A stretch of 38,619 nucleotides of DNA from Singulisphaera sp. GP187. Its GTDB lineage: Bacteria; Planctomycetota; Phycisphaerae; Phycisphaerales; SM1A02. Location: positions 1 through 38,619 of the forward strand of contig CAMDAQ010000011.1 in assembly GCA_945888705.1 (NCBI GenBank), given 5' to 3'. Position 1 is the first letter of the stretch. Each line of letters begins with the position of its first letter. The notes below the pieces were generated by a model. That model was not told the DNA's origin. It was given only the letters and a program-made list of their open reading frames with translations, and ran no database searches. The position numbers and the translations under genes were made by a program. Of the stretch, positions 1 to 38,619 are shown in pieces.

Positions 1-438
1 GGCTGCGAGTCGCTCTACATCCTCGTGCACACGCCGTTCCGCCGCGAAGGCCAGGAATGGGATGCTCCGGGGGGAATCTTCGACCAGTACCGGCCGGTCA
101 TCATCGACAAGCTGCGCCGCAACGGGTTCACCGACATCGAGAAGCACATCGTGGTCGAGCGGCGCCTGACGCCAGCGATGATCGACCGCATGTACAACGC
201 GGAAGGCGGCGCGATCTACGGGCTCGCCTCGCACGGCAAGCTCCGCGGCGGCTTCAAGCCGCGCAATCGCAGCAAGGTGCTCAAGGGGCTCTACCTCGCC
301 GGCGGCAGCGCGAATCCCGGCCCCGGCGTGCCCATGGTCCTCATGAGCGGCGTCACCGCGGCCAATGCCGTCTGCGAGGACGTCGGCATCCGTCCGGCCC
401 AGGTGCAGGAGCGCGAGGCGTGCCTGCAGCCAGCCTGA
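1..438 (+). CDS. Carotenoid (phytoene/diapophytoene-type) desaturase or oxidase, C-terminal part
   Basis: The frame is open from the window edge, so the N-terminal FAD-binding domain is outside; 145 residues are visible. The segment G-L-Y-L-A-G-G-S-A-N-P-G-P-G-V-P-M-V-L-M-S-G near the end is the C-terminal dinucleotide-contacting motif of the CrtI/CrtN/CrtP amine-oxidase family. These FAD enzymes desaturate or oxidise carotenoid chains at the membrane. The neighbours, an acyltransferase and a family-2 glycosyltransferase, resemble the set that turns a carotenoid end group into an acylated glycoside, so a terminal oxidase (CrtP-like) is as likely as a desaturase. The tail of this gene carries the Shine-Dalgarno of the next one (AGGAG at 407-411). 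Family assignment is firm; the exact reaction is not decidable from this fragment. Confidence 0.85.
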   Translation, partial: GCESLYILVHTPFRREGQEWDAPGGIFDQYRPVIIDKLRRNGFTDIEKHIVVERRLTPAMIDRMYNAEGGAIYGLASHGKLRGGFKPRNRSKVLKGLYLAGGSANPGPGVPMVLMSGVTAANAVCEDVGIRPAQVQEREACLQPA

Positions 439-1217
439 CCGATGGACGGCCGAGCGCGGGCTTCAAGCGCGTCTTCGGCTGGTACGTGCGGCGCCTCGTG
501 CGCAAGCGCTTCGCGGCCGTGCGGGCCACGCCCGGCACGATGCAGGTGTTGCGCGCCATCGGTGCGCACGATGGCCCGGCGATCGTGGCCATGAACCACT
601 CAAGCTGGTGGGATCCCATGATCCCCTGCGTGCTGCACCCGATGACTGCGGGCGAGCGCGGTGTCTTCGCGCCGATCGACGAAGCGATGCTCCGCAAGTT
701 CCGCTTCTTCGCGCGCTGCGGACTTTTCGGTGTCGAGCCCGATTCGCCCGCAAGCCTGTCGCGCCTGGCCGACTACAGCGCACGCGAGTTCGTTCGGGAA
801 CCTCGCAGCACGCTCTGGATCACGCCGCAAGGTCGCTTCGTCGACGTGCGCAGTCCGATCGCCTTGCGCCCGGGCGTTGGCGTCGTGGCCCATCGCGCCC
901 TGGGACCGAAGGTCGCGGTGCTGGCGGTCGAGTACGGCTTCTGGACCGAGCAGCGCCCCGAAGCGTTCCTGTGCGCGCGCCTCGTCGATGCACCGGCGGA
1001 GTCGAGTGCGCGCGGCTGGCATCGAGCGATCGAGTCGGCGCTCGGTGCAGCGTGCCGTGATCTGGCCGAGTGCGTGATGACGCGTGATTCCGCGCGGTTC
1101 GAGACCGTCTTCGGCGGCGCGGGCGCCACGATCAATCCCGTCTACGACGCGATGCTCGCCGCCCGCGGCCAGGGCGCCGCGATCGACGTGAGCGCCCGAC
1201 GGGCGGCACCGCGATGA
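420..1217 (+). CDS. PlsC-fold acyltransferase (putative carotenoid-glycoside acyltransferase)
   Basis: Predicted 265 residues. The N-H-S-S-W-W-D motif near residue 60 is the HX4D catalytic box of glycerolphosphate-type acyltransferases, followed by the substrate-loop region (P-Q-G-R-F). The frame is open far upstream, but the start is placed at GTG 420 because AGGAG lies 8 bases before it; this overlaps the end of the desaturase gene by 19 bases. The gene ends in an ATGA overlap with the glycosyltransferase. Alone it would be called a 1-acyl-glycerol-3-phosphate acyltransferase. Between a carotenoid desaturase and a glycosyltransferase it more likely transfers a fatty acyl group to a carotenoid sugar, as CrtO does in staphyloxanthin and CruD in Chlorobi. 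That substrate is inferred from context. Confidence 0.8.
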   Translation: MPAASLTDGRPSAGFKRVFGWYVRRLVRKRFAAVRATPGTMQVLRAIGAHDGPAIVAMNHSSWWDPMIPCVLHPMTAGERGVFAPIDEAMLRKFRFFARCGLFGVEPDSPASLSRLADYSAREFVREPRSTLWITPQGRFVDVRSPIALRPGVGVVAHRALGPKVAVLAVEYGFWTEQRPEAFLCARLVDAPAESSARGWHRAIESALGAACRDLAECVMTRDSARFETVFGGAGATINPVYDAMLAARGQGAAIDVSARRAAPR

Positions 1218-2377
1218 GCATGACCTCGACGCTGCTCTCCGTGGGCACGGTCACGGGAGCGATCGGTGCGGCCGTCGCGTGGGGCGGGATGCTGTCGAAC
1301 CTTCGGCTCTACACGCGCACCGCGCGTGGCGATCGTCCGGCGCAGCAGGGCGCTGCACCAGCCGTGAGCGTGTGCATCCCCGCGCGCAACGAGGAAGCGA
1401 ACATCGAAGCCTGCGTGCGCAGCGTGCTGGCGAGCGTGGATGTTCCTGTCGAGGTGCTGGTGTACGACGACCAGAGCACCGATGCCACACCCACGATCCT
1501 GGCGCGGCTCGTCGCGGAGGATCCACGCGTGCGCGTGGTGCCGACGCAGCCGCTCCCGGCGGGCTGGAACGGCAAGCAGTGGGGGTGCGAGCGCATGGGC
1601 CAGGCTGCACGTGGAGCGTGGGTGCTCTTCACGGATGCCGACGTGCGGTTCGAGCCTGACTGCGTGGCGCGAACGCTGGCCCGCGCCGAGTCGCTTGGTG
1701 CCGACCTGCTCTCGACGGTGCCGAGGCAGCTCACGGGATCGTGGGCCGAGCATGCGGTGATCCCGCTGATCTCCTTCGTGCTGCTCTCGTACCTACCCAT
1801 GGGGCGGATGCGCACGACGATGAGCCCGGCGGCAAGCGGTGCATGCGGGCAGTTCATCTTGGCTCGGCGCGAGGCGTGGCTGTCCAGCGGCGGACACGCA
1901 GCGTTCCGTGCGAGCATGCACGATGGCATCAAGATGCCGCGGGCCTTCCGCAGTGCGGGGTTCAGGACCGATCTCTTCGATGGCACCGATCTCGTGGCGT
2001 GCCGGATGTACCGAGGGCTTGGGCAGGTCTGGCGGGGCTTCGCCAAGAATGCCTACGAAGGCCTTGGTTCACCGGCCCTGCTGCTCTTCGTGACGGTGCT
2101 CCATGGGTGTGCCGTGCTGTTGCCATGGGTCACGCTGGTGCTCTGGCTCGCCGGCGCGGTCGTGGCTCCGTGGGTGCCGTGGCTCGCAGCGCTCACGATC
2201 GCGGCTGGCTTCGCGCAGCGCATTGTGCTGGCTCGGCGCTTTGCGCACGCGTGGGCTTCGGTGGCGCTGCACCCGGCGGGCATCTTCATGCTCACCGTGA
2301 TCCAGTGGCACAGCCTCTGGCTGCACCTGACCGGCCGCCGGGCGTGGAAGGGTCGCACTGCCGGCGCGCCGGTTTGA
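1214..2377 (+). CDS. Membrane glycosyltransferase family 2 (CrtQ/CruC/HpnB-like)
   Basis: 387 residues. An N-terminal membrane segment (about 8-28) is followed by a GT-A domain starting V-S-V-C-I-P-A-R-N-E-E-A-N, with the metal-binding D-A-D near residue 140 (L-F-T-D-A-D-V). Two or three hydrophobic segments fill roughly residues 280-370. This architecture is shared by carotenoid glycosyltransferases (CrtQ, CruC) and the hopanoid-associated HpnB. Translation is coupled to the acyltransferase by an ATGA overlap. Likely role: adding a sugar from a nucleotide sugar to a carotenoid or other isoprenoid at the cytoplasmic membrane. The family call is solid; the acceptor is inferred from the upstream desaturase. 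Confidence 0.85.
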   Translation: MSMTSTLLSVGTVTGAIGAAVAWGGMLSNLRLYTRTARGDRPAQQGAAPAVSVCIPARNEEANIEACVRSVLASVDVPVEVLVYDDQSTDATPTILARLVAEDPRVRVVPTQPLPAGWNGKQWGCERMGQAARGAWVLFTDADVRFEPDCVARTLARAESLGADLLSTVPRQLTGSWAEHAVIPLISFVLLSYLPMGRMRTTMSPAASGACGQFILARREAWLSSGGHAAFRASMHDGIKMPRAFRSAGFRTDLFDGTDLVACRMYRGLGQVWRGFAKNAYEGLGSPALLLFVTVLHGCAVLLPWVTLVLWLAGAVVAPWVPWLAALTIAAGFAQRIVLARRFAHAWASVALHPAGIFMLTVIQWHSLWLHLTGRRAWKGRTAGAPV

Positions 2378-2398
2378 TGATCTCCTCGCGACGTCCTG

Positions 2399-2440
2399 AT
2401 GACGTCGGCACGACGCCCCCACGATGGCTTCATGCCGGCG

Positions 2441-2444
<4 letters not shown>
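2399..2444. terminator. Inverted repeat between convergent genes (possible bidirectional terminator)
   Basis: ATGACGTCGGCA (2399-2410) and TGCCGGCGTCAT (2433-2444) pair over 12 positions with one G-U wobble and a 22-base loop. The right arm covers the stop codon of the ABC transporter gene. There is no T-run on either side, so intrinsic termination is only a possibility. Confidence 0.3.
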
Positions 2445-4396
<1,952 letters not shown>

Positions 4397-4402
4397 CGGG
4401 CC

Positions 4403-4408
4403 ATGCTA
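4403..4408 (-). promoter_or_regulatory. Predicted -10 box, leaderless start of the ABC exporter
   Basis: TAGCAT on the minus strand, 6 bases before the ATG at 4396. There is no room for a Shine-Dalgarno on such a transcript. It fits the spacing seen at many other starts in this window. Confidence 0.5.
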
Positions 4409-4417
4409 GGGCCGCGC

Positions 4418-4423
4418 TACAGT
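4418..4423 (+). promoter_or_regulatory. Predicted -10 box, leaderless start of the EEP lipoprotein
   Basis: TACAGT, 7 bases before ATG 4431. An in-frame GTG at 4422 lies inside this hexamer, which argues for ATG 4431 as the true start. It is 9 bases from the divergent -10 of the ABC exporter. Confidence 0.5.
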
Positions 4424-4430
4424 GCACCGC

Positions 4431-5690
4431 ATGAGCCTCCCACTGGTCCTCGTTCTCTCAGGCTGCACGCTCGCGGCTTCACTCCTTGGCCTGACCCAGT
4501 CCGCCACCGACACCGAGCGCAGCTCGAAGTCATCGGCCGTCACGCAGCAGGGTTCGAGCGGCCCGCGTCGCGGCGCTGATGCGCAGGATGCGCAGCAGGG
4601 CGGTGAGCAGAAGCCCAAGGCCAAGCGGCCGCCCGGCGTCTACTACGGCTTCAAGGAGGCGCCTGCCAAGCAGAAGGGTGCGGTTCGCCTGGCGGCCTAC
4701 AACGTCGAGAACCTCTTCGACGGCGAGGATGATCCGAAGCTCAGCGGCGAGGTCGACGACCTGAAGGAACGCACGAGCGAGGACAGGCTGCAGGCGCTCG
4801 CCAAGGCGATCAAGGCCCTCGATGCCGACATCCTGGCGCTCGAGGAAGTCGAGAGCGAGGAGTGCCTGCGCTGGTTCCGGGATACCTACCTGAAGGACCT
4901 GGGCTACGAGCACCTGGCGAGCAAGGAGGTGGGCTACTCGCGAGGCATCGAGCAGTCGATCCTGAGCCGCTTCCCCATCGAGTCGGTCGAGGTGCGCCCG
5001 GACGAGGATCTTTCCGACGTGAAGCGTGACGGCAAGGGCTTCGCCGAGAAGCCCACCAAGCCAGGTGCGGAACAGGGGCAGCGCTTCCAGCGCAGTCCGC
5101 TGATGGCCGACGTGCGCGTGACGCCCGACTACCTGCTTCGCGTGATCGTGGTGCACCACAAGGCAGGCGGGCTGGAGTTCGCCTACCAGCGCGAGGCCGA
5201 GGCGCTGCAGGTCATGGAGTGGGTGAAGGATGCCCAGGCGAAGGATGAGCACATCAACCTCGTCGTGCTGGGCGACTTCAACGCGCAGCCGAGCCACAAG
5301 ACCGCCAAGGTCTATTCCGAGGGCGGGCTCGTCGGCGCGTACGACTTCCGCGACCGCTCGCGCAAGGACATGAAGGATGCGTACACCACGCACGCCTCGG
5401 GTCGCCCGATCGACTACATCATGGCGTCGCCCGGCCTGAGCGAGGACTTCGTGAACAGTTCGTTCTTCGTGCTCGGCACCATGCACGCGGGCGATGACTA
5501 CGACTGGCGCAAGGGCGAGGAGCCCCCGAAGGGCTACGCCAGCGACCACTACCCGATCGCGATCGACTTCACGCCCGATGATTCGGAACTCGCCGATGGT
5601 GGCAAAGCCAAGCCAGCCCCCAAGGGCGCTTCGACATCGTCAGCGACGTCAGCGTCCAAGCCCGCATCGAAGCCCGACGCTGACGACTGA
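4431..5690 (+). CDS. Secreted endonuclease/exonuclease/phosphatase-fold lipoprotein
   Basis: 419 residues. A short hydrophobic start ends in L-S-G-C, a lipobox that would anchor the mature protein by Cys 12. A Ser/Gln/Lys-rich linker follows, then an EEP (DNase I-like) domain from about residue 85. Active-site landmarks are A-Y-N-V-E-N-L-F-D, A-L-E-E-V-E-S (metal Glu), L-G-D-F-N-A-Q-P-S (Asp/Asn pair) and the closing S-D-H-Y-P-I (Asp-His). The domain looks catalytically complete. Members cleave phosphodiesters in nucleic acids, sphingolipids or phosphoinositides. A surface lipoprotein of this kind could scavenge phosphate from external DNA or act on lipids, but the substrate is not visible. 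The C-terminus is a Ser/Ala/Lys-rich low-complexity tail. Confidence 0.87.
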   Translation: MSLPLVLVLSGCTLAASLLGLTQSATDTERSSKSSAVTQQGSSGPRRGADAQDAQQGGEQKPKAKRPPGVYYGFKEAPAKQKGAVRLAAYNVENLFDGEDDPKLSGEVDDLKERTSEDRLQALAKAIKALDADILALEEVESEECLRWFRDTYLKDLGYEHLASKEVGYSRGIEQSILSRFPIESVEVRPDEDLSDVKRDGKGFAEKPTKPGAEQGQRFQRSPLMADVRVTPDYLLRVIVVHHKAGGLEFAYQREAEALQVMEWVKDAQAKDEHINLVVLGDFNAQPSHKTAKVYSEGGLVGAYDFRDRSRKDMKDAYTTHASGRPIDYIMASPGLSEDFVNSSFFVLGTMHAGDDYDWRKGEEPPKGYASDHYPIAIDFTPDDSELADGGKAKPAPKGASTSSATSASKPASKPDADD

Positions 5691-5705
5691 CTGTCGCGCG
5701 GTCAC

Positions 5706-6908
5706 TCAGCCCTGGCTCATGCCGAGCAGCCGCATCGCTTCCACCACGTCCTTGTCGCCGCGGCCGCTGACGTTGATGACCACGACCTGGTCTGGCCGCA
5801 TCGAGCGTGCCGCGAGCACCGCCGCGTGCACGGCATGGCTGGTTTCCAAGGCCGGGATGATCCCCTCGAGCCGCGCCAGCAGCTGGAAGGCCTCGAGTGC
5901 GTCGGCATCGGTGACCGCGGTGTAGCAGACGCGGCCCGCATCCTTCCAATGCGAATGCTCGGGGCCGACTCCCGGATAGTCGAGGCCCGCGCTGCAGGAG
6001 TGCACGTCGGCGGTCTGGCCATCGCCATCCTGGAGGACGTACGAGAGCGAACCGTGCAGCACGCCCGGCGTGCCGTGCGAGAGCGGGGCGGCGTGATCAC
6101 CCGCGCCCGGTCCGCGACCGCCCGCCTCGACGCCCAGCAGGCCGACCGACGCATCACCGACGAAGGGCGCGAAGATTCCCGCGGCATTGCTGCCGCCGCC
6201 GACGCACGCGACCACCAGATCGGGCAGCCTGCCGAGCGTGGCCAGCGACTGGGCGCGGCATTCCGTTCCGATGACCGACTGGAAGTCACGCACCATCAGC
6301 GGGAAGGGATGGGGACCGACGACGCTGCCGATGATGTAGTGCGTGCGACCGACACTGCCCATCCAGTCGCGCATCGCTTCGTTGGTCGCGTCCTTCAGCG
6401 TGCGGCTGCCGCTGGTCACTTCATTCACACGCGCGCCCATGAGGCGCATGCGGAAGACGTTCAGCGCTTGACGCCGAATGTCCTCGGCACCCATGTACAC
6501 CTCGCACGGCAGTCCGAAGCGCGCACACGCTGTGGCCGTGGCCACGCCGTGCTGGCCTGCGCCGGTCTCGGCGATGATCCGTGTCTTGCCCATGCGCCGG
6601 GCGAGCAGCACCTGGCCCATGGTGTTGTTGATCTTGTGCGCCCCGGTGTGCGCGAGGTCTTCGCGCTTGAGCCAGATCTGTGCACCGCCCGCGTGAGCAG
6701 TCAGCCGCGGGGCATGGCAGAACGCCGTCGGGCGGCCGACGAAGTCGCGCAGGAGATCGGCCAACTCGGACTGGAACGACGGATCGACGCGTGTGGCGAG
6801 GTAGGCAGCCTCGAGTTCATCGAGCGCGGCCACCAAGGTCTCGGGCACGTACCGGCCACCGAAACTGCCGAAGCGGCCGAGGACAGGATCAGGGGGAGCC
6901 GAGGTCAT
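5706..6908 (-). CDS. trpB: Tryptophan synthase beta chain
   Basis: 400 residues, the normal TrpB length. It opens with [13 protein letters not shown], has the PLP-binding lysine in H-T-G-A-H-K-I-N-N (about residue 91), the phosphate-binding G-G-G-S-N-A loop and the C-terminal S-G-R-G-D-K-D. It condenses indole with serine to form tryptophan, normally in complex with TrpA. No trpA or other trp gene is in the window. It is instead the last gene of an operon behind phosphatidylserine synthase, with the ATG overlapping the pssA stop (ATGA). The frame stays open upstream to 7691, but that stretch lies over pssA in another frame and is not coding. The shared serine substrate with the upstream gene may be coincidence. 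Confidence 0.96.
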
Positions 6909-7840
6909 GACGGAAGCGTAGGGGCCGCATCGGGCCCGCGGCGCACGATCGCGCCGATGGGGCCCGACAAGGCATAGATCGTGAAGACCGCGGCCATCGT
7001 CGGATGGAACCAGACCACGGCGAACGCCAGGGGTAGCACCAGTCGCACCGCGAAGGCGAAGTCCTTGCGCCCCTTCAGGTATCGGTTCACCAGGTGGGCG
7101 TAGCGCAAGCGGCTCACCATGCCGATGCCGCAAGCGAGCGTGACGAGGGGGATCACGAGGCTGCTCGCGCGCTCGAAGGAATCCGGTGCGGCTTCCTTGT
7201 AATCGATGAACAGCATGTGCTGGTGCAGGATGATCAGGCTGGCGACGGTACCGCCGGCACCCGGGCTCGGCAGTCCCGCGAACCACCGGTGATCCTCTTC
7301 CTTGGGGGAACCGATCTCGACGTTGAACCGCGCGAGCCGGAGCGCCGTGCAGCAGACGTAGAACGCCGCGATGATCCACACGATCTTGACGTAGATGCTG
7401 TCGGCATCGGGACCCAGGATGCCCGTGTAGTTGCTCGGCCCGTAGTAGTGGCTGACCAGGCGCAGCATCATGAACGCCGGGGCCACGCCGAAGGTCACCA
7501 CGTCGGCCAGCGAATCGAGTTGCGCGCCGAAGCTGCTGGCCGAGCGCGTGAGCCGCGCCGCGAAGCCGTCGATCCCATCGAAGAACATGCCTAGGAAGAT
7601 GAGCGTGCCGGCCACGGTCAGCGTGTTCCAGCCGAAGATCGTGGTGGGCTCGATCGGCTTGGCCACGTAGTGGATCGCCGCGAAGCCGCACATCAGGTTG
7701 CCCAGGGTCAGCAGGGTCGGCAGCGCACGCACCGCCGACGCGCGCTCCTTGCTGCGCTGGCGGCGCAGCCGCATGCGGCGCGTGGTCCGTGGGGGCGTGG
7801 TGCTGGCGCGCTCGGTGTCGATGGGGCTGGGCTCGTTCAC
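6905..7840 (-). CDS. pssA: CDP-diacylglycerol-serine O-phosphatidyltransferase
   Basis: 311 residues, with a basic N-terminal tail and about seven membrane segments. The full CDP-alcohol phosphatidyltransferase signature is present at about residues 86-109: D-G-I-D-G-F-A-A-R, eight residues, then G-A-Q-L-D-S-L-A-D. The surrounding N-L-M-C-G-F and [12 protein letters not shown] are typical of the serine-specific branch. It makes phosphatidylserine, the precursor of phosphatidylethanolamine, at the cytoplasmic membrane. The GTG start is chosen because it forms a GTGA overlap with the upstream gene's stop. The gene ends in an ATGA overlap with trpB. Being co-transcribed with an AsmA-like protein hints at a lipid-synthesis and lipid-transport unit. 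Confidence 0.92.
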
Positions 7841-8703
7841 GGTGTGCTCGGTGCGATCAAGCCCGATGCTACGGGCGCGGCTTCTGGAAAGAGCTGCGGC
7901 GGCAGGCTGGGCACGAGCAGGAGCAGCGTGCGTCGCGGCAGGGCCTGCGGCGCGCTGTCGACGGTGCCCAGGTCCGGCGCGAACAGCACTTCGCCGATCG
8001 AGAGCGGCAGATCGGTGGTTGGTCCGGTGCCGCCCACGGCCGAGGGTGCACACGACGTGACGAGGTCGATGAACCCGCGGCGGAGCATCCACGACGCGCC
8101 CGCACGACGGAACTCGCGGACGGCATCCTCGGCGGTCTCGACCGTCGTGCCCAGCGGGACCGAGCCGCGGCGCTCCGGTGCTTCCGCTGGCGTGAACTCC
8201 ACGTGCACGACGGCGCCGTCGTGGGTGGGGATCGCCCAGCCACGCACGAGCAGTCGAACATCGCGGCCATCGAGCTGCGTGATGCCGCCGTCGACCAGCA
8301 CGCGCTTGACCGATGCGGTCTCGGCCACGCAGTCCCGCCAGCCGATCGCCTGCTCGTGCCATGTGCGCACATCGCTGTAGGAGCCGCCGAGGATGTCGAC
8401 GGCGTGCTGCAATTCATCGATCGGGATCCGGACGACGACGAGTCCGCTGCGCGCGAGCCGTTCATGGTCGATGGGCGACAGATCGGGACAGGGCTCCATC
8501 GTCGCCAGCGTCTGGTCGAGCACGAAGCCCTCTTCAGGCACGGTCCACCGCATCGTGAGGAGGCCCGGGCGCTGGATCCCATCGAGCGGTGCAGCGACCG
8601 GCGCAGGTGCGCCCGCGCCGAACTCCGGTCGATCGTTGGCGTCAGGCGTGCCGCCGGAACAGGCGCCCGTGAGCAGCGCGATCGCGGCGAGCCATCGCCT
8701 CAT
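7837..8703 (-). CDS. Hypothetical lipoprotein
   Basis: 288 residues. The N-terminus [15 protein letters not shown] is a lipoprotein signal with the lipid-anchored Cys at residue 15. The mature part starts with a Pro/Ala-rich linker and has Cys residues at scattered positions, but no motif I recognise. Several strands alternate with short helices, as in small beta-rich periplasmic domains. Both ends overlap neighbours by 4 bases (LOG gene upstream, pssA downstream), so its expression is tied to both. Its place between an AsmA-like protein and PssA makes an envelope role plausible, but nothing in its sequence defines one. Confidence 0.8.
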
Positions 8704-9752
8704 GCCACGGGCTCCAGCGGCACCTCGTTGATGCGATCGATCAGGCGGCGCAGCATGCCGAAATCACGGCGCGTGTGGTGGAAGACCAGCCGCGTGAGAT
8801 GTGCGTGCTCGCCGCGTTCCTCGCTCAGCGCCTCGCGCTGCTCCACGGTGCCGCTGGCGAAGAGCGGACGGAATTCGGAGGCGATCCGCTGCAGGTCAGC
8901 CGAGGGCAGGGGGGCGTTCAGCCGGATCACGAGGTTGTCGCGCACGTAGCGGCTCGAGTGGTAGCGCCGGTAGAACCGCAGGACCTCGTCGACGGCTTCC
9001 TGCGGCGTCTGCACGATGCGGAAGAGCGCCATGTCTTCCGGGCTGATCCAGCCGTTGCGCAGGAGTTCATCCCGCACGAACTCCTGCCAGTCGTGCCAGT
9101 AGCCGCGGCTCGTGCCATCGACGTCGAGACCCTCCACGAGCACGATCGGCATGATGTGGCTGCGACCAGTCTGGACGAGCGTCAGCGTCTCGAAGAGTTC
9201 ATCGTGCGTGCCGAAGCCGCCGGGGAAGACGGCGACCGCGTCCGACTGAGAAAGGAACATCAGCTTGCGCGTGAAGAAGTAGCGGAACTCGATGAGCTTG
9301 TCATCGCCTTGGATGATGTCGTTGGGTCGGCTCTCGAACGGCAGCCGGATCCCGAGTCCAAAGCTCGCTTCGCGGCTGGGGCCCTCGTGGCCCGCCTTCA
9401 TGATCCCATCGCCGGCGCCCGTGATGGCCATCCAACCGTCGCTGGCCATGAGCCGGCCGAAGTCACGCGCGGCGAGGTAGTCAGGATGGTGCGACGGCGT
9501 GCGCGCGCTGCCGAAGATGCTCACCTTGCGCACGCCGCGGTATTGGTTGAAGAGCCGGTACGTGCGACGCATCTCATCGAGCGCCGTGCGCACAAGCCGC
9601 AACTGGCCCAGATCGCCGCCATCCACGAGCAGTCCCGCGACGGATTCGACGGCCTCTTCCACGGCTCGCCAGCGCGGATCGTCCTTGCCCGATGCCTCGA
9701 GGGCCCGCTGGAGTGCTGCGGTCGGATCCGGTTGCGGTCGGGGGCGCTTCAT
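8700..9752 (-). CDS. LOG-family protein (nucleotide 5'-monophosphate nucleosidase-like)
   Basis: 350 residues, longer than the about 190-residue Lonely Guy core because of extra N- and C-terminal helical parts. The Rossmann core begins V-S-I-F-G-S-A-R, and the diagnostic P-G-G-F-G-T-H-D-E (GGxGTxxE) sits at about residues 176-184. LOG enzymes release the base from nucleoside 5'-monophosphates; in plants and some bacteria this activates cytokinins, while many bacterial members act on AMP/GMP-like nucleotides. It overlaps the AsmA-like gene's stop and the lipoprotein gene's start by ATGA junctions. The family is clear; the substrate is not. Confidence 0.88.
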   Translation of the reverse strand: MKRPRPQPDPTAALQRALEASGKDDPRWRAVEEAVESVAGLLVDGGDLGQLRLVRTALDEMRRTYRLFNQYRGVRKVSIFGSARTPSHHPDYLAARDFGRLMASDGWMAITGAGDGIMKAGHEGPSREASFGLGIRLPFESRPNDIIQGDDKLIEFRYFFTRKLMFLSQSDAVAVFPGGFGTHDELFETLTLVQTGRSHIMPIVLVEGLDVDGTSRGYWHDWQEFVRDELLRNGWISPEDMALFRIVQTPQEAVDEVLRFYRRYHSSRYVRDNLVIRLNAPLPSADLQRIASEFRPLFASGTVEQREALSEERGEHAHLTRLVFHHTRRDFGMLRRLIDRINEVPLEPVA

Positions 9753-12700
9753 GGTTCGTCAGCCGCGCCGACACTGGGCTGGTCGGGCTCCGGAGCCGGC
9801 GGGGCGGGTGGCTCGACCAGGGGTTCCAGCGAGGGCTGCGGATCGGAGAGCGTACCCGTCACGCGAATGCGAAGGAATGCATCGCCGAGGGCGCCGAGCA
9901 CTTGCCCGAGCACGGGCAGTCCGCTGCGGCTGCTCAGGCGCAGGTCGAGCGCGGAGGTCGCCACGTTGACGGTGCCCGAGCCCTCAAGCGACAGCGAATC
10001 GCCCGAGACGCTCAGCCCGGTGACGGTCGCGACATCGCCGTCGAGCGTGAACTCGCCCTTCGCCCGTTCCAACCGATCGAAGCCCGGCAGCGACAGTTGC
10101 GCCAGCTGCAGCAGGCCCAAGCCGATCGAGCCATCGCCGAGCGTGAGGCCCGACGCGCTGAAGGCGCCCTTGCCGGTCCTGCCGCCGGGCGTGCCGTCGA
10201 GTTCGATGCGGGCGTCGATGATGCCAGGCCGCGAGCCCGGCAGGTCACCGTCGATCGCCCACACGCTGCCGCGATCGAGCGTGGCCTCGAGTCGCCACGA
10301 TCCCTCAGGATGCGCCCAGCCCGTGCCCGAGGCGCTTCCTTCGCCGACGCCGATGCCCAGACGACTGAGTTCGATGCGTTCGGAACCCGCGGGGCGAACC
10401 AGCGACATGGTGCCGTTGGTGAGTGGTCGTCCGATTGCCGTGACGATCGGTGCAGCAGCGTCAACCTGGATCGCGATCCCGGCCGGCATCGACTCGACCA
10501 GCACCGTCGCCGTGCCGGTCGCACCCTCGATCGGCACGATCCCGGTGAACGAGGCATCCTGCATGAGCGCCGTGCCGCGCACGATCAGGCTTGGTTGGAG
10601 CGGCGACGGCCGCGAGATCACTTCGAGGTCGGCCAGGCCCACGTCGCTCCAGTGCGCATCGGCGGATCGCAGCACGCTCGATGCGGCAGCACCGAAGACC
10701 GACTCGAGCCCCGGGTACCACGCACCGAGTTCCGCGCGGCAACTGGCTTGCGCGATGAGGTCGGGTGAAGAGGGATCGATGACGGCATGCACGCGGATCC
10801 GTCCGCCGGGCACGCGGGCTTCGTCGAGGTCCACCGTGATCCGTTGGTTCGCGTAGCGGATCGAACTGCCTCGATCGAACGCCACCGGCACGGCGCGATC
10901 GCCGCTGCCGACGACGCCGACCTCGGGATGCGCCGAGGCCTCGATCGAGAGATTCGCCAGCGGGCCGCGCACGCGCGCCGCGAGATCGCAGCGCGCATCC
11001 AGCCCGCATTCGGCGAGCACGCCCAGCGCCTCGGGGGCAAGGAGTGCCAGCGCCTGTCGGACCGCGGGTGCGCTCGACCACAGGCCCTCGGCTGCGATCG
11101 AAGCATCGATCGCGCCGCCAGCCCACGACAGGTCCACGCACGAGGTCGACCAGCCCTCGTCGCTGTGGCCCCGGAGTCCGGTGCAGGTCAGTGCGCCGCC
11201 ATCCCAGACGGCGAGACCGTCCATGGCGGTGAAGGTCGTGCGCGCGCCGTCCGCCATGATGCTCGCCTCGACCGGCCGAGCCCACGCCGCGATCGATGGA
11301 CTCGCCACCGCGCCGGTGATCGCGAGCCCTCCATCGATGCGCACGATCGGCAGCAGGCGATCCCACCAGCGTCGTGCGCCCTCGCGGACGCTTGGGTCGA
11401 GCGCATCGAGCAGCCAGGGCTCAAGCTCAAGGCCGAAGCACTGCGCATCAAGATCGAGCGCACCGTCGAAGCCGACGTTGCCGTGCATCAGGCACCGCGC
11501 GTCGCCGCAACGGGCCTCGATGCCCAGGAACCTCAGTCCATCATGGCTGCCTTCAAGCGCTCCAGTGACACGATCGAGCGCGAAGCCGCGCGGCCAGGGA
11601 ATCACGTCGACGCCGCTGCCGAGCGATGGATCGATCGTGCAATCGTGCATGCGCACGGTGAACCGGAAGTCGACCTCGCGGCTGGGGGCCGTGGAGGGCG
11701 TGACGCGACCGTCGATCGAGACCCTTCCCGCCGCGCCGAGCTGGCCGAGCACGCGCGCCGCCACGCTGCGTTCGCTGCGTGGCCAATCGATCGGCCGCGC
11801 GCCATCCTCATGCGGCAGGCACGCCAGCATGAGCGGCGTGATCGGAAGGTCGGTACACACGATGCGCAGGTCGGGGCGCAGCGGCACATCCTTGCCGGGG
11901 GGGATCGCGATCGAGCCGCTCACCAGGCCCCGGGCCGGCGTGGCCTGTCCGATCGACGAGAGTTCCTCGAACGCGAGGCCGCCGCCAAGGAACTCGACCG
12001 AGTCCTTGCCGAGCTGGATCGCACCCTCTCGCACGCGCACGGGAATCGGCAGGAATCCAAGGACCAGATCGACTTCGTGCAGGTTCACGCGGCCGGTGAT
12101 GAACTCGGGCTGCCCGGTTCCCGGTTCACGGTCGATCGAGAGATCGAACGACACGCGACCGCCGGGCACGCACCGCGGCAAGCCGGGTGGGCAGGTCCCC
12201 AGGCCATCGTCGATGAGCTCGGCCTCGGCCAATTGCGCCCACGCGCGACGGTCCATCAGCGTCTCGAAGATGCGTCGCGGACGCGGCAGGAATGCCGAGA
12301 CGAACCGCTCATCGACGATGATGCCCGTGGTCGAGAGCTTGAGCCTCACGCCGGGGTCGTCGATCAACGGGAAGATGCTGCCCGAGAGCTGGATCGGCGC
12401 GCCGCCCGCGCCGGTGCCGCGCAGGTAGGTGATGTCCGCGCGGTCCGCGTGGACCTCGATGGAGGCCTCCACGTCGGTCAATCGATACGTGAAGAGGTGG
12501 AACGCGCCGACGCCGTTGCGTACCGAGATCGTGGTGTCGCTCGTCACCTCGCCGGTCTGGTCGCGCCGCGCGACGACCGCATCGATGCCCAGGTCAACCT
12601 GTTCGAGGTTGAAGAAGCCCAGCAGCCGAGCCGCGGCCATGGGCAGGAGCAACGACGGCGGATCGCCGGGCTTGCCGTAGCTCACGGTGGCGAGCTTGGC

Positions 12701-13834
12701 TTCGATGGCAAAGGTCGCCCGCTCGAGGGCATCGGCCAGCGATCCACCACCGGTCGTGGCGTCCTCGGGCAGCGTGAGTTCGCCGTCGAAGGTCAGCGTG
12801 AGCGGCGCGGCGGATCCGTCGGCGACGGCGAAGCGTGCGCGGCCGTTGGAGACCGTGGCGGTCGTGCCCGCGAAGCGCAGCTCGGCGCGCTCCAGGGTCA
12901 CGGTGGGCGTGGCGAGCGTGGGCATCGCCTTGAGCCCGGCGAATCGCGCCCAGCCTTCGGGAACCCAGGCGCTGGGCAGATCGAGCGTGAGTTGCTCGAG
13001 CACGACTTGCGCCGTGACGCCCGCACGCGGCGCCACCTGCACGCTGGCCGAGCTGATCGCACCGCCCGGATTCAGATCGAGGATCGCACGCAGCGATGCG
13101 GGGAGCAGCGCACGAAGCGTCGGCAGGGCCTCGAGCTGCTGCAGGTTGGCCACGAGGGCACGGCTGCGCTGGTTCACGCTGCCCGACAGCGCCGTCTGCG
13201 AGCCCTCGACGCGAAGATCGAAACTCGTCCAGCCGGGTCGCTGTGCATCGGGTCCGAGCAGGCCGGCGAAACGCTGGGCCTGGTCGATCTCGAGTTCGCC
13301 GTGCACGACGGTTGCGCGCCGAACATCAAGCCCCGACACCTGCGCCTGCAGGACTTCGACCGGTTGCGACGGTCCGCCGCCTTGGTCGATCGGCGGCGTG
13401 AGCGCGGCGACATTCAGGGCGCTTTCCTTGGAGGGATCCTCGACGATCGTCAGCTCCACGCCGTCGGCGACGAGCGAGTTGAACACGATGCGGCCCACGA
13501 TCAGGCTCGGCACGTCGAGATCGGCCTCGAGCCGTGCGATCGCGGCGATGCGGGCGCCCGGCCCCGACCACTCCGGCGCATCAAGGGTGACACCGTCCAG
13601 GCGCAGCGCGTCGGGCGCGGTCCACGAGAGACGCGCGATCGCCACGGGCCCGCCGAGCGCCTTCGAGAACGCGCGTTCGAGCACGGTGCGGACGAGCGAG
13701 CCTTCCCAGATCGCGGCCACCGCGAGGATCGCCACGCACACCACGCTCGTGAGCACGGTCCGTCGCACGAGCCTGCGCCGAACGCGTCGCGCATGGCGGA
13801 GGAAGGGGTGCTTCGGTCGCCGGCGGGCGCTCAT
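9749..13834 (-). CDS. AsmA-like/DUF3971-type giant membrane-anchored protein
   Basis: 1361 residues. A basic N-terminus is followed by one membrane segment (about 22-42, V-V-C-V-A-I-L-A-V-A-A-I). The rest is a very long beta-strand-rich periplasmic part with repeated S-G-S-I/V-D-G-x-V motifs, ending in L-R-I-R-V-T-G-T-L-S-D-P, the typical C-terminal AsmA_2 signature. A Pro-rich tail closes it. Proteins of this superfamily (AsmA, TamB, YhdP, YdbH) form hydrophobic grooves that carry phospholipids from inner to outer membrane. The ATG at 13834 is preferred over upstream in-frame codons because TACACT ends 6 bases before it. It is the first gene of a five-gene overlapping operon that includes pssA. 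Confidence 0.85.
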   Translation of the reverse strand: MSARRRPKHPFLRHARRVRRRLVRRTVLTSVVCVAILAVAAIWEGSLVRTVLERAFSKALGGPVAIARLSWTAPDALRLDGVTLDAPEWSGPGARIAAIARLEADLDVPSLIVGRIVFNSLVADGVELTIVEDPSKESALNVAALTPPIDQGGGPSQPVEVLQAQVSGLDVRRATVVHGELEIDQAQRFAGLLGPDAQRPGWTSFDLRVEGSQTALSGSVNQRSRALVANLQQLEALPTLRALLPASLRAILDLNPGGAISSASVQVAPRAGVTAQVVLEQLTLDLPSAWVPEGWARFAGLKAMPTLATPTVTLERAELRFAGTTATVSNGRARFAVADGSAAPLTLTFDGELTLPEDATTGGGSLADALERATFAIEAKLATVSYGKPGDPPSLLLPMAAARLLGFFNLEQVDLGIDAVVARRDQTGEVTSDTTISVRNGVGAFHLFTYRLTDVEASIEVHADRADITYLRGTGAGGAPIQLSGSIFPLIDDPGVRLKLSTTGIIVDERFVSAFLPRPRRIFETLMDRRAWAQLAEAELIDDGLGTCPPGLPRCVPGGRVSFDLSIDREPGTGQPEFITGRVNLHEVDLVLGFLPIPVRVREGAIQLGKDSVEFLGGGLAFEELSSIGQATPARGLVSGSIAIPPGKDVPLRPDLRIVCTDLPITPLMLACLPHEDGARPIDWPRSERSVAARVLGQLGAAGRVSIDGRVTPSTAPSREVDFRFTVRMHDCTIDPSLGSGVDVIPWPRGFALDRVTGALEGSHDGLRFLGIEARCGDARCLMHGNVGFDGALDLDAQCFGLELEPWLLDALDPSVREGARRWWDRLLPIVRIDGGLAITGAVASPSIAAWARPVEASIMADGARTTFTAMDGLAVWDGGALTCTGLRGHSDEGWSTSCVDLSWAGGAIDASIAAEGLWSSAPAVRQALALLAPEALGVLAECGLDARCDLAARVRGPLANLSIEASAHPEVGVVGSGDRAVPVAFDRGSSIRYANQRITVDLDEARVPGGRIRVHAVIDPSSPDLIAQASCRAELGAWYPGLESVFGAAASSVLRSADAHWSDVGLADLEVISRPSPLQPSLIVRGTALMQDASFTGIVPIEGATGTATVLVESMPAGIAIQVDAAAPIVTAIGRPLTNGTMSLVRPAGSERIELSRLGIGVGEGSASGTGWAHPEGSWRLEATLDRGSVWAIDGDLPGSRPGIIDARIELDGTPGGRTGKGAFSASGLTLGDGSIGLGLLQLAQLSLPGFDRLERAKGEFTLDGDVATVTGLSVSGDSLSLEGSGTVNVATSALDLRLSSRSGLPVLGQVLGALGDAFLRIRVTGTLSDPQPSLEPLVEPPAPPAPEPDQPSVGAADEP

Positions 13835-13840
13835 GCATGG

Positions 13841-13846
13841 AGTGTA
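13841..13846 (-). promoter_or_regulatory. Predicted -10 box, leaderless start of the AsmA-like operon
   Basis: TACACT on the minus strand, 6 bases before ATG 13834. It would drive the AsmA-LOG-lipoprotein-pssA-trpB operon. I see no clear -35 match upstream. Confidence 0.5.
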
Positions 13847-13868
13847 CGGAACGGACACGGCAGAGCCG

Positions 13869-13874
13869 TATGCT
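13869..13874 (+). promoter_or_regulatory. Predicted -10 box for the leader peptide and SDR gene
   Basis: TATGCT ends 6 bases before ATG 13881, the start of an 8-codon ORF whose stop overlaps the SDR start. It faces away from the AsmA operon promoter 22 bases away. Confidence 0.45.
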
Positions 13875-13880
13875 TGAAGC

Positions 13881-13907
13881 ATGCACTCGAGCGAGGTCCA
13901 ACCTTGA
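13881..13907 (+). CDS. Predicted 8-residue leader peptide (MHSSEVQP) upstream of the SDR gene
   Basis: ATG, seven further codons and TGA, with the stop sharing its last base with the ATG of the SDR gene (TGATG at 13905-13909). It begins 6 bases after a TATGCT hexamer, the same distance seen before many real starts here, so ribosomes loading on a leaderless 5' end would translate it first and then could re-initiate at the SDR gene. The SDR start also has GAGGT at 13893-13897 inside this mini-ORF. There are no runs of one amino acid that would suggest classical attenuation. Detection rests only on signal geometry. Confidence 0.4.
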   Translation: MHSSEVQP

Positions 13908-14629
13908 TGCCCCGGGCCGTCGTCACGGGCGGAACGCACCGCGTCGGGCGCGCGATCGCAGGGGCCTTGGCGGTGCGCGGCATGCATGTGCTGGTGACCA
14001 CGCGGGACGCGGTGCGTGCGCGGTCCTTCGGATCAATTGCGTGCGGTGACGGCTCGATCACCGCGCTGCATGCCGACATCACGACGGACCAGGGCATGGC
14101 TGCCGTATGCGAGGCTGCCGGGGCGAGCCTGCGCACGCTCGTGCACAACGCGAGTTCCTACGAGTCCACGCCGTTCGGTTCGATCGAGCGATCCGCGATC
14201 GATTCGTCGCTGGCCGTGCATGCGACGGCTCCGCTGCTGCTGACGCAGGCGCTCCTGCCGGCACTGCGCCGGGCGAGGGAAGCGCACGGCGATGCATCGG
14301 TCGTGGCCATGCTCGACATTCACGCGATGGGGCGGCCTCGCGCGGGTCGCGCGGCCTACCTCCTGGGCAAGGCTGCGCTGCACGGTCTGGTGGAGTCGCT
14401 GGCCATCGAGCTCGCACCTGCGGTGCGCGTGAACGGCGTGGCGCCGGGCGTGGTCGATTGGGACCAGCAGGCCGATGCGGCCGAGCGCGCCCGCTACGAA
14501 GCCCGCATTCCGCTGGCGCGCCCGGGCACGCCGGAGGATGCGGCCGAAGCCGTGTGCTGGCTCGCGCTCGAGGCGCGGTACGTCACCGGAACGGTCGTCA
14601 AGGTCGACGGTGGCCGCGCGCTGCCGTGA
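13907..14629 (+). CDS. Short-chain dehydrogenase, pteridine reductase type (PTR1/FolM-like)
   Basis: 240 residues, a full-length SDR. The cofactor motif is T-G-G-T-H-R-V-G (about 6-13). The N-A-G equivalent is H-N-A-S-S-Y-E-S-T-P-F, very close to the N-A-S-S-F-Y-P-T-P segment of pteridine reductase PTR1. The catalytic serine of ordinary SDRs is replaced by Asp (A-M-L-D-I-H), as in PTR1, followed by Y-L-L-G-K (Tyr and Lys). The end, Y-V-T-G-T-V-V-K-V-D-G-G, also matches that branch. It probably reduces dihydro- or oxidised pterins with NADPH, supporting tetrahydrofolate or tetrahydromonapterin pools. A general 3-oxoacyl reductase is the alternative, but the Asp argues against it. Confidence 0.82.
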   Translation: MPRAVVTGGTHRVGRAIAGALAVRGMHVLVTTRDAVRARSFGSIACGDGSITALHADITTDQGMAAVCEAAGASLRTLVHNASSYESTPFGSIERSAIDSSLAVHATAPLLLTQALLPALRRAREAHGDASVVAMLDIHAMGRPRAGRAAYLLGKAALHGLVESLAIELAPAVRVNGVAPGVVDWDQQADAAERARYEARIPLARPGTPEDAAEAVCWLALEARYVTGTVVKVDGGRALP

Positions 14630-14705
14630 TCAGCGGGCCGTGCGCACGCGGGCTTGATCATCGCGCGATCACGCTCGGCGCGAGATCGACGCCATCATGC
14701 ATCGA

Positions 14706-15713
14706 TCATGGTGCAGTCGGCGACCGCATGCTCTCGTCCAGGAGTCGTTGCAGGTCGTTCGCGATCGTCCCCTCGGGTTGCGCCACACGAGCAAGATCAA
14801 CGCACGCCCGAGCACGCGCACGATCGCCCGCGCGCAGCCACAGTCGCCCTGCCTCGGAGGCGGCCAGCGCATCGTTGGGTGAGGCGAGTGCACAGTCGTT
14901 CCACGCACGTGCGGCGTCGGCCACCCGCCCAAGATCAAGCAGCGACAGGGCAAGTTCCTCGGTCGCGCCGCGTTGCAGGCGTTGCTCGGTGTTCATGGCC
15001 ATCAGCACGTCGATGGCCTTGCCTGCTGCACCGGACTGTCGGAGCACCTTGCCCAGATTCACGGTCAGGCCAGCCTCCGACGGCGCCATCGCCACGGCGC
15101 TTTGCGCCAGCGCGATCGCCTCGTCGAATGCTCCAAGCTCGGCACGCAGGCTTGCCTGGGCGGCGACCGGCCATGGCGAGTCGGGCGCCAGTCGTTGGGC
15201 ATCATCGAGCGCACGCCGGGCCTCCTCGAACTCACGGCGACGCAAGTGGGCCAATCCCAGAAGCAGTCGATCCTGCATCGACGATGGATCGAGCCCCGCG
15301 GCCGCCTGGTAGCAGTAGATGGCTCGTGCGGCGTCGCCGGCCATGTCGGCGGCCACACCCTGCGATCGCCAGAGTCCAGCTTCCCGCGGGGCCATCGCGC
15401 ATGCTTCCCCGTAACGCTCCAGGGCCAGTCGGCGCCGAGGCAGGGGATCGAGCCCACGCTCTGCATCGTGCGTGGCTGCCATGAGCAGCGCGCGCGCCTG
15501 CAACTCCGCAGCGAGCGCGCTGTTCGGCTCGAGCTCACGGAGCCGGTCCGCCACGCGCATGGCCTCGTCGGGAAGCCCCTCGCGAAGGTAGGTCTCGATC
15601 GCTGCGGCCGATGCCGGCACGTTCACACGAGCCTGGGAGGACGGCGCCGGACGGTCGCAGCCGGCAACGCCGCAGCACGCGATCACGAACGCAAGCGCGA
15701 TGCGGCCGTGCAC
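14706..15713 (-). CDS. TPR-repeat lipoprotein
   Basis: 335 residues. The GTG start at 15713 is chosen because GAGGA lies 5 bases before it and because it gives a proper lipoprotein signal, M-H-G-R-I-A-L-A-F-V-I-A ending V-A-G-C. Longer in-frame starts would run over the valS promoter. From about residue 30 to the end the protein is a chain of helical pairs with the alternation of small and aromatic residues seen in tetratricopeptide repeats (roughly five to seven units, for example the A-I-Y-C-Y-Q-A-A-A-G-L-D-P type). It is probably an envelope-facing scaffold for protein assembly. No partner is evident; it is divergent from valS and convergent with the SDR gene. Confidence 0.8.
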   Translation of the reverse strand: MHGRIALAFVIACCGVAGCDRPAPSSQARVNVPASAAAIETYLREGLPDEAMRVADRLRELEPNSALAAELQARALLMAATHDAERGLDPLPRRRLALERYGEACAMAPREAGLWRSQGVAADMAGDAARAIYCYQAAAGLDPSSMQDRLLLGLAHLRRREFEEARRALDDAQRLAPDSPWPVAAQASLRAELGAFDEAIALAQSAVAMAPSEAGLTVNLGKVLRQSGAAGKAIDVLMAMNTEQRLQRGATEELALSLLDLGRVADAARAWNDCALASPNDALAASEAGRLWLRAGDRARARACVDLARVAQPEGTIANDLQRLLDESMRSPTAP

Positions 15714-15759
15714 GGTGTTCCTCGCGGAGTTCCGTGGCAGGTTCGACGTGGGGCGTGGA

Positions 15760-15765
15760 TATGAT
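15760..15765 (+). promoter_or_regulatory. Predicted -10 box of valS
   Basis: TATGAT, the closest match to TATAAT in this set, 9 bases before ATG 15775. The implied 5' leader is only about 2-3 bases. No Shine-Dalgarno is visible. Confidence 0.5.
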
Positions 15766-15774
15766 CCGTGGCTC

Positions 15775-18700
15775 ATGTCACAGGCCGCTCCCGCATCGCA
15801 GTCCGCAGCCTTGCCCAAATCCTACTCCCCGCGGGAGCACGAGGCCGCGATCACGCAGCGGTGGGAGTCAGCGCACTGCTTTCACGCCACGACCGGCACC
15901 GGTCGCGCGCCGTACTCGATCTTCATCCCGCCGCCCAACGTCACGGCGGCGCTCCACCTGGGCCACGCGCTCAACAACACCCTGCAGGATGTCCTGGCGC
16001 GCGTGCACCGCATGCGGGGCTTCGAGACCCTGTGGATGCCCGGGACCGATCATGCCGGCATCGCCACGCAGACGGTCGTCGAGAAGCGACTGCTCATGCA
16101 GGGCAAGCGGCGCACGGACTTCACGCGCGAGGCGTTCATCCAGAGGGTGCAGGAGTGGAAGGACGAGTACGAAGCCGTCATCCTGTCGCAGCTCAAGGCG
16201 ATGGGATCGAGCTGTGACGTCGAGCGCACGCGGTTCACGATGGATCCGGTCTGCGCCACCGCCGTGCGCGAGGCGTTCTTCCGGCTCTTCAGCGATGGCC
16301 TCATCGATCGCGGCAAGCGCCTCGTGAACTGGGATCCGGTCTCGCAGACGGCACTCGCCGACGATGAAGTCGAGATGCACGAAGTGGACGGCCACTTCTG
16401 GTACCTGCGCTATCCGCTCACCGACGGCTCCGGCCACGTCACCGTGGCGACGACGCGCCCCGAGACGATGCTCGGGGACACGGCCGTCGCGGTGAACCCG
16501 CGCGATCCGCGCGCTGCAGCGCTGCGTGGCAAGCGGCTCCGCCTGCCGATCGTCGGGCGCGAGATCCCGATCGTCGAGGACGACTACGTGGTCATGCCGG
16601 CCTCGATGGGTGGCGATCCAGCCGATCCCAAGGCGCAGTTCGCCACGGGATTCCTGAAGGTCACGCCCGCGCACGACGCCAACGACTGGGAGATTGGCCG
16701 CCGCCACGGGCTCGCCGCGATCAACATCATGGCGCCGGACGGATCCATCAGCGACCGTCACGGCTGGGGCGATGTCAGCGATGCGGCGCGGGCCTTCGTG
16801 GGCATGACGCGCGAGGCCGCCCGTGCAGCCATCGTGGCCTGGTTCAAGGCCAACGGCATGCTCGAGGAAGCGCGCCCATACCGGCACAGCGTTGGCCACT
16901 CGTACCGAAGCCATGTCCCGGTTGAGCCGTACCTGAGCGACCAGTGGTACGTGCGCGTGACCGACGACCGGCTCCGTGGCGCGGCGCTGCGCGCGATGGC
17001 GACCGACCAGGTCGATGGCGCGTGGCCCAAGGACATCGCGCCACGGTCCGGTGCCGAGGGCGACGGCGAACTTCGGTTCTTCCCGCCGCGCTACGCCAAG
17101 ACCTTCCAGCAGTGGCACGAGAACCTTCGGGACTGGTGCATCAGCCGCCAGTTGTGGTGGGGGCATCGCATTCCAGTCTGGACCAAGCGCGTGCACGGTG
17201 CCGAAGGCGGGATCGATCTGGCGGCTTCGGGGGTCGGCCACCTTGGCCACTCCACCGCCGATGCCGCACTGGCCATCGTTCGCGTGGCCGATGGCACGCA
17301 GGTCAGCGCGCACGAGGCGACCTCAGGCGAGTTCGACCTTCACGTCTGCACGCTCACCGATGCGGCGGGTGCGGCCCTTGAAGCGCAGGGCTTCGTGCGC
17401 GATCCCGATGTGCTCGACACTTGGTTCTCGAGCGCGCTGTGGCCGCTCTCCACGCTCGGCTGGCCCAACCCGGCTGCCTTCGAGATGGCCGGCCTGCTCG
17501 AAGAGTTCAACCCCAGCGCGGTCCTGAGCACGGCGCGTGAGATCATCACGCTGTGGGTCAGCCGCATGGTGATGTTCAACCGCTATTTCCTGGGCGGGCG
17601 CGTGCCGTTCCGCCATGTCTTCATCCACAGCGTCGTGCAGGATGGCTTTGGGCAGAAGATGTCCAAGAGCCTCGGCAATGGCCTCGATCCGCGCGACGTG
17701 ATCCACAGCCATGGGGCCGATGCGCTGCGATTCACGCTCGTGCAGATGTCGACGTCCACGCAGGATGTGCGGCTCCCGGTTGACATGGTCTGCCCGCACA
17801 CGGGCGAGACCTTCACGCCCAAGACGATCGTGACCCAGAGCGGCCACACCGTGGCGGCCCCCGTGCAGGAGAGCCCGAAAGCTCCCGGCAAGCGCATGGT
17901 CAGCGCGTATGGCGCGGCGACCGGCAATGCCGAGCCCGGCGATGACCAGCCGCTCGCGCGCAACACGAGCGCGCGCTTCGACACCGGCCGCAACTTCGCG
18001 AACAAGCTCTGGAACGCCACGCGCTTCGCGCTGGCGAACCTGCCCGAAGGCCGGCCGGCGGAGCTCACGACGACGGCGCCCGCATCCATGGCCGATCGTT
18101 GGATGCTGGCCCGCCTCGCCCAGGCCGTGGCATCGATCGATGCCTCGATCGCCGAGTACCGCTTCAACGAAGTGGGCGATGCGCTCTACGACGTCGTCTG
18201 GCGTGACTTCTGCGACTGGTACCTCGAGTCGATCAAGCCGACCGTCAAGTCGGATCCGCTGCAGCAGCAGTGCCTGCGCACGGTGCTTGATGGCTTGCTG
18301 CGTGTGATGCACCCCGTGATGCCCTTCGTCACGGAGACCCTGTGGCCCGCCGTCCAGCAGGCTGGCGCTGCGGGCGTGCGTGGGCTGGAGCTCCCGACGA
18401 ATGCCCTCTGCACCACGGCGTCGTGGCCGCGGCCCGATGCCGCGTTGGTCGATGAACGCGCCCTCCGCGACATGGAGCGCGTGCAGTCCCTCGTGCTGGC
18501 GATCCGCAACCTTCGGGGCGAGCGCAAGGTCGATCCCAAGCGCCGCATCACGCTGCACGCTGCAGCCGCGGCGATGGCCACGATCCACGCCGGCGAAGGG
18601 ATCGTTCAGACGCTTGCGGGCCTCGACCGGGTCGAGCCGATGTCGGGCAGCCGTCCTGCGGGTGCGCTCGCGCTGGCCCACGAGGGCGAGGAACTCTGGC

Positions 18701-18933
18701 TGACGAACGTGGTCGATGCCGTGGATGCCGGCGCCGAGCGTGAGCGCCTGTCCAAGCTCATCGCCGAACGAGAGCGTGCGATCGCCGGCTTCGAGGCCAA
18801 GCTCGGCAACGCTGGCTACGTGGCCAAGGCTCCGCCCGCGGTCGTCGAGGAGACACGCGCCAAGTGCGCGCAGGCCCAATCGGATCTCGATGCCGCGCGA
18901 AGCGCGCTTGCCGCGCTGGGGGTACAGGCGTGA
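15775..18933 (+). CDS. valS: Valyl-tRNA synthetase
   Basis: 1052 residues, about 100 longer than the usual 880-950. The class I HIGH box is H-L-G-H (about residue 61) within P-P-P-N-V-T. The editing domain has the T-T-R-P-E-T and H-D-A-N-D-W-E-I-G-R-R-H segments. K-M-S-K-S is at about 628-632. The tRNA-binding coiled coil fills about 980-1052. The extra length comes mainly from an insertion at about residues 666-740, between KMSKS and the anticodon-binding domain, starting M-V-C-P-H-T-G-E and rich in Ser/Thr/Pro; a smaller insert lies near 490-535. ATG 15775 is chosen from the promoter position. It is translationally coupled to the next gene by GTGA. Confidence 0.96.
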   Translation: MSQAAPASQSAALPKSYSPREHEAAITQRWESAHCFHATTGTGRAPYSIFIPPPNVTAALHLGHALNNTLQDVLARVHRMRGFETLWMPGTDHAGIATQTVVEKRLLMQGKRRTDFTREAFIQRVQEWKDEYEAVILSQLKAMGSSCDVERTRFTMDPVCATAVREAFFRLFSDGLIDRGKRLVNWDPVSQTALADDEVEMHEVDGHFWYLRYPLTDGSGHVTVATTRPETMLGDTAVAVNPRDPRAAALRGKRLRLPIVGREIPIVEDDYVVMPASMGGDPADPKAQFATGFLKVTPAHDANDWEIGRRHGLAAINIMAPDGSISDRHGWGDVSDAARAFVGMTREAARAAIVAWFKANGMLEEARPYRHSVGHSYRSHVPVEPYLSDQWYVRVTDDRLRGAALRAMATDQVDGAWPKDIAPRSGAEGDGELRFFPPRYAKTFQQWHENLRDWCISRQLWWGHRIPVWTKRVHGAEGGIDLAASGVGHLGHSTADAALAIVRVADGTQVSAHEATSGEFDLHVCTLTDAAGAALEAQGFVRDPDVLDTWFSSALWPLSTLGWPNPAAFEMAGLLEEFNPSAVLSTAREIITLWVSRMVMFNRYFLGGRVPFRHVFIHSVVQDGFGQKMSKSLGNGLDPRDVIHSHGADALRFTLVQMSTSTQDVRLPVDMVCPHTGETFTPKTIVTQSGHTVAAPVQESPKAPGKRMVSAYGAATGNAEPGDDQPLARNTSARFDTGRNFANKLWNATRFALANLPEGRPAELTTTAPASMADRWMLARLAQAVASIDASIAEYRFNEVGDALYDVVWRDFCDWYLESIKPTVKSDPLQQQCLRTVLDGLLRVMHPVMPFVTETLWPAVQQAGAAGVRGLELPTNALCTTASWPRPDAALVDERALRDMERVQSLVLAIRNLRGERKVDPKRRITLHAAAAAMATIHAGEGIVQTLAGLDRVEPMSGSRPAGALALAHEGEELWLTNVVDAVDAGAERERLSKLIAERERAIAGFEAKLGNAGYVAKAPPAVVEETRAKCAQAQSDLDAARSALAALGVQA

Positions 18934-20063
18934 ACACCCGTGCACGATGGGCCGCGATGGCTCGGACTCGCCTTGGCACCTTCGCCCGGCCGAGTCTGGC
19001 CGCAACGATGCTCATGGTGCTGCCCATCGCTTCGTGCACCACCGTGCCGCCGTCGGCGCCCGGCGTCGAAGCCACGCCGGGAGCCGTCGGACCCGAGCCT
19101 GCGGTCATGGCGATGCCGCAGCCCACGATCGAGCCGTGGGTGTTCGGCGGCGCGCAGGGCAGCATCGTGCGACTTCCGGGGCTTTCGATCCATGTGGTCG
19201 TCCGCGATCGCTGGCTCGCCGACACGCTGCCGCGCTTCGCCTGGCAGGCCATGCAGCACTACCGCACGGCGCTGGGCGCGCTGCCCGAACCCCGCCGCCC
19301 GATCGACACCTACATCTTCGGCAAGCGTTCGCAGTGGGAGCAGTACACGCGCGAGGCGCTCCGTGACAGCGCCGAGCTCTACCTGGGCATGGGGCGCGGC
19401 GGCTACACGATCGAGGGCCGCGCGGTCCTCTACGACATCGGGCCGGTCGACACGCTCTTCATCGTGGCGCACGAGGGCTGGCACCAGTACACCCAGTCGA
19501 CCTTTGCCGAGCCATTGCCGCCGTGGATGGAGGAGGGCCTGGCGACCTTCATGGAAGGCCACCGCATGCGCAACGAGCGCACGACGGTCCAGTTCCTGCC
19601 GTGGCGCAACCTGGAGCGGTTCGGCGAACTGCGCAGCGTGGTGCGCGAGGGTCGCATGGTCTCGCTCGGCCAGCTCGTCAGCGGCACGCCGCAGTCCTTC
19701 CTCGGCGACGGTCGTGACTCGCTGCTGAGCTACTACGCGCAGGTGTGGGCGCTCATGCATTTCCTCAACGAAGGCGAGGGCGGTCGTTACCGCGCGGCCT
19801 TCCGCCAGCTCGTCGATGATGCGGCGAACGGCCGCATGGCCGATCGCATGGGCCTCGCGCGGCGCTCGCGCCTGATGCCCGGTCGGCTCGTGCTGAACCA
19901 GTACTTCAAAGTCGACGAGCGCGAGCTCGATCGCCAGTACCAGGCGTTCGTCAGGCAGATCGTGGCGAGCGGTGCAGGCGATGCCATCTGGGCCGGTGAG
20001 AACCCGATCGAGTTCGCCGCGCGCAAGGCGGCAGCGAAGTCGGCGAGCCCGCCGAAGCCCTGA
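18930..20063 (+). CDS. Secreted HExxH metallopeptidase-like lipoprotein (DUF1570-like)
   Basis: 377 residues from a GTG that overlaps the valS stop (GTGA) and has GGGGG 7 bases upstream; an ATG at 18957 is an alternative. The N-terminus carries a signal ending P-I-A-S-C, giving a lipidated Cys. The motif V-A-H-E-G-W-H-Q (about 178-185) is a zincin HExxH, and W-M-E-E-G-L-A about 15 residues later offers the third-ligand Glu of gluzincins. Such proteins are numerous in planctomycetes, mostly uncharacterised; peptidase activity is likely from the motif but unproven. Coupling to valS is probably only a transcription arrangement. Confidence 0.8.
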   Translation: MNTRARWAAMARTRLGTFARPSLAATMLMVLPIASCTTVPPSAPGVEATPGAVGPEPAVMAMPQPTIEPWVFGGAQGSIVRLPGLSIHVVVRDRWLADTLPRFAWQAMQHYRTALGALPEPRRPIDTYIFGKRSQWEQYTREALRDSAELYLGMGRGGYTIEGRAVLYDIGPVDTLFIVAHEGWHQYTQSTFAEPLPPWMEEGLATFMEGHRMRNERTTVQFLPWRNLERFGELRSVVREGRMVSLGQLVSGTPQSFLGDGRDSLLSYYAQVWALMHFLNEGEGGRYRAAFRQLVDDAANGRMADRMGLARRSRLMPGRLVLNQYFKVDERELDRQYQAFVRQIVASGAGDAIWAGENPIEFAARKAAAKSASPPKP

Positions 20064-20072
20064 CGGGCCGCG

Positions 20073-20876
20073 TCAATCGCGCGGGGGGGCATCGATGCCG
20101 AAGGTGCGCAGCCAGAACGCGGTGCCTGCATCCTTGGCGACGGCGCCCATGCGGCCGAACCCCGAATGCTCGAAGGGTGCGCCGGTCGATTCGAACGCCA
20201 GCAGCTCGATGTGCTCCGGGTGCGCTGCACGCGAGCGCAGCGCATCCAGGAATCGACGCTGGCCGTCGATCGGCACCCACTGGTCCAGCTCCGAGTGGAT
20301 CGCGAGCACGGGAATCTCGCGCCACGCCGCAAGATGATCGATGGGATTCAAGGCCCTCACCAGGTCCATCGGCCACTGCGCGCCGGCCACGCGCGCACTC
20401 CAGTCACCGGTCGTGCTCTCGAGCAGTGCACCCATGAAGGCGTGCGCCCGGCAAAGCCGCACCATCGACACCATGCCCCCGGCGCTCATGCCGCCGAGCC
20501 CGATGCGGTCGGGATCGAAGCCATCCAGCTGCCGCATGCTGCCGACGATCGCGTCGATCTCGGCCTCGGCGCGGCGCACCACATCCAGCACGCGGCTCGG
20601 TGCCTGCAGCGGGGGATCGAGTCGCTCGCCGTGTCCGGGCAGGTCGACCGCCACGCAGCCGATCCCCGCCCGCAGCCATCGCAGGTAGCGGCCGGGGTCG
20701 AGTTCCTTGTTGACCGTGCGTCCGTGGAACCAGAGCACCCACGGCAGCGTGCGCAGCGTGGGCGACGCGCCCTCGTCGTGATCGGGATGCATGACGACCG
20801 CGGGTGCGCCCGCCAAGCTCATCCACCGCGCATACCTGCGCAGACTGTGGGGAAAGCTGCCGCCGAGATCGACCAT
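20073..20876 (-). CDS. Alpha/beta hydrolase
   Basis: 267 residues. The oxyanion strand L-W-F-H-G, nucleophile elbow G-G-M-S-A-G-G, acid in H-S-E-L-D-Q-W-V-P and catalytic His in F-E-H-S-G-F give a complete Ser-Asp-His triad in order. The length suits a single-domain serine esterase or dipeptidyl-type hydrolase. No signal peptide is seen, so it is cytoplasmic. Its ATG overlaps the rsmD stop by one base (TGATG), so it is the second gene of that operon. Substrate unknown. Confidence 0.85.
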   Translation of the reverse strand: MVDLGGSFPHSLRRYARWMSLAGAPAVVMHPDHDEGASPTLRTLPWVLWFHGRTVNKELDPGRYLRWLRAGIGCVAVDLPGHGERLDPPLQAPSRVLDVVRRAEAEIDAIVGSMRQLDGFDPDRIGLGGMSAGGMVSMVRLCRAHAFMGALLESTTGDWSARVAGAQWPMDLVRALNPIDHLAAWREIPVLAIHSELDQWVPIDGQRRFLDALRSRAAHPEHIELLAFESTGAPFEHSGFGRMGAVAKDAGTAFWLRTFGIDAPPRD

Positions 20877-21460
20877 CAGCCGTTGGCCTGCGGGGCAAAG
20901 AGCATCACCCACTGCTCGCTGCCGTAGTGGTGCACCTCGGGCCCGGCGAGGCCTTCGATCGCCCACTCGGCGGCTACGGGTTGGTCAGGCGAACGCACGA
21001 CGAGGAAGGACTTCGGTTTCATGACCGGCACGCAGGCAGCCAGTTGCGCCTTCACGCGGGCCAAGCCGAGCTCTTCGCGCATCATCGTGAACGGCGGATC
21101 CATGAAGACGATGTCGACGGGTGCGGGCGCGCTGGCGATCGCCACCGGACCGAGGGCATCCGCCATCACGGGAATCGCACGGCTGCCGCAGCCGAGGGCG
21201 TGCACGTTGCCCTGCAGGATCTGGAAGACGTGGCGGTCGCGCTCGACCATGACCACCCGCGCCGCACCGCGGCTCACGGCCTCGAGCCCCATGGTCCCGA
21301 CGCCGGCGAAGAGATCGAGCACATGGGCCTCCTCGAACCAGCCGCGCAGGAGGTTGAAGATCGCTTCCTTGGTGCGGGCACCCATCGGTCTCGTCTGGTC
21401 CTTGCCATGGGGCGTGGCGAGGACACGGCTCCGGTACTCACCGCCAATGATGCGCAGCAT
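20876..21460 (-). CDS. rsmD: 16S rRNA (guanine966-N2)-methyltransferase
   Basis: 194 residues, the usual RsmD size. It begins M-L-R-I-I-G-G-E-Y-R-S-R and continues with T-R-P-M-G-A-R-T-K-E-A-I-F-N-L-L, highly typical of RsmD. SAM binding is by L-D-L-F-A-G-V-G-T-M-G-L-E-A. The base-flipping N6/N2 motif is D-P-P-F (about 120-123). It methylates G966 in 16S rRNA of the assembling 30S subunit. ATG 21460 is the conserved start and is preceded by TATCCT 6 bases upstream. It is divergent from the toroid gene across 39 bases. Confidence 0.94.
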   Translation of the reverse strand: MLRIIGGEYRSRVLATPHGKDQTRPMGARTKEAIFNLLRGWFEEAHVLDLFAGVGTMGLEAVSRGAARVVMVERDRHVFQILQGNVHALGCGSRAIPVMADALGPVAIASAPAPVDIVFMDPPFTMMREELGLARVKAQLAACVPVMKPKSFLVVRSPDQPVAAEWAIEGLAGPEVHHYGSEQWVMLFAPQANG

Positions 21461-21466
21461 GCAGCG

Positions 21467-21472
21467 AGGATA
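21467..21472 (-). promoter_or_regulatory. Predicted -10 box, leaderless start of rsmD
   Basis: TATCCT on the minus strand, 6 bases before ATG 21460. Confidence 0.5.
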
Positions 21473-21486
21473 GCCGGGCTCGTGGA

Positions 21487-21492
21487 TAGCAT
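21487..21492 (+). promoter_or_regulatory. Predicted -10 box, leaderless start of the toroid protein
   Basis: TAGCAT, 7 bases before ATG 21500. It lies 14 bases from the divergent rsmD -10 box. Confidence 0.5.
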
Positions 21493-21499
21493 CGCGCGC

Positions 21500-22768
21500 A
21501 TGACGACGAGCCTTCTTCCGGTCCTGCTCTCGATCGTGTGCGCGCTGCCTCAGGATCCCGCACCCAAGGCGCCTGCCGACGCGCCGGCAGCACCGTCGAC
21601 GAAGGAGTCGTCGCGCCGATCGCGCAAGACGGATGCGGCACCAGCACCAAGCGCGCCGCGTACACCGGTTGAAGTACCGAAGGACCTTGCACCGATCATC
21701 GCTACCGCGGTCGAGCGACTCGTGGCGATGCAGGAGGAGCCGGGCCAGTGGCCGTACGAAGGCGTCTACCGCGTTGGTGGAAAGATCCCGATCGGCTACC
21801 GCATCGGCGGCACGGGCATCTGCGGCGAAGCGCTCCTGCGTGCGCCCGGCCAGGCCAACGACCCTGCGCGCGCGGCGGCCATCGGCAAGGCCATCGCGTT
21901 CGTCTGTGAGGGGATCAAGGAACCCCTGATGAGTCCCGACGACTACGAAGGCGGGTACGACGTGCGTGGCTGGGGGATGTGCTACGGCGCACGGTTCCTG
22001 CTGGCTGCGCAACGCGCAGGTGCTGTTCCTGAGTCGATGAAGGAGCAGGTGAATACGGCGACGGCGTGGTACCTCACGGCGCTGGCCAGGCTCGAAATCC
22101 CCCAAGTCGGCGGCTGGACCTATTCACGCCAGCCCGGGCGCGACACGCCGTGCCCGGCGAGTCCGTTCATGACAGCGCCGTGCCTTGAGACGTTCTTCGC
22201 AGCCAAGGCGCAGGGCCACACCGTGGATCCGGCCATGATCGAGCGCGCGCTCAAGGCGCTCGCGGGGACCACGGCGGCGGCCAGCGGTTACGTGGACTAC
22301 TCCGGCGGCAAGGGCGTCAAGGACAAGGCCGACCAGATCCCGGGTGCGGTTGGCCGCATGTGCGCCGCGGAGGTCGCCATGACGCTGGCGGGGCGTGGCT
22401 CGCCTGAGGGGCTCGAACGTGCGATCGAAGCGTTCTGCGCCCACTGGGATGCGCTCGAGGTCCGTCGGGCCAAGACCGGCACGCACGTCGCACCGTACGG
22501 CGTGGCGCCGTATTACTTCTATTACGCCCACTACTACGCCGCGCAGGCGATCGCGCTCCTGCCGGAGGATCGTCGAGCCAAGCATTGGTCGGCCTTCAAC
22601 GAGCTGCTCTTCCGCACTCGCTCCGCTGAGGGAACCTGGAACGACCGCGTCTTCCCGCGCAGCGCCAACTTCGGCACGGCCATGAGCGTCATGGCGCTGC
22701 TCATGCAGCAGCCGGGAGCAACCGATCCGGCTCGCTGGGTGGCGCCTGCGCCGGTGGGTTCCGAGTGA
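21500..22768 (+). CDS. Secreted prenyltransferase/squalene-cyclase-repeat (alpha/alpha-toroid) protein
   Basis: 422 residues. A short signal peptide (L-L-P-V-L-L-S-I-V-C-A-L) is followed by a Pro/Ala/Lys-rich linker to about residue 60. The rest shows successive helical repeats with G-G-W-T-Y and G-Y-D-V-R-G-W-G type turns, as in the terpenoid-cyclase/prenyltransferase toroid fold. The D-x-D-D motif of true squalene-hopene cyclases and a zinc-binding set of prenyltransferases are not visible, so enzymatic cyclase activity is unlikely. Similar secreted toroids are a recurrent planctomycete family of unknown function. It runs up to the speA leader. Confidence 0.8.
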   Translation: MTTSLLPVLLSIVCALPQDPAPKAPADAPAAPSTKESSRRSRKTDAAPAPSAPRTPVEVPKDLAPIIATAVERLVAMQEEPGQWPYEGVYRVGGKIPIGYRIGGTGICGEALLRAPGQANDPARAAAIGKAIAFVCEGIKEPLMSPDDYEGGYDVRGWGMCYGARFLLAAQRAGAVPESMKEQVNTATAWYLTALARLEIPQVGGWTYSRQPGRDTPCPASPFMTAPCLETFFAAKAQGHTVDPAMIERALKALAGTTAAASGYVDYSGGKGVKDKADQIPGAVGRMCAAEVAMTLAGRGSPEGLERAIEAFCAHWDALEVRRAKTGTHVAPYGVAPYYFYYAHYYAAQAIALLPEDRRAKHWSAFNELLFRTRSAEGTWNDRVFPRSANFGTAMSVMALLMQQPGATDPARWVAPAPVGSE

Positions 22769-22804
22769 TGGCCCGGCGAGCGCGCCAATCCCGTCCCAAA
22801 GCCC

Positions 22805-22832
22805 TTGGAAGAACGTCGAATGGGGATACACT
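22805..22832 (+). promoter_or_regulatory. Predicted sigma-70-type promoter of speA
   Basis: TTGGAA (22805-22810), 16-base spacer, TACACT (22827-22832). This is one of the few sites here with a recognisable -35. Transcription would start near 22839, giving a leader of about 46 bases before ATG 22885. No strong Shine-Dalgarno is seen in that leader. Confidence 0.5.
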
Positions 22833-22884
22833 TCGCGATTCCCCATCGCCATCTGGCGCTGGTCCGCACTCCGACACCAATTCG

Positions 22885-24897
22885 ATGACCCAAATCCAGC
22901 CCGACCACGCGTCGACCCAGCCCGCCTCGCGTCCTGCCCGCACCGGACTCGCTCCGGGCTGGACCATCGATGACAGCGCCGACGCCTACCAGATCAGGCT
23001 CTGGGGCAAGGGCTTCTTCGACATCAATCCGTCTGGCAACGTGGTCGTGCGACCAGGGCGCACGCCCGGCGCCGAGATCGACCTCTATGAGGTCGTGCAG
23101 GGCATGCGCGAGCGCGGCCTGAAGACCCCCGTGCTCATCCACTTCAGCGACCTGCTCGAGCGCCGCCTGCGCGACCTGCGCGAGGCCTTCGACGTGGCGA
23201 TCGCCGAGAACGGCTTCAAGGGCAACTACTGCGGCGTCTACCCGATCAAGGTCAACCAGCAGCGTCGCATCGTTGAAGAGGTCCGCAAGTACGGCGTGCC
23301 GCTCGGCTTCGGTCTCGAGGTCGGCAGCAAGCCAGAGCTCCTCGCGGTCATGGGCATGACTGCGGACAGCCCCGAGCGCCTCATCATCTGCAACGGCTTC
23401 AAGGAAGACCGCTACATCGAGTTCGTCACGCTTGCGGCCAAGCTCGGCCGGAACATCATCCCGGTCATCGAGAACCTCACGGAACTGCACCTGATCGTCT
23501 CGCACGCGCAGCGCCTTGGCGTGCGTCCGCAGATCGGCGTGCGCGTGAACCTGAGCACCCCGGGCGCCGGCCGCTGGCGCCACTCAAGCGGCGCCAAGGC
23601 CAAGTTCGGCCTCTCGCTGACCGAGGTGCTCGAGGTCTTCGAGTTCCTCAAGGCCCGCGGCATGCAGGATTGCCTGCAGCTCCTGCACTGCCACATGGGC
23701 AGCCAGATCCACGACATCCGCCAGGTGACCTCGGGTGTCAACGAGCTTGCGCGCATCTACTCGCAGCTCGTGCGCATGGGCGCCGGCATGAAGTACCTCG
23801 ACGTCGGCGGCGGCCTGGGCATCGATTACGACGGCAGCCAGACCAGCTTCGAGTTCTCGATGAACTACACGCTGCCCGAATACGCCAGCACGGTCGTCTA
23901 CAAGATCATGTCGGTCTGCGACGAGGAGGGCGTGCCCCATCCGACGATCGTCACCGAGTCTGGCCGCGCCATGGTCGCCCAGCAGTCCGTGCTGGTGTTC
24001 GATGCCCTCGGCGCCAATCGCCCCGACCGCGTCACGGCACCCGCCACGTTGCCGGTGCCACCGGCCGGCGAGGAACTGCCGCGCGCAATCACCGAACTGT
24101 GGGAGACCTACAAGGCGGTGAGCGAACGGCGTCTCGTCGAGCAGTACCACGACGCCCTCGAGGCCCGCGATGAAGGCGTGCGCCTCTTCAGCGTCGGCCA
24201 CCTGAGCCTGGAACATCGGGCCATGCTTGACCGGCTCTTCTGGGCAACCTGCGCCAAGATCCGCGACCGTGTGCGCGAGATGGATACCGACGACGTCCCC
24301 GAGGAACTCGACGACATCGAAGGGGACATGTCGGACATCTACTTCTGCAACCTGTCGATCTTCCAGAGCCTGCCCGACATCTGGGCGATCAAGCAGCTCT
24401 TCCCAATCATGCCGATCCACCGGCTCAACGAGAAGCCGACGCGCAAGGCCACGCTGGCTGACATCACCTGCGACTCGGACGGCAAGATCGACCGCTTCTG
24501 CGACGATCATGACGTGAAGAAGTGGGTCGAGCTGCACGACTTCCAGGAAGGCCAGGACTACTTCATCGGGGTCTTTCTCTGCGGTGCGTACCAGGAGACG
24601 CTGGGCGACCTGCACAACCTCTTCGGCGACACCCACGTCGCCCACGTGCGCCTCGATGACGACGGCGATTGGTGGATCGACGAAGTCGTGCACGGCGACA
24701 CGGTGCGCGAGGTCCTGAGCTACGTGCAGTACGACGTGAACGACCTGAGTGCTGCGATCCGCCGCGAGTGCGAGATCGCCGTGCGCGACAAGCGCATGAG
24801 CGCCGCCGAGAGCCAGGCGTACATCCGCGCGTACGAGGCCGGCCTGTCGGGGTACACGTACCTCGAGACGGGCGAGAATCCGGTCTTCAACCACTGA
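22885..24897 (+). CDS. speA: Biosynthetic arginine decarboxylase
   Basis: 670 residues, matching the about 630-660-residue PLP-dependent SpeA family (alanine-racemase fold). The PLP lysine lies in Y-P-I-K-V-N-Q-Q (about residue 122). Further family segments are F-G-L-E-V-G-S-K-P-E-L, G-G-G-L-G-I-D-Y-D-G, the T-E-S-G-R-A pyridoxal-site motif, and C-D-S-D-G-K-I-D-R-F. It converts arginine to agmatine, the first step of putrescine/spermidine synthesis. No agmatinase or agmatine deiminase gene is in the window. An in-frame ATG at 22765 exists, but the predicted promoter lies downstream of it, so 22885 is preferred. Confidence 0.95.
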   Translation: MTQIQPDHASTQPASRPARTGLAPGWTIDDSADAYQIRLWGKGFFDINPSGNVVVRPGRTPGAEIDLYEVVQGMRERGLKTPVLIHFSDLLERRLRDLREAFDVAIAENGFKGNYCGVYPIKVNQQRRIVEEVRKYGVPLGFGLEVGSKPELLAVMGMTADSPERLIICNGFKEDRYIEFVTLAAKLGRNIIPVIENLTELHLIVSHAQRLGVRPQIGVRVNLSTPGAGRWRHSSGAKAKFGLSLTEVLEVFEFLKARGMQDCLQLLHCHMGSQIHDIRQVTSGVNELARIYSQLVRMGAGMKYLDVGGGLGIDYDGSQTSFEFSMNYTLPEYASTVVYKIMSVCDEEGVPHPTIVTESGRAMVAQQSVLVFDALGANRPDRVTAPATLPVPPAGEELPRAITELWETYKAVSERRLVEQYHDALEARDEGVRLFSVGHLSLEHRAMLDRLFWATCAKIRDRVREMDTDDVPEELDDIEGDMSDIYFCNLSIFQSLPDIWAIKQLFPIMPIHRLNEKPTRKATLADITCDSDGKIDRFCDDHDVKKWVELHDFQEGQDYFIGVFLCGAYQETLGDLHNLFGDTHVAHVRLDDDGDWWIDEVVHGDTVREVLSYVQYDVNDLSAAIRRECEIAVRDKRMSAAESQAYIRAYEAGLSGYTYLETGENPVFNH

Positions 24898-24900
24898 GAG

Positions 24901-25004
24901 AGTCGGGACGCTCGGCCCCGAGCCTGCGGCCCGGGACCTCCGTCCCGAGTGTGAGTCGGGACGCTCGGCACGCGGAACGGGGTTCCGCATGCCTCCGTCC
25001 CGAG
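24901..25004. repeat. Two tandem REP-like hairpin units after speA
   Basis: Unit 1 (24901-24949) and unit 2 (24954-25004) share the outer arms AGTCGGGACGCTCGG and CCTCCGTCCCGAG. These pair as an 8-base stem, TCGGGACG with CGTCCCGA. Their interiors differ: unit 1 has the hairpin GCTCGG/CCGAGC (24910-24923), unit 2 has GCGGAAC/GTTCCGC (24972-24988). The conserved frame with divergent cores looks like a duplicated palindromic element of REP/BIME type. It may protect the speA mRNA 3' end or end transcription. Confidence 0.7.
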
Positions 25005-25009
25005 ACCTC

Positions 25010-25040
25010 AAAAAAGACAGCGGGCCCCGAGGGGCCCGCT
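25010..25040 (-). terminator. Rho-independent terminator of the sorting-signal protein gene
   Basis: A perfect 10-base stem AGCGGGCCCC/GGGGCCCGCT (25019-25040) with a 2-base loop, followed on the minus strand by GTC and six T residues. It sits 33 bases after that gene's stop. It has no T-run on the plus strand, so it acts mainly for the minus-strand gene. Confidence 0.85.
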
Positions 25041-25072
25041 GGGAACGTTCCTGTTGCTTGGTCTGCGTATGG

Positions 25073-25678
25073 TCAGCGGCGGCGACGCGCAGCCGAACCG
25101 AGTCCTGCGACCGCGAGCAGCGCGAGGCTGCCGGGCGCGGGGACCACAGTGAAGTACAGATTGTCGACCGTGGCGTACACGGCGCCTGCACCTGTGGCCG
25201 TGGTCTGGATCGACATGCTCGCGATGGCCGCACCCGTCGAGTAGAAGCCGACGAAGTCCGTGGCCGTGGTGGCGTAGTTCACGTACGAGCTGCCATCGGC
25301 AAGCGTGACCTGGATGATGCACGGCACGACATTGAAGCTGAAGTCGGTTCCGAAGATGTTGCCGCCCACGCCCTGCACGCCGGGGCTGAACGTGAAGTCG
25401 AGCTGCTCCGGATTGTTCGTCGAGAACAATCCGCCTTGTGCGTAGATGCCACTCGCGGCCGCGCCGATCCAGTTCACGCCACCGGTGGAACCGCTGTATG
25501 AGCCGGCGTAGAACCCATCGGCCACGCTGCTGAAGGTCTCGGTGGCGACTTGCCAGCCGCTGCCGGTGACGAACTGGTTCCACAGGGTCTGGTTGCCGAA
25601 CGTGATGAAGGCGGCTTGCGCCGACGACGCGATCGCGGTGCACGCGACGACGCCAAGGAGGGAGGTGAGAGTATTCAT
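25073..25678 (-). CDS. Secreted protein with a PEP-CTERM-like sorting tail
   Basis: 201 residues. The signal peptide M-N-T-L-T-S-L-L-G-V-V-A-C-T-A-I-A-S-S ends at A-Q-A. The mature part is rich in Gly, Ser, Thr and aromatic residues, without charged clusters, and looks beta-rich. The C-terminus has V-P-A-P-G, a hydrophobic stretch (S-L-A-L-L-A-V-A-G-L-G) and R-R-R-R, the tripartite layout of PEP-CTERM sorting signals, with Pro-Ala-Pro in place of Pro-Glu-Pro. Such proteins are cleaved by an exosortase and attached at the surface; no exosortase gene is in the window. The start has GGAG 6 bases upstream, and a perfect terminator follows the gene. Confidence 0.85.
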   Translation of the reverse strand: MNTLTSLLGVVACTAIASSAQAAFITFGNQTLWNQFVTGSGWQVATETFSSVADGFYAGSYSGSTGGVNWIGAAASGIYAQGGLFSTNNPEQLDFTFSPGVQGVGGNIFGTDFSFNVVPCIIQVTLADGSSYVNYATTATDFVGFYSTGAAIASMSIQTTATGAGAVYATVDNLYFTVVPAPGSLALLAVAGLGSAARRRR

Positions 25679-25989
25679 GAGGGACTCCGGGGATAGGGAC
25701 GGAAATCCAGCTGAACAACTCAGCGGGGACGTTCCCTTGTCCACCCCTCGTTGCAGCAGATGACTCCGCTGCGATCCCTTGTTCGACTCCGCCCACGTTC
25801 GCTGAACACCTCGCGACCCACGAACAGTTTAGGTCAATGCGTATCGACCCGACTACCCATCGGCGCGAGAATGTCGCCATTCACGAGGTTTGAACCGAGC
25901 CTGCTCGCGGGATCTCTGCGACGAGCGAGCGGGGCGCGCGGCCAAGTCGCCTCGGCGCTCCAATTCGCAAACATCGATGTGACAGGCAC
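25679..25989. other. 311-base intergenic stretch: leader region of the sorting-signal gene
   Basis: No convincing gene. On the minus strand it holds the Shine-Dalgarno GGAG (25685-25688) of the downstream gene. Further up lies a possible -10 box TAAACT (25826-25831), which would imply a leader of about 140 bases. Two similar pieces, ACAAGGGATCG and ACAAGGGAACG, occur in the leader. The part nearer the kdsD stop shows nothing I can interpret. Confidence 0.5.
25826..25831 (-). promoter_or_regulatory. Possible -10 box of the sorting-signal protein gene
   Basis: TAAACT on the minus strand in an otherwise empty intergenic region, about 147 bases before the start codon. No good -35 is visible, so this is a weak call. 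Confidence 0.25.
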
Positions 25990-26988
25990 TTAATCGCTGA
26001 TGACCCGCAAGGCGATCAGGTCCTGAACATCGACCAGGCCCATGGGCCGGCCCAGCCCATCCACCACCGGGATTTCGTCGATCCGACGCTCCCGAACCAG
26101 CCGCACCGCATCACGGACCAGCGAATCGATGGTCAAGGAGCGTGGGCCCCTCGTCATGACGGAACCGATCGGGAGCCCGAGAGTGGCCGCTCCGCGCTCA
26201 TGCAGCAATCGGCGCAGGTCGCCATCCGTGAAGATGCCCGCAAGGGTGCCAGAGCCGTCCACGACGAGCACCGCGCCTGCGCGCCGCCCTGTCGTGCCCT
26301 GAGCGAGCGATGCACCGACGGTCGTCGACTCATCGACGCACGCCAGGTTCTCGCCGACCTTGAATCGCAACACCTCGGCAACCGGCCTGAGTCCGGCGCC
26401 CAGCATGCCGCCCGGGTGGTGCTTGTGGAAGTCATCCGCGGTGAAGTTGCGCCGGCGCGACAGCGCGAGTGCGAGCGCATCGCCCACGGCCAGCATGGCG
26501 GTCGTGCTCGCCGTCGGAGCCAGGTCATGCGGGCACGCCTCGGCAAGATCGCCGAGCTCGATGTGCGCGTCGCAGAGCCGTCCGAGGCTGCTGTCATCGG
26601 ACTTGGAGAGCCCCACTAAACGGATGCCGTCGGCCTTCAGGATCAACGCCAGGTCGACCACCTCGGCCGTCTCGCCGCTGAAGGAGAGCAGCATGACGAC
26701 ATCACCGGGCCGGATCCTGCCGAGATCGCCATGGACCGCTTCGGAAGGGTGCACCACGTGCGATGGCTGGCCGAGGCTGCTGAGCGTGGCCGCGATCTTG
26801 GCACCGATCAGGCCGCTCTTGCCCATGCCGCTCACGACCACGTGACCTCGGCAGGTTTCCAGGAGATCGAGGGCCGTGCTCCAGCTCGTGCGCTCGTTTC
26901 CGAGAGCCGCCCGTCGCAGGGACTCGAGCGCCTGCACTTCGGCGGCGAGGGCACTGGCAATGAATTCCGCTTCGTCCATCCCTGGCAT
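25990..26988 (-). CDS. kdsD: Arabinose-5-phosphate isomerase (SIS plus CBS pair)
   Basis: 332 residues, the normal KdsD/KpsF length. A SIS sugar-isomerase domain comes first, with V-S-G-M-G-K-S-G (about 50-57), H-P-S-E-A-V-H-G-D-L-G and S-F-S-G-E-T-A-E. Two CBS domains follow (about 205-330). It interconverts ribulose-5-phosphate and arabinose-5-phosphate, the first step of Kdo synthesis, so the host probably makes LPS. ATG 26988 is chosen because TACCCT ends 7 bases before it; a second ATG lies three codons later. It is divergent from scpA. Confidence 0.93.
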   Translation of the reverse strand: MPGMDEAEFIASALAAEVQALESLRRAALGNERTSWSTALDLLETCRGHVVVSGMGKSGLIGAKIAATLSSLGQPSHVVHPSEAVHGDLGRIRPGDVVMLLSFSGETAEVVDLALILKADGIRLVGLSKSDDSSLGRLCDAHIELGDLAEACPHDLAPTASTTAMLAVGDALALALSRRRNFTADDFHKHHPGGMLGAGLRPVAEVLRFKVGENLACVDESTTVGASLAQGTTGRRAGAVLVVDGSGTLAGIFTDGDLRRLLHERGAATLGLPIGSVMTRGPRSLTIDSLVRDAVRLVRERRIDEIPVVDGLGRPMGLVDVQDLIALRVISD

Positions 26989-26995
26989 GCGGGGC

Positions 26996-27001
26996 AGGGT
27001 A
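26996..27001 (-). promoter_or_regulatory. Predicted -10 box, leaderless start of kdsD
   Basis: TACCCT on the minus strand, 7 bases before ATG 26988. The divergent scpA promoter uses the same hexamer with the same 7-base gap. Confidence 0.5.
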
Positions 27002-27033
27002 CCTCGCGCCTTCGTCGGCGGGCGTTCCTGCGC

Positions 27034-27039
27034 TACCCT
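27034..27039 (+). promoter_or_regulatory. Predicted -10 box, leaderless start of scpA
   Basis: TACCCT, 7 bases before ATG 27047, mirror image of the kdsD arrangement. Confidence 0.5.
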
Positions 27040-27046
27040 TGCGACC

Positions 27047-27838
27047 ATGCCTCTTCAGGACGATTACGAGGTCCGGCTGGACGCCTTCCAAGGTCCCATG
27101 GACCTCTTGCTCTACCTGATCCGTCGGGCCGAGGTGGACATCAACGACATCCCCGTGGCCCAGATCGCGAACCAGTACTTCGCTTTCCTGCGCCAGCTGA
27201 GCCAGGTGGACATCGACCTGGCGGGTGAGTTCCTGGTGATGGCCGCCACGCTCGTCGAGATCAAGAGCCGCACGCTCGCCCCGCGCGAGGCGAAGGAAGG
27301 CGAGGATGCCTCGTCAGAGGGTCTTGACCCGACCGATCCCCGTTTCGAGCTCGTTCAGCAGCTCGTGGCGTACCAGCGGTTCCGCACCGCGGCGGACACG
27401 CTCGACCGGCTGCGTCGCGACTTCGCCAAGCGCCACGCCATCGGTGGCGTGGGCGCGGGCGCCGAGCCGCAGGGCTCCGACGATGCGATCGAACTCGAGG
27501 ATGCCCACATCCTTGACCTCTTCGGTGCGTTCGAGCGCATCATGCAGTCGGTGGACGTGTCCCGCCTTGGCGACCACAAGGTCGAGTACGACGACACGCC
27601 GATCGGCCTGCATCAGGACGACATCGTCGATCGCCTGGAGCGTTCGGGAACGCGTTCGCTCACGCTGCAGGAGATCTTCCGCGGTCGCACGCGTGGCGAG
27701 GCGATCGGGCTCTTCCTGGCCCTGCTCGAGCTGGCGCGCAACCAGCGGGTGAGCGTGAAGCAAGAACGCGCCGATGACGAGATCGAGATCGAACTGGCCG
27801 CCGCCGCGACCGAAGCCACGGCTCCAACGCAAGGCTGA
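27047..27838 (+). CDS. scpA: Segregation and condensation protein A
   Basis: 263 residues. The N-terminal kleisin segment F-Q-G-P-M-D-L-L-L-Y-L-I-R-R is diagnostic, followed by I-P-V-A-Q-I and L-V-M-A-A-T-L-V-E-I-K-S-R-T-L. A variable acidic linker and a C-terminal winged-helix region (L-T-L-Q-E-I-F) complete the kleisin. ScpA bridges SMC ATPase heads and binds ScpB in the bacterial condensin complex that organises the chromosome. scpB, usually the next gene, is not here; the following gene is dacB on the other strand. Confidence 0.92.
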   Translation: MPLQDDYEVRLDAFQGPMDLLLYLIRRAEVDINDIPVAQIANQYFAFLRQLSQVDIDLAGEFLVMAATLVEIKSRTLAPREAKEGEDASSEGLDPTDPRFELVQQLVAYQRFRTAADTLDRLRRDFAKRHAIGGVGAGAEPQGSDDAIELEDAHILDLFGAFERIMQSVDVSRLGDHKVEYDDTPIGLHQDDIVDRLERSGTRSLTLQEIFRGRTRGEAIGLFLALLELARNQRVSVKQERADDEIEIELAAAATEATAPTQG

Positions 27839-27850
27839 TATGCGCAGGCT

Positions 27851-29443
27851 TCAGCGCGCAGCTTGGCGCGCAGGCTGGCGCGCGAGGATCGCGGCGACCG
27901 CGTCCTGCAGGTCCTTGGCCTTGCCCACCTGGTTGTCCTTGAGGTCGTTGCAGAGCACGCTCATGGCGAAGCGACGCCCGTTCGCACAGACGACGTAGCC
28001 CGACAGGCAGCTGGTGCCGGCGATGTAGCCGGTCTTGCACCAGACCTTGGCGAGCGAATCGGGAACCTCGTCCATGCGCTTCTTGAGCGTGCCGCTGCTG
28101 CCGCCCTCGGCGAAGCTCTGCAGGTACGCGTTGAAGTCCGGCAGCATGCGTGGCATGGCGAGCAGCCATCGCGTCATGCCCATCGCCGTCACGCGATTCT
28201 CCTTGCTCATGCCGCTGCCATCACGGATCGCGAAGGACTCGACGTCGGTCCCGATCGCAGCGCGCAGCGTCGTGCGCATCAGGTCCTGGCCGTCGGCCCA
28301 CGAGCCCGGGCGACCGGTGGACTTGGCGGCGGCGCGCTTGAGCAGCGCCTCGGCGTACAGGTTCTCGCTGTCGGTGTTGGCCCGTGCGACCACGCTGGCC
28401 AGCGGCGTGCTCAGCGTGGGGCCGACCGCGGTACCGGTCGCCGCAGCATCTCCCGCGGTGGCGAGGCGCACCGATCCGACATCGACGCCATTGGTGCGCA
28501 GCCGCGAGGCCAGCAGGTTGCCCAGGAAGAGCGGCGGATCCTGCATCGTGACGATGTAGGGGCCATCGGCCTTGGCGAGGTTGCCCTTGATGGCGTAGGC
28601 ATCGGTGCCCTGCGCCCGTGCGATGCCGGCGGACTGCTTGGCGCCCTTGCCCTGCCTGGCGGTGGCGTCGTTCACGACCGTGAGCCACGGAGCCGCCGGC
28701 TGCGTTCGCCACGCCACCTTGCCATCCTTCGGGCTGAGCCAGAACCGCAGCGAGTTGAAGTGGAAGTTGATGCCCCAGCAGGCCACGCAGTAGGTCGCAT
28801 CGAGCTGGTCGCGTGGCCAGTCGGGATGCGCGCCCTCGCGGGCGAAGATGCGGTCGTCGACCACGATCTCGCGGATGCGCGGCATCCGCAGGCGCTCGAC
28901 CGCACGCGCCCACTGGTCGACCAGCTGCTCCGGCGTGAGGCCCGTGTGCATGGCGCCTTGGGCATCCTTCCAGACGGTGCCCGACAGGAGTTCGGGATCA
29001 CCGAGCGATGGATCGCCGTCACCGACGATCGTCAGGCGGTCGCCCTGCAGCAGGAGCTTGGTCCCGAAGGCAAATCCATCGCCGAGCACCATCATGGCCA
29101 GGCCGGTGGTGATCGCCTTCTGGTTGCTCGCCGGGCGCATCGGGCGCGAACCACCCAGGTCGACGATCACGGCATCGCGATCAAGATCGCCCACGACGGC
29201 GGTGACGTTCGAGGCGAGCCCGCTCTTGACGATCGCAGCGCGGATCTGCTCGGTGATCGCTGCGTCAATGGAGATCGTGGCGGCGGCCGCCGACTGGGTC
29301 TTGGTCGAAACGGCGGGGGATTGCGACGTTGAGGGCGCTCGCGCGCTGGCACGATGGCTGGCCGACACGAGCAGGGCCGCGGAGGCGCCGGTGAGCGCCA
29401 CGACCGCGACCGTCGCCCATCCGTGGCGAAGGTCGAACTTCAT
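27851..29443 (-). CDS. dacB: D-alanyl-D-alanine carboxypeptidase/endopeptidase (PBP4 type, S13)
   Basis: 530 residues. An N-terminal hydrophobic segment (about 9-27) serves as signal or anchor. The three penicillin-binding motifs are in order: S-N-Q-K (SxxK, about residue 103), S-E-N (SxN, about 356) and K-T-G (about 469). The long spacing between the first two is characteristic of the S13 family, which inserts extra domains there. The D-G-S-G-M-S segment is also typical. It trims peptidoglycan peptides in the periplasm, consistent with planctomycetes having peptidoglycan. The start is supported by TACACT 8 bases upstream. It lies downstream of tsf but beyond a hairpin pair, so it is probably a separate unit. 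Confidence 0.92.
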   Translation of the reverse strand: MKFDLRHGWATVAVVALTGASAALLVSASHRASARAPSTSQSPAVSTKTQSAAAATISIDAAITEQIRAAIVKSGLASNVTAVVGDLDRDAVIVDLGGSRPMRPASNQKAITTGLAMMVLGDGFAFGTKLLLQGDRLTIVGDGDPSLGDPELLSGTVWKDAQGAMHTGLTPEQLVDQWARAVERLRMPRIREIVVDDRIFAREGAHPDWPRDQLDATYCVACWGINFHFNSLRFWLSPKDGKVAWRTQPAAPWLTVVNDATARQGKGAKQSAGIARAQGTDAYAIKGNLAKADGPYIVTMQDPPLFLGNLLASRLRTNGVDVGSVRLATAGDAAATGTAVGPTLSTPLASVVARANTDSENLYAEALLKRAAAKSTGRPGSWADGQDLMRTTLRAAIGTDVESFAIRDGSGMSKENRVTAMGMTRWLLAMPRMLPDFNAYLQSFAEGGSSGTLKKRMDEVPDSLAKVWCKTGYIAGTSCLSGYVVCANGRRFAMSVLCNDLKDNQVGKAKDLQDAVAAILARQPARQAAR

Positions 29444-29451
29444 GGCCGCGG

Positions 29452-29457
29452 AGTGTA
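29452..29457 (-). promoter_or_regulatory. Predicted -10 box, leaderless start of dacB
   Basis: TACACT on the minus strand, 8 bases before ATG 29443. Confidence 0.45.
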
Positions 29458-29479
29458 CGGAGCCGCAGCGCAAAAGCGA

Positions 29480-29530
29480 GACGAGGCGCCCCGAAGGACG
29501 CCTCGTCAAGGCTCCGACCTTCGTCGGAGC
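29480..29530 (-). terminator. Double hairpin terminator after rpsB-tsf
   Basis: Two stems follow the tsf stop. The first reached is GCTCCGAC/GTCGGAGC (29511-29530), 8 bases with a 4-base loop. The second is GACGAGGCG/CGCCTCGTC (29480-29507), 9 bases with a 10-base loop, followed on the minus strand by TCGCTTTTG. The T-run is short, so termination is probable but not certain. It separates tsf from dacB. Confidence 0.6.
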
Positions 29531-29552
29531 GATCAGGGCGGGACGGCCCGGC

Positions 29553-30359
29553 TCAACTGCCGCCGACGACCAGGCGACGGAAGCCCGTCAGCGTGGTGCC
29601 CGCGGGCAGCAAATCCTTGATCTTCTTCTTCTCGTCGAAGACGAACGCCTGGCCAAGGAGCGTGACTTCCTCGAACCACTTGCGCATCTTGCCTTCGGCC
29701 ATCTTCTCGGCGATCTGGGCCGGCTTGCCGCTGGCGGTCGCTTCGGCGGTTGCCTCGGCGCGCTTCTGTGCAAGCTGGTCGGCCGGCAGGCCGGTCTCAT
29801 CGATCGCCTGCGGGGTCACGGGCGAAGCCACGATGTGCTGGCAGATCGCGGCGCCGGTCTCGGCGTCGAGCGTGCCGGTGAACTCGAGGATCGCGCCCTG
29901 CTTGTGGTCGTGGTGCAGGTAGGAGGCGTAGGACTTGCCTGCCATCACCTCGCCGCGCGCGAACTGGACGTTCTCGCCGGTCTTGAGGCGCACGTCATCG
30001 ACGCGAGTGGTGATGGCCGCGGTGGCGGCAACGGTGCCGGCAGCGGCTTCGAGCGCAAGCTTCGCGACGTCGGCCGCCATGGCGCGGAACTCCGAGTTCT
30101 TGGCGGTGAAGTCGGTCTCGCTGCGGATCTCGACGATGGCGATCTTGCCCGCGCCGGTGGCGATGGCCAGGCAGCCTTCGCCGGCCGGTCGGTCGGTGCG
30201 GCCGTCCATCTTGTCCTTCATGCGCTCGCGCAGGAGCTTCTCGGCGGCATCGAAGTCGCCGTTGGCCTCGACGAGGGCATCCTTGCAGGCGCCCATGCCG
30301 AGTCCGGTCTTCTGTCGCAGCTTCATCACGGTCTTGGGATCGATTGCGGCGGTGCTCAT
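29553..30359 (-). CDS. tsf: Translation elongation factor Ts
   Basis: 268 residues. The N-terminal UBA-like module carries L-R-Q-K-T-G-L-G-M-G-A-C-K-D-A-L and A-E-K-L-L-R-E. The core has the T-D-F-T-A-K-N-S-E-F segment that contacts EF-Tu. It recharges EF-Tu by exchanging GDP for GTP. GGAG lies 7 bases before the ATG. It follows rpsB after 33 bases, the conserved rpsB-tsf pair; pyrH and frr, which often follow, are absent. Confidence 0.96.
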   Translation of the reverse strand: MSTAAIDPKTVMKLRQKTGLGMGACKDALVEANGDFDAAEKLLRERMKDKMDGRTDRPAGEGCLAIATGAGKIAIVEIRSETDFTAKNSEFRAMAADVAKLALEAAAGTVAATAAITTRVDDVRLKTGENVQFARGEVMAGKSYASYLHHDHKQGAILEFTGTLDAETGAAICQHIVASPVTPQAIDETGLPADQLAQKRAEATAEATASGKPAQIAEKMAEGKMRKWFEEVTLLGQAFVFDEKKKIKDLLPAGTTLTGFRRLVVGGS

Positions 30360-30392
30360 GGTGGTGCTCCGTTGGTGTGCTGGTTCGAGGGA

Positions 30393-31214
30393 TCAGGCGC
30401 CGGCGGCAGGGCTGGCGGCTGCGCCCTGGCCGTCGTCCATGCGGAAGCGGCTGCGGGCGCTGCGGCGGCGCGGGGCCTGGGCATCGCCTTCGCCGGCGGG
30501 GGCGTCGGCATCGTTCGAGGCCGGGGCCGACGTGCGGTTGCCCTTGCCTTCGGTGGCCGCGGCGCAGAGTTCGCGCACGACGATGTCGATCGAGCGCATG
30601 CTGTCGTCGTTGCCGGGGATCGGGATGTCGGCCATGTCGGGATTGCCGTCGGTGTCGATGAGGCAGATCGTCGGGATGCCGAGGTTCTTGGCTTCGTTCA
30701 GCGCGTTCATCTCGCGCTGCGTGTCGATCACGACGAGCGCGCCGGGCAGGCGGGTCATCGAGCGCAGGCCGTTCAGGTTGCGGTAGATCTTCTTGTGCTC
30801 GCGGGCGAGCTGCGCTTCCATCTTCTTCGAGTAGTTCTTGATCTCGCCGGTCTCGACGAGGCGCTCGAGTTCCTCGAGGCGCTTCAGGCGCTCACGCACG
30901 GTGCGGAAGTTCGTGAGCGTGCCGCCGAGCCAGCGCTCGGTCACGTAGGGCATGCCCGATGCACCGCAGTGGGTCTCGACGGCCGCGCGGGCCTGGCGCT
31001 TGGTGCCGACGAAGACGACGTCCTTGTTCTCCGACACGCACTTCGCGATGAACTTCTTCGCGAGCAGGATCCCCTTGATGGTCTCCTTGATGTCGATGAT
31101 GTGGATCTGGTTCTTGGTCCCGTGGATGAACGGGCCCATCTTGGGATTCCAGTTGCTGCGGCGCTGGCCGAAGTGGATGCCTGCTTCGATGAGTTCGTTG
31201 ACGAGCGATGACAT
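30393..31214 (-). CDS. rpsB: 30S ribosomal protein S2
   Basis: 273 residues, with typical S2 segments L-I-E-A-G-I-H-F-G-Q-R-R-S-N-W-N-P-K-M, F-V-G-T-K-R-Q-A, R-W-L-G-G-T-L-T-N and I-D-T-D-G-N-P. The C-terminal 50 residues form an Ala/Arg/Ser-rich low-complexity tail beyond the S2 core. The start has a strong AAAGGAAA Shine-Dalgarno, unlike most first genes nearby. A predicted promoter about 190 bases upstream gives it a long leader. Confidence 0.97.
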   Translation of the reverse strand: MSSLVNELIEAGIHFGQRRSNWNPKMGPFIHGTKNQIHIIDIKETIKGILLAKKFIAKCVSENKDVVFVGTKRQARAAVETHCGASGMPYVTERWLGGTLTNFRTVRERLKRLEELERLVETGEIKNYSKKMEAQLAREHKKIYRNLNGLRSMTRLPGALVVIDTQREMNALNEAKNLGIPTICLIDTDGNPDMADIPIPGNDDSMRSIDIVVRELCAAATEGKGNRTSAPASNDADAPAGEGDAQAPRRRSARSRFRMDDGQGAAASPAAGA

Positions 31215-31393
31215 GGTCGTTTCCTTTCGAACAGCGACACCGACGGCCTGGCGCGATGGTCGCCCTGCCGCCATGAGGGCGCTTCAGGGTCGGGCGGGAT
31301 GCCCTTCGGACGGTGAGTTCGCCGCGCGCCCATCGTGCACGCCGCGCTGCCGCGCGCAGGGGAGGACGCGTGTCCGCCGGCCGCTCGGGGCAG
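31215..31393 (-). promoter_or_regulatory. Long 5' leader of rpsB
   Basis: About 180 bases of predicted untranslated leader between the rpsB promoter and ATG. It contains GC-rich potential stems, such as CGCCCT/AGGGCG not far from the start. Ribosomal protein S2 represses its own operon in several bacteria through leader structure, so this is a candidate autoregulatory region. I do not recognise a known S2 motif. Confidence 0.35.
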
Positions 31394-31400
31394 ACGGGAA

Positions 31401-31429
31401 AGGCTACCGGGGCCGAAGCATGGCGGCAA
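31401..31429 (-). promoter_or_regulatory. Predicted sigma-70-type promoter of rpsB-tsf
   Basis: On the minus strand TTGCCG (31424-31429), a 17-base spacer and TAGCCT (31401-31406). This has the standard -35/-10 spacing that the leaderless sites here lack. Confidence 0.5.
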
Positions 31430-31464
31430 GCATCGCGGCGGCGGATTATCGCTGCAGTGGCCGA

Positions 31465-31470
31465 TAGGAT
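31465..31470 (+). promoter_or_regulatory. Predicted -10 box, leaderless start of the phosphomannomutase gene
   Basis: TAGGAT, 8 bases before ATG 31479. Confidence 0.5.
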
Positions 31471-31478
31471 CCGCCGCC

Positions 31479-32876
31479 ATGATCGATCGATGCTTCAAGG
31501 CTTACGACGTCCGCGCGACTTACCCCGAACCGCTCAACGAGGACGGCGCGTGGTCAGTGGGCTACGCCACGGCGCGATTCCTCGCCGAGCGTGCGCAGGA
31601 GCAGGGGCTCGACAGTCCAGGCATGCGTCACATCGTGGTCGGCCGCGACATGCGGCGCAGCAGCCCGTCGCTCTCGCGCGCGCTGATGGACGGCATGCTC
31701 GACTTCGGCGCCAACGTGATCGACATCGGCCTCGTCGACACGCCGGCGGTGTACTTCGCGATCAACCACTTCGGTGCCGGAGGCGGCGTGCAGGTCACCG
31801 CCAGCCACAATCCCGCGCAGTACAACGGCTTCAAGGTGAGCCAAGCGAAGGCGCGGCCCGTGGGGCAAGGCACGGGGCTCGAGCGCATCAAGGAGCAGGC
31901 TTCGATCGCGTCGCGCTCGACCGCCGAGCGCGAGGGCGGCATGCATGCCGAGCGCGACGTCTGGCAGGCGTATCGCGCGCACCTGCTGCGGCTGCTGGAT
32001 CCCTGCTACCAGGATGGTTCGCGCAAGCTCCGCATCGCGATCGATGCGAGCAACGGCATGGCGGGCGTGGCCGTGCCGAAGATCTTCTCGGGGCTTCCGG
32101 GCCTTGAGATCGAGGCGATCAACTTCGACACCTCGCGCGGCGAGTTCGTGCACGAACCCAATCCGCTGGTGGAGGCCAACCTGGCGCAGGTGCGCGAGGC
32201 GGTCGTGCGGGGCAAGGCAGACTTCGGCGTCTGCTTCGACGGCGATGCCGATCGATGCATGGTGATTGATGAACATGGCACGCCGGTGGGCTGCGATCTC
32301 TTGCTCGCTGCGATGGTGGGCCGCGTGCTGAAGCCCAATCCCGGTGCTGCGGTGGTCTATGACCTTCGCTCCTCGCGCAGCGTCGCCGAGGCGATCCGCG
32401 AAGCGGGCGGCGAACCGGTGGAGAGCCGCGTGGGGCACGTCTTCATGAAGGCAGCGCTCGCGCAGACCGCCGCACCGATCGGTGGCGAGCTGAGTGGCCA
32501 CTTCTACTTCGCCGACCTGTGGAACACCGACAGCGGGGTCCGTGCGTTCATCGAGGTGCTGAACCTGCTTGCCTCGAGCGGACGCACGCTCTCGGCCTGC
32601 GTGGCGCCGTTTCGGCGCTATGCGCAGTCTGGCGAGATCAACTTCGAGAATGCCGACACCGCGGGCACGCTCGAGCGACTCAAGGCCCGTTACGCCACGG
32701 CCGCGATGAAGGAGCTTGACGGCCTCTCGCTCGACACGGGCACGTGGTGGGCGAACATCCGCCGCTCGAACACTGAGCCGCTCCTGCGCCTGAACCTCGA
32801 GGCGCGCGATGCATCGGCCGTCGCGGCCGCGCTCGCGGAACTCGAGCCGATCCTGGGCCATCGCGTGGATCACTGA
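31479..32876 (+). CDS. manB: Phosphomannomutase/phosphoglucomutase
   Basis: 465 residues, full-length alpha-D-phosphohexomutase. The phosphoserine loop is T-A-S-H-N-P (about 107-112), the metal loop D-G-D-A-D-R (about 254-259), the sugar loop G-G-E-L-S-G-H-F-Y-F, and the phosphate-binding loop R-R-S-N-T-E-P-L-L-R. The N-terminus F-K-A-Y-D-V-R matches the PMM/PGM branch. It makes mannose-1-phosphate (or glucose-1-phosphate) for GDP-mannose, LPS and exopolysaccharide. Its stop overlaps the next ATG (TGATG), tying it to the membrane NTPase-like gene. Confidence 0.93.
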   Translation: MIDRCFKAYDVRATYPEPLNEDGAWSVGYATARFLAERAQEQGLDSPGMRHIVVGRDMRRSSPSLSRALMDGMLDFGANVIDIGLVDTPAVYFAINHFGAGGGVQVTASHNPAQYNGFKVSQAKARPVGQGTGLERIKEQASIASRSTAEREGGMHAERDVWQAYRAHLLRLLDPCYQDGSRKLRIAIDASNGMAGVAVPKIFSGLPGLEIEAINFDTSRGEFVHEPNPLVEANLAQVREAVVRGKADFGVCFDGDADRCMVIDEHGTPVGCDLLLAAMVGRVLKPNPGAAVVYDLRSSRSVAEAIREAGGEPVESRVGHVFMKAALAQTAAPIGGELSGHFYFADLWNTDSGVRAFIEVLNLLASSGRTLSACVAPFRRYAQSGEINFENADTAGTLERLKARYATAAMKELDGLSLDTGTWWANIRRSNTEPLLRLNLEARDASAVAAALAELEPILGHRVDH

Positions 32877-34357
32877 TGGAGCGTGCGTCCTGGCTCCGGG
32901 CGTTCGGACTTGCGCGCGATCCGTTCGCGGCGCCCGACGCGCGCCGCGACGAGGTGCTTGCCCTTGAGCCGATGGGCATGCTGCATGTGCGCTACGCCGA
33001 GGTGCATGGCGCGACCGAGGTGCCGCACTCCTGCCTGGTCGAGGGGGTGCCCGGCAGCGGCAGGACTGCGTTGTGCATGCAGCTGGTGGCTGAGGACGAG
33101 CATGCCGCGCTGCAACGGCCGGGCTTGGGGCGCCGCGTGGTGCCGGTGGACCGATTCACCGAAGTCGCCGGTGGGGTCGAGGAGCGTCGCGGCGGACCCA
33201 TGACCGCGAGCGAGGCGCTCGACCTTGTGCTGCACCGCATCGTGCCGGAGCTCGTGGACGAAGTCCTCGGCATCGGCAACGACGGCACCCGGCCGCGCAT
33301 GCCTGTGTCCGATCCGGCGGCCGCGATCGAATCGGCAGGCCCATCGGTCTGTCGCGACCTGGTCGTGCTGCAGGCGCTCTACGACCGCGCCGATGGTGCA
33401 CCGAGCAGGACGATGCTCCTTCGCGATCGATTCGCGCTCAGCGGCGGCGTGCTTGCGGAGGCGTCGCGATCGTGGGGACTGGTGCTCCTGGGATCGAGCG
33501 TGCTGACCGGCATCGTGCTGCTGGCCTTCGGCGATCGGCGCGATGCTGCCCTCGTGCGCGCGCTCCCCTCGGTCGCTCCAGAATGGGCACAGGCGCTGCC
33601 GTGGATCGGACTGGGGCTCGTGCTCAGCGCCAGCCTTGGACTGCTCGGTCGCTGGGCTGTGGCAGGCTTCTTGGTGCGCAGCCGCGTTCGCCGGGCGATG
33701 CGCTCGATCGTCGTGACCGACCGGGATGCCGACGACCTGGCTGCCTGCCTGAACGAGTGGCGGCCGGTGGATCTGCGGCGCGTGCCCAAGCGAGGAGCGA
33801 TCGCGCCGCGGCTCGACTTGCTCGATCGGCTGGAACGGATCGTGCGGCTGCTCGGTTGGCGCTCGATCGCCGTGGTCGTCGACGGCGTCGGCGACGACGC
33901 AGTCTCGCGCCGCGCGATCAAGGCCCTGCTCGATGAGCGCATCGTCCAGCGGTCCGGGACATCGGTGGTGCTCGCCGCACCCCCGGCGGCCGTGGCGGAC
34001 CTGCGCGTGCCGTGCTCGCGCGTCGTGCTCGACTGGCCAGTCCCGGCGCTGCGACGACTGATCCAGTCCCGCCTGGACCGGTGCGCGGATCGTCCGCTGG
34101 CGGCACCGTCGTTCGATGCGCTGTTCGAGCAGGCCATCTCGCACGAGGAGCTCGATGCGTGGCTGGCGAGATGGGCCACGCCTCGCGCCGCGCTCGACGC
34201 GATGGATCGACTGATCAGCGCACACACCGAGCCGCCCGTGCCGCGATCAGTGCTCGACAGCCTTGACGAACTCGACGTCGATGTTCCTTCGCCGATGGTG
34301 CAGCCGATCACGCGGGCGACGTTGGAGCGCGTACTGGGTCGGCAGCGGCCGGCATAG
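32876..34357 (+). CDS. Membrane-inserted P-loop NTPase-like protein (KAP-like layout, Walker A Lys replaced by Arg)
   Basis: 493 residues, not assigned to a named family. The first residues F-G-L-A-R-D-P-F resemble the entry of ExeA/GspA-type ATPases. A P-loop G-V-P-G-S-G-R-T (about 58-65) has Arg where ATPases have Lys. Two hydrophobic segments follow (about 199-218 and 241-263). After them come a Walker B-like S-I-A-V-V-V-D-G-V-G-D-D (about 329-340) and a strand V-V-L-A-A-P. Membrane segments between Walker A and B are the hallmark layout of KAP NTPases. The C-terminal 150 residues are helical. No signal peptide. Nucleotide hydrolysis may be weak or lost; it might instead be a sensor. It is coupled to phosphomannomutase by TGATG, so a role in polysaccharide supply is possible. 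Confidence 0.7.
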   Translation: MERASWLRAFGLARDPFAAPDARRDEVLALEPMGMLHVRYAEVHGATEVPHSCLVEGVPGSGRTALCMQLVAEDEHAALQRPGLGRRVVPVDRFTEVAGGVEERRGGPMTASEALDLVLHRIVPELVDEVLGIGNDGTRPRMPVSDPAAAIESAGPSVCRDLVVLQALYDRADGAPSRTMLLRDRFALSGGVLAEASRSWGLVLLGSSVLTGIVLLAFGDRRDAALVRALPSVAPEWAQALPWIGLGLVLSASLGLLGRWAVAGFLVRSRVRRAMRSIVVTDRDADDLAACLNEWRPVDLRRVPKRGAIAPRLDLLDRLERIVRLLGWRSIAVVVDGVGDDAVSRRAIKALLDERIVQRSGTSVVLAAPPAAVADLRVPCSRVVLDWPVPALRRLIQSRLDRCADRPLAAPSFDALFEQAISHEELDAWLARWATPRAALDAMDRLISAHTEPPVPRSVLDSLDELDVDVPSPMVQPITRATLERVLGRQRPA

Positions 34358-34383
34358 TCATCGTGGCGCAGTCATGCCGAGGT

Positions 34384-34426
34384 GGACAGCATCGAGTGAT
34401 GCCACGCACGCGGGGACAGCGTCGAG
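34384..34426. repeat. Short direct repeat between convergent genes
   Basis: GGACAGCATCGAG (34384-34396) and GGACAGCGTCGAG (34414-34426), 12 of 13 identical, 17 bases apart, in the 99-base gap between the NTPase-like gene and thiG. Meaning unknown; could be chance. Confidence 0.3.
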
Positions 34427-34456
34427 CAAGGCAGCGGCGGTGCCGCTGGGCTGGGC

Positions 34457-35308
34457 TCACTCGCCCGGGATGTGCGTGATGACGCCTTCCCAGGGACTGC
34501 TCGCGCTGGCGAACTTCCGTCGCGGGATGCGGCCGCTGCGCGCGCCGTGCCAGCCTGCCTCGAGGGCGAGTCGCATCGCATGCGCCATGCGCACGGGATC
34601 CTTGGCATGCGCGATGCCGGTGTTGAGCAGCACGCCGTCCGCGCCGAGCTCCATGGCGATCGTGATGTCGCTCGGCGTCCCCACGCCGGCATCCACGATG
34701 ACGGGATAGTCGGGCGATCCGCCGTGCGAGGGATCCTTCAGCAACTCGAGGATGATCGCGATCGCGCTGGGATTGGCGATGCCACGGCCCGAACCGATGG
34801 GACTGCCCGCTGGCATGACGCTGGTGGCACCCGCATCACGGAGCCGCACGGCCATGATCGGATCGTCGCTCGAGTAGCACAGCACCTCGAAGCCATCCTT
34901 GACGAGTTCGCGGCAGGCTTCGAGCGTGCCCACCGGATCGGGCAGGAGCGTCATGCGGTCGCCGAGCACCTCAAGCTTCACCCAGCGTGCGCCGGCGTTG
35001 CCCAGTTGCTCGAGGAGCTCGCGACCCAGGCGTGCGACGCGGATGGCATCGTCGGCGCTGAAGCAGCCGGCCGTGTTGGGGAGGATGGTGTAGCGATCGG
35101 TGTCGAGGGCATCGAGCAGCGATCGCCCGTTCGCATCGACAAGGCGTTCGCGTCGCACCGCAACCGTCACCGCGGTGCAGCCGCTTGCCTCGAGCGCGGC
35201 GTTCATGGTGGCGTGGTCGGGGTACTTGCCCGTGCCGGTCACGAGCCGGCTGCGGAGCGCGAACGAGCCAACGGTGAGCGGGGGCGGGTTCATGGTCGTT
35301 GCATGCAT
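34457..35308 (-). CDS. thiG: Thiazole synthase
   Basis: 283 residues. The family segments [28 protein letters not shown] (Schiff-base Lys about 110), [12 protein letters not shown] and [10 protein letters not shown] are all present. It joins deoxyxylulose-5-phosphate, a glycine-derived imine and the sulfur carried by ThiS into the thiazole phosphate of thiamine. ATG 35308 is chosen over 35293 because GGAGG lies 8 bases upstream, inside the end of thiS. It starts 4 bases after the thiS stop. Confidence 0.95.
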
Positions 35309-35312
35309 GGCG

Positions 35313-35513
35313 TCATCCTCCACCGACCAGCGTGACCACCTCGACCCGGTCGTCATGCTTCAGGGGCGTCTCGCCGTGCAGCCGCTTGGGCACCAGCGCG
35401 CGGTTCACTTCGACGGCGCAGATCGAACGCTCGAGGCCGAGGCGGCCGAGCAGGTCGGTGACGCGCTCGCCATCGGGGAGTTCCATCGATTGTCCGTTCA
35501 CGGTCACGAGCAT
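35313..35513 (-). CDS. thiS: Sulfur carrier protein ThiS
   Basis: 66 residues, ubiquitin-like fold size. M-L-V-T-V-N-G-Q, the [12 protein letters not shown] strand and the end [10 protein letters not shown] are typical; the C-terminal glycines are adenylated and thiocarboxylated by ThiF. The tail is Gly-Gly-Gly rather than the usual Gly-Gly. Its codons GGT GGA GGA TGA contain the Shine-Dalgarno for thiG. TAGGAT 7 bases before the ATG predicts a leaderless message. thiF and thiC are not in the window. Confidence 0.93.
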
Positions 35514-35519
35514 CGCTCC

Positions 35520-35526
35520 TATCCTA
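35520..35526. promoter_or_regulatory. Shared bidirectional -10 box of thiS and the divergent lipoprotein
   Basis: TATCCTA reads TATCCT on plus, 6 bases before GTG 35532, and TAGGAT on minus, 7 bases before the thiS ATG at 35513. One 7-base element thus fits the leaderless spacing in both directions. Only 18 bases separate the two start codons. Confidence 0.5.
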
Positions 35527-35531
35527 GTGCC

Positions 35532-36314
35532 GTGCGTCATGCCGTCATCATGCTCTTCTCGTGTGCAGCGCTTGTCGCGTGCAGCAAGCCGGCCATCGAC
35601 ACCAGTACCCCCGAGGCCTTGCTCGAGGCGGTCCGGGTCGCAGTCGAGGATGGCCGCCCCGAGATCCTGCCTGACCTGATCGATGTCCCCGTGCGCGAGG
35701 TCGAATTCGCCGACGGCGTGACCGAGGCGAGTGCCGTCGAGGACGTGCGGGGCAAGCTGAAGGACATGCTGGCCCAGCTCTGGCGCGTGACGGTCAAGCT
35801 CCGCGAGCGCTTCCCCGGGCAGGTCACCAAGGAACTTGCGGCGGCGCAGTCCGACCTGGTGCCCAAGGACTTTCGCGAGGGCTTCGCGCGGTTCTTCTCG
35901 GATCCCTTCGGTGAAGTCCAGCGGGAGCGGGTGAACCTGAAGGCCGAGGATCTCGGCGACGGCACCGCGGCGCTGCTCTGGAAGGATGAGCCGCTCTGGG
36001 GCGGGGCGATCGCGATCGAGGAGCGCTCGGGTGGCTGGCGGTTCGTGGTGCCTGTGGACCTTCTGCGATCGAACGAGTACTTCCCCGACACGCGCGAGGA
36101 GTGGGCGATCCTGGCGAGCATGATGCTGGGCATCGAGAATTCGCTCTCGGACTTCGAGCGCGAACTCGACGAGGGGAAGTTCCGCGACCTCAAGGCCGCG
36201 AGCACGCGGGTCGGCCGCCTCGTCGGCGAGAGCGTGGTCGTGCAGAGCGTGATCTACGCGATGATGAAGCGCGAGGATCAGGGTGACGCGACGAAGAGCC
36301 GCGACACCAGGTAG
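35532..36314 (+). CDS. Hypothetical lipoprotein
   Basis: 260 residues from GTG 35532, giving M-R-H-A-V-I-M-L-F-S-C-A-A-L-V-A-C with a lipobox Cys at residue 17; an ATG six codons later is an alternative but lacks the basic start and the promoter spacing. The mature part is mostly helical and charged, with a central domain (D-L-G-D-G-T-A-A-L-L-W-K-D-E-P-L-W-G-G, then G-W-R-F-V-V-P-V-D) resembling small NTF2- or DUF4878-like folds. This is a loose impression, not a recognised match. Its last 37 bases overlap the end of the antiporter gene on the other strand. Confidence 0.78.
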   Translation: MRHAVIMLFSCAALVACSKPAIDTSTPEALLEAVRVAVEDGRPEILPDLIDVPVREVEFADGVTEASAVEDVRGKLKDMLAQLWRVTVKLRERFPGQVTKELAAAQSDLVPKDFREGFARFFSDPFGEVQRERVNLKAEDLGDGTAALLWKDEPLWGGAIAIEERSGGWRFVVPVDLLRSNEYFPDTREEWAILASMMLGIENSLSDFERELDEGKFRDLKAASTRVGRLVGESVVVQSVIYAMMKREDQGDATKSRDTR

Positions 36315-37738
36315 AGCGTGGGCAGGAGCACCAAGCAGGACCAGCCGAGGTATCCGAAGAAGCTCGGCATGCGCACGCCGCGCTGCTCGGCGATCGCCTT
36401 CACCATGAAGTTGGGTCCGTTGCCGATGTAGGTCATGGCTCCCATGAAGACCGCGCCCAGGCTCACCGCCGAGAGCAGCGGTTCAGAGACCGTGCCCAGG
36501 TCGCCGACGGAGATCTGTGCCGCCCCATCGATCGGGGTGGCGACTGCAGTCTGCAGGAAGACGAGGTACGTGGGCGCGTTGTCGAGCACGGCGCTCAGGC
36601 TGCCGGTGGCCCAGAAGTAACCCATCGGCGTGGTGATGCCCAGCGCGGCGCCTTTGGCCTGCAGCACCATCAGCGGCACCTGCATCGTGACGAAGATCCC
36701 GATGAAGAGCGCGGCGACCTCGGCGATCGCGCCGAAGTCGAACTCGTTGGCCTTGCGCACCGCATCCTTGGTGAAGGACATGCTCATGGCGCACAGCCCG
36801 AGCATGAGCAGCTCGCGCAGGTAGGGGAAGGGCTTCCACTCGGTGCCCGGCAGCGGCCGGCTCGGATCCACCGTGGCCACGACGAGCACCACCAGCAGCA
36901 GCCAGACGATGTTCAGCTGGCCGTCGATCGAGATCCTGCGTCGAGCGTGCTCGTCACGCGAGATGTCCGCGCGCCGCTCGGCCTTCCACTCGTGGCGGTC
37001 CCAGAGGAAGTACAGCACCAGCAGGATGCCGTTGACGGTGGCCCACTCCTGCCAGAGCGACAAGGTCCACAGGAACGGCACGCCCTTGAGGTAGCCGAGG
37101 AACAGCGGCGGATCGCCGAGCGGCAGCAGCAGGCCGCCGCAGTTGCTCACGAGAAAGATGAAGAAGATCGCCGTGTGCGCGACCTTGTGGCGCTCCTTGT
37201 TCACCGAGAGCAGGAAGCGGATGAGGACCATGCTCGCGCCGGTGGTGCCGATCGCGCTCGCGAGCACGGTGCCGATCGCCAGGATCACCGTGTTGGTGCC
37301 CGGGTGGGCGGGCAGGTTCCCGCGGATCGCAATGCCCCCGGAGATCACGTAGAGCGAGAAGAGCAGGACGATGAAGGGGATGTACTCGTCGAGCACCGCA
37401 TGGCCGGTCAGGGTGGCGGCATGGCCGGCTCCCATGGTGGCGGCGATCCAGGCGAGCGTGGCCACGCCGCAGGTGGCGGCGACGGCGAGACGGCTGACGT
37501 TGCTGTGCCACCAACCGGCGATCGCGGGAATCAGCGGGAAGACCGCAATCGCCAAGAGCAGGAACGCGAACGGCGCGGCACCGAGCACCCATGATGCGGG
37601 GAGTTCGGGCTTCGCATGGACCCCATCGTGATGACCGAGCAGCCCGCCGACGAGGGCGGCCACGATGACGAGGCAGCCAATGATGGCGATCGAACGGACC
37701 ACGATGGATGGTCCTCGGTGATGGGCGGCGTGGCTCAT
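36278..37738 (-). CDS. Sodium:proton antiporter, NhaD/ArsB-type ion transporter superfamily
   Basis: 486 residues with about a dozen membrane segments. The N-terminus is His-rich (M-S-H-A-A-H-H). Two half-repeats carry the family landmarks: S-N-C-G-G-L-L-L-P-L-G-D-P-P-L-F-L-G and S-A-V-L-D-N-A-P-T-Y-L-V-F, followed by G-A-M-T-Y-I-G-N-G-P-N-F-M-V. These resemble NhaD-type Na+/H+ antiporters and the related CitMHS_2 carriers. It probably exchanges Na+ for H+ across the cytoplasmic membrane; dicarboxylate transport is the alternative. Its 3' end overlaps the convergent lipoprotein by 37 bases. TATCCT 6 bases before ATG 37738 predicts a leaderless start. Confidence 0.87.
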   Translation of the reverse strand: MSHAAHHRGPSIVVRSIAIIGCLVIVAALVGGLLGHHDGVHAKPELPASWVLGAAPFAFLLLAIAVFPLIPAIAGWWHSNVSRLAVAATCGVATLAWIAATMGAGHAATLTGHAVLDEYIPFIVLLFSLYVISGGIAIRGNLPAHPGTNTVILAIGTVLASAIGTTGASMVLIRFLLSVNKERHKVAHTAIFFIFLVSNCGGLLLPLGDPPLFLGYLKGVPFLWTLSLWQEWATVNGILLVLYFLWDRHEWKAERRADISRDEHARRRISIDGQLNIVWLLLVVLVVATVDPSRPLPGTEWKPFPYLRELLMLGLCAMSMSFTKDAVRKANEFDFGAIAEVAALFIGIFVTMQVPLMVLQAKGAALGITTPMGYFWATGSLSAVLDNAPTYLVFLQTAVATPIDGAAQISVGDLGTVSEPLLSAVSLGAVFMGAMTYIGNGPNFMVKAIAEQRGVRMPSFFGYLGWSCLVLLPTLYLVSRLFVASP

Positions 37739-37744
37739 GGCGCG

Positions 37745-37750
37745 AGGATA
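37745..37750 (-). promoter_or_regulatory. Predicted -10 box, leaderless start of the antiporter
   Basis: TATCCT on the minus strand, 6 bases before ATG 37738, the same hexamer and gap as rsmD. Confidence 0.5.
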
Positions 37751-37776
37751 GTCAGGGCTGCAGCGATGCTGGGCGA

Positions 37777-37782
37777 TACGCT
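37777..37782 (+). promoter_or_regulatory. Predicted -10 box, leaderless start of the NHL-propeller gene
   Basis: TACGCT, 6 bases before ATG 37789. Confidence 0.45.
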
Positions 37783-37788
37783 CCCCGC

Positions 37789-38619
37789 ATGGCCGTCGAT
37801 TGCCCACAGCACGCCCAGCCCGTGGCACAGGTCGAGGACCTTCGCGGCGCATGCGGTGTTGCGTTTGTCAAGACTGCGTTAGCGCGATCGCTCGGACTGC
37901 CCGAGGGCGTCGAAGGCATGATCGTGCTTGAAGGGGAGCGCGGCACGCTGCGTGTCGTGGGCGAATTGGGTGCTGGTGCTGAACTCGCGCTGACGCCGCC
38001 CTTGCGTGCGCCGGTCGCCATCGCTGCAGACGACGAAGCGCTGCTGGTCGTGGAGCGGGCGCCTCCGCGGATCCGCATCGTGCACGGCAGCGTGACGCGC
38101 TACATCGGTGATGCCGTGCTCCGTGAGCCGGTGGCCGTCGCGGCGCATGGCACGCGGATTGCGGTGGCAGATGCCGCGCTGCGGCAGGTGCTGGTCTTCG
38201 ATCTCGCTGCTCCGGCCAATGCGGTCGTCGCGCGAGCCGATGGGGTGGCGCCCGCCGGCGTCGCGTTCGATGCCGACGGACGGCTCTGGTGGACGGACGC
38301 TGCAACGCACCGGGTTCATCGATGGGTCACCACGCAGCCGGGGCCCGGCGATGCGTTCGGCGAGCGCGGCGCGTTCCCCGGGCAGTTCACGGAACCAACC
38401 GGCATCACCTGCCGCGATGGGTGCGTGTACGTCTGTGATCATCTGAACCACCGCATCGCGGTGCTGGACCAATCGACTGGTCGCATGGCGGGTTGGTGGG
38501 GGATGCACGCCGTGATCCCGCGGCAGGGCAAGGGGCGCATCCACTATCCCGATGCCCTCGCGTTCACGCCCGATGGTGCGCGCGCGCTCGTCTGCGAAGG
38601 CTTCGAGGATCGCGTGCAG
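37789..38619 (+). CDS. NHL-repeat beta-propeller protein, N-terminal part
   Basis: The frame runs from ATG 37789 without a stop to the window edge, giving 277 residues and continuing outside. No signal peptide is visible at this start. From about residue 75 the sequence falls into blades of about 40 residues with the NHL pattern, clearest in F-P-G-Q-F-T-E-P-T-G-I and V-Y-V-C-D-H-L-N-H-R-I-A-V-L-D, and in V-A-F-D-A-D-G-R-L-W-W-T-D. Such propellers bind proteins, peptides or, in some cases, hydrolyse substrates such as lactones. The first 60 residues are outside the repeats. It is divergent from the antiporter across 50 bases. The missing C-terminus prevents a finer call. Confidence 0.8.
   Translation, partial: MAVDCPQHAQPVAQVEDLRGACGVAFVKTALARSLGLPEGVEGMIVLEGERGTLRVVGELGAGAELALTPPLRAPVAIAADDEALLVVERAPPRIRIVHGSVTRYIGDAVLREPVAVAAHGTRIAVADAALRQVLVFDLAAPANAVVARADGVAPAGVAFDADGRLWWTDAATHRVHRWVTTQPGPGDAFGERGAFPGQFTEPTGITCRDGCVYVCDHLNHRIAVLDQSTGRMAGWWGMHAVIPRQGKGRIHYPDALAFTPDGARALVCEGFEDRVQ

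Follow-up and report, generated by a model that had tools for sequence, protein, structure and literature searches.

A candidate bidirectional promoter with one -10 box between the leaderless-type starts of thiS and a lipoprotein-like gene in a Phycisphaerales genome

Anatomy of the thiS/lipoprotein gap

The window, the whole 38,619-nucleotide stretch of DNA that was analysed, lies on contig C11 of genome G000 (2.36 Mb, ~68% G+C in the sampled part). The named relatives of G000 are Planctomycetota/Phycisphaerales genomes, many of them from lakes. A lipoprotein-like gene and thiS diverge from a short intergenic gap (Table 1). The first-pass annotation had pointed to a near-palindrome in this gap, TATCCTA, that offers a -10 hexamer to each gene, and the positions, both spacings and the 18-bp gap are exact in the sequence. 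The two hexamers have reciprocal A/T bases in common at 35521 and 35525. The candidate promoter and both translation starts occupy 24 bp in total, in agreement with the earlier estimate of under 25 bases.

The GTG start of the lipoprotein gene is backed by a signal peptide/lipobox (VRHAVIMLFSCAALVAC) and is kept as GTG-CGN in all congeners. Another GTG, at 35527, was rejected as the start as it is out of frame. A search for a Pfam family gave no match for this protein. No Shine-Dalgarno sequence precedes the gene; thiS has AGGA/AGGAG overlapping or adjoining the -10 box.

Several features of the gap were counted against a bidirectional promoter, among them the AGGA/AGGAG before thiS, a possible Shine-Dalgarno sequence. 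TATCCT and TAGGAT each match TATAAT at 4/6 positions, and the -35 candidates sought 16-18 bp upstream, TTCACG and ATGACG (4/6 each), are as frequent as at background. T at -18 is absent for starts at 35532 and 35514, C being found on both strands instead. A consensus scan called no promoter at the gap, and Rfam gave no match at the locus, such as a TPP riboswitch.

Table 1. Features of the thiS/lipoprotein gap in the window and other candidate shared -10 boxes in G000.
Feature	Position	Strand	Remarks
Candidate shared symmetric -10 element TATCCTA (TANNNTA, 18-bp mode)	35520..35526	both	from sequence, conservation and enrichment over decoys
Candidate -10 hexamer TATCCT, lipoprotein gene	35520..35525	+	6 nt to GTG
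Candidate -10 hexamer TAGGAT, thiSG	35521..35526 (read 35526-35521)	-	7 nt to ATG
Intergenic gap CGCTCCTATCCTAGTGCC between both start codons	35514..35531		18 bp; equal length in 7/7 congeneric genomes
Lipoprotein-like gene, 260 aa	35532..36314	+	GTG at 35532; predicted +1 at or adjoining 35532
thiS, 66 aa, PF02597 (E 3e-14)	35313..35513	-	ATG at 35513; predicted +1 = 35514 (1-nt leader) or 35513 (leaderless)
thiG, PF05690	34457..35308	-	downstream of thiS; presumed common transcript
AGGAG, Shine-Dalgarno-like	35516..35520	-	2 nt before thiS ATG, badly spaced; congeners have AGGTG, AGGAA
xseA/recG box TATGGTA	G000 C8:29325		18-bp gap
Alcohol dehydrogenase (adh)/DUF1573 box TACACTA	G000 C33:1356
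Box TACAGTA, unnamed pair			one protein scanned, without a Pfam match
Box ATCGTAGGAT, kynU-like pair
The TACAGTA and ATCGTAGGAT boxes together, putatively shared between divergent genes	G000 C16:28741 and C35:about 1866		genus-conserved

Leaderless-type starts and conservation of the box

To place the two spacings in a genomic context, the region upstream of 549 first-in-unit genes, found with a simple gene caller blind to upstream sequence, was scanned for TANNNT. The motif peaks at spacers of 6, 7 and 9 nt (36, 31 and 22 genes vs ~2). Genome-wide statistics rest on 2.0 of the 2.36 Mb, in which coding-like starts with TANNNT number 207, 123 and 90 at the same spacers vs ~10-30 elsewhere. A Shine-Dalgarno class is also present; only 10/142 leaderless-type starts have a Shine-Dalgarno core. 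No -35 signal was found upstream of leaderless-type genes, TTGACA being matched at ≥4/6 positions in 5-7%, no higher than in controls. By these statistics leaderless-type promoters are routine in this genome, because TANNNT peaks so sharply before starts without a -35 signal. C at -1 was considered as an initiator signature, as it occurs at 80% of leaderless-type starts, but was dropped as evidence because Shine-Dalgarno starts have it almost as often (72%).

Both spacers of the locus sit on genome peaks, the lipoprotein gene at 6 (207 vs ~20) and thiS at 7 (123 vs ~20). The earlier claim of leaderless spacing on both sides therefore stands as far as the spacers go; strict leaderlessness is less certain for thiS, since with a spacing of 7 the canonical start falls on the base just before the ATG, and thiS may have a 1-nt leader. 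Spacer 8 is a dip and spacer 9 a second peak (207, 123, 39 and 90 at 6, 7, 8 and 9; 2.0 Mb). The genome encodes sigma-70 family factors, including an RpoD-sized one of 611 codons.

TANNNT occurs 0.46 times per strand-kb. TATCCT is the sole + strand TANNNT between about 35000 and 35560, and TAGGAT the sole - strand TANNNT between about 35500 and 36100. The dinucleotide TA is ~4x rarer than expected from base composition (8345 observed vs 30809 in 1.17 Mb of G000). Such scarcity would limit spurious -10 boxes where a lone TANNNT seems to start transcription.

The core of the gap, CCTATCCTAGT, was compared among seven congeneric genomes. All 11/11 core bases are invariant in 7/7 genomes; at fourfold-degenerate sites of the flanking genes, the same seven agree in only 27% of cases. 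The naive probability of this result is about 6e-7, a guide and not an exact value because sites were treated as independent. The expectation of the first-pass annotation that the gap be conserved as TANNNTA thus held within the genus. Both start codons are conserved jointly with the outer bases of the box. TCC in the middle of the box is likewise invariant within the genus; a pure TANNNTA model does not call for this, and it was counted against the model. The sequence TATCCTAG is also found in sister genomes L080 and L108, where the best-fitting start codons are ~21 bp apart.

We also considered whether the conserved TAGGATAGG is the Shine-Dalgarno sequence of thiS, with AGGA 8 nt from the ATG, on a leadered mRNA that begins further upstream inside the lipoprotein gene. 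A distance of 8 nt is close to optimal for a Shine-Dalgarno sequence in this genome. This explanation is very unlikely: no TANNNT lies upstream for >500 bp, the AGGAG adjoining the ATG is unconserved (AGGTG, AGGAA), the invariant outer T and A of the box would be superfluous, and in most relatives a clear -10 box precedes thiS at spacer 6-8.

The divergence of the lipoprotein gene from thiSG is kept across the family. In most relatives, members of the lipoprotein-like family (35532-36314) stay near thiSG in divergent orientation; the gene is possibly linked to thiamine, or merely a frozen neighbour. Each gene has a separate TANNNT at 38/73 loci (one call, L093, is doubtful). A neighbouring clade of 12 genomes has a different shared element, TAAGATTA, and L073 alone has ATCCTACGAT, two hexamers with the central TA in common. 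The remaining loci of the 73 have a box for one gene only. The spacer distribution has its maximum at 6-8 nt for both genes: at spacers 6/7/8 the 73 relatives have TANNNT 14/30/11 times before thiS and 34/16/9 times before the lipoprotein gene. 'Shared(4)' calls at thiS for L054 and L058 were set aside as probably spurious.

In a tree of ThiG+lipoprotein, one supported clade of 31 rows holds the TATCCTA group, the TAAGATTA group and a 10-row group with separate boxes. L073 lies outside this clade on a long branch. This placement implies that the shared state had at least two origins, or one origin followed by loss.

These comparisons bear on a one-way promoter, in which the element drives only one gene, the other starts elsewhere, and its match is a by-product of -10 near-symmetry. 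A -10 box is near-symmetric by nature, and the divergent RNA that such a box produces is often a non-coding antisense transcript. Nevertheless this alternative is unlikely. The next upstream TANNNT is absent for about 400-570 bp on each strand, both spacings are at the genome-wide leaderless peak, and the outer box bases are conserved jointly with both start codons. Furthermore, where relatives lack a shared box, thiS and the lipoprotein gene usually each have a leaderless-type -10 of their own.

Recurrence at other divergent pairs

The arrangement start codon, TANNNTA, start codon, with 4-8 nt on both sides, is found at only 4 places in the first 1.17 Mb, all between divergent genes: the thiS/lipoprotein gap and the xseA/recG, adh/DUF1573 and TACAGTA pairs. 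The raw count is weak alone, as a Markov model expects 1.9; the recurrence signal comes from the fact that both flanks are real genes and from conservation. The xseA/recG box is conserved in all seven congeneric genomes with a readable gap, the adh/DUF1573 box in six congeners (two more are not alignable there), and the TACAGTA box in all readable congener copies. Among genera the middle bases of the xseA/recG box vary (TATGGTA, TAAGATA, TAATGTA) and TA...TA is constant, as a -10 box predicts; the recG spacing is less certain there. The TACACTA and TACAGTA boxes have spacer 9 on both sides.

Start codons lie 5-9 nt away on both sides at 7/49 (14%) TANNNTA sites vs 2-4% (1-2 sites) at decoy distances (2.0 Mb). 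When coding-like frames were required on both sides, 3/49 TANNNTA sites remained vs 4/1724 for ATNNNAT and 12/3822 for GTNNNAC. This filter is strict, as the adh/DUF1573 pair fails it despite support from homology. A second form, ANNNTANNNT, occurs at the right spacing at 5/102 sites, with 0-1 at decoys. One second-form site, GATCGTAGGATC, is invariant in 9/9 congeners; it lies beside a kynureninase-like gene. Overlapping boxes are almost confined to two offsets, a preference that is partly explained by geometry because those two need the fewest fixed bases. TANNNTA is infrequent, with 25 in 1.17 Mb, yet no less frequent than other out-of-phase TA pairs, so that specific avoidance of it is not claimed.

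Elsewhere in the window, at 4394-4433, a divergent pair 34 bp apart has two separate leaderless-type boxes, TAGCAT with a spacer of 6 nt to the left ATG and TACAGT with one of 7 nt to the right ATG. This pair appears to be the unmerged state of the same design.

Recurrence also bears on whether the conserved core is not a promoter element and instead an operator bound by a regulator, such as one of thiamine genes. Such a site would account for the full invariance of the core within the genus, middle bases included, and for the presence of TATCCTAG in two sister genomes. However, unrelated gene pairs have the same geometry with other middle bases, there is no Rfam match such as a TPP riboswitch, and with transcription starting at the ATG there would be no space for a leader. 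An operator is thus extremely unlikely.

Taken together, it is probable that merged leaderless promoters recur at divergent pairs in this Phycisphaerales lineage, mainly with 18- and 23-bp start spacing, that promoter and both starts fit in ~24-30 bp, and that strong selection holds the merged state in place as a compact unit of coupled expression.

Proposed mechanism and comparison with known systems

TATCCTA is very probably a bidirectional promoter that feeds two leaderless or near-leaderless mRNAs. The proposal of the first-pass annotation that one symmetric -10 box is used both ways gains support from the spacing statistics, the conservation, the recurrence and the published 18-bp geometry (PMC10268837). 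Anatomy, conservation, leaderless spacing and recurrence come from the sequence and its statistics; the start sites, the sigma factor, the use of both directions in one cell population and the translation of leaderless mRNA are what we infer.

The element would be a sigma-70-type promoter cut down to one common -10 box, which the housekeeping (RpoD) RNA polymerase would bind in either orientation. The -11A and -7T of one strand would pair with the -7T and -11A of the other. RNA would start ~7 nt beyond the box on each side. The rightward start would be at the GTG (35532), so that the lipoprotein mRNA would be leaderless; the leftward start would be at 35514 or 35513, and the leader of the thiSG mRNA would measure 1 or 0 nt. 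The predicted start separation is 18 (35514/35532) or 19. The promoter would work without a -35 box, like those of leaderless genes in this genome in general.

Concurrent binding of polymerase in both orientations is sterically excluded. The earlier prediction that the two genes would compete does not follow from this, as the basal activity of the five E. coli bidirectional promoters tested was too low for measurable competition, which appeared only once one direction was strongly activated (PMC12825309). Basal activity is likely to be weak here as well, because there is no -35 and the boxes match at 4/6; therefore competition should not be assumed.

Bidirectional promoters, with start sites on opposite strands 7-25 bp apart, were described by Warman, Grainger and co-workers (PMC10268837, PMC12825309). 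Like the element described here, they have one -10 box read on both strands with reciprocal -11A/-7T, and the predicted 18-bp separation is the same. Among them 18 bp is the commonest separation, since it brings -11A and -7T into reciprocal pairing; separations of 10 and 23 bp are also common (PMC10268837, PMC12825309). The ANNNTANNNT form fits their 23-bp spacing, as derived from hexamer positions. Published bidirectional promoters also often drive two mRNAs. The present element differs in that the coding regions begin at or adjoining the starts predicted from sequence, in its lack of a -35 and of T at -18, and in its 24-bp unit. T at -18 is frequent in E. coli bidirectional promoters and does not define them (PMC10268837).

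The leaderless genes of Deinococcus-Thermus (PMC12340547) and M. tuberculosis (PMC3898074), and those of a survey (PMC3160421), are similar in having a -10 box just upstream of ATG/GTG, generally without Shine-Dalgarno. PMC12340547 makes no mention of divergent or bidirectional arrangements, and the abstracts of PMC3898074 and PMC3160421 do not describe one box serving two leaderless genes. Planctomycetes are low in Shine-Dalgarno genes, with an upstream bias that fits leaderless mRNA and/or S1 binding (PMC5397173); that work differs in that it covers one planctomycete genome at the level of composition, with no promoter assignment. Among titles and abstracts, with incomplete literature coverage, no account was found of two leaderless genes fed by a single -10 box.

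Bidirectional promoters and leaderless genes are each known, and their combination here seems to be new. The candidate promoter, both predicted start sites and both start codons fit in 24 bp without a -35, so that nearly any base change would touch transcription or translation on both sides. The locus thus offers a minimal natural setting in which to ask whether selection favours -10 symmetry or only tolerates it. Within the family, the relatives with a separate box for each gene and the neighbouring clade whose shared box is different serve as a built-in comparison.
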